Assembly (NCBI GenBank): GCA_944325545.1
Contig: CALVAM010000009.1
Location: 1-64,000, forward strand
Source: Candidatus Gastranaerophilales bacterium
Lineage (GTDB): Bacteria > Cyanobacteriota > Vampirovibrionia > Gastranaerophilales > Gastranaerophilaceae
Direction of reading: 5' to 3'
DNA: 64,000 nt
Below the pieces are notes generated by a model. That model saw only the letters and a program-made list of their open reading frames with translations, was not told the origin of the DNA and made no database searches. Shown here in pieces: positions 1 to 64,000 of the stretch. Within the stretch, counting starts at the first letter, position 1. Each line of letters opens with the position of its first letter. A program made the translations under genes and the position numbers.

Positions 1-117
1 GTTAATGCAACAAATGATATGGAAAGGTATAGAGAACGTTTGGAAGCTAAATTCTCTTCTATGGACCTGCTTATTGCCAATATGCAACAACAATATAGCT
101 CTTTCTTAGGCTTCTAA
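1..117 (+). CDS. fliD: C-terminal end of flagellar hook-associated protein 2 (FliD-like), truncated by window edge
   Basis: The first 38 codons form an open frame with no start in the window, ending at a TAA at 115-117. The peptide has the layout of the FliD C-terminus: an R-Y-R-E-R-L helix, then F-S-S-M-D-L-L-I-A-N-M, then a short tail ending Y-S-S-F-L-G-F. FliD caps the growing flagellar filament outside the cell and helps flagellin fold into place. No other flagellar gene is visible downstream, so this may be the end of a flagellar cluster lying to the left. The match rests on a short segment. Another coiled-coil secreted protein is possible. Confidence 0.55.
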   Translation, partial: VNATNDMERYRERLEAKFSSMDLLIANMQQQYSSFLGF

Positions 118-284
118 TTTTTACTTGCTTTTATAGAAATTTTATGAGATAATAAGTCTAGGTTGGGAGCATATGGTAGAAAGGGTTAAAACTCTGAAAA
201 TTAATCTGCCTGTTTAATTTTATAATTAGACAAAATTATCTCAATTTTGATACTAAAAAAGATAAGGATGAATACCTCTTTTGC

Positions 285-3200
285 ATGGCTGAATTTAAAT
301 TTAATTATGATTTTTTAAAAAAGAATGCGACTTCCGGCAGTTGGAGACGTGGTTATGAATATTACCAAAAAGATATGATACTGGAATCATATCCGGAAAA
401 AAACTTCTTTAAAGGGAAGGTTAAAGGAAATTACCAAGATTTTTATGTTACAGATTTAATTTTTAAAAAGAATAAAGTTGAAGCAAGATGTAATTGCCCT
501 TTAAAAGAAGAATGGTGTAAACATTCTGTAGCCATTGCCCTTAAAGCTATTGAAGAAGGTGCTTATGAAAAATGGTTGCAAGAAAAATATTCTATAGAAC
601 CGGATTTATCTGATGTCGACACTTCTTTAAAAACAACCCCAAAAGGAAGTTATATTTTCCACTTTAATCCAAAGAGAAGACAGAATTTCTTCTCAATACT
701 TGTTAGAGATAGATCCACAAACAAAGTTGTAAGATCGTTAGAAACAATATTAAGAGCTTTAATTGATGTACAAAGAACAAATCCTGATTTTGAACTAAAT
801 GATGCACAAAAATGCGAACTAGCATTATTCCAAACTCTATTAAAAATCTCAAAACAAGATAAAAAAGCCGGCTGGTATGATATTCCTATTACAAAATTTG
901 CACCTGTATTTCCTCTAATGGCTGAATTAGAGGAGGTTTTGGATGAAAAAACAAAAGAAAGAATTGAATTTACTAATAATACTTGGGACTTAAATTTAGA
1001 TGTTTCTACAACTTCAATAAATGGTGCTACAAATATTGTCTTAGAATTATTTTGGACACGTCCAGATAAAGAAGATTTTTATCCTTTTGAAGAAGTTAAA
1101 TATTTTTCTCGACAAATTAAATGGGGCAGATATAAAAATATCATTTTCCCAATAAATATTGCAATGAATGAACTTCCTCAAAGCATTATTAAATCAACAT
1201 TTACTGATTTAAAAGAAGCTGATGGTGGAAAATTTGTTTATGAAGATTTACCACATTTAAAAGAAATAATGAATGTGAAAATTGCAGAAAATATTTCTAA
1301 ATTATTACTTGAACATCAGCCTCCTTTAAACATTGTTACATTAGGAATTGATTATGACCAATCTTTAAAGGCCTCTTTAGAATTTGATTACTCCGGTGTA
1401 AGAGTTCCCTATTCTAAAAGTAAAGATAAATCACCATATATTTCTGTAAAATCAAATGAAGCAGATGGTCTTGTATATTGGATTAAAAGAGATTATGAAC
1501 ACGAACAAATGGCATACAACATGCTGCTTGCTTGCAAATTTGTTCCGATGCAAACTAATAATTTAGCTTTAGAAAAAGAAAATGCTATAGATTTTTATAA
1601 TTATTATATTCAACAAGCTGGAGAAGGATGGAAATTTGAAGAAAAAGATGACATGAATTTCTTTAAATTATTAAAAGAACCATTTAGAATGTGTGCCAAA
1701 ATTGATTTTTCTGCAGAGTCAATTGACAGCATGGAAATCCAACTCTATGGTCAAGTTGGAGATGAAATTATAAATTTTGACGATATCTATGAAACTATTC
1801 AAAGCGGAGAGAAATATGCGAGAGTTAGAAGTTTAGGTTTTGTAGAATATCCTGCTCAAAATATTTATCAAATAATGCGTTCATTTAATTCCTTTGATGC
1901 TTATAGAAATAATGAAAATAAATTTTTAGTTAAAACTTATCGTGTCGGTTTGATTACAGAACTTCAAAACCAAGGATTTGAGCTTGTAATGAGCGACAAA
2001 TTCCAAAAATTCTGGGAACAAATTTCTACGTTTTCAACAACTTCTGATGGTGTTGATATTCCTAAAGGTGTTAATGCCGAATTTCGTGAATATCAAATAA
2101 AAGGTTTTCACTGGCTTTGGTTCTTATATCAATACGGGCTTAATGGTATTTTAGCAGATGATATGGGGCTTGGTAAAACCCTGCAAGCACTAAGTTTACT
2201 TCAAAAAGCAAAAGAAGTTGACGGACCTCAACCTACATTAGTTATTGCACCAACGACCGTGGTTTTTAACTGGGAAGCTGAAATTCAAAAATTTACACCG
2301 GATTTAACTTGCTTAAAACTTTCTGGAGCTGACAGAAAAAATCTGTTTAAACACATTCCTGAATATGACATCGTTATAACAAGTTATGCATTAGTAAGAC
2401 GTGATATTACGAAATTAAAAAAATATAATTTTAGATATATTATTTTAGATGAATCCCAAAATATTAAAAATGCTATATCTCAGACAGCTCAAGCTGTTAA
2501 AGAATTGCAGTCTGATCATAAATTAGCACTATCAGGAACTCCTATAGAAAATAAACTCGAAGAATTGTGGTCTGTTTTTGATTTCTTAATGCCGGGATTC
2601 TTATTTAATGTTGCTGAATTTAATTATCGATATGTAACGCCAATTATGGAAAGACAAGATAAAACTGTTGAAAAACGTTTAAAATTACAAATATTCCCAT
2701 TCATATTACGTCGTATGAAAAGAGATGTTGCGAAAGACCTTCCTGATAAAGTTGAAAATATGGCTTATTGTGAATTAACAGATGAACAAAGAGATTTTTA
2801 TCTTGAAGTTCTTGACAGTACTAAAGAAGAATTATTCAAAAGTATTGAACTTAATGGGCTTGAAAAAAGCAGAATGTCTATATTCTCTGCTCTTCTTAGA
2901 TTACGTCAAATCTGTTGTCACCCTAAACTTTACGATAAAGAACACGTTAAAGGTGTTATTAAATCCGGTAAATTTGAATACCTTAAAGGAATGTTGGAAC
3001 AAATTATTCAAGAAAAACATAGGGTTCTTTTATTTAGTCAATTTGTTGATATGCTCGATATCATAAAAGCTTGGCTTGAAAGAGAGGGGATTCCTTATGA
3101 ATACTTAACAGGAAAGACAAAAGACAGACAAGCTGCTGTTGAAAACTTTAATAATAATCCGAATATTCCAATATTCTTGATTAGTTTAAAAGCTGGTGGT

Positions 3201-3476
3201 ACTGGTTTGAATTTGACAGGTGCTGATTATGTTATTCATTATGACCCTTGGTGGAATCCTGCTGTTGAAGATCAAGCAACAGACAGAGCTTATCGTATTG
3301 GACAGACAAAGAAAGTCTTTGTATATAGACTTATTACAAAAAATACGGTTGAAGAAAAAATTCAAAAAATCAAAGGTAGAAAAAGAGATCTTGTTGATAG
3401 CGTAGTATCTATTGATAGAAATATTACAAAATCTCTTACTATGGAAGATATTAAAGAAATTTTCTCTGTAGATTAA
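285..3476 (+). CDS. SNF2-family DEAD/DEAH-type helicase with N-terminal SWIM zinc finger
   Basis: This is a 1063-residue Swi2/Snf2 ATPase of the bacterial HepA-like group, expected to translocate on DNA and remodel protein-DNA complexes. A SWIM zinc finger sits near residues 69-80 (C-x-C, then C-x-H). A long SNF2-associated region follows, then the ATPase core: Walker A D-D-M-G-L-G-K-T near 625, motif II D-E-S-Q near 722 (usually DEAH or DEAQ), and motif III S-G-T-P-I-E-N. The second RecA lobe has L-L-F-S-Q-F, G-G-T-G-L-N-L and the arginine-finger motif Q-A-T-D-R-A-Y-R-I-G-Q. An AAGGA lies 16 bases before the ATG, which is rather far. It converges on ruvC with a 4-base overlap. Confidence 0.93.
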   Translation: MAEFKFNYDFLKKNATSGSWRRGYEYYQKDMILESYPEKNFFKGKVKGNYQDFYVTDLIFKKNKVEARCNCPLKEEWCKHSVAIALKAIEEGAYEKWLQEKYSIEPDLSDVDTSLKTTPKGSYIFHFNPKRRQNFFSILVRDRSTNKVVRSLETILRALIDVQRTNPDFELNDAQKCELALFQTLLKISKQDKKAGWYDIPITKFAPVFPLMAELEEVLDEKTKERIEFTNNTWDLNLDVSTTSINGATNIVLELFWTRPDKEDFYPFEEVKYFSRQIKWGRYKNIIFPINIAMNELPQSIIKSTFTDLKEADGGKFVYEDLPHLKEIMNVKIAENISKLLLEHQPPLNIVTLGIDYDQSLKASLEFDYSGVRVPYSKSKDKSPYISVKSNEADGLVYWIKRDYEHEQMAYNMLLACKFVPMQTNNLALEKENAIDFYNYYIQQAGEGWKFEEKDDMNFFKLLKEPFRMCAKIDFSAESIDSMEIQLYGQVGDEIINFDDIYETIQSGEKYARVRSLGFVEYPAQNIYQIMRSFNSFDAYRNNENKFLVKTYRVGLITELQNQGFELVMSDKFQKFWEQISTFSTTSDGVDIPKGVNAEFREYQIKGFHWLWFLYQYGLNGILADDMGLGKTLQALSLLQKAKEVDGPQPTLVIAPTTVVFNWEAEIQKFTPDLTCLKLSGADRKNLFKHIPEYDIVITSYALVRRDITKLKKYNFRYIILDESQNIKNAISQTAQAVKELQSDHKLALSGTPIENKLEELWSVFDFLMPGFLFNVAEFNYRYVTPIMERQDKTVEKRLKLQIFPFILRRMKRDVAKDLPDKVENMAYCELTDEQRDFYLEVLDSTKEELFKSIELNGLEKSRMSIFSALLRLRQICCHPKLYDKEHVKGVIKSGKFEYLKGMLEQIIQEKHRVLLFSQFVDMLDIIKAWLEREGIPYEYLTGKTKDRQAAVENFNNNPNIPIFLISLKAGGTGLNLTGADYVIHYDPWWNPAVEDQATDRAYRIGQTKKVFVYRLITKNTVEEKIQKIKGRKRDLVDSVVSIDRNITKSLTMEDIKEIFSVD

Positions 3477-3943
3477 GAAATATTTCTAGAATGACATATA
3501 GCTATTGCAATGGCATCAATTGTGTCGTCTAACTTGGGAAGTTTTTCTTGTTGTAAAGTTAATCTAACCATCTGTTCAACTTCCCTTTTTTCAGCTCTTC
3601 CATATCCCGTTAATACTTGTTTTACTTCCATCGGGGTATAACTAAATGTCGGTATATTATATTTTTCTAGTACCGTTAAAATAACACCTCTTGCTTCTGC
3701 TACCGGTATTATTGTTTTTTGGTTTTTAAAAAAGAAAAGTTGTTCTACAGAAGCACAATCAGGAGAATATTTATCAACTATTATTGATAAATCATTATAA
3801 ATTTCAAGTAATCTCTTTGAATCAGAGTTGTTTTTATCTGTTTGAATAGAACCTGATGTTACTAGATTTATGTTATTATTTTTAATTTCTATCAATCCAT
3901 ATCCAACAATAGCCATTCCCGGATCTATTCCAAGTATTTTCAT
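3473..3943 (-). CDS. ruvC: Crossover junction endodeoxyribonuclease RuvC
   Basis: This Holliday-junction resolvase cuts four-way DNA intermediates after RuvAB branch migration. The N-terminal I-L-G-I-D-P-G carries the first catalytic aspartate. V-E-Q-L-F-F supplies the glutamate, and the C-terminal L-D-D-T-I-D-A-I-A-I-A-I-C-H supplies the last acidic residues. This fits the RNase H-fold RuvC family. The ATG at 3943 is chosen because AAGGTG sits just upstream. An in-frame GTG at 3952 would lie inside that Shine-Dalgarno sequence. At 156 residues the protein has the usual RuvC length (about 160-175). No ruvA or ruvB is nearby. Confidence 0.95.
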   Translation of the reverse strand: MKILGIDPGMAIVGYGLIEIKNNNINLVTSGSIQTDKNNSDSKRLLEIYNDLSIIVDKYSPDCASVEQLFFFKNQKTIIPVAEARGVILTVLEKYNIPTFSYTPMEVKQVLTGYGRAEKREVEQMVRLTLQQEKLPKLDDTIDAIAIAICHSRNIS

Positions 3944-3968
3944 TCTAATCACCTTATTTTACATTGAG

Positions 3969-3977
3969 ATTATAACA
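3969..3977 (-). promoter_or_regulatory. Extended -10 promoter of ruvC
   Basis: On the minus strand the sequence reads TGTTATAAT, a perfect TATAAT with the upstream TGn of an extended -10 element. It ends about 26 bases before the ruvC ATG, leaving room for a short leader that contains AAGGTG. No convincing -35 is seen, as is common for extended -10 promoters. Confidence 0.6.
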
Positions 3978-4065
3978 AGAACTTAACATATGAGCAATTT
4001 TTAGTGACAAAATCTTATATTCGTTGTACCATAAATTTGTACGTACGAAATATAAAGGTTTATCC

Positions 4066-5139
4066 ATGGAAAAAGAAATGACAATAGGAATTCCAAGAGG
4101 AATGTCTTTTTACAATAATTATCCGTTTTGGTATGGTTTTTTTACAGCTTTAGGAATAAAAATTGTTTTATCTGATATGACTACAAAACAAACTATGTCA
4201 GAAGGCTCAGCACTTGTTGTTACTGAAACGTGCTTACCTATTAAAATATATTTAGGACATATCTTAAATTTAATACATAAGGGAGTTAAGAATATATTTG
4301 TACCATCGCTACAATCAGTTGCTCCTAAAATTTATAATTGTTCTAAAATTAGAGGTTTACCTGATTTAGTTAGAAATGTTATAAAAGCTGATATAAATAT
4401 AATCGAGCCAACTCTTGATAAATCAGCTAAAAATCAAGGCTTGTATGCTTTTTTAACTGAAGCTGTAAAACCTTTTGGGATTACTAATTTTGATGAAATA
4501 AAAAAAGCTTCTAAACAAGGTTGGAAAGTTTATAATAACTTTTTAGTAATGATGAGAGCAGGCATGAGTTATAAAAAAGCAATGAACTATGCTTTACAAG
4601 GAAAGGTATTCATCGAAAATTCATCAAATTCTGCACCTATTAATGTGGCGTTAGTTTCTCATGGATATAATATTTATGATGATAGAGCTTGTATGAAAAT
4701 TTTTGAGAAATTGGAAAAAATGGATGTAAAAGTTTATACATCTCTTCAATTAACTGATGAACAAATGGAAGAAGGTATTGCTTCTTTAGGACAAAAACGT
4801 TATTGGGCAAATGAGTATGAAATGACAGGAACTGCAGGTCATTATTTAAAAGATAATAAGATTGATGGTATTGTAACACTTAATGCTTTTGGTTGTGGGC
4901 CAGATTCATTAATGATTGAAAGAATTACCAGAAAAGCAAAAGAAGCTAATAAGCCTATATTATCTTTAACGATTGATGAACATACTGGTGAAGCGGGTTT
5001 TATCACCCGTTTAGAAGCTTTTATTGATATGTTATATCGTAAAAAACGTTCAAAGATTATTAATAAGATATCTATTTCTGAGTATGATTATGTTCCACAA
5101 ACAAACATTTGTGATTCATTATTTGCAGAAAAGAGTTAA
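4066..5139 (+). CDS. Acyl-CoA dehydratase activase-related protein (DUF2229 family)
   Basis: The 357-residue protein resembles the DUF2229 family, related to activators and components of 2-hydroxyacyl-CoA dehydratases. Recognisable stretches are the N-terminal T-I-G-I-P-R-G-M, a T-E-T-C-L-P-I-K segment with a conserved cysteine, and the C-terminal L-N-A-F-G-C-G-P-D-S-L followed by L-T-I-D-E-H-T-G-E-A-G. These cysteines fit Fe-S ligation. The ATG at 4066 has AAAGG eight bases upstream and is preferred to an in-frame TTG at 4024; a third choice is the ATG at 4078. In this family the domain is often fused to a BadF-type activase, but here it stands alone with no dehydratase subunits beside it. 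The substrate is unknown. Confidence 0.75.
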   Translation: MEKEMTIGIPRGMSFYNNYPFWYGFFTALGIKIVLSDMTTKQTMSEGSALVVTETCLPIKIYLGHILNLIHKGVKNIFVPSLQSVAPKIYNCSKIRGLPDLVRNVIKADINIIEPTLDKSAKNQGLYAFLTEAVKPFGITNFDEIKKASKQGWKVYNNFLVMMRAGMSYKKAMNYALQGKVFIENSSNSAPINVALVSHGYNIYDDRACMKIFEKLEKMDVKVYTSLQLTDEQMEEGIASLGQKRYWANEYEMTGTAGHYLKDNKIDGIVTLNAFGCGPDSLMIERITRKAKEANKPILSLTIDEHTGEAGFITRLEAFIDMLYRKKRSKIINKISISEYDYVPQTNICDSLFAEKS

Positions 5140-5236
5140 AGTAACTTTTAAATAGTGTTTATGTAAGTAGTAGAAAACCGAACTTTCACAAAGTTTTGTA
5201 GTATCAAGTGAGTTTAAATAGTTTTAGGAAATTATA

Positions 5237-6223
5237 ATGTATATATCGTATAATAAGAATGACCAAAATATAAATTTTAATATTGCCAAAAACAAAATAA
5301 ATTTTAAATCTAATAAGTGGCTTGCACCCAAAGCATATAGAATTGAAAATGATCTTTTTCAAAAATGCGGCATTGATAGTGATTTTAAAAATAATTCTTA
5401 TGTGGCAGAGTGCGTGGAAAAAACTGTAAATATATTCAAGGATAATTTTGGGCATTGGGCTTTACCATAAAAAATCAATGCTGAAACAATAAATGAATAC
5501 GGCGTATATGCCTACTATAGTAATTGGAATGATTCAGTTGTGGTTGATAATAACAATAAGTGCTTTGAAAATGAAAAAAATTTAATAACGGAAATGAAAC
5601 AACATAGAAATTTATTCTTTCTTCCAGATTGGTTTTCTACCATACATCCATTGCATATTTTTGTTCATGAAATGGCACACAGTGCACATTATCATAATTT
5701 AGAATCTCATGGTAACGGATCCTCTATGAATTACTTAAGAGAAACTAAAATTCCAACTGCAATAGGTAGATTGATTGCAAAGTTTAAATTGAGTAAATAT
5801 GCAGCAACAAATATGAATGAATTTATGGCAGAAAGGATAACAAAAGATATTCTTAAGAATTTGACACCTTATGGTTATTATAGAGGAAATAGTAAGGATT
5901 TAGATTATTCAAATATATTTTGCAATAAGTGGAATTATCGTTACTCTACTCCACAAGCTTATATAGACTATTATACACAACAAGTTTGGAATGGAGATAT
6001 TGTTGAAGCAAAAAGGGCTGGAGATAAAATTGAACATTATTTACAGTCTTTAGAGGCAGAAGAGACTCCAGTTGTGATTAAAAATGCTAAAATACTTACC
6101 GAAGGAATCCCTGGGTTAGAAATATTAACAGGCGGCTTATTTAATATGTTCAAATCAGCAACTAAAATTTTAGATAAAAAAAATGATTTAAGACTTGGTA
6201 ATAAACTTAAAAGTGAGGAATAA
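5237..6223 (+). pseudogene. HExxH metalloprotease-like protein interrupted by one in-frame TAA
   Basis: A single reading frame of about 328 codons is broken only by a TAA at 5468-5470. The 5' part (77 codons) starts after a good AGGA and has an I-N-F-K-S-N motif near its N-terminus. The 3' part has H-E-M-A-H-S-A-H at about 5671-5694, a zinc-binding HExxH. There is no frameshift, and the codons on both sides of the stop (ending F-G-H-W-A-L-P, resuming K-I-N-A-E-T-I) read as normal protein. A GTG at 5540 could start a shorter protein that keeps the HExxH, but it has no clear ribosome site. A recent nonsense mutation is the simplest reading. An assembly error or readthrough is possible. The next gene follows after five bases. 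Confidence 0.7.
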
Positions 6224-6228
6224 AATAT

Positions 6229-6774
6229 ATGAATATCAATGTCTGCAACAATTTAACACAAGTATCAACACCGAATAAAATTTGTTTTAAAGCTAATGAT
6301 AATACCTCAAAAGATAATGTTTCTAGATATCTTGTAGGAGGTACTGTAACTGCAGCGGCTCTTGTTTTTGCATATAAAAAAGGAGAAAAGAAAGAATTGG
6401 AGAAAGTTCTTAAGAAAAATGGTATCGTATTACAAAATGGAATTGCAAAAAAAATTGAAAGCGAAGAATTATTTACAGGTTTTATTAAGCGTAATGTAAA
6501 ACATTTCGGTTTAAAAACTGAAACATCAAAATATGTTAATGGCGAATTAAGAGAACAACTTTATCATGATTTATTTGGACGTGAATTAAAAGGACTTTTC
6601 TATAAAAATGGAAAACTAAAAGAAGAAGTTACAGTTGACTCTACTATTTTTACTAAAAATAAAGCATTCATGGCATATCAGTATAGTGATAATGGAAATT
6701 TGATTAAAAGTTCAGATGGATTTGTTCCTAAAACTGAATCGATCTTTGAAATATATCGGAAAAAGTATAATTAG
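6229..6774 (+). CDS. Hypothetical protein with N-terminal FKA motif and one membrane segment
   Basis: The family was not recognised. The 181-residue protein has an I-C-F-K-A-N motif near residues 18-23. A short hydrophobic, alanine-rich stretch follows at about 34-49 (V-G-G-T-V-T-A-A-A-L-V-F-A-Y), then a lysine-rich region. The C-terminal half carries repeated L-Y/L-F-Y-x-N-G-x-L-like turns that recall MORN/toxin-wrap style repeats (N-G-E-L-R-E, K-N-G-K-L-K-E, D-N-G-N-L-I-K). It starts five bases after the interrupted HExxH gene, with GAGGAA just upstream, so the two were probably co-transcribed. It is convergent with polA. Confidence 0.7.
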   Translation: MNINVCNNLTQVSTPNKICFKANDNTSKDNVSRYLVGGTVTAAALVFAYKKGEKKELEKVLKKNGIVLQNGIAKKIESEELFTGFIKRNVKHFGLKTETSKYVNGELREQLYHDLFGRELKGLFYKNGKLKEEVTVDSTIFTKNKAFMAYQYSDNGNLIKSSDGFVPKTESIFEIYRKKYN

Positions 6775-6792
6775 ATTTTTTCCATTATTTTT

Positions 6793-9498
6793 CTAATTTT
6801 CTTTCCAAGAAGTACCAAAATTAATGTCTATTTCAAGAGGAACTTTTAAAGGTTGATCCAGTTCCATGCATTTATGTACGATATTTTTAACTAGTTCTAA
6901 TTCATTTTTAGGTAATTCAAATACCAATTCATCGTGAACTTGCATAATCATTTTTGCTTTAAGTTGTTTTTCTTCGAGTTCTTTTTCAACTCTTATCATT
7001 GCCATTTTTATTAAGTCAGCTGCTGTTCCTTGTAAAGGTTGATTGATAGCTGCTCGCAGAGCAAATTCTCTTATTTGATAATTAGAACTCATTAGTTCTG
7101 AAGCTAAATAACGTTTTCTTCCAAAAATAGTTTCTACATAACCATGTTCTGTTACAAATTCTATTTTAGAATTCATATATTCTTTTACCTTAGGATATGT
7201 TTCAAAATATTTATCAATAAATTCTTGAGCCTCATTGTTAGAAATTCCTAAGTTTTTAGCAAGTCCATATTTTGATTGTCCATAAACAATTCCAAAATTA
7301 ACAGCTTTTGCTCTTCTTCTCATTTCTTTTGTTACATCTTTTGGTTCTACTCCAAAAACTTTTGAAGCTGTCATTGTATGAATATCTTCTCCACTATTGA
7401 AAGCATTGATTAAGTGTTCATCTTCTGAGACATGGGCTAATAATCTTAATTCAATTTGAGAATAATCTGCTGAAAGAATAATAGAATTTTCTTTATCCAT
7501 CGCACAAAAGGCTGAGCGAATTTTATTACCTTCTTCTGTTCTAATCGGAATATTTTGTAAATTCGGATTTGAAGAAGAAAGTCTTCCTGTAACTGTTAAA
7601 GCTTGATTATAAGTTGTATGAATTCTTCCATCTTTTTTACTGATTAAAGTCGGTAAAACATCAGTGTATGTTGATTTTAGCTTAGAAAATTTTCTATGCT
7701 GTAAAATATAATCACATATTTCATATTCTTGTGCTAATTCTTCTAAAACTTCTGCACTTGTAGAACGTGATTTTTTCTTTTTAGTTTTTAATTCTAATTT
7801 ATCAAATAGAACTTCTGCTACTTGTTTTGGAGAATTAATATTAAAAGGCTCTCCTGCCAATTGATATATTAAATCTTCTAGTTCAGCAAGTTTCTCTGTC
7901 ATATATTCTGAAAGTTTTTTCAAATATTCACAGTCAATTGCAACACCTGTATGTTCCATTTTTGCTAGAACTATTGTAAGAGGTAGTTCTATATCCAAAA
8001 CCAATTTTTGTTCTTTTTCATCTAAATTATTTTTCCAGAAATCATATAATTTTAGTATTGTGTACGCTTCATCACAAGCTCTTTTTGCTGAGATATTTTC
8101 AGTTTTTTCATCAGTTTCTATCATAATATGATTTAAAAAATCTAAAGCTTGTGCATCTAATGTATGTTTTCTATTTGGATCCTTTACGTAACTTGCAAGT
8201 AATACATCATATTCAAGTCCTTTGGGGCTAAATCCATTATTTAAAAGTAAATGATAATCGGATTTTGTATCATAACCAACTTTTTTGATATTTTCATTTT
8301 CTATGATTTCTTTTAAATTTGAAATATATTCTTCTACAAAATAAAAATTATCACCATTTGAAATAGCACAACCTAAAATTAATTCATTTTTTGAGTACCA
8401 TTTTATACTAATTCTTTCTGAATTTTTGATATTACTAATAATTTCTTCAAGATTATCTTTATTAACAATTTTAAAATCAATACTTTTGTCTTCTACTGTT
8501 TCTTTTATCGCTTGTGAAAAAAGACTTTGTTGTACTATGCTATCTCCATTAGACTTATTATTTGTAAATAGACTTAAATTTTGCGTATCAGTAGACATAA
8601 TTTGTCCATCTGGTGAAAAATATGAAAGAATTGAATCTATATTTTTTATAAATGTATAAAATTGCATTTTTCGTAAAAAATTTGAAATATTTTCGATTTT
8701 TGGAAGAGTTAGCCTAGCTTCATTAATATCAAAATCTAAGTCAACATCTCTAATGATAGTAGCAAGCTCTTTTGATAAAATAGCAATATCTTTTTGCTCA
8801 CAAATTTTTTGTTTAACAGCTTTTTCCGGTATATTTTCACAATCAGCCAGTACATCTTCTAAATGCTTATAACGATTAAGAAGCTTTTGAGCCGTTTTTT
8901 CTCCAATACCTTTTATACCCGGAATATTATCTGAAGTATCACCTCGAAGTCCTTTATAATCGATAACTTGATCAGGAAATACTCCTAATTTTTCATAAAC
9001 CTTATTCCAATTATATTCAAGAAGTTCTCCTTTTGTTGGGATTAAAACTTTAACATTACCATCTTTATCAATTAGCTGAAAGCTATCTTGATCTCCTGTT
9101 AAAATAAGTGTTTTGTGTCCGTTTTCTGTTGCATTTTTTGAAATTGTACCGATAACATCATCAGCTTCAAATCCTTCTTTAGTTATAATAGGAATTTCAA
9201 AAGCATTGAGTCCTTCACATATTAAACCTAATTGACTTCTCATAGTATCCGGCATAGCTTCTCTATTTGCTTTATATTCTTCAAATTTTTCAGTTCTAAA
9301 AGTTCTTCTGCCTACATCAAAAGCTACAGCAATATAATCAGGGTGAATTTTAGCTAATAAGTCAAAAACTGCCTTAAAGAAGCCATATACAGCCCAAGTT
9401 GGTTCATTCTCTGAATTTTTCATTCCTGTACGTTCTAAGGCGAAAAATTGTCTGTATGCTAAAGCGTGACCATCTATTAAAACTAAAGTTTTTGACAT
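6793..9498 (-). CDS. polA: DNA polymerase I
   Basis: The 901-residue enzyme fills gaps and removes RNA primers in replication and repair. An N-terminal 5'-3' exonuclease domain (L-V-L-I-D-G-H-A, T-G-D-Q-D, G-D-x-S-D-N-I-P-G) occupies roughly residues 1-290. A degenerate 3'-5' exonuclease-like domain follows, then the polymerase domain with motif A D-Y-S-Q-I-E-L-R, motif B around R-R-x-A-K-A-V-N-F-G-I-V-Y-G and motif C Q-V-H-D-E-L-V. The exonuclease I motif D-x-E is replaced by I-K-W-Y-S near residue 362, so proofreading is probably lost, as in Taq polymerase. The ATG at 9498 has GGGAG six bases before it. An upstream in-frame start at 9534 is less likely. Confidence 0.97.
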   Translation of the reverse strand: MSKTLVLIDGHALAYRQFFALERTGMKNSENEPTWAVYGFFKAVFDLLAKIHPDYIAVAFDVGRRTFRTEKFEEYKANREAMPDTMRSQLGLICEGLNAFEIPIITKEGFEADDVIGTISKNATENGHKTLILTGDQDSFQLIDKDGNVKVLIPTKGELLEYNWNKVYEKLGVFPDQVIDYKGLRGDTSDNIPGIKGIGEKTAQKLLNRYKHLEDVLADCENIPEKAVKQKICEQKDIAILSKELATIIRDVDLDFDINEARLTLPKIENISNFLRKMQFYTFIKNIDSILSYFSPDGQIMSTDTQNLSLFTNNKSNGDSIVQQSLFSQAIKETVEDKSIDFKIVNKDNLEEIISNIKNSERISIKWYSKNELILGCAISNGDNFYFVEEYISNLKEIIENENIKKVGYDTKSDYHLLLNNGFSPKGLEYDVLLASYVKDPNRKHTLDAQALDFLNHIMIETDEKTENISAKRACDEAYTILKLYDFWKNNLDEKEQKLVLDIELPLTIVLAKMEHTGVAIDCEYLKKLSEYMTEKLAELEDLIYQLAGEPFNINSPKQVAEVLFDKLELKTKKKKSRSTSAEVLEELAQEYEICDYILQHRKFSKLKSTYTDVLPTLISKKDGRIHTTYNQALTVTGRLSSSNPNLQNIPIRTEEGNKIRSAFCAMDKENSIILSADYSQIELRLLAHVSEDEHLINAFNSGEDIHTMTASKVFGVEPKDVTKEMRRRAKAVNFGIVYGQSKYGLAKNLGISNNEAQEFIDKYFETYPKVKEYMNSKIEFVTEHGYVETIFGRKRYLASELMSSNYQIREFALRAAINQPLQGTAADLIKMAMIRVEKELEEKQLKAKMIMQVHDELVFELPKNELELVKNIVHKCMELDQPLKVPLEIDINFGTSWKEN

Positions 9499-9616
9499 AT
9501 TATACTCCCATTTTGTCTTATTATAACATAACAAGCGAGTTTCTTCTTTACTATGAAAATTTGTAAAATTTTTATTAAGAATGGCAAAAAAAACTTTTTT
9601 TTTGTTTTAAATTGTG

Positions 9617-9622
9617 TATAAT
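9617..9622 (+). promoter_or_regulatory. Probable -10 box for the uridine-kinase-like gene
   Basis: A consensus TATAAT lies 31 bases upstream of the ATG at 9654, in the divergent gap with polA. The region 17 bases further upstream is only T-rich, so the -35 is weak. The predicted leader is about 25 nt. Confidence 0.45.
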
Positions 9623-9653
9623 AGATAAAAAGGAATTGTAAAGAATAGATTTT

Positions 9654-10493
9654 ATGATGAACAATTTATTAAAAACAGAAAATTCAACCATACAAATTTC
9701 ATTATTTGAAAAGATAGAGCGATATTTAGAATTTATATTTGAAAAAGAAATGAAAGAAAAGGACTCAATACTTATTAGTTATAGTCCTTTTGTTTTAAAG
9801 AAAATAGCGGCATATTTATCCGGTCGAATTAATATGCCGGCATCTATCGGAATAGCAGGAGAAACAGCAAGTGGAAAATCTACAATTACAAAAGATTTAA
9901 TAGATACGATTGAATCTTTTGCAACTGAATTTAATATTGAAGATGCTATTACTCGTGTTAATACAGATGATTATTATTATGATCGTTCTGATATGGTAAA
10001 AGCTGCAGGAAGTTTTTCAGAGTTTGCTAAAAATTATGATTTAGATGTTCCTCAAGCACTAGAGCTAGAACTTATGAGCAAACATATTATGGAATTATTA
10101 TCAGGTAAAGAAACTTATCTTCCAAAATATGATATGAGCGGTACTGCTATTCGTCACGATAATTATACACTTGCAAAACCTTCTAAAATTATTATTTCAG
10201 AAGGTTTATTTACTCTAACTGAAAAAGTAAAAGATGCTTTTAACTTTAAGATTTATGTTGATATTGATGAAGATATAAAAAAAGAAAGATTTTATATTCG
10301 TGCGAAAGAAAGAGGCTTAGGCGATTCTGCAGATTTTATTTATAAAAATGCAAATGAAAAAGCTGAAATTCATATTAAACCTTGCAAAGAACATGCTGAT
10401 ATTGTTCTTTCTGGAGCTGCTGATAGAATAAAATATAAGAATTTCCTAAACAAAATTATTGAAATAATTCACGAAATATATTATCCAGCGTAA
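9654..10493 (+). CDS. Uridine kinase / phosphoribulokinase-like P-loop kinase
   Basis: The 279-residue protein has an N-terminal helical extension, then a P-loop G-E-T-A-S-G-K-S-T near residues 69-77 and an N-T-D-D-Y-Y-Y-D motif. This last matches the substrate-binding D-D-F/Y-Y region of uridine kinase and pantothenate kinase folds. An I-I-S-E-G-L-F strand and an R-x-x-R-x-R-K-like lid (R-F-Y-I-R-A-K-E-R-G) follow. The family phosphorylates uridine, ribulose-5-phosphate or related compounds, and the exact substrate cannot be read from sequence. No cytidylate or pyrimidine salvage gene sits beside it. It converges with trmD at a distance of two bases. Confidence 0.75.
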   Translation: MMNNLLKTENSTIQISLFEKIERYLEFIFEKEMKEKDSILISYSPFVLKKIAAYLSGRINMPASIGIAGETASGKSTITKDLIDTIESFATEFNIEDAITRVNTDDYYYDRSDMVKAAGSFSEFAKNYDLDVPQALELELMSKHIMELLSGKETYLPKYDMSGTAIRHDNYTLAKPSKIIISEGLFTLTEKVKDAFNFKIYVDIDEDIKKERFYIRAKERGLGDSADFIYKNANEKAEIHIKPCKEHADIVLSGAADRIKYKNFLNKIIEIIHEIYYPA

Positions 10494-10495
10494 AT

Positions 10496-11188
10496 TTATT
10501 TATTGTTTTCAAGCCATTTTTTGTATAAATCAGGGCGGCGTTTTTTGGTTCTTTCTATTTTTTGAGAAAGTCTATATTCTTCAATTAACTTATGATTTCC
10601 TTTTAAAAGTACTTCCGGTACGCATAAACCTTTATATTCACGAGGCTTTGTATATTGAGGATACTCTAATAGCCCATCCGAAAAACTATCATCATGAGCA
10701 GATTCTATTTTTCCTAAAGTACCTTCTATTTTTCTGGAAACACTGTCAATTACACAAAGAGCAGGTAATTCTCCACCTGTTAAAACAAAATCTCCTATAG
10801 AAACTTCTTTAGGTTTTATAATTTCTCTTATTCTCTCATCAAAACCTTCATAATGACCGCATAAAATAATTATTTGATCATATTGTGCAAGTTCATTTGA
10901 CATTTTATCTAAAAATGGTTCCCCCTGAGGAGTCATCATAAGAGTAATACTATTTTCAAATTTATTTACCGCTTCATAAGCATCAATATAAGGTTGTGGC
11001 ATTAGTACCATGCCTGCACCACCGCCATATGGGGTATCATCAACTTTTTTATGCTTATCTAAGGTGTAATCTCTAGGATTTATAGTATTAACTTCTATAA
11101 TACCATCATCTTTTGCACGTTTCATTATACTAAAATCCATATGAGATTGAATTAGTTCGGGAAATAATGTTAAAACATCAAATCTCAT
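10496..11188 (-). CDS. trmD: tRNA (guanine(37)-N1)-methyltransferase
   Basis: This SPOUT-fold, knotted enzyme methylates G37 next to the anticodon, using S-adenosylmethionine, to prevent frameshifting. Diagnostic segments are the N-terminal R-F-D-V-L-T-L-F-P-E, D-D-T-P-Y-G-G-G-A-G-M-V, L-C-G-H-Y-E-G-F-D-E-R and S-I-G-D-F-V-L-T-G-G-E-L. At 230 residues it is of normal length. Its ATG overlaps the TGA of rimM in an ATGA arrangement, indicating translational coupling. Confidence 0.97.
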   Translation of the reverse strand: MRFDVLTLFPELIQSHMDFSIMKRAKDDGIIEVNTINPRDYTLDKHKKVDDTPYGGGAGMVLMPQPYIDAYEAVNKFENSITLMMTPQGEPFLDKMSNELAQYDQIIILCGHYEGFDERIREIIKPKEVSIGDFVLTGGELPALCVIDSVSRKIEGTLGKIESAHDDSFSDGLLEYPQYTKPREYKGLCVPEVLLKGNHKLIEEYRLSQKIERTKKRRPDLYKKWLENNK

Positions 11189-11700
11189 GACAAAAGACCT
11201 TCTAAATTATTAATCTGAATTTTTCTTTCTTTTATATCTACTGAGAGTACAATGGCTTTAACAAAAGGTACCAAGCAAATTTTTTTATCTAAATTTTTAA
11301 CTGAAAGTAAATCACTGGCACCATTATTTGAAACACCAACAACAGAGCCGACTTTAGTTTCTCCATCAAAAACATCTAGTCCAACAAGTTCATCAATTAA
11401 AAACTCATCCTCTTCTAAAAATTCTCTTGCAGTATCTTCTGTCACAAATAACAAGCAATTTTTGTAGACTAATATATCATTTAAAGAATCTATATTTTTA
11501 AATTTTATAATACCACATTTAGGAGTAAATCTTATTCTAACAATCTCCAAAAGTTTATATTCATTATCAATAAAAACATAAACTTCTTTTAAATGAGCTA
11601 AAAAATCTTCTCTATTTTTAGAATACCCAAGTTTTGCTTCTCCATGAACTCCATGGAAATTAATAATTTTCCCAACAGAAACAAAATTATTCTTCTTCAT
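11185..11700 (-). CDS. rimM: Ribosome maturation factor RimM
   Basis: RimM binds S19 and helps assemble the head of the 30S subunit. The start at 11700 gives K-N-N-F-V-S-V-G-K-I-I-N-F-H-G-V-H-G-E, the typical RimM beginning. The C-terminal PRC-barrel half has F-L-I-D-E-L-V-G-L-D-V-F and ends L-V-P-F-V-K-A-I-V-L-S-V-D. The frame is open further upstream to 11811, but that extension is low-complexity and reads through the 3' end of the preceding gene in another frame. The two genes overlap by 14 bases. The protein has 171 residues. Confidence 0.92.
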   Translation of the reverse strand: MKKNNFVSVGKIINFHGVHGEAKLGYSKNREDFLAHLKEVYVFIDNEYKLLEIVRIRFTPKCGIIKFKNIDSLNDILVYKNCLLFVTEDTAREFLEEDEFLIDELVGLDVFDGETKVGSVVGVSNNGASDLLSVKNLDKKICLVPFVKAIVLSVDIKERKIQINNLEGLLS

Positions 11701-12679
11701 TTTCTTTTTTCTTAGGCTTTCTTCCACGCTTAGGTTTTTCTTCTGCAATAGGAGCTTCTTCTGTATCAACAACTCCTTCTGGAGAAGAAACGTTAGAGGT
11801 TTCTTCGACATTTTCAGCTTTAGTTTCTGTCTTTACAGCTACAGGAACTTTTTCTTCATTAGAAGGTTTTGTGTGCTTAGCTACCATATAATCAGCTGGT
11901 TTATCAGCTCTATCTTCATTCCATCTATCTAAGCCCATTTGAGCACGAATTAATTTAATACCAACGTGAACTCTCCACTCGTCCATTTTTAATTGAGCTG
12001 CAATAATTTTATGGCAACCAATTGGTGGTAATGGCAATAAAGGTTCATATAAAGCTTTAATAGCCATCATTTGATCGGGTGAGATTGCCAATTTTCTTTT
12101 AGGGAAAGGTAATTTCGGCAACATCAACTTTTGACGTACTAAATTTATTCCAAAAAATACTTTTTGAGGTTCAATACCTAACTTTGCTCCGATTACTTCA
12201 TGAGCATCAGGATTAGGTAAAGGAAGCATCAATTTATATAATACTTCAATTTGTTCTAATTGTTCTTTACTAACAAGTAATGGTCTAGCTGGTTTAGAAG
12301 ATTTTTTCTGCATAGGACGTCTTTGTTGTGGTCTTGCAGATGCGTAATTATTCTTAAAGCCTCCTCTTTGATTATCATTTCTTCTTTGAGGATAACCGCT
12401 TCTATTATCTCTTCTTTGGTAGCCACCACCTTGTTGAGGTCTGTTATTATCTCTGCGTTGATAGTTATTATTAGCTCTATAACCGCCTTGTTGAGGTCTG
12501 TCATAACTTCTAGGACGTGATTCTGTAGAATATGAGCTATAAGAACTATAGCTTTGCATAGGTTTTCCGTCTGTAGATTCACTTCCTTTGTCTGCATATA
12601 GACAGTTAGGACAAATTACTCTTTTGGGGTTCTTAGTTTCAAACTCCGCACCACACTTAATGCACTTGTTTACATACAT
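11687..12679 (-). CDS. Zinc-ribbon, RG/Q-rich protein with duplicated helical domain (unrecognised)
   Basis: The family was not recognised. The 330-residue protein has four parts. A zinc ribbon (C6, C9, C23, C26) is followed by a disordered region at about 40-130 rich in R, G, Q, N and Y, with repeated Q-Q-G-G and Y-Q-R-R-D-N units. Two similar domains of about 55 residues follow, near 136-190 and 198-252; both contain L-Y-x-x-x-L-P-L-P and V-x-x-G-I-x-L-(V/I)-R. The acidic tail ends with a K-R-G-R-K-P-K-K-K element resembling an AT-hook. The RG-rich region and the position before rimM-trmD suggest an RNA- or ribosome-linked role, which is inference. It overlaps rimM by 14 bases. Confidence 0.85.
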   Translation of the reverse strand: MYVNKCIKCGAEFETKNPKRVICPNCLYADKGSESTDGKPMQSYSSYSSYSTESRPRSYDRPQQGGYRANNNYQRRDNNRPQQGGGYQRRDNRSGYPQRRNDNQRGGFKNNYASARPQQRRPMQKKSSKPARPLLVSKEQLEQIEVLYKLMLPLPNPDAHEVIGAKLGIEPQKVFFGINLVRQKLMLPKLPFPKRKLAISPDQMMAIKALYEPLLPLPPIGCHKIIAAQLKMDEWRVHVGIKLIRAQMGLDRWNEDRADKPADYMVAKHTKPSNEEKVPVAVKTETKAENVEETSNVSSPEGVVDTEEAPIAEEKPKRGRKPKKKENEEE

Positions 12680-12765
12680 AATAAAAGCCTCTTAACCAAA
12701 TTAAATAATAAAAAATTCACTACTTTAAAATATTCCTATCAATAAATAATAAATATGAGATTTAA

Positions 12766-12796
12766 TCAAAAAACTTAGAGTTGAAACTCAACTCTA
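12766..12796 (-). terminator. Rho-independent terminator downstream of the gene at 12845-13543
   Basis: A perfect 9-bp inverted repeat (TAGAGTTGA / TCAACTCTA, 12776-12796, 3-nt loop) is followed on the minus strand by a run of six T. It sits about 50 bases past the stop of the minus-strand gene starting at 13543. Confidence 0.65.
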
Positions 12797-12844
12797 CATA
12801 TGAATTATAATACAACTTATAAAAAAATGCAAGTAGTTAGAGTT

Positions 12845-13543
12845 TTATGAATGTATTCGAGCATTTTTATTCGTATTGTGATCTGCAATAGTTCCCATTA
12901 ACCAGCCTCCAAAGGCATAACTAACGGCTCCTGTAAGTATATGGGCTAGTTTAGAATTTTTTCCATTTTGCATGAGTGTTGCTACAATGCCACAACCAGC
13001 TCCTAATAGAGCTCCCCATTTACGTCCTTGATTTGATTCATAATAAGCTCTTCCTTTATTAGAAATAGCCACTCTATCTTGTTCTATTAAAGTTTTCTTT
13101 ATACCTTTTTGTCTTACTTGTTCAGCAGTTTCTTGAGCTTTTTTATTTCTTAAATGATCAACCAAGATTCCGCATCCAAGGGTTAACCCAGAAGCTATTA
13201 TTGCAAAAGGAATTGCATATTTTTTCAATCTTTGATTTCTTTTGTTTTCTTCTTTTAAAACTTCTTCAAAAGAATTTTCTATTCCGAACATTTTAAGAAA
13301 AGAATCTGCTTGTTTTTTCATTTCTGGGTTTTTAGTCACTTCTTCAATATTCTTATCTTGAGCTAAATCTTTTTTATTTATATTAGCAAGCCAAGTTAAC
13401 GCTGCAGGAACAGCCATAACTCCTCCTGCAATAGTTGCAGAATTAGATTTGTAATAAGGAGTTCCATTATCTGTTTTATCCCATTTTCCTTTAAAAGTCG
13501 CTTGATTACTTTGATTAACAATAGGATTAACAGCTAAGTTCAT
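12845..13543 (-). CDS. Hypothetical membrane-associated protein with N-terminal FKG motif
   Basis: The family was not recognised. The 232-residue protein carries A-T-F-K-G-K-W near residues 15-21, then a T-I-A-G-G-V-M-A-V-P-A-A-L hydrophobic stretch. A lysine-rich central region follows, then a second hydrophobic segment (Y-A-I-P-F-A-I-I-A-S-G-L-T-L-G-C-G-I-L-V). The glycine/alanine-rich C-terminus has possible membrane hairpins (L-L-G-A-G-C-G-I-V-A-T-L and G-A-V-S-Y-A-F-G-G-W-L). The start at 13543 has AAGG seven bases upstream and is preferred to the in-frame ATG at 13558. The gene appears monocistronic, with its own terminator. Confidence 0.75.
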   Translation of the reverse strand: MNLAVNPIVNQSNQATFKGKWDKTDNGTPYYKSNSATIAGGVMAVPAALTWLANINKKDLAQDKNIEEVTKNPEMKKQADSFLKMFGIENSFEEVLKEENKRNQRLKKYAIPFAIIASGLTLGCGILVDHLRNKKAQETAEQVRQKGIKKTLIEQDRVAISNKGRAYYESNQGRKWGALLGAGCGIVATLMQNGKNSKLAHILTGAVSYAFGGWLMGTIADHNTNKNARIHS

Positions 13544-13631
13544 AATAAGACCTTTCATTCTTTTTTATACAACTATGGTAATGTTTCTAAATTAGTAAAA
13601 TTGTTATATTTAAATCAAAAATTTACAAAAC

Positions 13632-14273
13632 TTAAAGTTTTTCAATTTTTTCTTTCAAATCTTGAAGTTCGTATTTCATACGATTAAGTTCACATTTTAT
13701 AGGATCCGGAATTCTATTATGCATTAAAATCCCTTCATGGTTAACAAATTTTTGTTGAACAATCCTTCCGGGAATTCCTACAACAGTACAGTGTTCAGGT
13801 ACGTTATCTACAACAACAGAACCCGCTCCAATTCTTGTGTTATCACCTATTGCAATATTACCTAGAATCTTTGCACCAGCTCCTATAATAACATTATTCC
13901 CGATGGTTGGGTGACGTTTCCCGTGTTCGTTACCTGTTCCGCCTAGTGTTACTTGTTGATAAATTAATACATCATCACCAATGATTGTTGTTTCACCAAT
14001 TACAACCCCTTCTCCGTGGTCAATAAAAAAACGATTGCCGATTCTAGCTTTCGGATGAATTTCAATTCCTGTAAAAATTCTTGTCCAATATGAAATTAAT
14101 CTTGGTATAAAGGGGATTTTCCAGTATGCAAGTTTATGTGCTATTCTATGAGATATAAGAGCTTGAAGCCCAGGATAACAGAACAAAACTTCTAAAATAT
14201 TATTCGCAGCAGGATCTTTTTCATAAATAACTTTTATATCTTCTTTTATTTTTTTTAATGCTCTTAATAACAT
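13632..14273 (-). CDS. cysE: Serine O-acetyltransferase
   Basis: This cytoplasmic enzyme acetylates L-serine with acetyl-CoA to give O-acetylserine, the first step of cysteine synthesis. The N-terminal [20 protein letters not shown] segment and the hexapeptide-repeat left-handed beta helix are typical. [21 protein letters not shown] and [11 protein letters not shown] are also seen. At 213 residues it is the short EpsC/CysE form. AGGAG precedes the ATG. It lies 82 bases downstream of cysK on the same strand, the next enzyme in the pathway. Confidence 0.95.
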
Positions 14274-14316
14274 GCTTTTAAAACTCCTGTCTTAATTTCG
14301 TTATTATTATCCTCTA

Positions 14317-14358
14317 TTTTACCCTTCATTTACCTCTTCATTTACCCCTTTACCCCTA
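14317..14358 (-). repeat. Imperfect tandem copies of a 12-bp GGGGTAAATGAA-type repeat at the cysK stop
   Basis: Read on the minus strand, the cysK stop codon TAG runs straight into GGGGTAAA, GGGGTAAATGAA, GAGGTAAATGAA and GGGTAAAATAG. The unit is nearly the same as the perfect 12-bp repeat directly after the speD stop codon at 22282-22317. The G runs are regularly spaced. No coding function is apparent. Confidence 0.8.
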
Positions 14359-15222
14359 CCAGATAGATAAATATCTGTCACCACCATCAGGCATAATTGC
14401 TACAATCAATTTTTCAGGATATTTTTTTGCTAATTCTTTTGCCGCATATAAATTAGCACCGGATGAAATTCCACAAAAAATTCCTTTTTCTTTTGCTAAA
14501 CTTTTAGCTTCATTAATTGCATCATCACTCTTTACAGTAAGTATTCCATCAAGTTCTGTTATATTTGAAATTTCTGGGATAAAGTTAGCACCAATACCTT
14601 GTATTTTATGAGTACCTGCTTTCCCTTCCGTAAATAAAGGACTTTCAGAAGGTTCTACTCCAAATACCATTTGATTTTTTAGATACTTTTTCAATCCAAA
14701 AGCAGTTCCTCCTGTGCCAATTCCAGCAACTACAATATCAACAGTATTTCCCGTATCATCAAGAATTTCATCTGCAGTAATAGCATGAGCACTTGCATTA
14801 TCAATATTAGAAAACTGCATTGGCATCCAACTATTCAAAAACTTTTCTTTTAGCTCAAAGGCTTTATCAACAGCACCTTTCATACCTTCTTCTTTTGGAG
14901 TTAAAACTAGCTCGGCACCATATGCTGAAATGCTCTTTTTACGTTCTTCAGACATGTTTTCCGGCATGCAAATAATTAATTTTAAACCTAATGCAGCACA
15001 CACCATCGCTAAACCGATACCTGTATTCCCGCTAGTAGGTTCAATGATTATGGTATCTTTATTAATATCGCCTCTTTCGAGTGCGTTCTCTATCATAGAA
15101 TATGCCGCTCTATCTTTAATTGAACCAGAGGGGTTAAAACTTTCTAATTTTAGCCAAATATTTTCATCATAATAAATCATAGGCGTATTGCCAATAGTAT
15201 CTAAAATACTTTCATAAATCAT
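14356..15222 (-). CDS. cysK: Cysteine synthase (O-acetylserine sulfhydrylase)
   Basis: This PLP enzyme combines O-acetylserine with sulfide to form cysteine. The PLP lysine lies in N-P-S-G-S-I-K-D-R-A-A near residue 36. The substrate loop T-S-G-N-T-G-I-G-L-A and the glycine-rich phosphate loop G-I-G-T-G-G-T are present. At 288 residues it is slightly shorter than the usual 300-310, missing little beyond termini. It starts 24 bases after tyrS on the same strand, and cysE follows, so tyrS-cysK-cysE may form one transcript. Its stop codon is the first triplet of a 12-bp tandem repeat. Confidence 0.93.
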   Translation of the reverse strand: MIYESILDTIGNTPMIYYDENIWLKLESFNPSGSIKDRAAYSMIENALERGDINKDTIIIEPTSGNTGIGLAMVCAALGLKLIICMPENMSEERKKSISAYGAELVLTPKEEGMKGAVDKAFELKEKFLNSWMPMQFSNIDNASAHAITADEILDDTGNTVDIVVAGIGTGGTAFGLKKYLKNQMVFGVEPSESPLFTEGKAGTHKIQGIGANFIPEISNITELDGILTVKSDDAINEAKSLAKEKGIFCGISSGANLYAAKELAKKYPEKLIVAIMPDGGDRYLSIW

Positions 15223-15246
15223 TTAACACCTCATGCCCAAATATAA

Positions 15247-16467
15247 TTATACTAATTTAGCAAATTTTCTTTTTCCTGCTTGGAGAACTTTATCCATATT
15301 CGGAGTAACAACTAGTGCCATATCAGAAATTTTTTCACCGTCCAATTTAACACCTCCACCTTGGATAAGTCTTTTTGCTTCACCCTTTGACTGCACGAAT
15401 TTCAAATTTACTAATAAGTCTAATATATTTGTGTCAGATTCAATTTTAACGCTTTCTATATCTTCCGGTATTCCCTTGTTGGATACAACATTTATAAATT
15501 CTTCTTGAGCTTTATCTGCACCTTCTTTTCCGTGATATTCTTCTGTAATCATATGTGCCAATTTCATTTTAATATCACGAGGATTGATTGAATTTGATTC
15601 AATATCTTTATCCATTTTTACAAGTTCTGCTTGAGAGACATCAGTTAAGAGTGAATAATAACGTGTGATTAAAGTATCAGGAATACTCATTAATTTCCCG
15701 AACATATCTTTTGCACTGTCAGTAAGAGAAATACAGTGTTCTGGATATGTTTTAGACATCTTAACAACACCATCAGTGCCTTCTAAAAGAGGTAACATCA
15801 TAACTAATTGTGGATATTTTTTACCATAAGCAGCTTGTATATCACGACCTAAAAGAGTATTAAATCTTTGATCAGTTCCTCCTAATTCAATATCCGCATC
15901 AATAGCTACTGAATCATAAGCTTGCATTAATGGGTAGAAAAATTCATGAATAGCAATAGGCTTACCTTCTGCATATCTTTTTGCAAAATCGTCTCTTGTC
16001 ATCATCTGAGCTACAGTAACTTTACCTGCTAGTTGTAAAAGCTCTGAAAAACTCATTTTATGAAGCCAATCTGCATTATTTACAACCTCCGCATCAGAAA
16101 TATCCAAAACTTTTGACATCTGTTCAAAATAAGTCTTAGCATTTTCTTCTACCTGTTCTTTAGTTAAAGCCGGTCTTGTTTCAGATTTACCTGAAGGATC
16201 TCCAATCATAGCAGTAGCACCGCCAACTAAAAGAACAATTTTATGACCTAATTTTTGGAATTCTTTAAGTTTTCTCATAACAACAGTGTGTCCCAAGTGT
16301 AAATCAGGTCTAGTAGGATCCATTCCTAGTTTTATTCTTAATGGAGTCTTTGTATCAGCTGCATGCTGTAATTTAATAGCTAATTCATTTACCCCACCAG
16401 GTAATACTTCTGCATTTCTTGTAAGCTGCATTGCTTGTTCAATAAATTCTTGTCTTATTTCTACCAT
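15247..16467 (-). CDS. tyrS: Tyrosyl-tRNA synthetase
   Basis: This class I synthetase charges tRNA-Tyr. The HIGH-type motif is H-L-G-H within D-L-H-L-G-H-T-V-V, and the K-M-S-K-S loop appears as K-M-S-K-T. A C-terminal S4 RNA-binding domain (S-K-G-E-A-K-R-L-I-Q-G-G-G-V) completes the protein. The 406-residue length and the N-terminal L-P-G-G-V-N-E-L fit the TyrZ-like branch. AAGGA lies eight bases before the ATG. No T-box leader is seen in the 120 bases upstream, which are occupied by the adhE terminator. Confidence 0.96.
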   Translation of the reverse strand: MVEIRQEFIEQAMQLTRNAEVLPGGVNELAIKLQHAADTKTPLRIKLGMDPTRPDLHLGHTVVMRKLKEFQKLGHKIVLLVGGATAMIGDPSGKSETRPALTKEQVEENAKTYFEQMSKVLDISDAEVVNNADWLHKMSFSELLQLAGKVTVAQMMTRDDFAKRYAEGKPIAIHEFFYPLMQAYDSVAIDADIELGGTDQRFNTLLGRDIQAAYGKKYPQLVMMLPLLEGTDGVVKMSKTYPEHCISLTDSAKDMFGKLMSIPDTLITRYYSLLTDVSQAELVKMDKDIESNSINPRDIKMKLAHMITEEYHGKEGADKAQEEFINVVSNKGIPEDIESVKIESDTNILDLLVNLKFVQSKGEAKRLIQGGGVKLDGEKISDMALVVTPNMDKVLQAGKRKFAKLV

Positions 16468-16530
16468 AATAAATATCCTTAAAAACTCTAATCTTATCTA
16501 TATATAGGGTAACAAAAATAAAAAAAATAG

Positions 16531-16573
16531 TAAACAAAAAAAGACAGGCTTTTAACCTGTCTTTTTTTGTTTA
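16531..16573 (-). terminator. Strong rho-independent terminator of adhE (could act in both directions)
   Basis: Perfect 18-bp arms, TAAACAAAAAAAGACAGG (16531-16548) and its complement (16556-16573), flank a 7-nt loop. The GC core GACAGG/CCTGTC is bordered by A7 and T7 runs, so either strand would give a hairpin plus U-tract. It sits 15 bases past the adhE stop. Confidence 0.9.
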
Positions 16574-16587
16574 TCAAGATTATTTTC

Positions 16588-19239
16588 TTATACATTACCG
16601 TAGTAAGCATCGATATAGATTTTCTTGATATCTTCCATCAATGGATATGCTGGGTTAGCACCAGTACATTGATCGTCGAACGCTAATTCAACTAATTGAT
16701 CTAAGTTATCCATGAATGTTTTTTCATCAACTCCAAAGTCCTTAATTGAATTTGGTAAGTTAACTTTCTTCATTAATCCATCTACTGCATTAAGAAGTAA
16801 TTCAACTTTTTCATCATCATTATTACCACCTAATCCTAATTCATCAGCGATTTGACCATATTTCATCTTCGCACAAGGGAATTTGTATTGAGGGAAGATC
16901 GCTTGTTTGTGAGGAGCATCAGATGCATTGTACTTAATTACTTGTCTAATTAATAAAGCATTCGCAACCCCGTGAGGAACATGGTACATAGCACCTAATT
17001 TGTGAGCCATTGAGTGGCATAATCCTAGGAATGAGTTAGCAAATGCCATACCTGCAATTGTTGCAGCATAGTGCATTTTTTCTCTAGCCATTGGATCATT
17101 AGCACCTTCATTATAGCTTCTTTCTAAGTATCTGAAGATTAACTTAGTAGCTTCTAATGCGTTAGAATTAGTGAAGTTAGTAGCCATACAAGATACATAA
17201 GCTTCAATAGCGTGTACTAAAGCATCAATACCAGAAGCAGCAGTTAAGCCTTTTGGCATACCATCAACAAAGTTAGGGTCAATAATAGCCATATTTGGTG
17301 TTAAAGCATAATCTGCAATCGCATACTTAACGTGAGTTTCATCATCAGTAATGATTGCAAATGGTGTTACTTCAGAACCTGTACCTGATGTAGTAGGAAT
17401 AGCAACCATAGTAGCTTTCTTACCTAATTCAGGGATAGAGCAGATTCTCTTTCTGATATCCATAAATCTCATAGAAATATCTTCGAAGTTTGTATCAGGT
17501 TGTTCATACATTAACCACATAATTTTTGCTGCGTCCATTGGAGAACCACCACCTAATGAAATGAATACATCAGGTTCAAAAGTTTTAACCATAGCCATTG
17601 CTTGATTAATTGTAGATAATGTTGGATCTGGTTTAACATCAAAGAAGATTTGATATTCAATACCGATTTCATCTAATACATTAACAATTGCATTCACTGC
17701 ACCTGAATCAAATAAGAATCTATCAGTAACGATAAATGCACGTTTTTTACCTTGAAGTTCACGAAGAGCTAAGTCCACAGCACCTCTTTTGAAGTAAACT
17801 TTTGCAGGAACTTTAAACCATAACATATTTTCTCTCCTTTCAGCAACAGTTTTGTAGTTCAATAAGTTTTCAACGCCAACGTTACCAGAAACTGCGTTAC
17901 CGCCCCAAGAACCACAACCTAATGTTAGAGATGGTTCAAGTTTAAAGTTGAATAAATCACCAATACCACCTTGTGATGATGGAGAGTTAATAAGAACTCT
18001 GCAAGTTGGCATCATTTCAGCGTATTTATCGATTCTTTCTTTATGTCTTTCATCTGTATATAAAACTGAAGTATGACCAGCACCACCTTTGCTTACCAAT
18101 GTATAAGCTTTTTCTGCAGCATCTTCAAAATCGCTTGCTCTATACATAGTCAATACTGGAGACAATTTTTCTCTTGAGAAAGGATCTTCCCAATCAACTT
18201 CTGGTCTTTCAACTAATAAGATTTTAGCATCTTCAGGGACATTGAATCCTGCAAGTTCTGCAATTCTATGAGGCTTTTGTCCTACTACGTCCGGATGAGC
18301 AGTTCCTCTTTTTGGATCGATAAGAGGTAAATCCACTAATTTCTTTTGTTCTGCTTCGTTAACTAAATAAGCACCTCTGTATTGAAATTCTTTTTTAACT
18401 TCTTCATAGATGCTGTCTACAACTACTACAGATTGTTCAGAAGCACAAATCATACCATTATCGAATGTCTTTGACATTAAAATTGATGATACAGCCATTT
18501 TAATATCAGCAGTTTCATCAATAACAGCTGATGTATTACCAGGTCCTACACCTAAAGCAGGGTTGCCTGATGAATAAGCAGCCTTAACCATGCCAGGTCC
18601 ACCAGTTGCTAAAATACAATCAATATTAGGGTGTTTCATCAAAGCACTTGATAATTCTATAGAAGGTACATCAATCCAGCCAATAATATCTTCCGGAGCA
18701 CCTGCTTTTACTGCAGCTTCTAAAACGATTTTTGCAGCTTCGATTGTACATTTTTTAGCTCTTGGGTGTGGTGAAAAGATAATACCATTTCTTGTTTTTA
18801 AAGCTATTAATGATTTAAAAATTGCAGTAGATGTTGGGTTAGTAGTAGGAACAATACCTGCTAGAACTCCTAAAGGCTCTGCTACTATTTTGGTACCATT
18901 AATTTTATCTTCTTTTATAATTCCACAAGTTTTTGCATTTTTATGTTTATTGTAAATATATTCTGATGCATAGTGATTTTTAATAATTTTGTCTTCTAGT
19001 ACACCCATTCCTGTTTCTTCTACAGCCATTCTAGCTAAAGGAATACGTGCTTTATCAGCTGCTGTTGCTGCTGCTTTAAAAATCGCATCTACTTTTTCTT
19101 GTGAAAAAGTTTGAAAAATTCTTTGAGCTTTGTGAACTCTAGAAATTAATCCTTCTAATTGATCTAATGTTTCTACAACATTTGATGCATTTAGAGATTT
19201 TTCTAAAGCTTCAACATCTTTTTTTGTTTTTGTTGTCAT
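16588..19239 (-). CDS. adhE: Bifunctional acetaldehyde-CoA / alcohol dehydrogenase
   Basis: The 883-residue AdhE fusion reduces acetyl-CoA to acetaldehyde and then ethanol with NADH, regenerating NAD+ in fermentation. It assembles into spirosomes in known members. The N-terminal aldehyde dehydrogenase half has the catalytic cysteine in N-G-M-I-C-A-S-E-Q-S. The C-terminal iron-dependent alcohol dehydrogenase half has G-G-G-S-P-M-D-A-A-K and the iron-ligand helix L-C-H-S-M-A-H-K-L-G with H-V-P-H-G. GGAG lies upstream of the ATG. It has its own promoter and terminator, so it is probably monocistronic and independently controlled. Confidence 0.97.
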   Translation of the reverse strand: MTTKTKKDVEALEKSLNASNVVETLDQLEGLISRVHKAQRIFQTFSQEKVDAIFKAAATAADKARIPLARMAVEETGMGVLEDKIIKNHYASEYIYNKHKNAKTCGIIKEDKINGTKIVAEPLGVLAGIVPTTNPTSTAIFKSLIALKTRNGIIFSPHPRAKKCTIEAAKIVLEAAVKAGAPEDIIGWIDVPSIELSSALMKHPNIDCILATGGPGMVKAAYSSGNPALGVGPGNTSAVIDETADIKMAVSSILMSKTFDNGMICASEQSVVVVDSIYEEVKKEFQYRGAYLVNEAEQKKLVDLPLIDPKRGTAHPDVVGQKPHRIAELAGFNVPEDAKILLVERPEVDWEDPFSREKLSPVLTMYRASDFEDAAEKAYTLVSKGGAGHTSVLYTDERHKERIDKYAEMMPTCRVLINSPSSQGGIGDLFNFKLEPSLTLGCGSWGGNAVSGNVGVENLLNYKTVAERRENMLWFKVPAKVYFKRGAVDLALRELQGKKRAFIVTDRFLFDSGAVNAIVNVLDEIGIEYQIFFDVKPDPTLSTINQAMAMVKTFEPDVFISLGGGSPMDAAKIMWLMYEQPDTNFEDISMRFMDIRKRICSIPELGKKATMVAIPTTSGTGSEVTPFAIITDDETHVKYAIADYALTPNMAIIDPNFVDGMPKGLTAASGIDALVHAIEAYVSCMATNFTNSNALEATKLIFRYLERSYNEGANDPMAREKMHYAATIAGMAFANSFLGLCHSMAHKLGAMYHVPHGVANALLIRQVIKYNASDAPHKQAIFPQYKFPCAKMKYGQIADELGLGGNNDDEKVELLLNAVDGLMKKVNLPNSIKDFGVDEKTFMDNLDQLVELAFDDQCTGANPAYPLMEDIKKIYIDAYYGNV

Positions 19240-19257
19240 TTTAAAATCTCCTTTTTG

Positions 19258-19305
19258 AGTACTAGTGTACTACAATATTGCAACACAAAGGGAAATTATT
19301 GTCAA
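19258..19305 (-). promoter_or_regulatory. adhE promoter with an inverted repeat at the likely transcription start
   Basis: On the minus strand a perfect -35 TTGACA (19305-19300) is followed after 17 bases by TGCAAT (19282-19277) as -10. Just downstream, AGTAC-N4-GTACT (19258-19271) forms a short inverted repeat overlapping or just after the start site, a position suited to a repressor. It does not match the Rex consensus. Confidence 0.55.
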
Positions 19306-19376
19306 TAAAAGCGTACAGGGTATTTTTTATTCAAAATTTATATACATTTACCCCAAATTAAGATAGCAAAAGTAAT

Positions 19377-19405
19377 CTAGCGAGTGTATTTTTTACACTC
19401 GCTAG
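19377..19405 (-). terminator. Stem-loop past the coiled-coil gene (probable terminator)
   Basis: A 12-bp perfect inverted repeat (CTAGCGAGTGTA / TACACTCGCTAG) with a T5 loop lies 26 bases beyond the stop of the minus-strand gene at 19431. The minus-strand T-tract after it (ATTACTTTTG) is weak. The stem is strong enough to act as a terminator or 3' protective hairpin. Confidence 0.6.
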
Positions 19406-19430
19406 AAAAACTTTATAAATTCTTTATATT

Positions 19431-20669
19431 TTAAATTCCAAATGCTTTTCTGAATTTTTGAGTATCAAATTCTAATTTTTTATTATTTTGTTCTTTCTCG
19501 TTTCCTTTTGAAGTTTCCTCTAAAGAACTTTCATAAGTTGAAATAGCTTCAGTTAACTCATTATTAGCCTCAACTATTTGAGACCAAGAACCAGTTGCTG
19601 TGATTATAGAATTCAATTTTGTTTGATATTGTCCTACAAATCCTATTGCAGTAGTTCCATATTCTTGAAGGTTTTGAGTTGAACCGATGATATTTGTAAT
19701 ATCAGAACCCATTGTTCCAATAGCTTTTGTTAATGTTGAAATATTCTTAGTAGCACTTGATATTCTTATTCCACCTGCCATTGTTTGATCGGCACCTATT
19801 TGGATAAATTTAGCACCCGCAAAATTAAATGGCATTGAACCAATTGCAGTTGCTTTTGCTCCAATAATTTCATTAGAAGCTCCCGTTGTACTGCTAGTAG
19901 TATTAGTTACAATTTGCTGTCCTGCAGTTTGGATATAAGATTGTAGATCAACAGTTCCATTAGAAATTGTTGATACAGATTTTTCAATTAGTGAAGCTAT
20001 ATTATTAGTTGAAGCTTCTACAATTTTATTTTGTTCTTGAATAGCATCTTGGTTTTCTTTTGACAAAAATGTTATTTCATTAACTAAACTTGCTATATCT
20101 GAGTTACATTGTTTTATTTCACCTAAAGCATTTTGTTTCGCTTCAGGTGTTGAAGATGTATCATTTAATATTTTTAAATTTTCTTCAATTATTTCTATTT
20201 GTTTTTCAACAGCTTTTTGAATAGTTTCAAGGTCTTCTTGATTGCCACTTAATTTTTCTATTTCAGATAATGCTGAAGATATGTTACTTGTGTTTGATGC
20301 AATATCTCCTGCTAATTTTTCAATATCAGCTTGTGTTTTAGTCGCAACTTCTTTAGCTCCATTTTCTACGTCTGAAGCTGCTTTGTTGTTTTTATTAACT
20401 TCTTTATTTGCTTTGCTACTTTCGTTTGTACCTAAGCTAGATAACATTCCAAGCAAATTTTGAACCATTTTAACAATAGCTTGTGCTTTTTCTGTTTCAC
20501 CGCCATTAAGTGCGGTTTGACCTTCTTGAGCAAGTCCCCATACACTATTTATATAACTAGAAGATGAACTACTGCCGGTAGTTGAACCTGAAGATACACT
20601 CAATGAACCTAACTGACTCATTGCTTGATTTAATATTGATTGTAAATCTGTATTTGTACCAATGCCCAT
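19431..20669 (-). CDS. Ser/Thr-rich coiled-coil protein of unknown function
   Basis: The family was not recognised. The 412-residue protein begins with a serine/threonine/glycine-rich segment (residues about 22-40). A long heptad-rich, low-aromatic coiled coil follows at about 85-235 (I-E-K-L, I-S-S-A-L-S-E-I-E-K-L, I-E-I-I-E-E-N-L-K-I-L). A glycine/alanine-rich middle and a second helical segment complete it. There is no classical signal peptide or membrane helix, and cysteines are almost absent (one). The composition resembles secreted flagellar or type III-style coiled-coil proteins, but this is only a resemblance. It stands alone between adhE and rnhA. Confidence 0.75.
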   Translation of the reverse strand: MGIGTNTDLQSILNQAMSQLGSLSVSSGSTTGSSSSSSYINSVWGLAQEGQTALNGGETEKAQAIVKMVQNLLGMLSSLGTNESSKANKEVNKNNKAASDVENGAKEVATKTQADIEKLAGDIASNTSNISSALSEIEKLSGNQEDLETIQKAVEKQIEIIEENLKILNDTSSTPEAKQNALGEIKQCNSDIASLVNEITFLSKENQDAIQEQNKIVEASTNNIASLIEKSVSTISNGTVDLQSYIQTAGQQIVTNTTSSTTGASNEIIGAKATAIGSMPFNFAGAKFIQIGADQTMAGGIRISSATKNISTLTKAIGTMGSDITNIIGSTQNLQEYGTTAIGFVGQYQTKLNSIITATGSWSQIVEANNELTEAISTYESSLEETSKGNEKEQNNKKLEFDTQKFRKAFGI

Positions 20670-20796
20670 CTTACTTATTCTTTCTTATAATACCATCTAT
20701 ATATAAAAAGTATTTATAAAATACCTAATTTCAAGGCTTTAGTATTCTGTTACAAAAATTTACAATTACAAACTTAATTTTAAATACACATATTAC

Positions 20797-21279
20797 TTAA
20801 TAAGATAGAATACTCAAATTTTCTTTTTTAGAAGCCGCCACCGCTAATTTGTCACATCTTTCATTATATTCATGACCGGCATGACCTTTTACCCATATAA
20901 ATTCTACATTATGTTTTTCTTTAGCTTTAAGAAGTCTTTGCCAAAGTTCAACATTTTTTACAGGACTTTTATTAGCAGTCTTCCAGCCTTTTCTTATCCA
21001 ACCATCTATCCAATTAGAATTAAAAGCATCAACTACATATTTACTATCTGAATAAATTACTACGTCGCATTCTTTTTTAAGAGCTTCTAAGCCTACTATA
21101 ACTGCCATTAATTCCATCTGATTATTAGTAACGTTTGAAAACCCTTCTGAAAGTTCTTTTTCGTGTTTTTGACCTAACGAATCTACATGTACAAGAATAG
21201 TGCCATAGCCACCATTGCCCGGGTTTCCGCTACAAGCACCATCTGTGTATATTGTTACTTTTACGCTATCACTTGTCAC
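20797..21279 (-). CDS. rnhA: Ribonuclease HI
   Basis: The enzyme cuts RNA in RNA-DNA hybrids. The catalytic acidic set is visible: [27 protein letters not shown] and H-x-Y-N-E-R-C-D. A basic handle contains W-I-R-K-G-W-K-T. At 160 residues it is a standard type 1 RNase HI. The start is a GTG two bases after the stop of the preceding HEAT-like gene, so it relies on translational coupling. Confidence 0.95.
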
Positions 21280-21281
21280 AA

Positions 21282-21566
21282 TTAAGCCGCAATACCTTTA
21301 ATTTCAGTAATTAAATATTTTGCAACCCATTCAAAATCTTTATTATCATTAGCAGCTTTTTTTAAATATTCAACAGAAGCTTCTCCAATTCTTATAAGAG
21401 TCATTGCTACAACACCACGCTTAACTCCCTTTACTACTTGAAGCTGATCTACCAATTCAGGAACAACTGCAGAGCCTTTATCTACTAATATATTTTCAAT
21501 TTTATTTTTTGTTACATTATCTGCAGATTCTAACTTTCCTAAAATTTCTTCAACTTGTGAATGCAT
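21282..21566 (-). CDS. Small HEAT-repeat-like protein
   Basis: This is a 94-residue all-helical protein without cysteine or membrane segments. The pattern V-P-E-L-V-D-Q-L followed by [19 protein letters not shown] resembles one HEAT/armadillo helical pair, so a small protein-binding adaptor is plausible. A strong AAAGGAG stands before the ATG. It is the first gene of a two-gene unit with rnhA. Confidence 0.75.
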
Positions 21567-21806
21567 ATCTTTCTCCTTTATTTAATCTATTCTTTGCATT
21601 CTAATTATAAACCAATTTTTTATGAATCTTTGATTTCCTTACATAATCTTAATATCTTTATTAAGATGAATTAATTTTTAAATTTTATGTAACAATTTCT
21701 TAATAATAAAAATAAAAAGTGTAAAATATACAAATTTTTTGTTTTTATAGTAATATATTAATAATATTGGTAGTTAAAATAATTGGTGCGATAATGCACT
21801 GGTAGT

Positions 21807-21826
21807 AAAGGAGGCACATGAATTGA
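21807..21826 (+). promoter_or_regulatory. speD ribosome-binding site with overlapping minimal ORF and TTG start
   Basis: A near-perfect AAAGGAGG (21807-21814) is followed by ATG AAT TGA at 21818-21826, a two-codon ORF. Its TGA overlaps the TTG start of speD at 21823. Spacing from the Shine-Dalgarno is three bases to the ATG and eight to the TTG, so the TTG is the better-placed start. Confidence 0.6.
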
Positions 21827-22281
21827 CAATTGTATCATCATCTCTAGACGAGCTAGAAAGAAATAACTTGGACAAAGTAAACTTAGGACAACATGTCCTT
21901 GCTGAATTTTTTGAATGTGATCCTAACATTCTTAACAGTAATGATAAAGTAGAAAAGTACATGGTAGACGCGGCTCTGGAGTGTGGTGCCACAATCGTTC
22001 AAAAGTGCTTTCATATGTTTAACCCTTATGGCGTTAGTGGCGTTGTTATTATTTCTGAAAGCCACTTAGCTATTCATACTTGGCCGGAATTAGGCTATGC
22101 TGCAGTAGATTTATTTACTTGCGGAACTAAGTGTGATCCTAAAGTTGCATATGAATTTTTAAAGGAAAAGTTTAACTCCAAAAATGCTTCTTTTACTGAA
22201 CTCAAAAGAGGTATTATCGATAGAGAAACTCTTAAATTATCTGAACAACCTTTCGAAATTGCTGAACAATTTGAAGGTTAA
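21823..22281 (+). CDS. speD: S-adenosylmethionine decarboxylase proenzyme
   Basis: It makes the aminopropyl donor for spermidine. The proenzyme cleaves itself at a glutamate-serine bond (near residues 79-80, within I-I-S-E-S-H-L-A-I-H-T-W-P-E), producing the pyruvoyl cofactor. The catalytic cysteine region is D-L-F-T-C-G near residue 100. At 152 residues it belongs to the short prokaryotic class, slightly extended at both ends. It uses a TTG start with an excellent Shine-Dalgarno. No speE is in the window. A 12-bp triplicate repeat begins right at the stop codon and a terminator follows. Confidence 0.95.
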   Translation: MTIVSSSLDELERNNLDKVNLGQHVLAEFFECDPNILNSNDKVEKYMVDAALECGATIVQKCFHMFNPYGVSGVVIISESHLAIHTWPELGYAAVDLFTCGTKCDPKVAYEFLKEKFNSKNASFTELKRGIIDRETLKLSEQPFEIAEQFEG

Positions 22282-22317
22282 GGGGTAAATAAAGGGGTAA
22301 ATAAAGGGGTAAATAAA
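22282..22317 (+). repeat. Three perfect tandem copies of GGGGTAAATAAA after the speD stop
   Basis: The 12-bp unit is repeated three times without error, beginning at the base after the TAA of speD. A close variant lies at the cysK stop on the other strand (14317-14358). The repeat lies between the stop codon and the terminator hairpin, so it is transcribed as a 3' untranslated region. Confidence 0.9.
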
Positions 22318-22340
22318 TTATTCAAAATTTTAAAATTGAG

Positions 22341-22369
22341 AAAATGACGGCACATAAGTCGTCATTTTT
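22341..22369 (+). terminator. Rho-independent terminator of speD
   Basis: AAAATGACG (22341-22349) pairs with CGTCATTTT (22360-22368) around a 10-nt loop, followed by a run of T ending at 22369. It is the only hairpin between speD and the M16 peptidase. Confidence 0.75.
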
Positions 22370-22409
22370 CTTAATAAAATAGCAAATTTAGGAGACTTTT
22401 TGTTTTATA

Positions 22410-22415
22410 TATAAT
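22410..22415 (+). promoter_or_regulatory. -10 box directly abutting the M16 peptidase start (leaderless mRNA predicted)
   Basis: A perfect TATAAT ends one base before an ATG at 22416 and six before the ATG at 22422. Transcription beginning seven bases after the -10 would start at the second ATG. The only nearby purine-rich Shine-Dalgarno-like sequence, AGGAGA, is about 30 bases upstream, too far to serve either ATG. Confidence 0.5.
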
Positions 22416-22421
22416 ATGGTT

Positions 22422-25193
22422 ATGAAAGTTGACGGTTTAAATAATGTTTATTTTAAATCAAATTTTAAAAATTCTGATTTAAATGTAAGCATGCAAAAAA
22501 ATGAAAATAATAAAAAAATTAATCAAATATCAAATATAACTCCGGATTTTTTTGTAAAAAAACCTATGCCATATACAAACTTAGGTATAACTAAATTAAA
22601 AAATGGTTTAGAAGTATACAGTTATAAATTAGCAAATGGGTATAGAGTTACTATTGTACCAATGGAAAATTCTCCTGCTGTTGTAAAAAATTATGTAAAT
22701 GTTGGTTCTATGAATGAAACCGAAAATATCAAAGGTATTAGTCATTTTTTAGAACATATGGCTTTTAATGGTACTAATGGAGAAAATGGACATTTAAAAT
22801 TAGAAGTTGGCGATTCCTTTAAAAAAATAGATGAATTAGGCGGTTGGACAAATGCCAGTACGAACTATGCTATAACCGATTATGTAAATTCAACCCCACA
22901 ACTTAATAATAACGATTTAGAAAAACAAATTCGTATTATTGCAGCTATGACAGAAGATTTGAAATTATCAAAAGATATGATAGAAAAAGAAAAAATGCCC
23001 GTTTGTTCTGAAATTAACATGATTTTAGATGACCCGCAAACTATTGCTTTTGATCAAACGGTTAGAACTTTATTCGGAATAAAAAATTCTGCTGATGAAA
23101 TGGTTGGCGGTAGTGTAAAACATGTTAAAAATTTTAATCAAAAAGATTTACAAGATTATTACAATAAATATTACACACCTGATAACATGAACCTTGTTAT
23201 AACAGGAGATGTTAATCCTAATGAGGTTATAAACATTGTAGCTAAGAATTTTAATTCTAAAAAAATTTCTCAAGGAAAAAAATTTGAAGAAAAACTAGTA
23301 CCGATTAATAAGACTGTAAGAAAAGACTTTTATTCTGATAAAGCTAATTCTACAGAGATTGTATTAGGTTTTGCAGGTCCTAGAAATAATGATATAAAAG
23401 AAAATGTAGCTTTTGATTTAGCTAGGACTTATTTAAATTCTTCTTTATCAGGTTTAGACACAAATTTAAAAAAATACAATACAAATTCTTATGTTTTTTC
23501 TGAAAAAATTAGCACTAATCCAAATAGTCCTCAATTAGTTTATTTAACCTCAAATGTTTCTGACAAAAATAGTGAAAATGTTCTGAGAACAATTTTTACA
23601 TCTATAGCAAATTTAAATAATATTGATGACTATGATTTAAAAACATTAAAACAAAAACTCTTAATGAGTAGAGCTAATTATATGGAAAGTTCTGCGAATG
23701 TTAATGATAGTGTTGGGAGAGCTATACTAGACGATAGCTTAGAATACTTTACTAATTATGAAGACTATCTTAATAAAATTACTAAAGATGATGTTAATAA
23801 TGCTTTGAAAACTTATTTTGATTTAAATAAAACTGCTGTGACGCTAATTCATCCTCTTAAAGATAATATTAGTTTTAAAGGAAAAGAGAGATTACCATTA
23901 AATAGTCAAAATATTTCTCAATATAGATTGAAAAATAATTACGAAGTTGGTTTTTATAAAACCAAAAATTCAAATTTTCAATATAATTTAAATTTAAAGG
24001 TAGATAATATATACAATAAAAAAGCCGGTGTTATTGAATTACTTGATGAAATTTATTCAATGGGATTGAAAAATTTGAATGAAGATGCGTGGAACAGATT
24101 TCAAGATGAAAATAATTTTAATATTTATGCTTCAGTATCAAGATCTGGGTTAACAATTAATGCAGATTCATCTTTTGAAAATAGAAATTTCATTTATAAA
24201 GGTTTAAAAGAATTATTATATAGTCCAAACATCTCTCAAGAAAATTTAGATATTGCAAAAGAGCGAGTGAAAGATAGAATTCTCAACCGTCAAGATTCTG
24301 CTTATAGATTATATTCAAATTTCGAAGCTTCTAAAAATATATTTGAAAATACAGAACAAGAAATTTTAGATAATCTAGATAATATTACTTTGGAAGACAT
24401 TAAAGATTGTCATAAGTATTTTATAGAAAACTCTAGAGGAATTGTAACCGCTAATTTACCTCTTAATAATGAAACTATAGTAAAAAATGAAGTAATAAAA
24501 AATCTTTCTAAATTTGCTAAAGTTTTACCTAACAAAAAAAATGAACAAAGTATTTATAATAAAAATAACAAAATTGAAGTTTTACAAAAAGAAACTAATA
24601 ATTCACAAGCAGATATACTTCAAGTTTTTAAATTTAAAGCAGATAATTCTTTAAAAGAAAATGCCCTTGCTGAAATAACTAATTCGATATTAAATAATTC
24701 AAGCATAGGATTATTTAATAATTTAAGAGAAAAAGAACATTTAGCATATTCTGTAAATTCTTCTATTACTAAATCAAATGATAGAGGAGAACTATCTTGT
24801 CATATATTAACAACTACTGATAACAAAAATATTGGTGAAATTTCATATGATAATGTTAAGAAATCAATTGATGGATTTAATAAACAAATTACGGAATTAA
24901 AATTAGGAAACTTTACAGATTTAGATTTAAATAATGCAAAATTACTTTTAAAAGCCGATTTATTAGACCAAGAATATACCCATGATAAATTAAATGCATT
25001 AGCCAAAGGCTTAAACTCTAATTATGGCATTACTTACATCAATAAGCTCTATAAAGAAATTGATAAAATAACTAGACAAGATGTAATTAATTTTGCTCAA
25101 AAAGTCTTTGAAAATAAGCCAATTTATGCAATAACTGCAACAAAAGATACATTAGAATTTAATAAAGAATATTTAGAAAATTTAACTGTATAA
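22422..25193 (+). CDS. M16-family zinc metallopeptidase (pitrilysin/insulinase type), full-length two-domain form
   Basis: The protein of about 923 residues has the inverted zinc motif H-F-L-E-H near residues 108-112 (family H-x-x-E-H), with the distal glutamate near E197 in P-V-C-S-E-I-N-M. A second, inactive M16 C-domain forms the other half of the clamshell. The N-terminus has V-Y-F-K-S-N near residue 10, and S-F-K-G-K recurs near residue 483 in the linker between halves. There is no classical signal peptide. M16 enzymes degrade peptides, but location and substrate are unknown here. The start at 22422 gives M-K-V, as in other FK-motif proteins of the window; the ATG two codons upstream is possible. 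Confidence 0.88.
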   Translation: MKVDGLNNVYFKSNFKNSDLNVSMQKNENNKKINQISNITPDFFVKKPMPYTNLGITKLKNGLEVYSYKLANGYRVTIVPMENSPAVVKNYVNVGSMNETENIKGISHFLEHMAFNGTNGENGHLKLEVGDSFKKIDELGGWTNASTNYAITDYVNSTPQLNNNDLEKQIRIIAAMTEDLKLSKDMIEKEKMPVCSEINMILDDPQTIAFDQTVRTLFGIKNSADEMVGGSVKHVKNFNQKDLQDYYNKYYTPDNMNLVITGDVNPNEVINIVAKNFNSKKISQGKKFEEKLVPINKTVRKDFYSDKANSTEIVLGFAGPRNNDIKENVAFDLARTYLNSSLSGLDTNLKKYNTNSYVFSEKISTNPNSPQLVYLTSNVSDKNSENVLRTIFTSIANLNNIDDYDLKTLKQKLLMSRANYMESSANVNDSVGRAILDDSLEYFTNYEDYLNKITKDDVNNALKTYFDLNKTAVTLIHPLKDNISFKGKERLPLNSQNISQYRLKNNYEVGFYKTKNSNFQYNLNLKVDNIYNKKAGVIELLDEIYSMGLKNLNEDAWNRFQDENNFNIYASVSRSGLTINADSSFENRNFIYKGLKELLYSPNISQENLDIAKERVKDRILNRQDSAYRLYSNFEASKNIFENTEQEILDNLDNITLEDIKDCHKYFIENSRGIVTANLPLNNETIVKNEVIKNLSKFAKVLPNKKNEQSIYNKNNKIEVLQKETNNSQADILQVFKFKADNSLKENALAEITNSILNNSSIGLFNNLREKEHLAYSVNSSITKSNDRGELSCHILTTTDNKNIGEISYDNVKKSIDGFNKQITELKLGNFTDLDLNNAKLLLKADLLDQEYTHDKLNALAKGLNSNYGITYINKLYKEIDKITRQDVINFAQKVFENKPIYAITATKDTLEFNKEYLENLTV

Positions 25194-25946
25194 TAACTCT
25201 CTAAATTCTTTTATTTCTTGAGCTTTATTCTCATAGTCGCAATCTAATAATTCATCTAAATTTTCATTAAGTAGTTTTATAACACTCTTAATATTTTCAG
25301 AATTCATATTTACCATGTCATTCGCCATTTCCACATTTGAAAGAGCCAATCTTGTTGTATCTCTAAAACCTGAAGAAGCTAAATCCTGAGCCAATTTATT
25401 GTTTTCTATATTTTTACATAAAGCTTGAGCAACAAGCATCGGAGCATGTGAAATTAGAGCTACTGCTCTATCATGTTCTTTTGGAGTAGTTAATACTGTT
25501 TTTGCACCAAGAGAATTAATTACAGATTTTAACTTCTCAAAATCTTCTAATTTAGTATCCTCTTTTAAAGTAACAGCCCAATTTGCACCTTCAAAAAGAG
25601 TGGAAAAAGAATTATCCCAACCTGATTTTTCAGTTCCAGCCATAGGATGAGATGGTATAAACTTAAATTTATAATTTTTATGAGCAACAAATTCTTTTAA
25701 ACTGCACACATCGGTTACGATTGTATTCTTGTTTAAAATATCATTTAATTTATCTAACATATCCAAAGTTTTATTCATAGGAGTACAAACAAACACTACA
25801 TCACAGTCCTTTAAAAACGATAAATCTTTATATATACCATCTTCATTCACAGTCCTTGAAATACCAACCAAATCATACTCAAGTTCTTTCAACTTTTTAT
25901 ATATAGAACCACCAATTAATCCTAAACCTAAAACACCAATTTTCAT
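25182..25946 (-). CDS. tyrA: Prephenate dehydrogenase
   Basis: The enzyme oxidatively decarboxylates prephenate (or arogenate) for tyrosine synthesis. The N-terminal Rossmann loop G-V-L-G-L-G-L-I-G-G-S binds the cofactor. The I-P-S-H-P-M-A-G-T-E motif and the catalytic-region A-L-I-S-H-A-P are characteristic. At 254 residues it lacks the ACT regulatory domain found in longer forms. It lies three bases downstream of proA on the same strand and overlaps the 3' end of the convergent M16 gene by 12 bases. Confidence 0.92.
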   Translation of the reverse strand: MKIGVLGLGLIGGSIYKKLKELEYDLVGISRTVNEDGIYKDLSFLKDCDVVFVCTPMNKTLDMLDKLNDILNKNTIVTDVCSLKEFVAHKNYKFKFIPSHPMAGTEKSGWDNSFSTLFEGANWAVTLKEDTKLEDFEKLKSVINSLGAKTVLTTPKEHDRAVALISHAPMLVAQALCKNIENNKLAQDLASSGFRDTTRLALSNVEMANDMVNMNSENIKSVIKLLNENLDELLDCDYENKAQEIKEFRELLYS

Positions 25947-25949
25947 AAA

Positions 25950-27206
25950 TTATAAATCCCTATGCCTAAATGTTTTCTTACCGTCTACATAATCTTTAAC
26001 AATATCGCCATCACCTTCAAGATTATACTTATAAATTGTAAGACCTTCTAAACCGACAGGACCTCTGGCATGTGTTTTATTAGTTGAAATCCCGACTTCA
26101 GCACCAAAACCATATCTAAAACCATCCGCAAATCTAGTGGATACATTATGATAAACACCAGCAGAATCTATTGAATTCATAAATTCTTTAGCATTTTCTT
26201 TATTTTCTGTAATAATAGATTCCGTATGCCCTGAAGAATATTCATTTATATGTTCAATAGCTTCTTTTAAAGAATTAACATACTTATAAGCTAATATTTT
26301 ATCAGAATATTCTTTATGCCAGCTCGCAGGAGTTGAGATTAATTCAATATCAGCATCTTCTAATGCTTTTAATAATTCAGAAGGATATTTAAAATCCTTG
26401 TGTATTAAAACTGTTTCAACAGAATTACAAGCACTTGGATATTGAGTTTTAGCATCAATAATAATCTTCTTAGCTTTTTCTAAATCAGCAGTCTCATCAA
26501 CAAAAATATGACAAATCCCGTCAGCATGTCCTAAAACAGGTATTTTTGTATTCTCTTTAATAAATTTAACCAGACTATTTCCTCCACGAGGAATAATTAA
26601 ATCTATATACTTATCCATAGATAACATATTTTTTACATCATCTCTTGAAAAAACTTGAGTTAATACATCATTCGGGAAACCTTCTGTTTCCGCTAAAGCT
26701 TCCTGAATAACAGACATAATCGCTTTATTAGTATTGATAGATTCTTTTCCACCCTTTAAAATTACAGCATTAGAAGATTTAATTGCAAGTGCTGATATTT
26801 GTGAAATTACATCAGGCCTTGCTTCAAAAATAATTCCTAAAACACCAATAGGACAAGATATTTTTGACAATATTAATCCTTTATCAAGTTCTCTCTTTAA
26901 CAAAACTTTTCCAATAGGATCTTCTAAATTTGAAATATCAATAATTCCTTGTATCATATCACGCATTTTATTCTCATCAAGTTTTAACCTGTTAAATGTT
27001 GCTTGACTCAATTCATTATTTTTTACAAGTATTTTAGCTTCATCCAAATCTCTTTTATTAGCTTCAAAAATTTTATCAGTATTTAATCTTAAAGATTCTG
27101 CAATATTTAATAAAGCTTTATTCTTAATCTCTGTTGAAACAGTTGCAACTTTTTTTGACGCAAACTTTGCTTTTCTAGCTAATTCCAAGAAATTACATTC
27201 TTCCAT
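25950..27206 (-). CDS. proA: Gamma-glutamyl phosphate reductase
   Basis: The second step of proline synthesis reduces gamma-glutamyl phosphate to the semialdehyde with NADPH. The aldehyde dehydrogenase fold is recognised from I-S-C-P-I-G-V-L-G-I-I-F-E-A-R-P-D-V, L-K-G-G-K-E-S and the catalytic-cysteine segment Y-P-S-A-C-N-S-V-E-T. The ATG at 27206 has GAGGT eight bases upstream. The GTG at 27221 lies inside that site and is rejected. The protein has 418 residues. No proB is next to it. A small ORF upstream overlaps by 14 bases. Confidence 0.95.
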   Translation of the reverse strand: MEECNFLELARKAKFASKKVATVSTEIKNKALLNIAESLRLNTDKIFEANKRDLDEAKILVKNNELSQATFNRLKLDENKMRDMIQGIIDISNLEDPIGKVLLKRELDKGLILSKISCPIGVLGIIFEARPDVISQISALAIKSSNAVILKGGKESINTNKAIMSVIQEALAETEGFPNDVLTQVFSRDDVKNMLSMDKYIDLIIPRGGNSLVKFIKENTKIPVLGHADGICHIFVDETADLEKAKKIIIDAKTQYPSACNSVETVLIHKDFKYPSELLKALEDADIELISTPASWHKEYSDKILAYKYVNSLKEAIEHINEYSSGHTESIITENKENAKEFMNSIDSAGVYHNVSTRFADGFRYGFGAEVGISTNKTHARGPVGLEGLTIYKYNLEGDGDIVKDYVDGKKTFRHRDL

Positions 27207-27414
27207 TTCTAAATACCTCACAACGCTTACAATATTGTAATCTTCTAAAATTTACCATAGTAGAAAAACGCTTTTTTAAAAGATGTATTTTTAAAGGCAT
27301 AGCAGGCTTTTCTTCTATTGCTAAAGGTTGCTTTACTATAAAACCTGATAAATCCATAAAAGGTACAACATTTCTATAATCCATATAAGGATTTCGTCTA
27401 TATTGCTCGCTCAT
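27193..27414 (-). CDS. Small hypothetical protein upstream of proA
   Basis: The 73-codon frame starts with an ATG preceded by GAGGAG at five bases, which makes it likely to be translated. The protein is rich in R, P and Y at its N-terminus and ends with a C-K-R-C pair and a basic tail. It overlaps the first bases of proA in another frame, so it could couple translation of proA. No family was recognised. No signal peptide or membrane helix is present. Confidence 0.6.
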   Translation of the reverse strand: MSEQYRRNPYMDYRNVVPFMDLSGFIVKQPLAIEEKPAMPLKIHLLKKRFSTMVNFRRLQYCKRCEVFRNGRM

Positions 27415-27510
27415 ACCTACTCCTCAAAAAGTGACAGTCTTATTATATATTATATAAAATTAATACTAAGTACAATAAAAGTTAATGAAAATTTACACAT
27501 AAAAAAGTTG

Positions 27511-27539
27511 TTGAAAAAATTTTATATTGCTGATATAGT
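27511..27539 (+). promoter_or_regulatory. Promoter of tRNA-Arg
   Basis: TTGAAA (27511-27516), a 17-base spacer and TATAGT (27534-27539) form a good sigma70-type promoter, ending 35 bases before the mature tRNA 5' end. Confidence 0.7.
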
Positions 27540-27574
27540 TGGAATGTAGGCTGATATATTAACCTATATCACTA

Positions 27575-27648
<74 letters not shown>

Positions 27649-27654
27649 TTTTTT

Positions 27655-27683
27655 AAAAGACTCTTTTTATAAGAGTCTTTTTT
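27655..27683 (+). terminator. Terminator of tRNA-Arg
   Basis: Eleven-base arms AAAAGACTCTT (27655-27665) and AAGAGTCTTTT (27671-27681) with a 5-nt loop continue into T residues. It begins seven bases after the tRNA. Confidence 0.85.
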
Positions 27684-27700
27684 CGTTTAAATATTACAAC

Positions 27701-27733
27701 AGAAAAGCAGCCTTATAAAAAGGCTGCTTTTCT
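27701..27733 (-). terminator. Terminator of the GH57 branching enzyme gene
   Basis: Perfect 14-bp arms AGAAAAGCAGCCTT (27701-27714) and the complement (27720-27733) with a 5-nt loop lie 13 bases past the stop of the minus-strand gene. The GC-rich core is flanked by A/T runs. Confidence 0.85.
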
Positions 27734-27746
27734 ATGTTTTAAAAAT

Positions 27747-29465
27747 TTATTTATACAAAGGAGCTAATTTTTTTTCTTGTTGAGGGATAACTCCTTCTTC
27801 TATTGATTGATATACTCTATAATCAATTTCAGGGAAACAATTGTCTATACTTTCAATTTCACTTAATTTAGCTTCATCAATTGAACCATTTTCTATCATA
27901 TCAGCTATTAAGCTAAATCTATCAACGTGTTCATTGAATCTATCTGTAGCATAATCTTTTGCTTGCCAAGTAGTTATTAAGAAAGGCCAATCTGAACTTT
28001 GTAATAACAAGTTTTCTCTTGCAAGCTGATTTAAAGCCCTATGTAACAGTTTATCTTCAGGAATTTCAGGATGTGCATCAACTATCGCATTAATACGTTT
28101 TTCACAAGAGTGAATAATTGGCCACATCCATTCTGTTAAGTGATTCATCCATACATAGAAATGTCCGCCTTGCCCCCAAGAAGATTCAGGAATTTGAATA
28201 GCCTCTTTTGGAGGATATTTTGTTATATATTCACCCGCAGTTAATCTTTCAACTTCCGGTAAATAATCATTGAATTTTTTAATAACTTGTTTAATAAATT
28301 CAACACCTTCAAACCACCAGTGACCAAATAACTCCGTATCAAATGATACCATTACTAAACCTTCTTTATTTTTAGCAAGTTTGTAATCATTTAATAAATG
28401 ATAAATCAATGTTGTATAATGATCAGAGTTCTCGTTAATTTTATTCATAGCAAGAACAGGATCATATAACATTTTATCTCCTAAATCAGTCGTAGGAGAT
28501 GTTATTCTCCAATAATGCATGCCTGATTTGTCATCTTTTTTATGGAATTCTCTAAAACATCCATCCCCTGGATATCCATCAGCAGCTGACCAAACTTGAT
28601 AACCTGCTCTGTCATTTCTTCCCATTACAGCAACTTGTGCATCTGGCAACCAATATGCAGAATATGTGTCATAACCTGTAGCAGGTCTTTCTGGTAACGG
28701 AATATATTCAATATTTCCATACATACCAATTACACGACGGTTTCCAATAGAATTACCACCTTCAATTACATGTGATTCTGTGAAGAAATAATGAATATCA
28801 TTATTTTGTAAAGTAACTTCTATAGCAGGACGCCAATGTTTTTTACCATCTTTACCTACATATTCATATCCTTGACGATATGCACATTCAGGAAGCCAAG
28901 CTCCCATAGCTTTTTTACCAAATAAACGTTTTGTTGTATCTTGTCCTACTTTAAATTGTGCATTTAAATTACTATCCGTTGCCAACAATGGAGAAAATCC
29001 GTGTGTAGCTCCTGATGTTGTTATTTCTATACAACCCAAATCCTGATATTTCTTAAAATATTTAATTAGATTTTTTTCATATTTATTTACGAAATCATCT
29101 CTTAATTTATTCCATAAATCAAAATAGTATTTAGCTAAATATTTCAAATGTTGAGAATGAGCGACTTTTGGGTCAGGATATCTTTCCAAATCTTTTGATA
29201 CAGCTTTTATTCTTGAATCAATATACTCTACAAAACCATTTTGTAAATGTTCATCATTTAATTGTTCTGCTAGTATAGGAGTAATACCAACTGTTAATTT
29301 TGCTTTAATACCTTCATCATATAATTCTGATATAGCATTTAATAGAGGTACATAAGTCTCTGCCATACATTCGTAAAGATTTTCTTCTCCGAATGGCCAC
29401 ATACCTGCTTTTCTATAATATGGTAGGTGACTGTGTAACATAAATACGAATTGTCCTACTGACAT
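27747..29465 (-). CDS. GH57-family 1,4-alpha-glucan branching enzyme
   Basis: This 572-residue glycoside hydrolase family 57 protein introduces alpha-1,6 branches into glycogen-like glucan. The N-terminal F-M-L-H-S-H-L-P-Y is the GH57 metal/substrate motif. The nucleophile is the glutamate in W-L-P-E-C-A-Y near residue 193. The acid/base aspartate lies in S-F-D-T-E-L-F-G-H-W-W near residue 376. GGAGG precedes the ATG. This type is common in Cyanobacteria and thermophiles and may replace or complement GlgB. No other glycogen gene is adjacent, and it appears to be monocistronic. Confidence 0.93.
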   Translation of the reverse strand: MSVGQFVFMLHSHLPYYRKAGMWPFGEENLYECMAETYVPLLNAISELYDEGIKAKLTVGITPILAEQLNDEHLQNGFVEYIDSRIKAVSKDLERYPDPKVAHSQHLKYLAKYYFDLWNKLRDDFVNKYEKNLIKYFKKYQDLGCIEITTSGATHGFSPLLATDSNLNAQFKVGQDTTKRLFGKKAMGAWLPECAYRQGYEYVGKDGKKHWRPAIEVTLQNNDIHYFFTESHVIEGGNSIGNRRVIGMYGNIEYIPLPERPATGYDTYSAYWLPDAQVAVMGRNDRAGYQVWSAADGYPGDGCFREFHKKDDKSGMHYWRITSPTTDLGDKMLYDPVLAMNKINENSDHYTTLIYHLLNDYKLAKNKEGLVMVSFDTELFGHWWFEGVEFIKQVIKKFNDYLPEVERLTAGEYITKYPPKEAIQIPESSWGQGGHFYVWMNHLTEWMWPIIHSCEKRINAIVDAHPEIPEDKLLHRALNQLARENLLLQSSDWPFLITTWQAKDYATDRFNEHVDRFSLIADMIENGSIDEAKLSEIESIDNCFPEIDYRVYQSIEEGVIPQQEKKLAPLYK

Positions 29466-29644
29466 ATTTAACCTCCGTTCATCTCTCTTTTTTTGAATAT
29501 ATATATTTACATTATTATTTATAACATAATTTTATCAAAAAGATAACTCTTTAGTATTAATACAACCGAATAATGTTACAAATGTTAACTATATTTAAGC
29601 CCTAAAACCTTTAACAATCCATTATATAAGCCTTATATAACAAC

Positions 29645-30475
29645 CTAATTAATCGTAAAAATATAATTATTATTTTTTGAACATGTTGCACAATAATCTG
29701 TTTCGGCTGTAACAATTTTGGAAAAATCTTTTAGTGTACTGCCAACTCTGCCTCTATAATCATTTGCCAAAAAAGGACACGCGTAAATCCCATTGTTACA
29801 AACAATTCTTCCTCTCATACAATCAGTTTTTGCTGATGGTTTTGATAAATTTTCTTCTTCAAAGTTTGGATGAGATTCTGTTATTTGTAAATCTGTTTGA
29901 GCTATATTTTGATCTTTAAATATTTGTGAAAATTTATTTATTATTTCAGCTTTTTTTAAATTATAAAAATTTTGTATATTTAAAATTGAATTGAAATTAT
30001 AATTACATAAAGTTTTTAATGCAAAAATTGTTTGTCTAAAATTACCTCTATATTTTGATTTATCATTTTCATGCTCATCAAAATGAATAAGTGAAAGTTT
30101 AAAAAATATTTGATTTTCTCCCTCTTCTTCAACTTTTTTTAAGAATCGTATTTTTTTCTCATTTAAGAAACTACCATTTGTACATATACAAACATTACAT
30201 CTTTTTAAAGTTAATCTTAAAATAGTATTAAAATCTGGGTGAGTCATCGGCTCTCCACCAGTTAGATATATACAATAAAGATTTTCTTTAACTGTGTCAT
30301 TTAAGGCTTCTTTTATTTTATCCATAGAAATAAAATCTTTAACACTTTTATTTAAAGGGAATTTTATATAACATTCTTTACATCTTTGATTACAATTTTG
30401 TGCGGTTAATTCAATAAATAAATTATTGAGTTCTTCTAATTTATAAACAGGTGCGGTAAATATGTTACTACTCAT
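29645..30475 (-). CDS. Radical SAM protein with C-terminal cysteine cluster
   Basis: The 276-residue protein has the radical SAM cluster motif C-N-Q-R-C-K-E-C near residues 33-40, followed by Y-L-T-G-G-E-P for SAM binding. The C-terminal region has several cysteines (D-C-M-R-G-R-I-V-C, Y-A-C-P-F, Y-C-A-T-C) like a SPASM/twitch auxiliary cluster domain. These features resemble peptide-modifying or MoaA-like enzymes. No precursor peptide, transporter or cofactor pathway gene is next to it, so the substrate is unknown. It begins with AAAGGAGG, suggesting good expression. Confidence 0.85.
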   Translation of the reverse strand: MSSNIFTAPVYKLEELNNLFIELTAQNCNQRCKECYIKFPLNKSVKDFISMDKIKEALNDTVKENLYCIYLTGGEPMTHPDFNTILRLTLKRCNVCICTNGSFLNEKKIRFLKKVEEEGENQIFFKLSLIHFDEHENDKSKYRGNFRQTIFALKTLCNYNFNSILNIQNFYNLKKAEIINKFSQIFKDQNIAQTDLQITESHPNFEEENLSKPSAKTDCMRGRIVCNNGIYACPFLANDYRGRVGSTLKDFSKIVTAETDYCATCSKNNNYIFTIN

Positions 30476-30576
30476 GAATCCTCCTTTTATAACTGACTTA
30501 TTTATATTATTTCAATCAATTTATAAAAAGAATTATCAAACTGGGGAATTATACAATAATCTATCGGTTATATTAT

Positions 30577-31197
30577 TTAGTAAAAAATTTCTCCGTGAAA
30601 ATCGGTTCCTCCGGTTTTTATTAATTGTGGATATTTGTTTGCAATTTTCATGACATCTTTTGAAGAATGGAATTTTACTATTTTTCTAAATCTTGGATAA
30701 GGATAATATACTTCTATACCATCTAATCCATATTTTATTAATTTTTTAACCAAACGTTCAAGACTTATTGCCCAATAACATGCCGGATGAGCTAATACTG
30801 CAATACCTCCAGCATTATGAATTGCTTTTATAAGTTTTGGAACATTTCTTTTCGAAAATAATCTAATAAAATCACCTTCAGTTTCAGCTTTTGTTTTGGC
30901 CATAAATTGTTGTAATTCTTCATTATTTACATCAATATTATACGCAAGCAAATGTATAAATATATGACCAACCCAACAATCAAATTCTACTCCTGGAATT
31001 AAAATATCATCCTTAAAAATTTTATGACCTTCTATTGTATTATGATCTGTTATTGAAATTAATTTATATCCTTTTGCTTTTGCTTGTTTAATAATTTCTT
31101 CAAAAGAAGCCTTCCCATCTGAATAGGTTGAGTGTATATGAAGATTCACTTTGCCTGATAAAAAGTCTGTTTCTTTTAATTCTTGTAAGTTTTTCAT
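30577..31197 (-). CDS. PHP-domain phosphoesterase
   Basis: The 206-residue protein has the PHP metal-binding motifs L-H-I-H-S-T-Y-S-D-G, I-T-D-H-N-T, G-V-E-F-D, L-A-H-P-A and G-G-T-D-F-H-G. This set fits the YciV/RNase AM or nucleoside-phosphatase group, which hydrolyses 3',5'-bisphosphates or trims RNA ends; the substrate is not certain. At 206 residues it is shorter than the usual 280 and lacks part of the insertion domain, ending right after the last histidine motif. A TATAAA ends 10 bases before the ATG, so a very short leader is possible. Confidence 0.82.
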   Translation of the reverse strand: MKNLQELKETDFLSGKVNLHIHSTYSDGKASFEEIIKQAKAKGYKLISITDHNTIEGHKIFKDDILIPGVEFDCWVGHIFIHLLAYNIDVNNEELQQFMAKTKAETEGDFIRLFSKRNVPKLIKAIHNAGGIAVLAHPACYWAISLERLVKKLIKYGLDGIEVYYPYPRFRKIVKFHSSKDVMKIANKYPQLIKTGGTDFHGEIFY

Positions 31198-31246
31198 AAT
31201 AATATCTTTATACTACAATTATTTATAAAAAAGAAGTGGAGAAATT

Positions 31247-32257
31247 ATGGTAAAAAAAAGTCAAACACCTTTGGGAATTTTTATAGAATCAATAGGTTTA
31301 TATTTTTCTAATTTTGATAAATTTTTCAAGTATATGTCATTCCCTGTTTTGGGACAAGTCATAGGATTAGTTTTAATATTTACTATATCTTATTTTTATA
31401 CTCAACATATTCCAACTTTAATCGATAAGTTTCCTATTTTTAATGACTTTTTGATATTAACATTATTTTCTATTTTAATTACATTACCAGGATTAATGAT
31501 TTTTTTAAAAGCTTTTTGGGAATTTTTAATTGCATATGGAGCGATTAATTCAATGCTTGAAAATATGCAAAAATCAGGAAAAGTTTATGATTTTGACGCT
31601 CATACAGAATTAATAAAAAGAAGAACTCTTGCTTTTGTTGGACTTTGGTTTTTAGTCGGAATTTTTTCTTTAATAGCTTTTGTTCCATTATTTTGGGTTA
31701 TTTGTGGAATTTTAGCAGTGTATTTTGTATTAATATTTCAAATTTTTACATACGAACCAGAATTATCACCAATTGCTTGTGTGAAAAGAAGTTTAAGTAT
31801 AATCAAGGGACACTTTGCTTCTACATTTTTATTAATTTGTTTAATTGGAGGTTTAACTTATTTTGTTTTACCTCAGGTTTTTAATAAAATTTTTGAGATA
31901 GCAGGAATTAATAATTTTTTCTCTAGTTTAATAATGCCTTTTGTAAATCTTTTTCCCGATTTAGACTTATCAAAATTTGGAGGAAAATTTATTGAGAAAT
32001 CAGAAATTTCATTATTTATAGTTCAATCTTTAATTGCTCAAATTATTATTCAATATACTTTGCCTATAAGATCTATTATGTGGGGGTTATGGTATAAAGA
32101 ATTAACTAAAAATGAGTTTAATAAAGAATATTCTAAAAAAACTAAAAAAAGAAAACCCAGTGAAAAATTAATGGAAGAATCTCATAAAAAATATGGTAAT
32201 AAAAAGAAAATTGATAGAAATCTTCTTAAAAGAGCTATGGAAAAAGATGATGATTAA
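31247..32257 (+). CDS. Integral membrane protein, YciC/GPDP-membrane-domain-like
   Basis: The 336-residue protein has about six hydrophobic segments, near residues 28-50, 58-85, 115-150, 182-205 and 250-275. A basic, lysine-rich cytoplasmic tail follows. The stretch P-I-A-C-V-K-R-S-L-S-I-I-K-G-H-F resembles the A-x-x-R-S-x-x-L-x-K-G element of YciC-like and glycerophosphodiesterase membrane domains. A GGAG site precedes the ATG. The 3' end overlaps the convergent glycosyltransferase gene by four bases. The function is unknown. Confidence 0.8.
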   Translation: MVKKSQTPLGIFIESIGLYFSNFDKFFKYMSFPVLGQVIGLVLIFTISYFYTQHIPTLIDKFPIFNDFLILTLFSILITLPGLMIFLKAFWEFLIAYGAINSMLENMQKSGKVYDFDAHTELIKRRTLAFVGLWFLVGIFSLIAFVPLFWVICGILAVYFVLIFQIFTYEPELSPIACVKRSLSIIKGHFASTFLLICLIGGLTYFVLPQVFNKIFEIAGINNFFSSLIMPFVNLFPDLDLSKFGGKFIEKSEISLFIVQSLIAQIIIQYTLPIRSIMWGLWYKELTKNEFNKEYSKKTKKRKPSEKLMEESHKKYGNKKKIDRNLLKRAMEKDDD

Positions 32258-33822
32258 TACTTGTTTTCAAAAACAGTAAAAACAAAATTATCTCCGATTT
32301 TTGTTTTAAGTTTATAATTATTATTTATAAATTTTAAAATATTTTGAGCGTAATCTATTCCAAACAAAGAATAATAATAGTTTGAAGTATCATAATTATT
32401 TATAATTATGTATTCAGGTTTAGTTAAAGATAATCGTTTTGTTATAATATCTTCACCAAAAGTCTCAACATAAAGAGGTATTAAAGAATAGAATTTATTA
32501 TCGGAATTTCTATCAGAAAGATAATTTACACTTAAACATTCTGGGTAGATGATTACTTTATCTGTAGATTTTGTGTTCTTCTTTAAAATTTTAATCATAT
32601 AATCTATAGATTTTCCATAATATGGAGAAGTATATATTATTCCTTTTGTTGTTACAATTTTATAATTTTTTTGATTTAACTGTTTAATATTATTAATTCC
32701 AAAGTTTAATGAAAGTGCTAAAAATATTATAAATAAACTTTTTTGTATTTTTTGAGGACATAATATATATATCGAAATAAAAGCAAATGGAAGAAAAAAA
32801 GTTCCATATGATTGTATTGTCGTTGCAAAAAAGACTTTTGTTGAAATTAAAAGAGATGCAAAAATAAAAAATCGTTCATTTTTATTCAATTTTTTGAATT
32901 TTACAATAAATAAAATTAATATTAGGGGGAAAATATAAAGGAAAATTTCAGGAGATACAAGAAAATAAAAATAAACAAAAGTAATAATTATTGAGTATAC
33001 ATTATAAAATTTGTATAAAAATAGGATAGGAATCAGTAGTTTTATAAAATTAATTAAGTATATGGGTATTAATTCTATTCTAAAAGTAAGTCCCATAATT
33101 GAATAAAACCAATATAAAGTTTTAGTCGAAGTCATATTTGTAATTATTTGAAACGATGCAACAATGTTATTAAGACCTACTTTTTGAATAAGAAAAGGGG
33201 TAAATATTAATCCAAAAGTTAAAAATAAATATAAAATATTTTTTAAAAGATTTTGCTTTCTTGTATAAAAAATAAGTAATGGGAGAAAAAGTAAGAATTC
33301 GTATTTTGAAGATATTGCTAAAGCACAAAATACAAATGCTAATGATATTTTGTTTTTTAATAAAAAGTAAATCGATAATAATATAAAGAAAAGCCCATAA
33401 AGAATTCCATAAGAATATGGGAAAATGTAGTTAAAAACATTGGGAGAAAGAATTGCTCCTGATATTATTAACAAAATTATACTAAAAGAATATTTTTTTT
33501 CTAAAAATAAATTAGAGGTTAAATATGTTATATTAATAATTCCTATAGAAAAAAATAATCCTAAAAAATATAAAACCTTCAAATTTGAACCAAATATTTT
33601 AAATATTAAAGCATTAAATAAGTATGCAAATGGAGCGTATATTGAAAAAATATTTTTGTATAAAATTTGCCCATTAGCGACTTGTTCCGGAATATAAGCT
33701 TCCCTAAAAGAATCAACAATAATATCTCCAAATTTTCCGTAAAATATCGTAAATATTAATAAAATAATTGTATTAAATAAAAAATATTGCCAATTATTTT
33801 TAAAAAATTGTTTTATAACCAT
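32254..33822 (-). CDS. Polytopic membrane glycosyltransferase-like protein (GT39/ArnT-type)
   Basis: The 522-residue protein has around ten hydrophobic helices and a short soluble C-terminal portion. The first periplasmic loop carries D-I-I-V-D-S-F-R-E-A-Y-I-P-E-Q. This loop layout is seen in lipid-linked sugar transferases that use polyprenyl-phosphate donors, and acidic residues there act in catalysis. An I-Y-P-E-C-L-S-V-N-Y-L segment lies in the C-terminal domain. The donor and acceptor are unknown, and no sugar pathway gene is next to it. Confidence 0.72.
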   Translation of the reverse strand: MVIKQFFKNNWQYFLFNTIILLIFTIFYGKFGDIIVDSFREAYIPEQVANGQILYKNIFSIYAPFAYLFNALIFKIFGSNLKVLYFLGLFFSIGIINITYLTSNLFLEKKYSFSIILLIISGAILSPNVFNYIFPYSYGILYGLFFILLSIYFLLKNKISLAFVFCALAISSKYEFLLFLPLLIFYTRKQNLLKNILYLFLTFGLIFTPFLIQKVGLNNIVASFQIITNMTSTKTLYWFYSIMGLTFRIELIPIYLINFIKLLIPILFLYKFYNVYSIIITFVYFYFLVSPEIFLYIFPLILILFIVKFKKLNKNERFFIFASLLISTKVFFATTIQSYGTFFLPFAFISIYILCPQKIQKSLFIIFLALSLNFGINNIKQLNQKNYKIVTTKGIIYTSPYYGKSIDYMIKILKKNTKSTDKVIIYPECLSVNYLSDRNSDNKFYSLIPLYVETFGEDIITKRLSLTKPEYIIINNYDTSNYYYSLFGIDYAQNILKFINNNYKLKTKIGDNFVFTVFENKY

Positions 33823-33913
33823 AAAACATATCTTAACAAAGCTTTACATAGAAAGCAATTTTATTAAGAAAAAAAACTTTATATAAATGTGTGGTTAGTG
33901 AAAGGTATTAGAT

Positions 33914-34441
33914 ATGTCAGTAAGTCCTTATACATTAAATAATTTGTATAATCAAGGAATTTTAGATTATGCACCATATGATTTAGCCGGTGGAGTTAAT
34001 GTTTCAGCTCTAAATGGAATAACAAATCCATATATGAATATGGCAATGAGTGGTGCAATGTATCAAAATTATGGAATGTACGGAGATGCATTTACCCCAA
34101 TGAATTATGCAATAGGACAATTTTCTAATACAGGCATGAACTCTTATGGACAAAACGGAATCGGAGATTTTTCTCAAGCTGGCATGAATGCTTATGGTTT
34201 GCAAGGCATCGGAACTCATTCTAATGCCGGTATGAATGCTTACGGAGGAGGTTTTAAGGAGTTTGGAATTAAAACTATAAATTTCTTTCAAAGTATACCA
34301 AATACTATTAAAGGATTATTTGCAGGTGCTTTAATTGTTGGTACAACAATTCATTGCTTAAAAAGAGGTAAAAAACCTGTACCTCAACAAAATCAATCTT
34401 TATGGAATAAATTTACAAACTTATTTACTAAGAAAAAATAA
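33914..34441 (+). CDS. Glycine/asparagine-rich protein with three 16-residue repeats and one membrane helix
   Basis: The family was not recognised. The 175-residue protein has a methionine-, tyrosine- and asparagine-rich N-terminus. Three tandem units near residues 69-113 follow, built on F-S-N/Q-A/T-G-M-N-A/S-Y-G-x-x-G-I-G. A hydrophobic helix at about 129-148 and a short lysine-rich tail complete it. The order suggests an exported or surface-exposed repeat domain anchored by a C-terminal helix, which is inference. GAAAGG precedes the ATG, and a terminator follows. Confidence 0.75.
   Translation: MSVSPYTLNNLYNQGILDYAPYDLAGGVNVSALNGITNPYMNMAMSGAMYQNYGMYGDAFTPMNYAIGQFSNTGMNSYGQNGIGDFSQAGMNAYGLQGIGTHSNAGMNAYGGGFKEFGIKTINFFQSIPNTIKGLFAGALIVGTTIHCLKRGKKPVPQQNQSLWNKFTNLFTKKK
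34118..34252 (+). repeat. 48-bp in-frame coding repeat, about 2.8 copies
   Basis: Units at 34118-34165 and 34166-34213, plus a shorter third from 34214, encode the 16-residue motif with the shared core A/T-G-M-N-A/S-Y-G. The nucleotide copies have diverged at third positions, so the repeat is kept at the protein level. Confidence 0.75.
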
Positions 34442-34493
34442 ATAAAATATATAATTAACCTTAAAAAATACCTTATTAATTAACCAAATTTTT

Positions 34494-34514
34494 ACGCCCT
34501 TGGGCGTTTTTTTT
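34494..34514 (+). terminator. Terminator of the 16-residue-repeat protein gene
   Basis: ACGCC and GGCGT pair around a CTTG loop (34494-34507), followed by eight T. It lies just before the promoter of the TolC-like gene. Confidence 0.8.
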
Positions 34515-34515
34515 A

Positions 34516-34524
34516 TGCTAAAAT
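34516..34524 (+). promoter_or_regulatory. Extended -10 promoter of the TolC-like/HAD operon
   Basis: TGCTAAAAT forms an extended -10 element ending ten bases before the ATG at 34534. The predicted start lies 0-4 bases before the ATG, with no Shine-Dalgarno, so the transcript should be nearly leaderless. It directly follows the previous gene's T-tract. Confidence 0.6.
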
Positions 34525-34533
34525 ATTTATTGT

Positions 34534-35796
34534 ATGAAGAGATTTTTATTAACACTAACCATAATAGCAATATCACAGCTATCTGTTTTTGCACAAGTCA
34601 TTAATGTCGATTTAGACAAGATGATAGAGATTGGACTTGAGCATAATTGTGATTTAAAAATAAAAAAAATGGAATTAGAAGCTGCTAAAAAAGATATAAA
34701 AATAGCAAATCGCTTACAAAATCCAGAAATTCAATCTAATATTGTGATGGGAAATGTAGCATTAGGAAATTCTTCTCAAGCAGGCGTAGCTTTACCTATT
34801 GAAATTCTAAAAAGAGGAGTAAGAAAAAAAGCAGCAATTGAAGCTTATTCTATTAAAGAAACTGAATTAAAGCAAGCAGAACATAATTTTAAATTACAGA
34901 TTATGCAAGCATATTTTGATGTATTACATGCTAAATCTGTTTATGATATTCAAGAACAACGACTAAAATTATTTAAAGATTTAGTTCAAATAACTACAGA
35001 TAAACCTAAATATCCTGCTTATGAAATAGATAATTTGAAGGCAGATATTCAGTATGCACAACAAAAAATTGAAGTGAATAGAGCTAAAGCTAATATGTTA
35101 GCTAAGCAATTTGAACTTAATAAAATTTTAAATACAGGAGATGATTCTGTAATGTATGATACTAAAGAAGCATCTTTATTAGGGAATTGGGCTTTTTTAA
35201 ATATAAAAATACCCGAGTATGATTTCTTAGAAAATGTAGCATTGCAATATAGTTATATGATTAAAATTTCAGAAAAAACTATTTCACAATCAGAGTATGA
35301 GGTTACGTTAGCAAAGAGAAATAGAATTCCGGATATAACTATAGGTGGTGGTTATGCTTGGCAAGTTCATCCAAATGTTCCTAATAAGTTAGGCGGTGCA
35401 TATGTAGGTGGAGGAATGAATCTCCCGATTTTATATAATTTTACTCCTGAAATCCAAAAAGCTGAAATATTTTTAGAAAGAAGTAAAGCTTCGAAAAAAG
35501 CTTATGAACATCAATTAAAATATGAATTAAAAAAAGATTATAATATTTTTAAATATTCTGCAGAAAATATGGAATATTCTAAAAAAATACTAGAAGAATC
35601 AAATCGTATAGTAAAATTATCAACAGATGGATATATTACAGGAAAAAATAGCTATACCGATTTAGTTATTAATGAAAACGGACATCAAGAAGTTTTAAGT
35701 CAATATTTGAATGCAATGTCAAGACATTTTTATTCTTATTTAGAATTAATGCAAGATATCGGACATGATATATTGATTGAAGAGGATTTATTATGA
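34534..35796 (+). CDS. TolC-family outer membrane channel protein
   Basis: The 420-residue protein has a signal peptide (K-R-F-L-L-T-L-T-I-I-A-I-S, cleaved near A-Q at residue 21) and the long paired coiled-coil helices of the outer membrane efflux family. These include repeated heptads and the L-A-K-R-N-R-I-P-D-I-T-I-G-G-G-Y turn into the second half. It would form a trimeric channel for export. No inner membrane pump is adjacent; instead a HAD phosphatase overlaps its stop (ATGA). This channel is distinct from the one in the RND operon at 51.5 kb. Confidence 0.85.
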   Translation: MKRFLLTLTIIAISQLSVFAQVINVDLDKMIEIGLEHNCDLKIKKMELEAAKKDIKIANRLQNPEIQSNIVMGNVALGNSSQAGVALPIEILKRGVRKKAAIEAYSIKETELKQAEHNFKLQIMQAYFDVLHAKSVYDIQEQRLKLFKDLVQITTDKPKYPAYEIDNLKADIQYAQQKIEVNRAKANMLAKQFELNKILNTGDDSVMYDTKEASLLGNWAFLNIKIPEYDFLENVALQYSYMIKISEKTISQSEYEVTLAKRNRIPDITIGGGYAWQVHPNVPNKLGGAYVGGGMNLPILYNFTPEIQKAEIFLERSKASKKAYEHQLKYELKKDYNIFKYSAENMEYSKKILEESNRIVKLSTDGYITGKNSYTDLVINENGHQEVLSQYLNAMSRHFYSYLELMQDIGHDILIEEDLL

Positions 35797-36581
35797 TAAA
35801 ACTTGTTGCAACAGACATTGATGGAACAATTATTATTCCGGAAAAAACTTTTACTGAAGAAGTAAAAAATTGCATAAGAAAACTTGATGAAAATGGTATA
35901 AAGGTTGTTTTAGTAACAGGAAGAATGCATGCTGCAGCAAGTTTAATAGCAAAAGATTTAGGGTTAGATACTCCAGTTATTTCCTATCAAGGTGGTTTAG
36001 TAAAAGATGGTGAAAAAACACTTTATGAAAAATATTTAACTGAAGGACAAGCAAATAAAATTATAGAGTGGGGAAAAACTGAAAATATTCATTTGAATTT
36101 GTACAATGATGATATTTTATTTTCTGAAAATGATTGTTATGAAGTTCAAAGATATTGTCAGAATTTACATACAAAATATACAAAAAAATCTTTTAATGAC
36201 GTAAAAAAAGACAAAGTTAATAAAATGTTAGCGATTGATTATAAATCGCCAGAAAGATTAACCAAACTGGAAAAAGAGTTACCTCAAATTTTTCCTGAAT
36301 TATATATTGTAAGATCAACTCCATATTTTATAGAATTTTCAAATAAAGAGGCTTCAAAATATTGTGCGGTTAAATTTTTACAAAAATATTGGAATATATC
36401 TCAAGAAGAAACATTGACCATTGGTGATCATAACAATGATTTAGCTCTGCTACAAGCCGGAGGGATAAAAATTGCGATGGGGAATGCTACAGAAGAACTA
36501 AAATCAATAGCTGATTATGTAACTGATTCTGTTTTTGATAATGGGTTTGTAAAAGCTATTGAAAAATTTTGTAATATATAA
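35793..36581 (+). CDS. Cof-type HAD-IIB phosphatase
   Basis: The 262-residue protein has HAD motif I D-I-D-G-T, motif II L-V-T-G-R, the C2B cap, and the motif III/IV lysine and G-D-H-N-N-D segments. These features are typical of sugar-phosphate or flavin/PLP-phosphate phosphatases of the Cof family, whose substrates are broad. The ATG overlaps the TolC-like stop as ATGA, so the two proteins are made from one transcript. A functional link between them is not obvious. Confidence 0.9.
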   Translation: MIKLVATDIDGTIIIPEKTFTEEVKNCIRKLDENGIKVVLVTGRMHAAASLIAKDLGLDTPVISYQGGLVKDGEKTLYEKYLTEGQANKIIEWGKTENIHLNLYNDDILFSENDCYEVQRYCQNLHTKYTKKSFNDVKKDKVNKMLAIDYKSPERLTKLEKELPQIFPELYIVRSTPYFIEFSNKEASKYCAVKFLQKYWNISQEETLTIGDHNNDLALLQAGGIKIAMGNATEELKSIADYVTDSVFDNGFVKAIEKFCNI

Positions 36582-36583
36582 AA

Positions 36584-36892
36584 CTAGTAGAACTCTGCAT
36601 ATCCATTTTTTTCAGCTTCATTTAATTTTGAAACAAACGAACTAAAAAGTATTTTTATATTCTTGCTATCATGTGTTGGAATTCTAAATGTTTCTTTAAA
36701 TTTTGTAATTATTTCAACACCAATATTTCTTGTATCTTCAACTTTTAATGGAGTAATTCTATATATTTCAGAAGTATTTAATACTAATTTTGAAATATCT
36801 TTATACGACTTTTTTTCAACTTTTTGAACATTATTAATAGCTAAAAAACCTTTAAAATTTACATTTGTAGAATTGATTTGAGATACTTTCAT
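36584..36892 (-). CDS. Small hypothetical protein with N-terminal VNFKG motif
   Basis: The 102-residue protein begins M-K-V-S-Q-I-N-S-T-N-V-N-F-K-G-F, the motif shared with five other proteins of the window. The remainder is a mixed alpha/beta, lysine-rich domain with no cysteine and no membrane helix. AAGGGA precedes the ATG. It converges with the HAD gene. The function is unknown. Confidence 0.75.
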   Translation of the reverse strand: MKVSQINSTNVNFKGFLAINNVQKVEKKSYKDISKLVLNTSEIYRITPLKVEDTRNIGVEIITKFKETFRIPTHDSKNIKILFSSFVSKLNEAEKNGYAEFY

Positions 36893-36981
36893 TACATTCC
36901 CTTAAAATAAAAAATTATAATAAAACCGTACCACTACCTATCGAAATAATGTCAAATTGATTTTGTTTATAAAATCTACTT

Positions 36982-37010
36982 TTTAGAAAAATAACACCCG
37001 CAAGGGTTAT
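36982..37010 (-). terminator. Terminator hairpin at the 3' end of SRP RNA
   Basis: On the minus strand ATAACCC and GGGTGTTAT form a stem with a one-base bulge around a short loop (36991-37010), followed by a T-rich run. It closes the SRP RNA transcript. Confidence 0.65.
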
Positions 37011-37184
37011 CTTAGTGCTGCTATGTTTCCATCCTGACACGGTTCGATATCTTACGCCATTATTATCTAAATTATCAACAACCCTATAAACATAGGCAAT
37101 TTACCAATATCCCTCACAGTAGGCTCTGCACCTCGCTAAGCGTTCGAGTCAAGAGATCCGCTAAGTCCCCGTGGAGTACGGCAA
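36985..37184 (-). ncRNA. ffs: Signal recognition particle RNA, large bacterial type with Alu-like domain
   Basis: The RNA guides membrane proteins with Ffh. On the minus strand the S-domain apex reads GTGTCAGGATGGAAACATAGC: an AGG, a GGAAAC apical loop and AGCAGC, the symmetric and asymmetric bulges that bind Ffh. The 5' part has CCGTACTCCACGGGGACTTAGCGG and a second GCTTAGCGAGG, resembling the 5' pseudoknot Alu region of the long SRP RNAs of Bacillus and Cyanobacteria. The ends are estimated from an extended -10 at 37190-37198 and the terminator. About 200 nt, which is shorter than the 270 nt of Bacillus. Confidence 0.85.
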
Positions 37185-37189
37185 TTGTG

Positions 37190-37198
37190 ATTTTAGCA
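37190..37198 (-). promoter_or_regulatory. Extended -10 promoter of SRP RNA
   Basis: TGCTAAAAT on the minus strand, preceded by TTTA, is the same element as before the TolC-like gene at 34516. It is positioned so that transcription starts at about 37184. Confidence 0.65.
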
Positions 37199-37225
37199 TA
37201 AACATTTAGTTATTACAAGATTATT

Positions 37226-38239
37226 CTAATATTGTGGAACAAGCACATTTAATCTTTTTATAATTTCATTTGTAAATTCTGAACAGCTAGAGTTACCACC
37301 AATATCAACAGTTTTAATATTAGCATTTAATGTATCAAAAAGAGCTATTTTTATTTGTTTAGCAGCATCATTTTCTCCGATATAATTAAGCATTTCTATA
37401 GCAGACATAAGCATTGCTGTCGGATTTGCTTTATCTTGCCCAGCAATATCAGGAGCTGAGCCATGTACCGGCTCAAATACTGCATAATCTTTTCCAATAT
37501 TTGCACCTTGAGCAATGCCAAGTCCTCCAATTAATCCGGCACATAAATCTGATACTATATCTCCATATAGATTTGGTAAAAGTAATACATCAAATTGATT
37601 TGGATTTTGCACCAATTGCATACAACAATTATCAACGAGTATTTCTCTAAATTTAATTTGAGGATAATTTTTTGCAATTGCCCTTGCACAATTTAAAAAT
37701 AACCCATCTGATAGTTTACAAATATTAGCTTTTGTAACTACGCAGACTTCTTTTCTGTTATTTTTTACTGCATAATCAAACGCAAATTTTGCGATTCTTT
37801 CAGAGGCATTTTTAGTTATTATTTTAATGCTTTCAGCCGTATTTTCATCAACTTGTCTTTCTATTCCGGCATACAAATCTTCTGTATTTTCTCTTACAAC
37901 TACAATATCTACATTGTCATAGCGTGTTTTAATATTTGGTAAATTATAACAAGGTCGAAGATTAGCATACAAATCTAATTCTTTTCTTAATTGTACATTT
38001 ACAGATCTAAAACCTTTTCCAATAGGAGTTGTAACCGGTGATTTTAAAGCTATTTTATTTGCTTTTACAGAATCTATAACTCTTTGAGGTAGTGGAGTCC
38101 CTTCTTTATCTATAATGTCAGCCCCTGCAGTTTGAAGATCCCAATTTATTTTAACCCCACTTGCTTCAATTATTTTCACAACGGATTCAATAATTTCAGG
38201 TCCAATTCCATCACCTTTTATTAAAGTTATATTTCTCAT
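37226..38239 (-). CDS. icd: NAD-dependent isocitrate dehydrogenase-like enzyme
   Basis: The 337-residue enzyme belongs to the isocitrate/isopropylmalate dehydrogenase family. The phosphorylation-loop region G-K-G-F-R-S-V-N-V-Q-L-R-K matches isocitrate dehydrogenases rather than LeuB. The signature N-L-Y-G-D-I-V-S-D and the adenosine-binding G-S-A-P-D-I-A-G-Q are present. It would convert isocitrate to 2-oxoglutarate, providing carbon skeletons for glutamate and proline. The small size and lack of the NADP-type 'K-x-Y' determinant suggest NAD use. AAGGTG precedes the ATG. The gene lies 16 bases downstream of a TSCPD protein on the same strand. Confidence 0.85.
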   Translation of the reverse strand: MRNITLIKGDGIGPEIIESVVKIIEASGVKINWDLQTAGADIIDKEGTPLPQRVIDSVKANKIALKSPVTTPIGKGFRSVNVQLRKELDLYANLRPCYNLPNIKTRYDNVDIVVVRENTEDLYAGIERQVDENTAESIKIITKNASERIAKFAFDYAVKNNRKEVCVVTKANICKLSDGLFLNCARAIAKNYPQIKFREILVDNCCMQLVQNPNQFDVLLLPNLYGDIVSDLCAGLIGGLGIAQGANIGKDYAVFEPVHGSAPDIAGQDKANPTAMLMSAIEMLNYIGENDAAKQIKIALFDTLNANIKTVDIGGNSSCSEFTNEIIKRLNVLVPQY

Positions 38240-38255
38240 TTTTCACCTTTTAAAA

Positions 38256-38561
38256 CTATACTGCAACAGATTTTTTAGCTTCAATATAAGCTTGAATTCC
38301 TTGTGTTAATTGGTCAGGGCAGCTTGTTGGTCTTGCACCACAAGGGATACCGCTTAATTTAGGAATGATGTCATTAATATTCATTCCTTTTACTAAAATG
38401 CTTATACCTTTAAGATTACCATTGCAACCACCTATGAATTCAACATCTTCTATAATGTCATCTTTTATTCTCATATTCATCATCTTACAACAAACACCTT
38501 TTGGTTGAAATTGAACTAAATCAACACCATTTACATTTTTTATTTGTATATTATCGCTCAT
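38256..38561 (-). CDS. TIGR03905-type TSCPD-domain protein
   Basis: The 101-residue protein has C-C-K-M-M-N, G-G-C-N-G-N-L and the diagnostic R-P-T-S-C-P-D-Q-L near the C-terminus. This domain is otherwise found at the end of adenosylcobalamin-dependent ribonucleotide reductases, where cysteines shuttle electrons. Stand-alone copies are known but their function is not. AAGGAG precedes the ATG. It sits upstream of icd, likely in one transcript. Confidence 0.85.
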   Translation of the reverse strand: MSDNIQIKNVNGVDLVQFQPKGVCCKMMNMRIKDDIIEDVEFIGGCNGNLKGISILVKGMNINDIIPKLSGIPCGARPTSCPDQLTQGIQAYIEAKKSVAV

Positions 38562-38668
38562 ATTTTATACTCCTTTTCTTCTTTTTTACAGTATATCATA
38601 TGATTTTTTAATCTTTCAAATTTCTGAATATTTTTTTAATATTTTATCTTTACGATAAAAAAAATTTA

Positions 38669-38677
38669 TGCTACCTT
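38669..38677 (+). promoter_or_regulatory. Extended -10 promoter giving a leaderless mRNA
   Basis: The element TGCTACCTT, preceded by TTTA, ends six bases before the ATG at 38684. A start seven bases after the -10 would be the A of the ATG. No Shine-Dalgarno is present. Confidence 0.45.
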
Positions 38678-38683
38678 AAGACT

Positions 38684-39445
38684 ATGAAGAAGTTTATAAT
38701 AGGTTTTTGGGGATATCCGCACCCTGATATTATAGAAAAGACTAAGAAAAATTATCCTAACGCAGAATGGATTGATTTAGATATTGATTTTTATTATCCT
38801 AAAACGAACATTTTGCCTGAATCATATTGTAAAATTATTCGAAATATCATAGATAATGCTATGTATTTGAAACCGGATTTAATCCTTGCTCCAATTGGTA
38901 AAGATAAATGTGATAGCGGTTGGTTTGCCTCAAAAATTCTTATTGATATAGGATTTAATGTAATTCAATCTATTTATGAAGATTTGGAACCTAAAAGAGA
39001 AGTAATAATTTGTGATAGCAATATGCCTCTTTATGATAAAATTACAACAATTACTGATAGTATAATTGATGCGGAAATTTTAGATTCAGCTTGCAAACTT
39101 ATCAAATCAGGTGAAAAGTTTAAAAATAATCCTTATACATTTACCCCTACCGCTGGATTTTGGGGCGTTCCGCCTAATGATTTAGAAATTCTTAAATTAT
39201 TTCCGAATAATACCAGAGTGTATGGTTGGACTCGTTGTGTTGAAGCAGGTTGTCCTGCGAATTTAGACTTAGAAATGTATATAGATCCAAATATTCCTAC
39301 AGTATTTTACGCCCAAGCTTTTTGTGCTAAATCACAACTTGCAAAGTATTTAGCAGACAAATACAACGGACTTTATATTGATATTGATGATTATGCTTCT
39401 AATTCAATAAAAGCTAAAATTGAAGCATTCTTAACTCTTAGATAG
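38684..39445 (+). CDS. Unknown protein with internal duplication (GFWG-P motif twice)
   Basis: No family was recognised. The 253-residue protein has G-F-W-G-Y-P-H-P at residues 7-14 and G-F-W-G-V-P-P at 158-164. Each is followed by an acidic-helical stretch and later by a hydrophobic strand, suggesting two related halves. Seven cysteines are present, including a C-x4-C pair in R-C-V-E-A-G-C-P near residues 185-191, which could hold a metal. The N-terminal half contains [13 protein letters not shown], like a nucleotide- or substrate-binding loop. It is the only plus-strand gene in this stretch and ends eight bases inside pyrG. Confidence 0.8.
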
Positions 39446-41045
39446 CTTTTCTTTTAACAGCTGTATCTATTAAACCTTTAAATAATGGATGCGGTCTTTC
39501 CGGTCTTGATTTAAACTCAGGATGGAATTGACAAGCTACAAACCAATCTAAGCTTGGAATTTCAATAATTTCAGATAACATACCATCAGGTGACATGCCT
39601 GAGAATACCAGCCCAGCTTTTTTAAGAGGTTCAATATAATCGGTGTTTACTTCATATCTATGCCTATGGCGTTCTGAAATTTTGTTTACTCCATAAACTT
39701 CTTGAGCTTTTGTACCTTTTTTAATATGGCAATCATAAGCACCTAATCTCATAGTACCGCCATACCCTTTGACATTTTTTTGCTCAATCATTAAATCTAT
39801 TACAGGAGTAGAAGTGTTTTCATCAAACTCTGTTGAATTTGCATTTTTAAGCCCTGCTACATTTCTTGCGTATTCTATTACAGCACATTGCATACCTAAA
39901 CAAATTCCTAAAAATGGAAGATTATTTTCTCTTGCATATCTTATTACATTTAATTTTCCTTCAATACCTCTGGCTCCAAAACCACCAGGGACAATCACTC
40001 CATCAATATCGGACATTAATTCTTTACATTTATTGTTGTCAATACATTCTTCCGAATTTATCCATTTTATCTCAGTTTTAACATTATTTGAATATCCGGC
40101 ATGTTTTATTGATTCAACGACAGAAATATAAGCATCTGATAATTTAGTATATTTACCTGCAATAGCAATTTTTATATTACCCTTTGGATGATTGATCCTA
40201 TCTACCAAATCTCTCCAGCCATCCAAATTTACTTTTCTATCTTGTACTTGTAATAATTTAAGCACAACCTCTGCAAATTTTTGTTCTTCTAAAGCTAATG
40301 GTACTTCATAAATGCTTTTCATATCCCTGCATTCAATAACTGCTTCTTTAGAAACTGAACAAAATAAAGCCAATTTATCCTTCTCCGTTTTAGGAATAGG
40401 TTTTGAAGTTCTACATACCAATATTTCAGGTTGAAGTCCATAACTTCTGAGTTGACTTACACTATGTTGAGAAGGTTTTGTTTTTAATTCTCCAGATGTT
40501 GGAAGGTATGGTAATAACGTGCAATGAATATTTATTGCATTACTTATCCCCACTTCAGTTTTAAATTGCCTTACAGCCTCAATAAAAGGCAAACCCTCAA
40601 TATCACCAACAGTACCACCAATTTCAATTATTTGAAAATCAGGTTTAAATGATTTTTGAGCTTTAATAATTCTTGATTTAATTTCATTTGTAATATGAGG
40701 AATAACTTGAACAGTCCCGCCTAAATAATCACCTCTACGTTCTTTATTTATTACTGTTTGATAAACACTACCGGATGTAACACTACTAAGTTGAGAAAAA
40801 TTAGTATCAATAAATCTTTCATAATGACCTAAATCTAAATCCGTTTCCGCACCATCATCAGTAACAAAAACTTCTCCGTGTTGAAAAGGACTCATTGTTC
40901 CTGGATCAACATTTATATATGGATCAAATTTTTGAATTGCAACAGAAAAACCTCTTGCTCTAAGCAATTTCCCTAAAGATGCGCCTATGATACCTTTCCC
41001 CAGAGAACTAACAACCCCACCAGTTATAAAAATATATTTAGTCAT
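39438..41045 (-). CDS. pyrG: CTP synthase
   Basis: The 535-residue enzyme makes CTP from UTP with glutamine or ammonia. The N-terminal synthase domain has [11 protein letters not shown] and [13 protein letters not shown]. The C-terminal class I glutaminase has G-I-C-L-G-M-Q with the nucleophilic cysteine and the H-P-E-F catalytic motif. It is normal in length. AAGGA precedes the ATG. It is likely an independent unit, since the gatC terminator lies upstream. Confidence 0.98.
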
Positions 41046-41122
41046 TTATTTATCCTTTTTGAAAACATTTATATCTACTAATTATTTCTTTGTAATAACT
41101 TATTTGTTGAAATTTGTTATAT

Positions 41123-41147
41123 GAAAAAAGGGGCTAAAAGCCCCTTT
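41123..41147 (-). terminator. Terminator of gatC
   Basis: AAAGGGGC (41127-41134) and GCCCCTTT (41140-41147) form a GC-rich stem with a 5-nt loop, followed on the minus strand by a run of T. It starts two bases past the gatC stop and separates it from pyrG. Confidence 0.9.
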
Positions 41148-41149
41148 GA

Positions 41150-41431
41150 CTAATTAATTTTTGGAACCCTAAAAAATCCATCCTCTTCATCCGGAGCATT
41201 TTTCAGAAGTTCTTCTTTTGTTTGTTCATAATAGACTTTATCATCTCTCATTACATTTACAAAATCAATAGCATGTGCCATAGGCTCAACTTGAGATGTA
41301 TCAACTTCATTCATTGCATCTACATGTTTTAAAACATCACCTAATTGTTTTGTAAATTTTTCTTTTTCTTCTTCTGTTAATTCTAAACGAGCTAATTTTG
41401 CTACGTGTTCAACATCTTTTACAGTAATCAT
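41150..41431 (-). CDS. gatC: Glutamyl-tRNA(Gln) amidotransferase subunit C
   Basis: GatC stabilises GatA in the complex that amidates Glu-tRNA(Gln) or Asp-tRNA(Asn). The 93-residue form starts M-I-T-V-K-D-V-E-H-V-A-K-L-A-R-L, typical of the family. It also has the conserved V-D-T-S-Q-V-E-P-M-A-H region and ends F-F-R-V-P-K. GGAGA sits eight bases before the ATG at 41431; an upstream in-frame start at 41464 adds 11 unsupported residues. gatA and gatB are not in the window. DUF486 lies upstream. Confidence 0.95.
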   Translation of the reverse strand: MITVKDVEHVAKLARLELTEEEKEKFTKQLGDVLKHVDAMNEVDTSQVEPMAHAIDFVNVMRDDKVYYEQTKEELLKNAPDEEDGFFRVPKIN

Positions 41432-41487
41432 AATTTCATCTCCAATATTTAAATATAGTAGCATAAAAATTAAACCTGTAAATATTT

Positions 41488-41826
41488 TTATTTTTTAAAT
41501 ATAAATACTACAGCTAATACTATAAATATAAATCCTATTAGATAATTCCACCTAAATTGTTCTTTTAAATAAAGAACAGAAAAAAAAGAAAAAACAATCA
41601 AAGTAATAACTTCTTGAATAGTCTTTAATTGAACAGCATTATAACAATTATACCCTATTCTATTTGCAGGTACTTGAAAACAATATTCAAAAAAAGCTAT
41701 TCCCCAGCTTACAAGTATTACTAAAATTAATGCTTGTGAACGAAACCTCAAATGACCATACCAAGCAAATGTCATAAATATATTTGAAATTAATAACAAT
41801 ATAATTGGTGCTATATATCTAATCAT
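41488..41826 (-). CDS. DUF486-family membrane protein
   Basis: The 112-residue protein with four hydrophobic helices begins near L-L-L-I-S-N-I-F-M-T-F-A-W-Y-G-H. It has V-S-W-G-I-A-F-F-E-Y-C-F-Q-V-P-A-N-R, the DUF486 signature. This family belongs to the drug/metabolite transporter fold and may act as a dimer, but its substrate is unknown. It starts six bases after mtaB on the same strand. Confidence 0.88.
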   Translation of the reverse strand: MIRYIAPIILLLISNIFMTFAWYGHLRFRSQALILVILVSWGIAFFEYCFQVPANRIGYNCYNAVQLKTIQEVITLIVFSFFSVLYLKEQFRWNYLIGFIFIVLAVVFIFKK

Positions 41827-41832
41827 AAAATC

Positions 41833-43086
41833 CTACGCTTTATCTTTTATATTATCTTTTGTCAATACAACATTCTTTAATGTATTAAATTCTCCGCTAT
41901 CAAATATAACATTAATATAATTTCTGGTTAAACCTTTATATTTTCCATTTTTATCAAGTCTTTTTTCTATCAAAACCTCTTGTTCACTTCCAATACATTC
42001 ATTTAAAAAATCTTTATACTTATCTTTTGAAATCTCTTTTATAATATCAGCTCTATACGCTTTTATTTTTTCATCTAAATGTCCGTCCATTTTTTCAGCA
42101 ATCGTACCTTTTCTTATTGAATATGGGAAAGTATGTATTTGACTTAATTTAGATTTCTTTAAATTCTCAACAGTAATTTCAAAATCTTGTTCAGATTCTC
42201 CAACAAAACCTGCGATTATATCACTCCCTAAAAATGGATTATCAAATCTTGATTTAATATCTTCAATTTGCTCTAAATAGAATTCTACACTATAATGTCT
42301 ATTCATTCTTTTTAAAGTATTATTACACGCAGATTGCAAGGACAAATGAAAATGAGGACAAAATTTTTCACTTATTTCTAAAAAATCTAGCATTTTAGGT
42401 GTTATTTCTAATGGATTTAAAGATCCTAAACGATAACGATTGATACTAGTTTTATTTTCTATATCAATTAATAAATCTAATAATTCTTTATTAAAGTCTT
42501 TACCCCAAAGCCCAATATGAATTCCTGTTAAAACAACTTCCTTATAACCTTGCTGAGCATATCTGTTAATTTCATTTATTATAAAATCAGAATCAGCACT
42601 CCTAGATTTACCTCTTCCATATGGAATTATACAATATGAACATCTATTATCACATCCATCTTGTATTTTTAAACTTATCCTTGTTTTAGTTGTATCATTT
42701 AAGATCTCTTTACAGAAATCTGTTTTTTTCATTAAATCTCTAACGACAAAATTATTATTTTCTTCTAAATAAACTGCAATATTGAATTTATCTTCATTTC
42801 CGTAAATAAAATCAATATATTGTTCTTTTAACAGATTATCTTTTTCAATTTGTGCAACACACCCTGTTAAAACTGTTTCTAGTCCAATACTATGAGCGTG
42901 CCTCAACAAATACATTGCTTCATTGTCACTTTTTTGAGTAACAGAACAAGAATTTAGAATATAATAATCAGCATCTTCAAGCTTATTTACTTGTTGAAAA
43001 CCTGAATCAACAAGTTTTTGAGCAACTATTTGCCCTTCAAATTGATTAGATTTACATCCCATAGATTTAAGATAAAACTTTTTCAT
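41833..43086 (-). CDS. mtaB: tRNA (N6-threonylcarbamoyladenosine-37-C2)-methylthiotransferase
   Basis: This radical SAM methylthiotransferase converts t6A37 to ms2t6A37. The N-terminal MTTase domain has M-G-C-K-S-N-Q-F-E and further cysteines that hold the second cluster. The radical SAM motif C-D-N-R-C-S-Y-C-I-I-P precedes G-R-G-K-S-R-S. A C-terminal TRAM-like segment follows. The G-C-K-x-N pattern distinguishes MtaB from MiaB (G-C-x-M-N). It heads a run of minus-strand genes with DUF486 and gatC. Confidence 0.92.
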   Translation of the reverse strand: MKKFYLKSMGCKSNQFEGQIVAQKLVDSGFQQVNKLEDADYYILNSCSVTQKSDNEAMYLLRHAHSIGLETVLTGCVAQIEKDNLLKEQYIDFIYGNEDKFNIAVYLEENNNFVVRDLMKKTDFCKEILNDTTKTRISLKIQDGCDNRCSYCIIPYGRGKSRSADSDFIINEINRYAQQGYKEVVLTGIHIGLWGKDFNKELLDLLIDIENKTSINRYRLGSLNPLEITPKMLDFLEISEKFCPHFHLSLQSACNNTLKRMNRHYSVEFYLEQIEDIKSRFDNPFLGSDIIAGFVGESEQDFEITVENLKKSKLSQIHTFPYSIRKGTIAEKMDGHLDEKIKAYRADIIKEISKDKYKDFLNECIGSEQEVLIEKRLDKNGKYKGLTRNYINVIFDSGEFNTLKNVVLTKDNIKDKA

Positions 43087-43131
43087 AACTCTAAAATTTT
43101 AGCATGAAAAATTTTTATAACGAATGATAAA

Positions 43132-44523
43132 TTAAACTCTGCCATACATGTCTTCATATCTTATAATGTCTTCTTCTATAAGTAAATCACCTTTTTGGAC
43201 TTCAATGATTTTTAACACATCTTTATATGGATTTTGGAGTGAATGTATCTCCTTCACATCAATATCAATACTATGCCCCGGACTTAATATATGTTCTTTA
43301 CCTTCTAAGAGAACTTTTGCCATACCTTCTAAAACAACCCAATGTTCACTTCTATGATTATGAGATTGTACAGACAATTTTTGTCCAGGATTTACTTGTA
43401 TCATTTTAGTTAAAAATCCTTTACCTTCAGCTAATACTGTATAATATCCCCAAGGTCTATAAACAGTTTTATGAGAAAGATGCGTATTATCATTTTGTTT
43501 TTTTAATGTTTCAAAAATTTTCTTTACTTCTTGAGATCTATCTTTTTTACAAGCTAATATAGCATCTTCCGTTTCAACAATTACAGCATCTTCTAATCCT
43601 ATAGTAGCAACCAATTTTGATGATGAGTAAATCAAAGAATTTTTTGAACCTTCATCTAAAACATGCCCAACTATAACATTACCATTCTCATCTTTTTTAC
43701 TTACATCATAAATGGATTGCCAACTACCTAAATCATTCCAATCACTTTCTAATTTTAGAAGAGCAATTTTATCAGATTTTTCCATTACAGCATAGTCAAT
43801 AGAAATTGAAGGCATTTTTTCAAATTCTACAAACGGAATATCACTTGATTCAGAAAAATCAAAATTTGATAATTTAGAATATATTTCTGGAGAACATTTT
43901 GCCAGTTCTTCTAATAATACAGAAGCTTTAAACATAAAAATTCCACTATTCCAGAAATAATTGCCATCAGCTAAATATTTCTTTGCTAATTCTTCATTAG
44001 GTTTTTCAACAAACTTGTTTACCTTAAAACCACCTTCTACATGCCTATCTGTTATATTTATATATCCATAACCCGTTTCAGGGTAAGTTGGTTTTATACC
44101 AAATGTTACTATATAACCCATTTCAGCAATTTTTTCACCATTTTTTACTGTTGATACAAATTTATCAACATTTGTAATTCTATGATCAGATGGTACAACT
44201 ATAATCACAGGATCATCATCAAACTTTTCTATAATAAATTTTGAAGCAATAGCAATAGCAGGAGCCGTGTTTCGTCCGATTGGTTCTGATAAAATTAAAG
44301 GATTATCACATAAAGAAGATAATTGATATCTGACATTAGAAACATGCTTTACGCCTGTCATACTTATTATGTTAGATGCTGGCATACATTCTCTTAATCT
44401 TTCAAAAGTTGCTTGTAATAAACTCTCTGAATCTTGAATATTTAACAACTGTTTTGGATAAAGTTCTCTTGATAAAGGCCAAAGTCTGCTTCCTGACCCC
44501 CCCGCTAAAATTAAACCGTACAT
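43132..44523 (-). CDS. manC: Mannose-1-phosphate guanylyltransferase / mannose-6-phosphate isomerase
   Basis: The enzyme makes GDP-mannose from mannose-1-phosphate and GTP, and its C-terminal cupin domain isomerises mannose-6-phosphate. The nucleotidyltransferase half starts L-I-L-A-G-G-S-G-S-R-L-W-P and has F-V-E-K-P. The cupin half has R-P-W-G-Y-Y, Q-S-H-N-H-R-S-E-H-W-V-V and the metal ligands. The full length of 463 residues fits ManC/CpsB. It starts two bases after the MsbA-like gene, suggesting a shared role in envelope polysaccharide or lipid-linked sugar. Confidence 0.93.
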   Translation of the reverse strand: MYGLILAGGSGSRLWPLSRELYPKQLLNIQDSESLLQATFERLRECMPASNIISMTGVKHVSNVRYQLSSLCDNPLILSEPIGRNTAPAIAIASKFIIEKFDDDPVIIVVPSDHRITNVDKFVSTVKNGEKIAEMGYIVTFGIKPTYPETGYGYINITDRHVEGGFKVNKFVEKPNEELAKKYLADGNYFWNSGIFMFKASVLLEELAKCSPEIYSKLSNFDFSESSDIPFVEFEKMPSISIDYAVMEKSDKIALLKLESDWNDLGSWQSIYDVSKKDENGNVIVGHVLDEGSKNSLIYSSSKLVATIGLEDAVIVETEDAILACKKDRSQEVKKIFETLKKQNDNTHLSHKTVYRPWGYYTVLAEGKGFLTKMIQVNPGQKLSVQSHNHRSEHWVVLEGMAKVLLEGKEHILSPGHSIDIDVKEIHSLQNPYKDVLKIIEVQKGDLLIEEDIIRYEDMYGRV

Positions 44524-44525
44524 TA

Positions 44526-46340
44526 TTATTGTCCTCCAAATTGCATTTCATATAAATGTTTATATCTACCATCTTGCTTATTCATTAACTCATTATGAGT
44601 ACCAAGTTCTGTTAACTCTCCTTCATTTAACACAGCAATTCTATCTGCATTATTAATAGTAGATAATCTATGAGCTATGACAAAAACTGTTCTATTCTTC
44701 ATCAAATTATCTAATGCTTTTTGAACAATAGCTTCTGATTCATTATCCAAAGCTGAAGTTGCTTCATCCAAAATTACAATAGGAGCATTTTTTATTAATG
44801 CTCTTGCAATAGCAACTCTCTGTCTTTGACCTCCTGATAATGATGCACCTCTCTCTCCCACTATTGTTTCAATTCCATCAGGCAAAGTTCCTAAAAATTC
44901 ATCTAAATGAGATAATTTTACAGCTTCAGCAATTTCTGCTTCTGTTGCATTAGGTTTACCCATTAAAATATTTTCCTTAATTGTTCCTGTAAATAAGTAG
45001 TTATCTTGGAAAACAAAAGCGATATTATTTCTAAGTGATTTTAAATTGATATCACGAATATCAATGCCATCTATAGTAATTGAGCCTGATTTTATATCAT
45101 AAAACCTTGGTAAAAGATTTACCACTGTTGATTTTCCACCGCCGGAATTTCCTACTAAAGCAATCGTTTCATTAGGTTTAATTTGGAGAGAGAAATCTTT
45201 TAAAACCGGCTGATTTTCTTCGTATTCGAACCAAACATGATTGAATTCTATTCCTGATTTTATAGGTTTCATTTCTTGAGCATTAGAAGAATCTTTTATT
45301 TCCGGCATTAAATCAAACAATTCAAAAACTCTTGCGATTGAAACGAAAGTTGATTGCAAATTTGTAAGAGTTAAACCAAGTGATTTAGTAGGTTTATATA
45401 AAAGAAGTAGTGAGGTAACAAATGAAGCAAAACTACCGGCAGACATTTCTCCTGATAAAATTAAGCTATTACCATAATTCATTACAATTGCAATTCCTAT
45501 AGAACATACAAAATACATAATCGGAGACATCCACCCTACTCTTTTTGTTAAAGAGATTGTTAGATCGAATTGTTTATGAACTTGCTCTTCAAATTTATGA
45601 TTTTGGTTTTCTTGAAGATTATATGCAGTAATAATCTTATTACCGGCAAATGTTTCATTGAAGTTAGTTGTCATATCTCCACCGACAACCATTGTGGCAT
45701 TTGACACATTTTTAATTTTCTTTTTTATAAAAATTACGGGAGTTATCGCAATACCCATAACCCCGATACCAATAAGAGCCAATTTCCAAGAATTAAACAA
45801 TAACACAAAAACCAATGCAACAAATTCAAACATTGCAAGAATAAACCCTTTTAGAGTATTTATTAAGTTTTTTGATGCAGTATCAGGATCTGAAAAGAAT
45901 CGGCTTAAGACAATTCCCGAAGAATTAACATCAAAAAATTTAGTATCCATTGATGTTAATTTTCTAAACAAATCTATTTTTAAAGCATTAGACATTTTAT
46001 TACCTGTCCAATCTGAAAGGTAATTACAAATATACTTTAAAACCCCCTGTATTAAAGCAAATAAAACAATTGCAATTGGAATAAGCTTTATAAAAAATGC
46101 CTGTAATTTAAAAGTATGTCCCCACAATTCAAAAGTTTGCAATTCATTTCCATTAACAACAAAATCCATATATGGTCTTAGAGAAAAAGCTACAACCCCA
46201 TCTAATAATCCTAATGGTATAGCTAATAAAAAAAGCAATATTGAACGAGTTAAAACCAATTTTATGTATGGATACATTTTATTAAGTAAATAACCGTAGC
46301 GAAAGGCATCTTTCGTTGTTGTATTTTTTAATTTTAACAT
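44526..46340 (-). CDS. MsbA-type ABC exporter (lipid/oligosaccharide flippase-like)
   Basis: The 604-residue half-transporter fuses six transmembrane helices (residues 20-330) to an ATPase. The Walker A is G-N-S-G-G-G-K-S-T, the signature L-S-G-G-Q-R-Q-R and Walker B I-V-I-L-D-E-A-T. The general layout matches MsbA and other lipid or drug exporters. The start at 46340 has GGGAG six bases upstream; the upstream frame to 46430 is rejected. Next to manC, it may move a mannosylated lipid precursor, which is inference. Confidence 0.9.
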   Translation of the reverse strand: MLKLKNTTTKDAFRYGYLLNKMYPYIKLVLTRSILLFLLAIPLGLLDGVVAFSLRPYMDFVVNGNELQTFELWGHTFKLQAFFIKLIPIAIVLFALIQGVLKYICNYLSDWTGNKMSNALKIDLFRKLTSMDTKFFDVNSSGIVLSRFFSDPDTASKNLINTLKGFILAMFEFVALVFVLLFNSWKLALIGIGVMGIAITPVIFIKKKIKNVSNATMVVGGDMTTNFNETFAGNKIITAYNLQENQNHKFEEQVHKQFDLTISLTKRVGWMSPIMYFVCSIGIAIVMNYGNSLILSGEMSAGSFASFVTSLLLLYKPTKSLGLTLTNLQSTFVSIARVFELFDLMPEIKDSSNAQEMKPIKSGIEFNHVWFEYEENQPVLKDFSLQIKPNETIALVGNSGGGKSTVVNLLPRFYDIKSGSITIDGIDIRDINLKSLRNNIAFVFQDNYLFTGTIKENILMGKPNATEAEIAEAVKLSHLDEFLGTLPDGIETIVGERGASLSGGQRQRVAIARALIKNAPIVILDEATSALDNESEAIVQKALDNLMKNRTVFVIAHRLSTINNADRIAVLNEGELTELGTHNELMNKQDGRYKHLYEMQFGGQ

Positions 46341-46417
46341 TTTAAACTCCCTTAAAAATACTCCCGTATACTTTAGTTTAACATAAATAAGAAAATGTAT
46401 GTAAAAATTTTTAATTA

Positions 46418-46426
46418 TGCTAGAAT
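46418..46426 (+). promoter_or_regulatory. Extended -10 promoter of mlaEFD
   Basis: TGCTAGAAT, preceded by TTA, resembles the elements at 34516, 37190 and 38669. The predicted start is near 46433, leaving a leader of about 50 bases before the ATG at 46482. Confidence 0.5.
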
Positions 46427-46481
46427 ACAATATAGGGTGAAAATATATTATAAGGCTACATACACATATAAAATATTCAAA

Positions 46482-47237
46482 ATGTTACAAGCAGAACTTA
46501 TAACTTTTGTTTCTACGCTTGGGAACATTGCTTTTATGTGCTTAGAATTTTTAAAAGGTTTAAAATTTTTTCCAACTTCATTCAAATCTATAATGGAACA
46601 GTCTGCCAGATATGGAGTTTCATCTTTACCGATAACTTTATCTATAGTTGGCATGACCTCTATAATTATTGCAATGCAAGTAGCAGGAGAAATGGTTAAA
46701 CAAGGTGGAGGAAATTATGTCGGAATGTTAGTCGCTATTCTTATGATAAGAGAAGAAGGAGTTATCATGGCAGGTTTTGCTATAATTTCGATGATTGGTT
46801 CTTCTATGGCTTCAGAAATTGCTACAATGAAGGTTACTGAACAAATTGACGCAATAAAGGTTTTAAAAGTAAATCCTATTCATTATTTATTTACACCAAG
46901 AATTATTGCAGGAACTATAATGATGCCTCTTGTGGTAATTGTTGCATCATTATTTGGAGTTGTAGGTGGTGCTGTTGCATCGAATTTAGTTTCCGGTTTA
47001 ACATACAAAGCTTATTTTGATTCAGTTTGGTTTGGATTAAATATGCACGATTTGAATGTTTGCTTATTAAAATCGTTGTTTTTTGGATTTACAATAACGC
47101 TTGTTAGCTGTTGTTGCGGTATGGAAGCAAAAGATGGAGCAAAAGGAGTTGGGATTGCAACTACAAAAGCGGTTGTATGGTCTTTTGTTTCAATTGTAAT
47201 TTTAGATTTAATTTTTGCGGCTATTTTCTTCTATTAA
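46482..47237 (+). CDS. mlaE: MlaE-family ABC permease
   Basis: The 251-residue permease of the Mla (maintenance of lipid asymmetry) type has about five membrane helices. Key segments are Q-S-A-R-Y-G-V-S-S-L, A-M-Q-V-A-G-E, I-G-S-S-M-A-S-E-I-A-T-M-K-V-T-E-Q-I-D-A and P-R-I-I-A-G-T. The start at M-L-Q-A-E-L is chosen because the frame before it is an AT-rich leader. With the next two genes it forms a phospholipid transporter in the inner membrane. Confidence 0.92.
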   Translation: MLQAELITFVSTLGNIAFMCLEFLKGLKFFPTSFKSIMEQSARYGVSSLPITLSIVGMTSIIIAMQVAGEMVKQGGGNYVGMLVAILMIREEGVIMAGFAIISMIGSSMASEIATMKVTEQIDAIKVLKVNPIHYLFTPRIIAGTIMMPLVVIVASLFGVVGGAVASNLVSGLTYKAYFDSVWFGLNMHDLNVCLLKSLFFGFTITLVSCCCGMEAKDGAKGVGIATTKAVVWSFVSIVILDLIFAAIFFY

Positions 47238-47270
47238 GAATTGAAGTAATATAAAATAAAAAGGCATAAA

Positions 47271-47990
47271 ATGAGTATAGATGTTAAAAATTTAGTAAAA
47301 GCATTCGATAAAAAAGTAATATTAGATAATATATCATTTAAAGTTGATGATGGTAAAATTCTATCTATTGTCGGTTTTAGCGGTTCCGGAAAAAGCACAG
47401 TCTTAAAACTCATAAGTGGATTAATAGAAAAAGATTCCGGTGAAATTATTACAACCGGAGGTGATGTTGCAATGGTTTTTCAGTATTCAGCACTGTTTGA
47501 TTCTTTAAATGTATTTGATAATATTTCCTTTGCACTTCAAGAAAGAAAAGATTTAAGGGGGAAATATTCTAGAAAAGAATTAGAGAAAATAGTTGCAGAA
47601 AAACTGGATTTAGTAGGACTTTCAGGTATTGAAAAAAAATATCCTTCTGAACTTTCAGGCGGTATGCAAAAACGTGTTAGCTTTGCAAGAGCAATAGTAA
47701 CTGAACCAAAAATTATTTTATATGATGAACCTACAGCGGGCTTAGATCCAATTTCATCAACTTTAATTGAGGATTATATTGTTAGGTTAAAGAATGAAAC
47801 AAACGCAGCATCTATTGTTGTTACCCACCAGATGTCAACAATTAAGAGAACTGCAGATTCTGTTTTGATGTTATATAATGGTCATGCAGTATTTGAAGGG
47901 ACTCCGGAAGATTTATTAAAAAAAGATAATCCTTACACTAAACAGTTTGTAGATGCTTCAATAGAAGGTCCTATGACAATGAAGGGATAG
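47271..47990 (+). CDS. mlaF: MlaF-family ABC ATPase
   Basis: The 239-residue ATPase has Walker A G-F-S-G-S-G-K-S-T, signature L-S-G-G-M-Q-K-R-V and Walker B I-I-L-Y-D-E-P-T-A-G-L-D. The S-G-G-M-Q form is typical of MlaF-type lipid transporters. It follows mlaE after 33 bases and precedes mlaD by 50 bases, and it powers phospholipid movement by the MlaE permease. Confidence 0.93.
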   Translation: MSIDVKNLVKAFDKKVILDNISFKVDDGKILSIVGFSGSGKSTVLKLISGLIEKDSGEIITTGGDVAMVFQYSALFDSLNVFDNISFALQERKDLRGKYSRKELEKIVAEKLDLVGLSGIEKKYPSELSGGMQKRVSFARAIVTEPKIILYDEPTAGLDPISSTLIEDYIVRLKNETNAASIVVTHQMSTIKRTADSVLMLYNGHAVFEGTPEDLLKKDNPYTKQFVDASIEGPMTMKG

Positions 47991-48040
47991 TAATAGAGAT
48001 AAATTATAATAAAAATAAAAAGAAGAGGATAATATATAAA

Positions 48041-49396
48041 ATGAAGATGTCATCATCAGTAAAGGTAGGAATTTTAACACTTATAGCACTTACTATATTA
48101 TTATTTACAATATTATGGGTTAAAGGGCGTTCTTTTTCTTCAGCAGAAAGAATAGAAGTTCAATTTAAAGATGTAAATGGTATGCGTCCTGGTTCCGGAG
48201 TGCAAATGATGGGACTACGCGTCGGACAAGTTGAAGAAATTATTCCTGTTGTTAGCGGAGAATCAAGCTACGTAAAACTTAGATTCGTTATTACGGAGCC
48301 GGGAATTACTATTCCAAAAGCATCTATGCTTTCAATACAGCAATCTGGGCTTATTGGCGAACAGTTTTTAGAAATTACTCCTCCTAGAATAAGAAGTGTT
48401 TATATTCCTGTTTTAAACAACAATTTATTATCTACTGATGCCGATGTAGAAATTAAACTTGATGACAAATATTACAATGTTGGTAAAGTTAAAAAATCTC
48501 AAATTATGTCCTCAAAATTAGTACCTGAAGATGTAAGAGATTATATAAAAACCAACTATGCCTACAAAGTTGAGTACTTTGTAAACCTTCCGGGACTTAT
48601 CTTACCAAGATTTATGACCGGGCAAATTGTCTCTGTAAATGGAGTTAAGAAATTAAGAATTACACCTTTAGATAACACACCGCTACCGTATCCGAATCAA
48701 ACTTCACCATATACAGTAGTTGAACCTATGAGAATAGCTGACTTTATGGATTTACAATATAAAGCTGCTGAATCTTTAACTGAAACAAATCGTATTATTA
48801 ACGAATTACTAAATGATGCGATGATTTCTGAAATCAGACAATCTGTCACTAACTTTAAATCTCTAACAGCACAAGCGACAACAACTTTAGCGAAAACAGA
48901 AAAATTAATTGATACTTCAAGAAATGATATTGATACAATTTTATGGATGCTTAGTGATGTATCTACAAACTTTAATAAATTAGCAATTAATATCAATGGA
49001 ATTATTGGAGATGAAAAATTCAAACCAATGATGTATGATACAGCAGAAGCTATTTCTAATTTATCAAAACAACTAACTCCTATTCTTGGATCAATTGAAG
49101 CTGAAGAATTTGGAGAAGATCTGAACGCAGTAATGAATAATTTAAACGAAATTTCAACTTCTGTTAACAATATGACTAAAGATGAAAACTTGAAAACCAA
49201 AATTGAAACTTCAATTGATAATCTAAACGTCACAATGTGCGAAGTCGCAACTGCACTGGAAACTATTAACGGAGAAGACGGAAACAAAGAAGGTTTAAAA
49301 CAGATTGTTGAAGATACTTCTACAACAGTTGCGAACCTGAAAAAATTCTCCGAAAAATTAAATAAAAGATTTTTATTATTTAGACTAATGTTTTAA
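48041..49396 (+). CDS. mlaD: MCE-domain MlaD-family substrate-binding protein
   Basis: The 451-residue protein has an N-terminal signal anchor (I-L-T-L-I-A-L-T-I-L-L-F-T-I-L-W-V, near residues 11-28), then an MCE domain with V-Q-M-M-G-L-R-V-G and S-G-L-I-G-E-Q-F-L-E-I. A long C-terminal helical region follows, with repeated L-T-E-T-N-R and coiled-coil heptads that could extend into the periplasm. It would ferry lipids between membranes, as in cyanobacterial MlaD/TGD2 proteins, which are also long. No mlaC or mlaB homologue is nearby. Confidence 0.9.
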   Translation: MKMSSSVKVGILTLIALTILLFTILWVKGRSFSSAERIEVQFKDVNGMRPGSGVQMMGLRVGQVEEIIPVVSGESSYVKLRFVITEPGITIPKASMLSIQQSGLIGEQFLEITPPRIRSVYIPVLNNNLLSTDADVEIKLDDKYYNVGKVKKSQIMSSKLVPEDVRDYIKTNYAYKVEYFVNLPGLILPRFMTGQIVSVNGVKKLRITPLDNTPLPYPNQTSPYTVVEPMRIADFMDLQYKAAESLTETNRIINELLNDAMISEIRQSVTNFKSLTAQATTTLAKTEKLIDTSRNDIDTILWMLSDVSTNFNKLAININGIIGDEKFKPMMYDTAEAISNLSKQLTPILGSIEAEEFGEDLNAVMNNLNEISTSVNNMTKDENLKTKIETSIDNLNVTMCEVATALETINGEDGNKEGLKQIVEDTSTTVANLKKFSEKLNKRFLLFRLMF

Positions 49397-49414
49397 TATA
49401 AAATACAAATATGT

Positions 49415-49459
49415 AAATTTTAAAACTCTAGTGAACATTGCTCTAGAGTTTTAAAATTT
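49415..49459 (+). terminator. Terminator of the mlaEFD operon
   Basis: Perfect 17-bp arms AAATTTTAAAACTCTAG (49415-49431) and CTAGAGTTTTAAAATTT (49443-49459) flank an 11-nt loop, 19 bases past the mlaD stop. The stem is AT-rich and the terminal T-tract is inside the stem. Confidence 0.7.
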
Positions 49460-49564
49460 ACTCTTTTTTGTAAAGTTTTGTAACAAATTAATTGCCTTGT
49501 GAAATTAGATATTTTTTCTATACTTTATATATATAACAGATGTAAGTAAAACGAGGTAAGAATT

Positions 49565-50731
49565 ATGTCAAGAATTAATTGTCATAGCGCATTCCAACAT
49601 TACGAAATGTTCCATTCAAGACATTGTGGCGGTAATTATGGTAGTGTTTTTAATACCACATACAATATAAACTGCAGTGGACACAATGGCGGATTCTGGG
49701 GCGGATTTGGTCTTGGTTTAGGAAATGCTTTTGGAAGCATATTCGGTAGTATGTTCGGTGGCGGAATGTTTGGAAGTTTCGGCTTCCCAATGTTTGGCGG
49801 TGGAATGTTCGGCGGCTTCCCTTCTTGGAATAATTCTTGGAATCTTTCAGGACTTTGGGGCAATCGTGAAAAGAAAGCTGACAAGTCTGATGAAGCAGAG
49901 ACTCCTAAAAAAGAAGTAAAAGTAGTACATGAAGCTTGTAACGATCCTGATTTAGCTAAAATTAATGGCTTTACTGATCGAGTTCAAGGATTAAGAGAAA
50001 CTTTTGATGCTAAAAAAGCTGAAGATCTTAAAAAAGAGATAGAAGACGCAATGAAAAATCAAGATGATACTCATAAAGCTGAAAATACAGCTGCTTATCA
50101 AAATTTATTAGATGATTTAAATGGCTTATCTTCTTCAAAACCTGTAGTTACAACTCCTGTTGTAGAAACTCCTTCAGCTAAACCTCCTATAGGAGATAAA
50201 TCTAAGGAAATAGATGCTGCTGATAGTTTTGATAAGTTACCGGATTATGCAAGTTTATCAGATGCTGATAAAAAGAAATATCTTGATAAATGTTTAGAAT
50301 TGGCAAAATCATTATCACCAGAAGATTTACAAGCACAAATAGCTAAACTTCCTGATGATGTTAGAGTCAAAGTAAAACAATCATTCTATGAAAATGGTTA
50401 TAAAAATGTTAAACCAGAAGAATTAACAGAAGAATTGTTAAAGAAATTAGTATCAATAATTGATAAATCAGAAATTGATGACTTTGATAACATTAAGGTT
50501 CTTAAAACAACTAAATCTGGCGAAAATAAATGGACTGTTGGAATAAAAAGTAATGAATCCGGAGCAGAAGTTTCTTATGTACAAGTTGAAATTGTTGATG
50601 GAGAATTAATCTTCCACGGTAAACAAGAAAATCAAAAATATGTTCTTCAAAAAGATTCTTCAAATAAATTACACTTAATGCAATATAAATATCATAACGG
50701 ATACGGTACAGCAGATGTTAGCAATAAATAA
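49565..50731 (+). CDS. Gly/Phe/Met-rich protein with C-terminal helical and beta domain (unrecognised)
   Basis: The family was not recognised. The 388-residue protein has a histidine- and cysteine-containing N-terminus (residues 5-37). A low-complexity block follows (38-97) made of G-G-x-F-G, G-G-G-M-F-G and G-N-A-F-G-S units. A lysine/aspartate-rich helical linker, a proline-rich hinge (near 193-212), a helical middle (220-290) and a C-terminal beta-rich segment complete it. There is no signal peptide. The Gly/Phe block resembles self-associating low-complexity regions. The ATG follows GAGGTA, and the gene has its own terminator. Confidence 0.75.
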   Translation: MSRINCHSAFQHYEMFHSRHCGGNYGSVFNTTYNINCSGHNGGFWGGFGLGLGNAFGSIFGSMFGGGMFGSFGFPMFGGGMFGGFPSWNNSWNLSGLWGNREKKADKSDEAETPKKEVKVVHEACNDPDLAKINGFTDRVQGLRETFDAKKAEDLKKEIEDAMKNQDDTHKAENTAAYQNLLDDLNGLSSSKPVVTTPVVETPSAKPPIGDKSKEIDAADSFDKLPDYASLSDADKKKYLDKCLELAKSLSPEDLQAQIAKLPDDVRVKVKQSFYENGYKNVKPEELTEELLKKLVSIIDKSEIDDFDNIKVLKTTKSGENKWTVGIKSNESGAEVSYVQVEIVDGELIFHGKQENQKYVLQKDSSNKLHLMQYKYHNGYGTADVSNK

Positions 50732-50733
50732 TA

Positions 50734-50775
50734 AAAACAAGGAATGGCTCATAAATATGAGTCATTCCTTGTTTT
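50734..50775 (+). terminator. Terminator of the Gly/Phe-rich protein gene
   Basis: Nineteen-base arms (50734-50752 and 50757-50775) with one G-U pair and a 4-nt loop are followed by a short A/T tail. It begins three bases past the stop. The stem ends in TTGTTTT, so termination in the plus direction is likely. Confidence 0.8.
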
Positions 50776-50792
50776 ACAAACATAAAATAATT

Positions 50793-51092
50793 TTATTTTT
50801 TTATTTCAGCTCTTTTTTGAGCAACCCAAGCATTAACTTCTTCAATTGAAGCCTTATCAGATTTACTTTTATTATCAAAATCAATTACTTCTCTTGGAGA
50901 ATAAAAATCTACAGCAACATTATTTTTATTTTCTTTAATCAAATTTCTTGGAGGGTAAAACTCATGTAAATCAGGAGTTTCTTCCACAAACTGTTTCATA
51001 GGATTTACAGATGTTTCTTTTTTAGCTGCATTTGTAATAACCTTTTTATTAACACCCATAAAATTAAATGATGAAATTTTTGATACTTGCAT
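50793..51092 (-). CDS. Small hypothetical protein with N-terminal FNFMG motif
   Basis: The 99-residue protein begins M-Q-V-S-K-I-S-S-F-N-F-M-G, a variant of the FK-motif group in this window. It has two repeats near residues 45-52 and 63-70 (F-Y-P-P-R-N-L-I and F-Y-S-P-R-E-V-I). It is charged and probably disordered, without membrane helix or cysteine. AAAGGA precedes the ATG. Confidence 0.7.
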   Translation of the reverse strand: MQVSKISSFNFMGVNKKVITNAAKKETSVNPMKQFVEETPDLHEFYPPRNLIKENKNNVAVDFYSPREVIDFDNKSKSDKASIEEVNAWVAQKRAEIKK

Positions 51093-51205
51093 TTTAATAT
51101 TCCTTTCTATAATACAATACTTAGTATAAACATCTACTAATGAAATAACAATTAAAATTATAAATTTTGCTATTTTTATAAAATAACTTAATAAAAATTT
51201 ACAAA

Positions 51206-51457
51206 CTATACCTCTAAATTTTCAGCTGTTTCTGAATTATTAGCTATATCAAGCAATCTATAAGTCAAATAGGCTCCTAATGCAACGGCTTTCAAATCAA
51301 TTTTTTCATCATGCTTTGCAATCTCTAATATTACAGAATTTACTTCAGGGTTTTCTTCTTTTATATACTGAACCATATTTTTTCGCCAACTTTGAGCATC
51401 AGGAAATACTTCAGAAAAAACCTCAGCTGATATATCCTCAGTTATGATTGGTAACAT
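51206..51457 (-). CDS. Small acidic hypothetical protein
   Basis: The 83-residue acidic helical protein has no recognised family. It has D-A-Q-S-W-R-K-N-M-V-Q-Y-I-K-E-E-N and A-V-A-L-G-A-Y-L-T-Y-R-L-L-D-I-A, which may form an amphipathic pair. AGGAGAGAG precedes the ATG. It lies after the RND efflux operon's 3' end, facing the same way, but is separated by about 80 bases and may be independent. Confidence 0.6.
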   Translation of the reverse strand: MLPIITEDISAEVFSEVFPDAQSWRKNMVQYIKEENPEVNSVILEIAKHDEKIDLKAVALGAYLTYRLLDIANNSETAENLEV

Positions 51458-51535
51458 ACTTCTCTCTCCTACTTTTTCTTAGTACAACTTAGTATAACTT
51501 ATAATTTATTTTAACACAATAGCTAATTAATTTTA

Positions 51536-53008
51536 TTAAGTCTTTTTATTATTCTTTTTACTATTTTTACTACAATTATTTTCTAAATTAACTTCATTAT
51601 TTGCAATATTTTTACCAATAGATTTTTCTAAAGTAGCTCTTGCTGTATTATAATTACACATTGTCTGATAATAAGTTAACATAGCATTTTGATATTGGAC
51701 TTGTGCTTCTTTTAATTCTATCGGATCTCCAACACCAACTTCATACCTACCAGCTGATAAATCATAATTTTCTTTTGCTTGTTTTAAACTCAAATAAGCA
51801 ACAGGAATCTTATTTTTTTGTTCTGTTAAAGTATAAAAATTTTCTTGAACTTCATAATATATATTATTCTGAGTATTTATAGCATTAGCTTGCTCTCTTG
51901 AATATATTGCTTTAGCTTCTTTTATTTCGTTTTTAATCAGCATCCCATTTATTGTTGGGAAATTCAAATATCCACCAAAGTTATAACCATAGTTTGAAGT
52001 AAATGTTTTACCACCTATTTGAAACTGACCTTCTATATTCAATTGAGGGAAATAAGATTTTTTTATTAATTTAACATTTTGCTTAGCACCTTCAACTTTA
52101 ACTTCTGCTAACAGAAATTCAGGTCTAGACTCTTGGGCAGTTTTTATAGCATTATCTAAGGTTATATCGCACGAATCGAACTTTAAACTATCTGTTATTT
52201 TATATTTATTTGTATAAGGAAGCCCCATAGAATTATTAAGTTTCGCCATTGCTATATCAACAGCATTTTCAGCTTGTATCAAATTAAGTTTTGCATTACT
52301 CAAATTAACTTCTGCAATAGTTACATCAACCTTTGGTTTCACTCCTGCTTGATAAAAACCTTTTGCCTGCTCATAAAATGTTGCATACTTGGCAACCATA
52401 TCTTCTGCAACTTTTTTAGCTTCTATTGCATACTGCAAATTATAGTAAGCTTTTTTTACTTCACAAATAACATCATTTACTGTACTTGTCAAAGTAATTT
52501 TATACCCTTTGCTATCTAATTTTCTTATTGTAACTTGATTTTGAGTCACACCAAAATCATACAGCATTTGAGAAGCACTAATTTGACCTAATACAAAGTA
52601 ATTAAATATTAAATTTCGGCCAAAAACATCCGACAATTGAAGTTGTTTGATTCTTGTATACCCTGTCTGCCAGCCAAACTGTGGAAAATATGCAGACCAA
52701 GCTTCTCTAATCCTTGCATCTGCAGCAAAAACATCTTGCATAGAAGCTTGGATACGAGGGTTATTTCCTAAAGCAAACTTTAAGCAATCTTCTAAACTTA
52801 CTTCTATAGTATTTTCTACCCCTCCCTTTATTACAGTAACTTCATCTTTCACATTTTTAGGTTCTACATCCTTACTATCAGGATATTCTTCAATTTTAAT
52901 TTTATTACCCAAATTAGAATTATTTTTCCCAAACAAAGCTGCTTCTACAGGATGTTGTAGAGTTAAAAATATTAAAAATAGTATTATTAATATTTTAAAT
53001 TTTTTCAT
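51536..53008 (-). CDS. TolC-family outer membrane efflux channel of the RND operon
   Basis: The 490-residue protein has a signal peptide (K-F-K-I-L-I-I-L-F-L-I-F-L-T-L, cleaved near residue 23). Two duplicated coiled-coil halves of the outer membrane factor family follow, with repeats such as E-V-K-K-A-Y-Y-N-L-Q-Y-A and V-Q-E-N-F-Y-T-L-T-E-Q. It is the last gene of the operon and overlaps the pump gene by 14 bases, so it likely makes a dedicated channel for that pump. The tail is K/N-rich. Confidence 0.9.
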   Translation of the reverse strand: MKKFKILIILFLIFLTLQHPVEAALFGKNNSNLGNKIKIEEYPDSKDVEPKNVKDEVTVIKGGVENTIEVSLEDCLKFALGNNPRIQASMQDVFAADARIREAWSAYFPQFGWQTGYTRIKQLQLSDVFGRNLIFNYFVLGQISASQMLYDFGVTQNQVTIRKLDSKGYKITLTSTVNDVICEVKKAYYNLQYAIEAKKVAEDMVAKYATFYEQAKGFYQAGVKPKVDVTIAEVNLSNAKLNLIQAENAVDIAMAKLNNSMGLPYTNKYKITDSLKFDSCDITLDNAIKTAQESRPEFLLAEVKVEGAKQNVKLIKKSYFPQLNIEGQFQIGGKTFTSNYGYNFGGYLNFPTINGMLIKNEIKEAKAIYSREQANAINTQNNIYYEVQENFYTLTEQKNKIPVAYLSLKQAKENYDLSAGRYEVGVGDPIELKEAQVQYQNAMLTYYQTMCNYNTARATLEKSIGKNIANNEVNLENNCSKNSKKNNKKT

Positions 53009-56000
53009 TTTTATTAGCCTTTAATTTATCAATCAATAAATAAAATTTTTCTTTCATTCTATTAGTCATAACAAAGAATGCAGGAACAAGAATACTACCA
53101 AAAAAAGCAACAGCCATCATTCCACCAAAAACAGAAACCCCAATAGAATTTCTGCTACCGGCACCGGCTCCTTTTGCAAAAACTAACGGTAGTAAACCTA
53201 AAATAAAAGCAATATTTGTCATCATAACGGCTCTAAATCTTAATTTAGCGGCTTGAATAGCTGCTTCATAATAATTTAAGCCATCATTTTCCATAGCATC
53301 TTTTGCAAATTCTACAATTAAGATTGCTTGTTTTGTACTTAAACCAATCAACATAACTAATCCAACTTGAGCATAAATATCTAATGATAATCCGGATACA
53401 TATTGGAAAAATAAAGCTCCTAACATTGCTACCGGTGAAATTAATAAAACTGCAATAGGCAGTGTCCAACTTTCATAAAGAGCTACTAAAAACAGATATA
53501 CGAAAGTTAATGCCATAGCTAAAATCGGTCCCATTTGTCCGGCAGATTTTTGTTCTTGAAGAGATGTTCCTGACCAAGCAAAGTCCATATCTTTTGGTAA
53601 AATTTCATCTGATATTTTGGTCATAGCTTTCATTGCATCACCGGAACTTACTCCTGGTGCTGGGTTACCGTTTATTACAATTGACGGATACATATTAAAT
53701 CTATTTAAAAGGTAAGGACCAACTATATTTGTAGTTGATATAACAGTCGTTATTGGGACCATTTTTCCTTGGTTATTTTTTACATAAATTTTACTTAAAT
53801 CATCTAAAGTTTCTCTATAAGGTGCATCTGCCTGCATATAAACACGATAAACACGTCCAAATTTATTAAAATCATTTACGTAAGTTGCACCAAATTGAGC
53901 TGCTAAAGTGTTATAAATTTCAGAAATGGAAACTCCTTGAGCTAAAGCTTTTTCTTCTTGAACTGTTACAATAACTTGAGGTAAAGATGATGTATAAGAA
54001 GTATACAAGCTTGCAAATGCGGGATTTTGTCTTGCGACACCCAAAAGATTTTGAGCTTGAGTAAACAATTCATCAGTTGTTCTGTCCCCTTTATCTAATA
54101 GTTGATATTCAAAACCTCCAAACATACCCATACCAGTAATTGCAGGTGGTTGTGTTACAAAACAAGTAGTTTCTGTATACCTTGAAGTTATATTTCTAGC
54201 TTGTGACATTATGCTATCAATAGAAAGTTTTTTTGTTTTTCTTTTACTCCAAGAATCTAATTTTACAACTACAAAAGCCGTATTTTCTCCTGAAAATCCA
54301 TTAATCTGTAGAACTGACACTACACCTTTTATTTGAGCTAACTCATCAGAAATCTTTTGAACAATATTAGAAGTTCTTGTAAGAGTTGCACCATCAGGTA
54401 ATTGAACTTGAACAAACAAAGCTCCTCTATCTTCATCAGGTAAAAATCCTGTTGGAGTAATTTTAAACATTATCAAAATTGCAAAAACGATACCTAATAA
54501 TGTTAATAAAGTTTTCTTTGGCGATTTTACAAAATACTCAACTACTGTTAAATACTTTGATCTTACACCATTAAACCAATCTTCAAATTTTTGTATAAAT
54601 TCAAAATCTGTTTTTTCTTCTCCCGACTTTAAAATAATAGAACAAAGAGCCGGAGAAAGAGTAAGAGCAACTAAAGTAGATAGACCGATAGATGTTGCAA
54701 TACAAACTGCAAATTGTCTATACATTTGTCCTGTAATACCGGTCATAAAAGAAACCGGTACAAAAACAGCCATTAAAACTAAAGACGTTGCAACGACAGC
54801 TCCAAAAACTTCTTTCATCGTTATTTCTGTAGCTTCTTTTTTATCTTTACCTTCTTGAATATGTCTTTGAGTATTTTCTAAAACTACAATAGCATCATCA
54901 ACTACAAGACCTACCGCAAGTACTAAACCGAATAAGATTAACAGGTTTATTGAAAATCCTATCATTGCCATAAATATAAAAACACCAATTAAGGAAACCG
55001 GAATTGCACAAAATGGAATAAAAGCTGCCCTTGCAGTACCTAAAAATAAATAAGTAACAGCACTAACCAAAATAATCGCAAGAATGATTGCACTTATTAC
55101 TTCATGAATAGACTCTCTTACAAATTCTGTAGTATCATATTGAACTCTATATTCAACATCATTAGGAAATTTTTTACTCAATTCTTCCATTCTTGCTTTT
55201 ACTTTATTAACAAGATCAATCGTATTAGCTTCAGGAAGTTGAGCAATAGAAATCATAGCTGCACTGTTATTACCTATTTTTACAGAGGATGAATAATTTT
55301 CAGCTCCTAATTCTACTCTTGCAACATCTTTTAATTTAACGTTAGAACCATCTAAATTGGATTTTATAACTATATTTTCAAATTCCTCAACTGTTTTTAA
55401 ACGTCCTTTTGTTCTTAGAGTAAATTTCATTAATTGAGGATTTTCCATAGGTTCCACCCCAATATTACCTGCAGGAGTTTGAGTATTTTGAGATGCAATT
55501 GCAGAGTTTATGTCAGAAGTTGAAACTCCTAAACTTGCCATTCTATCAGGTTTTAGCCAAACTCTCATTGAATAATCCCCAGCTCCATATACAGAAACGC
55601 TTCCGCAACCTTTAATTCTGGCTAATTCATCCTTTAGGAACATTGTTGCATAATTTGCTAAATATAAAGAATCATAAGTCCCATGTGGAGAAGTTAAAGC
55701 CATCATCAAACATCCTGCACCGCCTGTTGATTTTTTTACTGTTAAACCATAACGCTTAACTTCTTCGGGTAATCTCGGAGTTACTAATTGAAGCTGGTTT
55801 TGGACATTTACTAATGCCATATCCGGATCCGAGCCTACTTCAAAAAATAACGTCAACTTATAAGAACCATTTTTCGACTCAGAATACATATATAACATAT
55901 CTTCTATACCATTAAGCTGCAACTCTACAGGAGCTGCAATTGTTGAAGTTATTACATCTGAACTGGCACCACTATACGTAGCAGTTACAACTACTTGAGG

Positions 56001-56123
56001 AGGAGTTATAGATGGATATTCCTCTAATGGTAATGTTGTTAAAGATATTAACCCTGCTAATATAATTGCTAGTGATATTACTATTGCTAACTTAGGTCTT
56101 TTTATAAATAAATTGCCTGCCAT
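52995..56123 (-). CDS. RND-family (HAE1) multidrug efflux pump, AcrB-like
   Basis: The 1042-residue inner-membrane pump has twelve helices and two large periplasmic loops. The opening F-I-K-R-P-K-L-A-I-V and E-E-Y-P-S-I-T-P-P, and the proton-relay aspartates in L-V-V-D-D-A-I-V-V-L-E-N within helix 4, are typical of HAE1 pumps such as AcrB. The middle has F-V-P-V-S-F-M-T-G-I-T-G-Q. It uses proton-motive force to expel hydrophobic compounds, together with the adaptor upstream and the channel downstream. The spectrum cannot be predicted. Confidence 0.95.
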   Translation of the reverse strand: MAGNLFIKRPKLAIVISLAIILAGLISLTTLPLEEYPSITPPQVVVTATYSGASSDVITSTIAAPVELQLNGIEDMLYMYSESKNGSYKLTLFFEVGSDPDMALVNVQNQLQLVTPRLPEEVKRYGLTVKKSTGGAGCLMMALTSPHGTYDSLYLANYATMFLKDELARIKGCGSVSVYGAGDYSMRVWLKPDRMASLGVSTSDINSAIASQNTQTPAGNIGVEPMENPQLMKFTLRTKGRLKTVEEFENIVIKSNLDGSNVKLKDVARVELGAENYSSSVKIGNNSAAMISIAQLPEANTIDLVNKVKARMEELSKKFPNDVEYRVQYDTTEFVRESIHEVISAIILAIILVSAVTYLFLGTARAAFIPFCAIPVSLIGVFIFMAMIGFSINLLILFGLVLAVGLVVDDAIVVLENTQRHIQEGKDKKEATEITMKEVFGAVVATSLVLMAVFVPVSFMTGITGQMYRQFAVCIATSIGLSTLVALTLSPALCSIILKSGEEKTDFEFIQKFEDWFNGVRSKYLTVVEYFVKSPKKTLLTLLGIVFAILIMFKITPTGFLPDEDRGALFVQVQLPDGATLTRTSNIVQKISDELAQIKGVVSVLQINGFSGENTAFVVVKLDSWSKRKTKKLSIDSIMSQARNITSRYTETTCFVTQPPAITGMGMFGGFEYQLLDKGDRTTDELFTQAQNLLGVARQNPAFASLYTSYTSSLPQVIVTVQEEKALAQGVSISEIYNTLAAQFGATYVNDFNKFGRVYRVYMQADAPYRETLDDLSKIYVKNNQGKMVPITTVISTTNIVGPYLLNRFNMYPSIVINGNPAPGVSSGDAMKAMTKISDEILPKDMDFAWSGTSLQEQKSAGQMGPILAMALTFVYLFLVALYESWTLPIAVLLISPVAMLGALFFQYVSGLSLDIYAQVGLVMLIGLSTKQAILIVEFAKDAMENDGLNYYEAAIQAAKLRFRAVMMTNIAFILGLLPLVFAKGAGAGSRNSIGVSVFGGMMAVAFFGSILVPAFFVMTNRMKEKFYLLIDKLKANKNEKI

Positions 56124-56132
56124 TTTATATTC

Positions 56133-57341
56133 CTATTTTTTCAATATTTTCTTTATCTTCTTTTTTAAAATATTAAATAAACTATCTTGCTTTTTATTAG
56201 TAGTATTTTCCATAACTGCACTTTGAACTATTTTTACAGGCGTTCCCGGAATCACTTTTTGAATACCACTTGTTAAAATAATATCACCTACTTTTACACC
56301 TTCACTTACAATCCAATATCCGTCATCGGTTTGTCCCATAGTTTTTATATAAACCATTCTTGGAAGTTTATCTTTGTCTAATATATAAACATATCTTCCT
56401 TCCTGATTTTCCATTGTTGCTGTTTGAGGAACTATTGGCATTATATCTTTGTTATTTGAATAAATTATAATTTTCCCAAAATCACCATGTATTAACTCAT
56501 TTTTAGGATTTGGAAAAGTTGCTCGCATTGTTATGGTTCCGGTGGATTCATCAATTTTATTATCTAGAAAGTCTTGAATTCCTGCATATGGATATTTTTT
56601 ACCACTACTAAATATAAATTCTACTTTTCGATTTATTTCATTTGTTGAATCAATTCTTGCTAATTCCGCATAATCTTTTGATGTTAAAGGAAATGTAACA
56701 TACATAGGATCATAACTGTTTATTGTTGTTAAAGGACCGCTATTCATTGAAACAAAGTTACCCTCTGTTACAGATATCATACCGACTCTTCCCTCTACCG
56801 GAGACTTAATCTTCGTATAACTTAAATTTCTTTGTGCATCACGATAAGCACTATCAGCACTTTCTAATTGAGCTCTATAAGCGTTTCGCTGAGAATAAAT
56901 GTTATCATAATCTGATTTTGCGACATAATCCTTACTTACAAGTTCTTTGTATCTTGCTAACTGCTTTTGATAATATTCATATTGAGCTTTTGTATTATCA
57001 ATATTTGCCTTAGCTTTACTTGCTGCATATTGATATTCTTGTGGTTCAATCTCAAATAATAATTGTCCTGCTCTTACAAAATCTCCTTCTTTGAAGTAAC
57101 TTTTTAATAAGTAACCACTTATACGAGCTATGATTTCAACTCGATATTTTGCAGTGACTCTTGCCGTTGAAGTATATTCCCTTACAACACTTGTTGACCT
57201 AACTTTCTCTACTGTAACAGAAGGAATTCTACTTAGTTCTCTCATTTTAGCAGTTTGAGATTTTGATGAAACAGACATCACCCATCTTATAAAAACCAAT
57301 GCGATAGCAATAAATATTATTAATATTATTTTTTTTCTCAT
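56133..57341 (-). CDS. RND periplasmic adaptor (membrane fusion) protein, AcrA-like
   Basis: The 402-residue adaptor has an N-terminal signal anchor (I-I-L-I-I-F-I-A-I-A-L-V-F-I-R-W-V). A lipoyl-type half-motif E-I-I-A-R-I-S-G-Y-L, a coiled-coil hairpin near residues 100-170 with Y-Q-K-Q-L-A-R-Y-K-E-L and V-A-K-S-D-Y, and the beta-barrel I-K-S-P-V-E-G-R-V-G follow. It is the first gene of the operon, nine bases before the pump. The promoter region carries a 9-bp inverted repeat. Confidence 0.93.
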   Translation of the reverse strand: MRKKIILIIFIAIALVFIRWVMSVSSKSQTAKMRELSRIPSVTVEKVRSTSVVREYTSTARVTAKYRVEIIARISGYLLKSYFKEGDFVRAGQLLFEIEPQEYQYAASKAKANIDNTKAQYEYYQKQLARYKELVSKDYVAKSDYDNIYSQRNAYRAQLESADSAYRDAQRNLSYTKIKSPVEGRVGMISVTEGNFVSMNSGPLTTINSYDPMYVTFPLTSKDYAELARIDSTNEINRKVEFIFSSGKKYPYAGIQDFLDNKIDESTGTITMRATFPNPKNELIHGDFGKIIIYSNNKDIMPIVPQTATMENQEGRYVYILDKDKLPRMVYIKTMGQTDDGYWIVSEGVKVGDIILTSGIQKVIPGTPVKIVQSAVMENTTNKKQDSLFNILKKKIKKILKK

Positions 57342-57384
57342 CTTCTCTCCAAGTACATCAGATACTTACATAGCCCAAAATTAA

Positions 57385-57414
57385 AGTATCATACTTTATT
57401 CTAATTATGATACT
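57385..57414 (-). promoter_or_regulatory. Candidate operator upstream of the RND operon
   Basis: AGTATCATA (57385-57393) and TATGATACT (57406-57414) form a perfect 9-bp inverted repeat with a 12-bp spacer, 44 bases before the first gene. The size fits a dimeric TetR- or MarR-type repressor. A partial third half-site, AGATACTTA, lies nearer the gene. No regulator gene is adjacent. Confidence 0.5.
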
Positions 57415-57459
57415 AACAAAAATAATATTATAAATCAAGAAACCAATCGGGTAGAATTA

Positions 57460-59055
57460 CTAGTTTTTATAAATTCTTAAATGTCTTGAATGCCCTTCAC
57501 CTACTGAAGAACTTTTTAAATTATACTGTTCAACTAATTCATGTTGCAACTTTCTTATCTGCTGAGATTGTGGTGCTAATTCTATAAAATCTTCTTCATT
57601 TTTTATTATTTTATTTATAGCTTCTTTTGTTTCATCTAATGCTTTTTCTGCTTCATCTTTATAACCCTGCGTAGATTCTACATCCCCGGGTTGTATATCT
57701 AAAGCATCTTTTAAAACTTTTTGTATTTGTGCCATTGAATTAGTTTTTACATAGAAAATTTGAACACGATATTCTTTTGCTGTATTCAAAATTTTTGCAC
57801 CACCTTTAGCAAAATTTTTGTGTGCAAGAACGATATCAGCATCTTCTACATTTCTTATTATTTCAACATTTAAATCTAAACGCTCAATTATTTTCTCAAC
57901 AATAGTTCTTGAAACAGCATATAAATATAATTTTCGCATTGGTTTGACTTGTTCTACATATTTTTGTCTTGAAAATGAAAAATTCATACTGTTATCTGTA
58001 GAATCTTTTATTTCTGCTTTTTCATTTTCTTTAGGAATTTCTATAGATTGTTCTTGTCTTATTTCAACTTCTTTATGTTGTTCTACTTTTCTAATTTCAG
58101 GTCTTATAGGCCATCCTCTCAGTATGTAATCAACAGCTTCTGAAGTATTTTTATATACAGCTAAAGTATTTCTATCTAAAATTTCTATAACAATATCAAA
58201 AGTAGGTTGTTTTTCTCTTTCTAAAACTGTTTTTTGCGAAGCTCTTCTTTTTGCTTCATCATCACCTAATGTTACAGATTGAATTCCTCCGACTAAATCT
58301 GACAATGTAGGGTTTTTTATTAAACTTTCTAAACAATTTCCGTGAGCTGTAGCAATTAACATAACTCCACGTTCAGCTATTGTTCTGGCAGCTTGAGCTT
58401 CTTCCTCTGTACCAATTTCATCAACAACAATAACTTCCGGAGTATGATTTTCAACAGCTTCGATCATAATATCTTTTTGATATTCAGGCTGAGCAACCTG
58501 CATTCTTCTTGCAGATCCAACAGCCGGGTGTGGAACATCTCCATCCCCTGCGATTTCATTAGAAGTATCTACTATAACGACACGTTTACCTAATTCATCT
58601 GCAACAAGTCTTGAAATTTCTCTTAATTTTGTTGTTTTACCAACTCCAGGAGGTCCTAAAAACAATATACTTTTTCCTTGTATACAAATATCTTTTATAC
58701 AAGCTATTGTACCTGTTACAACCCTACCAATACGACAAGTTAAACCTACAACTTTCCCTTGTCTGTTCCTAATTGCACTTATTCTATGCAGTGTTCCGGG
58801 TATTCCTGAACGATTATCATGTGTAAATTCTTGTAAATGAGAGGTAATAAATGAAATATCTTCATCATTTACTATTTCACAATTTAGCTTTTCAATTTTA
58901 CCCCCTGAGTGTCGAACTTCAGGAACTCTTCCTATATCTAAAACAATTTCAATTACATCTTCTAATTTTTCTCTAGACAAATTGGATAATACCTTTGGGG
59001 GCATGATATTAATTAATTTGTCGAGGTCATTCTGAAATTGTATTTTATCCGTCAT
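57460..59055 (-). CDS. R3H-domain AAA ATPase (Ycf45/SpoIIIAA-like)
   Basis: The 531-residue protein has an AAA/RecA-type ATPase with Walker A G-P-P-G-V-G-K-T-T-K-L-R-E-I near residue 140. The P-H-P-A-V-G-S-A-R-R-M-Q and V-I-V-V-D-E-I-G-T-E-E-E-A motifs resemble SpoIIIAA and the cyanobacterial/plastid Ycf45 proteins. The C-terminal R3H domain (S-S-S-V-G-E-G-H-S-R-H) binds single-stranded nucleic acid. The middle is charged and variable. Stand-alone genes of this type are widespread in Cyanobacteria, which supports the placement of this genome, but their job is not settled. Confidence 0.9.
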   Translation of the reverse strand: MTDKIQFQNDLDKLINIMPPKVLSNLSREKLEDVIEIVLDIGRVPEVRHSGGKIEKLNCEIVNDEDISFITSHLQEFTHDNRSGIPGTLHRISAIRNRQGKVVGLTCRIGRVVTGTIACIKDICIQGKSILFLGPPGVGKTTKLREISRLVADELGKRVVIVDTSNEIAGDGDVPHPAVGSARRMQVAQPEYQKDIMIEAVENHTPEVIVVDEIGTEEEAQAARTIAERGVMLIATAHGNCLESLIKNPTLSDLVGGIQSVTLGDDEAKRRASQKTVLEREKQPTFDIVIEILDRNTLAVYKNTSEAVDYILRGWPIRPEIRKVEQHKEVEIRQEQSIEIPKENEKAEIKDSTDNSMNFSFSRQKYVEQVKPMRKLYLYAVSRTIVEKIIERLDLNVEIIRNVEDADIVLAHKNFAKGGAKILNTAKEYRVQIFYVKTNSMAQIQKVLKDALDIQPGDVESTQGYKDEAEKALDETKEAINKIIKNEEDFIELAPQSQQIRKLQHELVEQYNLKSSSVGEGHSRHLRIYKN

Positions 59056-59155
59056 TCTTATCTTAATGCCTTTCTGCTTTTTTGCATTTGGCTATTTACT
59101 ATTCAATTAGATCTCCTACTTTAATTATAACATATTTTTACAAGAATGCTATAAA

Positions 59156-59185
59156 ACTAAAAAGCGAGATTTGAAAATCTCGCTT
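59156..59185 (-). terminator. Terminator of the 99-residue gene at 59207
   Basis: AAGCGAGATTT (59162-59172) and AAATCTCGCTT (59175-59185) form a stem that closes to about 10 bp with a 4-nt loop, followed on the minus strand by T5. It begins 22 bases after the stop. Confidence 0.8.
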
Positions 59186-59206
59186 ATACCTCATTAATTT
59201 TATTTT

Positions 59207-59506
59207 CTAAACTCCACTTTCACTTTTCTCTTGAACTTTAGTCAGCTCTTCTTTCTCTTTTTCTTTATCTGCTACAGAAGCTTTTTCTTCTTTATCTTCA
59301 ACAAACATTGTTGCAAATTGTTCATACAAATCAGAATCTGCAATAATTTCATCTAATTCTAAATATGTATTTACGTCTTTATTTGCTTCTACATATTTTC
59401 CTTCATCAATACCGTATTTTTGTGCGCTTGTTTCTGTTAGCTTGTTGCCGCCAATTGTTTTGATTATAAAGTTTTTTAGTAAATTTGCATTAATTTCTGT
59501 TGACAT
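59207..59506 (-). CDS. Small acidic hypothetical protein
   Basis: The 99-residue protein has the repeat-free segments I-N-A-N-L-L-K-N-F-I-I-K-T-I-G-G and Y-L-E-L-D-E-I-I-A-D-S-D-L-Y, then a lysine/glutamate-rich C-terminus (residues 72-96) likely to be a charged helix. No family was recognised, and there is no cysteine or membrane helix. GAGGT precedes the ATG, and a terminator follows. It is monocistronic. Confidence 0.65.
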   Translation of the reverse strand: MSTEINANLLKNFIIKTIGGNKLTETSAQKYGIDEGKYVEANKDVNTYLELDEIIADSDLYEQFATMFVEDKEEKASVADKEKEKEELTKVQEKSESGV

Positions 59507-59599
59507 TTTTTATACCTCATCTTTTATATCTTACATATATATAAAGTATTTTCTACTTTTTCAATTTCAACAAGAAATTATTTTGTTACAAATCTTAAT

Positions 59600-59632
59600 A
59601 AAATAGCCTAAGTTAAAAACTTAGGCTATTTT
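59600..59632 (-). terminator. Terminator of rpmB
   Basis: A 15-bp perfect stem AAAATAGCCTAAGTT (59600-59614) and its complement (59618-59632) with a 3-nt loop lies 21 bases past the rpmB stop. The arms end in A/T runs, giving a U-tract on the minus strand. Confidence 0.85.
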
Positions 59633-59653
59633 ATACTATTAATTCAATCTTTC

Positions 59654-59845
59654 TTAAACAGCTTTTTGAACTTTACCAGCTCTTAGGCAAGAAGTACAAA
59701 CTGTCATTTTTTTAGTTTGACCATTTACATTAACTCTGATTTCTTGTAAATTTGGAGATTGTCTTTTTACAATTTGTTTATGAGAGAATGTTAATTTAGC
59801 TGCTTTTAAAGGTGTTTTTCCGCATACTTCACATTTTTTTGACAT
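59654..59845 (-). CDS. rpmB: 50S ribosomal protein L28
   Basis: The 63-residue protein begins S-K-K-C-E-V-C-G-K-T-P and has C-T-S-C-L-R-A-G-K-V near the end. The paired C-x-x-C motifs mark the zinc-binding form of L28. The central R-Q-S-P-N-L-Q-E-I-R-V matches the family. AAGGA precedes the ATG. It is transcribed alone, with a strong terminator. Confidence 0.96.
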   Translation of the reverse strand: MSKKCEVCGKTPLKAAKLTFSHKQIVKRQSPNLQEIRVNVNGQTKKMTVCTSCLRAGKVQKAV

Positions 59846-59934
59846 AATTCTATTTCCTTCTTTCTACCAGTGTAATTCTAGTCTACATTAAAAGGTTTTA
59901 TTTTACAAGTAGTCTTTGTAATTTATTGTAACAA

Positions 59935-60462
59935 TTAATAATCAGAATTTTCATAATCATCTTCATCTCGTAAAGATGATAAGTCTGAAGAATAGTTAGA
60001 ATCAAAGTCTTCCGGCAAATATTCATTATCCGGCCAAATTGTTTCTTCATCAAATCTACAAGCATTTAAATTTTCAGAAGCTGAAAAGTCTGAATTTGTT
60101 AAATCTGCTCCTTGGAAAATAGCTCCTGCTAAATCTGCATCTGTAAAATTACCATAATTTACTGTTGAATAGCTAAAATCGGTTCCGTTTAATACAGATT
60201 CAGAAAAAGAACACTCTATTAACTCAGCTCTTGTAAAATCAACTGATGTTAAATCACAACCTTCAAATTTAACTTCTGCAAGGTGAGAGTCTGCAAATGA
60301 TGAAGAGGTTAAATCAAGGTTGAAAAATTCAGCTCCGGAAACATTAATTCCTGAAAAATCTGTTTCACTAAAATCAACTGTTCCATTACAAGCTTTAATT
60401 TCTTGATTAAAAGTTTTTACATCATTACCTAATAAATCGATTAATTCATCTTTTGACAACAT
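59935..60462 (-). CDS. Pentapeptide-repeat protein
   Basis: The 175-residue protein carries about 18 pentapeptide units of the A(D/N)LxxF type, such as F-S-E-T-D-F-S-G-I, A-D-L-A-G-A-I-F-Q-G and A-D-L-T-N-S-D-F-S. They form a right-handed quadrilateral beta helix. The N-terminus has I-D-L-L-G-N-D-V-K, and the tail is acidic with D-E-D-D-Y. Such proteins mimic DNA or act as scaffolds. This one is last in a two-component signalling cluster, 16 bases after a response regulator. Confidence 0.85.
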   Translation of the reverse strand: MLSKDELIDLLGNDVKTFNQEIKACNGTVDFSETDFSGINVSGAEFFNLDLTSSSFADSHLAEVKFEGCDLTSVDFTRAELIECSFSESVLNGTDFSYSTVNYGNFTDADLAGAIFQGADLTNSDFSASENLNACRFDEETIWPDNEYLPEDFDSNYSSDLSSLRDEDDYENSDY

Positions 60463-60478
60463 TTTTATTATCCTTCTA

Positions 60479-61105
60479 TTAATTAATTAAATTTGTTTGC
60501 ATAGCAAGTAATACGGCTTGTGTTCTGTTTGTTACTTTTAATTTTTTGAAGATGCTATTTAAATGTGTTTTAACAGTAACATCTCTTACAAATAATTTGT
60601 CTGCTATTTCTTGATTACTTGCACCTTTAGCAACCAAAGCCAAAACTTCTTTTTCTTTTGGAGTAAGTGCATCTATATTAACATCTTTGTTTATACTTAC
60701 GTCGCTAGTTTTCTTTTCTTCATTTTGCCACTTAGAACGTCTTAAAACGGCCTCAATCCTTGCTAACAAATTAGGCAAAATGAATGGTTTTACAATATAA
60801 TCATCTGCACCTATTTTTAAGCCTGATACAACTTTTTGTTCTTCACTTACGGCAGTAATCATTATAACCGGAATATATTTGAATTTCTTATTATTTCTAA
60901 TTGCCTTTAAAGTATCCCATCCATCCATATTCGGCATCATCACATCCAAAAGAATTAAATCAAAATTCTTCATATCATTTGTTAGTATTTTAAGAGCTTC
61001 AATACCATCATTTGCAACTTCTACTTCATACCCATACATAGGAAGGGCATCCGCTAAATATTTTGGATTATCGTCGACTATTAAAATTGAAGCGATACCA
61101 TTCAT
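60479..61105 (-). CDS. NarL/FixJ-type response regulator (1)
   Basis: The 208-residue protein has a receiver domain (I-L-I-V-D-D-N at 7-13, the phospho-acceptor in L-I-L-L-D-V-M-M-P-N-M-D-G near residue 56, and the conserved lysine in Y-I-V-K-P-F). A linker and a LuxR-type HTH follow, with L-T-P-K-E-K-E-V-L and Q-E-I-A-D-K-L-F-V-R-D-V-T-V-K-T-H. No histidine kinase is in the window, so the input is unknown. It begins right after the preceding response regulator (TAA-ATG). Confidence 0.92.
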   Translation of the reverse strand: MNGIASILIVDDNPKYLADALPMYGYEVEVANDGIEALKILTNDMKNFDLILLDVMMPNMDGWDTLKAIRNNKKFKYIPVIMITAVSEEQKVVSGLKIGADDYIVKPFILPNLLARIEAVLRRSKWQNEEKKTSDVSINKDVNIDALTPKEKEVLALVAKGASNQEIADKLFVRDVTVKTHLNSIFKKLKVTNRTQAVLLAMQTNLIN

Positions 61106-61750
61106 TTATACCAATTTCTCCTTTAATGCTTTTAGTGCTGCTTGTAGTCTATCATCTACTTCTAATTTTTGCAAGATACTTGCTACATGAGCTTTTGTTG
61201 TATTAATACTAACAAACAACTCATTGGCTATTTCACTATTACTATAACCTTGAGTTATTAATTTCAAAATTTGAGCTTCTCTTGAAGTCAAACCATAATC
61301 TTTTTCAGGTTTTTGCTTTTCTTCTTGAATTTTTGTTGCAGCTTCTAAAACTATATGTGAAATTGAAGGATCAAACCAAGCAGCACCATCTAAAACTGAT
61401 TGTACAACTTGGGTTAAACGTTTTGGATTAATTTCTTTAGAACAATATGCATTAGCCCCCGCTTTTAAGCTGTTTAATACTTCTTGTTCATCATTATGGG
61501 AGGTCAATATAACAACCTTTATATCTTTATTCAATGCTTTTATTTTCTTTGTAGCCTCTATTCCATCAATCCCAGGCAGCCCCAAATCCATAATAACTAA
61601 ATCTACTTCATTCGATGATATTATGTCCAAACATTTTTCTGCAGACTCTGCCTCAAAAATGTTCTCCACATACTCACAATTTTCAAAAGCTGTCTTTAAA
61701 CCAAATCTTGTTAATTCGTGATCTTCTACAATTAAAATTTTACTTTTCAT
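61106..61750 (-). CDS. NarL/FixJ-type response regulator (2)
   Basis: The protein of about 214 residues has the receiver motifs I-L-I-V-E-D-H, L-V-I-M-D-L-G-L-P-G-I-D-G (phospho-acceptor near residue 55) and S-K-E-I. The C-terminal HTH has L-T-S-R-E-A-Q-I-L-K-L and E-I-A-N-E-L-F-V-S-I-N-T-T-K-A-H. The ATG at 61750 has AGGGT nine bases before it; an in-frame ATG at 61768 lies further inside the upstream gene. It overlaps the TPR gene end by 11 bases, showing tight coupling. Confidence 0.92.
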   Translation of the reverse strand: MKSKILIVEDHELTRFGLKTAFENCEYVENIFEAESAEKCLDIISSNEVDLVIMDLGLPGIDGIEATKKIKALNKDIKVVILTSHNDEQEVLNSLKAGANAYCSKEINPKRLTQVVQSVLDGAAWFDPSISHIVLEAATKIQEEKQKPEKDYGLTSREAQILKLITQGYSNSEIANELFVSINTTKAHVASILQKLEVDDRLQAALKALKEKLV

Positions 61751-63263
61751 AATTTGTATACCCTGCATTCATATCAGACATATAATCAGAATTCAATCTT
61801 GAACATCTTACAAGTGATTGATTCGCTTTTTCTATATCACCTTTTGCTCTTAATACTAAACTTAAATAATAATAATATTTAAAATTATTTGAATCTATAT
61901 AAAAAGCGTTATTTAAATATGTTATTGCCATATTATAATTTTTATCACGAATTGCCAAATTTGCTAAACTTAACCATACATCAATATTTGTTATATCTAT
62001 AGAAACCACCTTTGGCAAATAATAATCAGCTTTATAAGGCATTACCTGCAACGCCTCTATCAATAATGTTTCATCATACTGATTTTTTTTCAACAATTTT
62101 TCATACATTTTTTGAGATTTCTTATCTTTTTCTAATGCATAATAGGTTTTAGCAATTCCCACTAAAGGTTCTATATCTTTTGAATTATTTTTTGCCTTTT
62201 TATAATACTTTAAAGCTTCTTCATATTTACGGTAATCATAACTTAAATCTGCCAATGTTAATGCTGCTAAATAATTATTGTGATCTTCTCTATAAGCTTT
62301 TCCGGCAAACTCTTGAGCTTTTAGAGGTTCGTCGTTTTCATAATAAATTTTAGCTAGTAACGAAAATATTAAAGGACTATATTGTTTTGCTTGAAGAATG
62401 GCGGACTGCAATACTTTTGTTGCTAGTAGACTTTTATTTTGAAGGTGATAATAATATGCTAAATGATAATCTTTTAAAGCTTCATTTTTAGCTGTTTTAT
62501 ATTGAATATATTCATCTAAACTTTGAATTTTTTGTTGAAATTCTAATGTATAAAAAGTCTCTTTTTTAATTTTTTCTAATAATTTTTGAGCCTGTTTATC
62601 CTTATTTAAATCAGCTAAAATTTTAGTTTTCAAAGTCAAATAATTTATATTTTCATCATTTTGTGTAATTGCATTATTTATGTATTTTAATGCTTTATTT
62701 AAATTATTAGATTTATAATAACCCAAAGCTATTAAATAATTTTTATAATCACTATCATCAGCAAGATTTGAATTCAACAATTCAGAAGTTGTTTCAATAG
62801 CCATATTATTATACATAATACTTGAATATGCATCAGCCAAATATACAAATTCTTTATCTTTTACAATTGCAGAAGGGTAATAATACTTTCTAATATCCTT
62901 TATATATTGACTGGTAAAAGCATTAGAATCCAATTTATTTATCAATTTATCAGAAAGATCAAAAAAACCATACTCAGACATTTTTATTGCATATGATAAA
63001 AAAACATAATCATCATGCTTTGCTCTGTCTATTAAATCATTAAAATCATCATAAGCAGCCTTCACATTACCTTGTGCAAAACGATTCTCTGCAGAAGCAT
63101 ACTTTGCTTTTATAAAATTATCTTTGACAATCATATCCATATTAGCTGAAGTCGTTTCTGCTTTTATTTTTAAAGGCTTTAACTCTTCTGCTGAAGAAGT
63201 TATCACAACACAAGAGTTTATAATCATTAAAAATATTATTAAATTTTTTATACTCTTATTCAT
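61740..63263 (-). CDS. Exported TPR-repeat protein
   Basis: The 507-residue protein has a signal peptide (I-K-N-L-I-I-F-L-M-I-I-N-S-C-V-V-I, cleavage near residue 25). Multiple tetratricopeptide repeats follow, such as A-L-K-Y-Y-K-K-A, A-I-T-Y-L-N-N-A-F-Y-I-D-S-N-N and A-L-K-Y-I-N-N-A-I-T. It is periplasmic or membrane-tethered and probably a protein-protein scaffold. Its position between an HD-GYP phosphodiesterase and two response regulators suggests a sensory or assembly role. The start overlaps the HD-GYP gene by eight bases. Confidence 0.88.
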   Translation of the reverse strand: MNKSIKNLIIFLMIINSCVVITSSAEELKPLKIKAETTSANMDMIVKDNFIKAKYASAENRFAQGNVKAAYDDFNDLIDRAKHDDYVFLSYAIKMSEYGFFDLSDKLINKLDSNAFTSQYIKDIRKYYYPSAIVKDKEFVYLADAYSSIMYNNMAIETTSELLNSNLADDSDYKNYLIALGYYKSNNLNKALKYINNAITQNDENINYLTLKTKILADLNKDKQAQKLLEKIKKETFYTLEFQQKIQSLDEYIQYKTAKNEALKDYHLAYYYHLQNKSLLATKVLQSAILQAKQYSPLIFSLLAKIYYENDEPLKAQEFAGKAYREDHNNYLAALTLADLSYDYRKYEEALKYYKKAKNNSKDIEPLVGIAKTYYALEKDKKSQKMYEKLLKKNQYDETLLIEALQVMPYKADYYLPKVVSIDITNIDVWLSLANLAIRDKNYNMAITYLNNAFYIDSNNFKYYYYLSLVLRAKGDIEKANQSLVRCSRLNSDYMSDMNAGYTNYEK

Positions 63264-64000
63264 GCTCTAAATCTATTCCTACATAATATTTATTAAACAC
63301 TTGAAGCAACTTATTACTACAATTATTTACGATTGAGTAATATAAATCAAGTAGGTTATATTTTTCTAAAGTTTTAATATCAGTTTTGGTAATCTTCATA
63401 TGATTTTCCGTACAAAAAACTCCAACGATTTTATCTAATTTTATTTCTAAAAACTTTTCTACAACCAAAGGATCAAAATGAGAACCAGCTCCATTTTTTA
63501 TTATGTCAACGACTTTTTCAATAGGCATTTTGTCACGATAATGTCTTTTTGAAGTAATCGCGTCAAACACATCAGAAACAGCTAATATCCTACCTCCGAA
63601 GGGAATTTCTTCTCCTTTTAAATGTCTGTAATACCCGGTTCCATCATATTTTTCATGATGAGAACAAGCAATTTCCGTAATTTGTTGAAAATCTTCTGAA
63701 GAGTGAATTTTTTCTAAAATATGATGTGTTATTTCAACGTGTTCTTGGATGTGTTTATATTCTTCAGGAGTTAATTTACCTTCTTTTTGCAGTACAGAAT
63801 CTCGTATACCAATTTTTCCAATATCATGTAAAGCTGCAGCTTTTTCTAGAATATATAAATCCTTTTTCTCCATACCGAACTCTTTAGCAATAAGAGAGGA
63901 GAACATTTTTACTCTTGAAGAATGACCAGATGTAATTTTATCTCTCGCATCAATAGATGCAGCCAAAGTTTCTATAAAACTATCCAAAACAACTTTTTGT
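63256..64000 (-). CDS. HD-GYP domain cyclic-di-GMP phosphodiesterase, 5' end outside window
   Basis: The frame stays open through the right window edge, so the N-terminal input domain is missing. The C-terminal HD-GYP domain has I-D-A-R-D-K-I-T-S-G-H-S-S-R, A-L-H-D-I-G-K-I-G-I with the catalytic H-D, and H-H-E-K-Y-D-G-T-G-Y-Y, where the usual G-Y-P is G-Y-Y. Q-E-H-V-E-I-T-H-H and V-S-D-V-F-D-A-I-T-S-K-R-H-Y-R are also present. Most such enzymes hydrolyse cyclic di-GMP, and a change from proline to tyrosine could affect partner binding. It begins the signalling operon that follows. Confidence 0.9.
   Translation of the reverse strand, partial: QKVVLDSFIETLAASIDARDKITSGHSSRVKMFSSLIAKEFGMEKKDLYILEKAAALHDIGKIGIRDSVLQKEGKLTPEEYKHIQEHVEITHHILEKIHSSEDFQQITEIACSHHEKYDGTGYYRHLKGEEIPFGGRILAVSDVFDAITSKRHYRDKMPIEKVVDIIKNGAGSHFDPLVVEKFLEIKLDKIVGVFCTENHMKITKTDIKTLEKYNLLDLYYSIVNNCSNKLLQVFNKYYVGIDLEHE

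Follow-up and report, generated by a model that had tools for sequence, protein, structure and literature searches.

What kind of protein is encoded directly ahead of rimM and trmD at this Candidatus Gastranaerophilales locus, and can its unusual build be tied to a known fold and a probable function? Within the window, by which we mean the whole 64,000-nucleotide stretch of DNA that was analyzed, the gene lies where the initial annotation had placed it, at positions 11687–12679, on the minus strand, and its open reading frame (ORF) translates into a protein of 330 residues. Four parts can be discerned along this protein, these being a C4 zinc ribbon (residues 1–31), a predicted disordered basic stretch (residues 32–131), a duplicated core (residues 132–261), and a tail (residues 262–330). 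At its 3′ end the gene overlaps rimM (11185–11700, minus strand), which was identified by domain search and from related loci, and beyond it lies trmD (10496–11188, minus strand), identified by an NCBIfam match. In the longest rimM ORF the RimM domain does not begin until residue 44, which makes position 11700 the likely start of rimM, and thus the overlap runs from 11687 to 11700, the 14 bases reported at the outset being upheld when the rimM start is taken from these domain limits.

Predicted homeodomain-like units in the duplicated core

The earlier proposal of two copies of a helical domain of about 55 residues holds up well. Here, the two repeats aligned over 54 residues with zero gaps and a BLOSUM62 score of 97, as against 21.8 ± 4.2 (maximum 50) for 2000 shuffles, and the two repeat profiles matched one another with an hhalign probability of 98.6. 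The AlphaFold model of the core (pLDDT 78.6 and pTM 0.50) predicts two tri-helical units, with helices at model residues 14–25, 35–43, and 47–60 and at 77–90, 98–106, and 110–123 in a helix-turn-helix arrangement. In the numbering of the whole protein, unit 1 (residues 132–190; 12110–12286, minus strand), placed by sequence matches and the model, has predicted helices at 138–151, 159–167, and 171–185, and unit 2 (residues 195–253; 11921–12097, minus strand), placed by the model and hhalign, has them at 201–214, 222–230, and 234–248 and carries a DEWRVHV motif. The linker tripeptide KRK (residues 194–196; 12092–12100, minus strand) aligns in register with positions 3–5 of the basic N-terminal arm of homeodomains, and its K-R pair is invariant in a core alignment (A2) that sets the window protein beside 23 others chosen for breadth across the class.

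According to the initial annotation the protein could not be matched to a family, and when searched whole it indeed gave zero matches above cut-off in Pfam and NCBIfam; matches to RDM3_C and PorB both lay within the low-complexity stretch and were disregarded. This verdict did not survive a profile search with the core alone, for which Pfam Homeodomain (PF00046) was the best family: with E allowed up to 10, it matched 22 of the 24 relatives searched, the lowest E-value being 3.2e-5. Four other families (DUF7657, DUF2680, Tex_N, and Bfc) were weaker, with E of 0.024 or more and at most six members each. Set against the curated PF00046 cut-off of 22.9 bits, the window core scored 17.1 bits and its unit 1 alone 12.5 bits, both beneath it, the core consensus 21.5 bits, and the relatives L062, L063, L064, L072, and L075 scored 19.2, 22.1, 20.6, 13.3, and 14.3 bits, respectively; among these bit scores, L066, with 23.1, was the one relative above the cut-off. 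The match of the window protein retains the hydrophobic positions 16 and 20, the arm, and the register of the family, yet ends before the WFxNxR signature. As controls, four shuffles and one reversal of the core gave no Homeodomain match (0 of 5), and among ten single items searched against Pfam, three (window unit 2 alone, L067, and L070) were without a homeodomain match. When 28 genomes were searched in six frames with PF00046, with E no higher than 1, the zinc-ribbon gene was not listed in any of them, and the matches listed elsewhere were all sub-threshold and of similar size (up to 17.8 bits); matches under the cut-off were found in 10 of 14 control genomes too. Sequence searches of the PDB gave weak rows only, the first for the profile being a homeobox protein (E 0.16) and the next two eIF3 subunit M. 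Using hhalign with a profile built from eleven homeodomain sequences, the two units scored 21.6 and 23.6 (probability 30 and 47) in a common register. By comparison, LuxR-type and sigma-4 controls scored 7.9–15.3, and the highest scores among 40 column shuffles per unit were 16.6 and 19.6. Taken on the sequences, a remote relation of the core units to homeodomains is suggestive, and homology falls short of proven.

Comparison of the models with known structures pointed the same way. For the core model, the Foldseek search of the PDB placed the DUX4 double homeodomain four times and a tandem engrailed within ranks 1–5 (E 0.03–0.15), followed in ranks 6–9 by homeodomain-containing POU proteins, and for the full-length model, double homeodomains stood in ranks 1–6 (E 0.10–0.28). 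DUX4 and other double homeodomain structures (PDB IDs: 7dw5, 5zfy, 6e8c, and 5z6z), which were thus the top rows for two separate models, share with the window protein two tri-helical units in tandem. The top five rows for the core model gave TM-scores of 0.28–0.32 and rmsd values of 10–22 Å over the pair, so the unit pairs are not superposable as wholes, and the linked domains may be free to move relative to each other. In the VIA structure search, by our own count, 32 of 50 rows were homeodomain proteins (Z 4.8–5.5), and rows for Lrp-type, biotin-ligase, and Myb proteins scored almost equally. A likeness between the homeodomain and bacterial helix-turn-helix proteins such as Hin has long been known, as a published account sets out (PMC4901127). 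A homeodomain-like helix-turn-helix fold for the core units is accordingly supported at the level of the models. Unlike DUX4, the window protein is bacterial, shares 17–19% identity with it at a TM-score of about 0.3, has neither Trp48 nor Asn51 in either unit, and bears an extra zinc ribbon and basic disordered stretch; a common helix-turn-helix arrangement is in any case not proof of common descent.

Asn51 provides the base contact of homeodomains. In units 1 and 2 of the window protein, the residues in the homeodomain register are I/I at position 16, Y/Y at 20, G/G at 48, I/I at 49, L/L at 51, and R/R at 53, and among relatives some have Ala at 48 and some Ile at 51 of unit 2. Set beside the hydrophobic core signature of homeodomains, which the same account gives as L16, F20, W48, and F49 with similar substitutes allowed (PMC4901127), Ile and Tyr at 16 and 20 are such substitutes, and Gly48 and Ile49 depart from it. 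With Leu (or, in unit 2, Leu/Ile) in place of Asn51 and Gly in place of Trp48 in both units, and Arg53 kept, classical base reading would be lost, and the core, judged by its residues, is not a canonical homeodomain. As far as we searched, the combination of a zinc ribbon, a basic disordered stretch, and tandem homeodomain-like units is new in bacteria, and the fold itself is of a known kind.

Zinc ribbon, disordered stretch, and tail

The C4 zinc ribbon recognized earlier at the N-terminus (residues 1–31; 12587–12679, minus strand) is borne out by its two CxxC knuckles (CxxC-x13-CxxC), in which Cys6, Cys9, Cys23, and Cys26 are conserved as metal ligands would be, being invariant across 38 aligned family proteins; the ribbon is ordered in the full-length model (pLDDT about 90), and the metal is predicted. 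Generic zinc ribbons (PhnA/YjdM, HypA, RPAB4, and Zn_ribbon_8) show the same spacing and two predicted strands, but against family profiles the window protein gave many weak zinc-ribbon matches and zero above a family's own cut-off.

After the ribbon comes the basic stretch rich in Arg, Gly, Gln, Asn, and Tyr (residues 32–131; 12287–12586, minus strand). Disorder is predicted by a pLDDT below 50 at residues 35–116 and 118–128 and over most of the tail in the full-length model, where the core units are mostly above 70. The composition of the basic stretch (R 17%, Q 12%, G 10%, N 10%, and Y 9%) makes the earlier term "RG-rich" a loose one: instead of the repeated RGG motifs of an RGG box, one RGG was found by eye in the window protein, and 28 of 29 genus representatives from the family have 0–4 RG/GR pairs. 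All 29 of these representatives keep a net charge of +10 to +16, at lengths from 76 to 213.

Most variable is the mostly acidic tail (residues 262–330; 11690–11896, minus strand), of which 6 of 29 family genera have almost nothing (6–9 residues). In the window protein it ends with KPKRGRKPKKK (residues 315–325; 11705–11737, minus strand) and then acidic residues. An AT-hook consists of an RGRP core with basic flanks; the window protein has RGRKP, and hence the AT-hook-like tail noted initially is a likeness and not the canonical motif. RGRP itself was found in 3 of 20 same-genus proteins (L011, L015, and L019) and also in L228, L075, and L076, and RGR occurs in the tails of 16 of 29 family genera, 1 of 14 loci from the order's other families, and 3 of 11 from the class's other families. 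With HMGA-type AT-hook proteins the window protein shares an AT-hook-like KRGRKPKKK adjoining an acidic end; it differs in having a single motif, no RGRP, and a tail that is missing in some genera. The comparison of tails and charges omitted L073 and L074, and L023, at a contig start, is without its N-terminus. Near the gene in another locus (L030:1798-2202, plus strand), we observed a protein, presumably a MerR-like regulator, that ends in an AT-hook-like RRGRKKSAK.

Distribution and conservation of the family

That the protein is real and unplaced, as first suggested, is confirmed to the extent that it belongs to a conserved family named in none of Pfam, NCBIfam, and PHROGs; among the titles listed in searches of open-licence literature, none has the family as its topic. 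The gene is present in 33 of 37 genomes of close relatives and in 140 of 146 of the order, including all 136 good ones (completeness of 90% or more, contamination of 5% or less) with a single match each. Across the class, 210 of 289 genomes matched the profile at E up to 1, among them 205 of 244 good ones, and one marginal match (G166, E 0.22), the sole one in family f8, was not counted as a member. At this threshold the gene was absent from the listed genomes of families f10–f13 and, within its own family, from one good genome (G306, 94% complete), and a second match each was seen in G038, G068, G279, G311, and G322. In the phylum sample, 176 of 386 genomes matched with E no higher than 0.1; the three matches from beyond the class (E 0.011 to 0.092) were treated as chance. 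Among public genomes, a relative is encoded in 412 of 423 stretches that fit the pattern, and for the best 80 of the 412 the informative records are mostly Candidatus Gastranaerophilales, Melainabacteria, or Cyanobacteria. Three records labeled "uncultured Acinetobacter sp." (L104, L111, and L113) carry the gene with 94–96% core identity and are probably mislabeled bins. In phages, plasmids, and viral contigs the core had zero matches, and against PHROGs the whole protein gave four weak matches (best E 0.011) and the core none; a phage or plasmid homology was therefore dropped.

Identity to the window core is 72–98% in a first alignment (A1) and 57–85% for the 23 others in A2, in which the mean column identity is 79% over 24 sequences of the class; six loci (L065, L068, L069, L071, L073, and L074) were left out of A2 when the motif filter missed their core. 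From 190 pairs among 20 same-genus loci, pN/pS came to 0.017 for the zinc ribbon, 0.085 for the core, 0.31 for the disordered part, and 0.47 for the tail, with synonymous sites near saturation. The family is thus real, conserved, and uncharacterized, and its ribbon and core are under strong purifying selection.

Gene neighborhood

Directly downstream of the gene, rimM was found in 79 of 80 related loci (the remaining one reaches a contig end), and in all 20 same-genus loci, the window's own included. The rimM-trmD pair follows in 24 of the 29 further genera that represent the family (exceptions: L078, L080, L208, L210, and L212), but stands beside the gene in none of 14 loci of the order's other families, three of which have no downstream ORF at all, and in none of 13 loci of the class's other families. 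L065, L069, L071, and L224 were not part of the neighbor count (core missed by the motif filter), and L065, L069, and others were left out of counts despite a clear family N-terminus. The gene order suggested initially thus holds within the family and not outside it, and a linkage confined to one family gives no evidence for a role specific to rimM. Translational coupling, earlier called probable, is plausible given the overlap and the 79 of 80 loci, though not as a general feature of the family's wider relatives. KhpA and RpsP, which the initial annotation named for this position, may share it, but the matches of the window protein include neither a KH nor an S16 domain.

Among the 29 family representatives, 11 have dtd and 8 have rlmN in one of the three ORFs preceding the gene; loci of families f3, f4, and f7 likewise carry dtd upstream. 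In G024, rplT precedes the gene as part of an upstream infC-rpmI-rplT; nusG follows it in two f14 loci (secE-nusG), gatB lies downstream in two other loci, and in the class's other families the gene is often beside serine dehydratase genes. NCBIfam confirmed dtd, rlmN, trmD, rplT, nusG, and a serine dehydratase subunit and gave no match for secE; secE, gatB, infC, and rpmI are putative identities assigned from their sequences. As far as gene order can tell, the gene is one often expressed near translation and RNA genes, rather than a partner of RimM. L225 and L222 encode, ahead of dtd and at the second position upstream of the gene, a large unnamed protein (652 and 671 residues, respectively), which we take to resemble motility-associated glycosyltransferase-like proteins.

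Leader and expression

In an alignment of 26 leaders (12 rows listed; L084 was left out for too little upstream DNA), a promoter-like region is kept in relatives, consisting of a −35-like TTGCAT (12827–12832, minus strand) and, after a 17-base spacer, a −10-like TATAAT (12804–12809, minus strand) that ends 124 bases ahead of the start codon. A small hairpin, GAGTTG/CAACTC (12776–12796, minus strand), sits where the transcript probably begins, with a stem-test p of 0.015 here; one relative has CGGTTG/CAACCG instead, and by our own count 12 of 20 sequences have such a stem in roughly this position, with only 3 of the 20 reaching 0.05 by themselves. Further along are a conserved element, TTGATTNAATCTCATA (12754–12769, minus strand), with the palindrome GATTNAATC, which in our estimation resembles known homeodomain sites, and a Shine-Dalgarno-like AAGAGG (12688–12693, minus strand) within the strongly conserved TTAAGAGGCTTTTATTATG. 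These conserved features suggest control of the gene's own expression. The element TTGATTNAATCTCATA has one perfect match in the genome, that being its own leader, and with up to two mismatches its pattern has 29 matches as against 15 for a mirror control, and hence we claim no regulon.

In several lineages, a stem GCAAGG/CCTTGC was seen by eye in the leaders, and it is not claimed here, as the stem test over 24 leaders gave a combined p of 0.36. Leaders L026, L027, L028, L029, L205, L211, and L227 have the form GCAAG(G/T) ... (A/C)CTTG(C/T), followed by a stretch with GGGG close to the start codon, by eye a possible switch, and non-significant in the test. Codon usage of the gene is ordinary (CAI 0.70, rank 12 of 58 ORFs, with 17 ribosomal-region ORFs as reference), which gives no sign of great abundance and leaves high expression unsupported.

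Probable function

The reading that we prefer, and to which we give about an even chance, is a housekeeping nucleic-acid-binding protein with tandem homeodomain-like units, found in Gastranaerophilales and in some of their non-photosynthetic cyanobacterial relatives. In such a protein, two predicted helix-turn-helix units, placed one after the other like DUX4's two homeodomains and with a suggested remote sequence relation to homeodomains, would bind nucleic acid by way of helix 3 and the basic arm; the basic disordered stretch could add non-specific electrostatic binding and perhaps clustering, and the zinc ribbon would dock on nucleic acid or a protein partner. For nucleic-acid reading speak the invariant Arg at position 53, a hydrophobic residue at 47, the basic arm, the kept net charge, and the AT-hook-like tails. 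As ligand, DNA is slightly favored over RNA, in which case the protein would be a nucleoid or transcription regulator that possibly controls its own leader. Against DNA, the neighbors point to translation rather than chromosome functions, and several genera lack the AT-hook-bearing tail. Since 27 of 28 relatives possess HU, the window protein would not simply be a replacement nucleoid protein, and that candidate role is unsupported. In this family, with its own promoter-like region ahead and rimM-trmD behind, gene order and overlap suggest that the levels of the window protein and of rimM-trmD may be tied.

Somewhat less probable, though a serious possibility, is an RNA-binding factor of translation or ribosome maturation, the idea put forward in the initial annotation, whose homeodomain-like units bind rRNA, tRNA, or mRNA with the help of the disordered stretch. 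In ribosomal protein L11, 23S rRNA is bound by a homeodomain-like domain, and this, the neighboring rimM-trmD, dtd, rlmN, infC-rpmI-rplT, secE-nusG, and gatB, the loss of Asn51 (which fits a non-canonical ligand), and the conserved leader all count for it. However, profile searches gave no RNA-binding family above cut-off, the nearest neighbors differ from family to family, which means no fixed partner, and the leader stem test across the order was negative. We consider it unlikely that the units have kept their fold and lost nucleic-acid binding, with helix 3 facing RNA polymerase or a ribosomal factor in a protein-interaction hub. Helix-3 positions 46, 47, and 51 (F175, F176, L180; V239, L243) are hydrophobic and nearly invariant, leaving room for a purely protein-binding role, to which the high conservation throughout the core would also be suited, but the basic arm, the invariant R53-like residues, the basic disordered stretch, and the AT-hook-like tails suggest nucleic acid.

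A non-functional gene or spurious ORF overlapping rimM has nothing in its favor beyond the missing annotation in the libraries searched, and it is refuted by the order-wide presence and purifying selection, as well as by a conserved reading frame and its own promoter-like region, to a degree that makes it scarcely credible. At the other extreme, an ancient bacterial family of true homeodomain homologues, forming essential DNA- or RNA-organizing condensates and confined to one class of non-photosynthetic cyanobacteria, appears rather improbable. Returning to the housekeeping nucleic-acid-binding protein that we prefer, its presence in every good genome of the order, with a core at least 57% identical in 23 class-wide relatives, makes it likely to be central to the biology of these bacteria. 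Should the core read DNA or RNA, the protein would be a housekeeping regulator of a new kind for these relatives of the cyanobacteria, and one on which to gauge how far the homeodomain fold and its tandem form extend into bacteria; were the homology true, bacteria would possess a close relative of a domain usually regarded as eukaryotic.

Other features of the window

Between cysE and the zinc-ribbon gene lies an unnamed protein of 237 residues (12845–13558, minus strand). Its identity in the same-genus loci L003 and L005 is 34–35%, as compared with 79–91% for its neighbors, and in the remaining same-genus loci, several of them cut short, tblastn gave no match; by these comparisons it is a fast-changing or often lost gene amid a steady neighborhood. 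The window also contains a bacterial large signal recognition particle RNA (RF01854, 96.6 bits) at 36926–37181 on the minus strand, and a tRNA-Arg(acg) at 27575–27648 on the plus strand is the sole tRNA found in its 64 kb.
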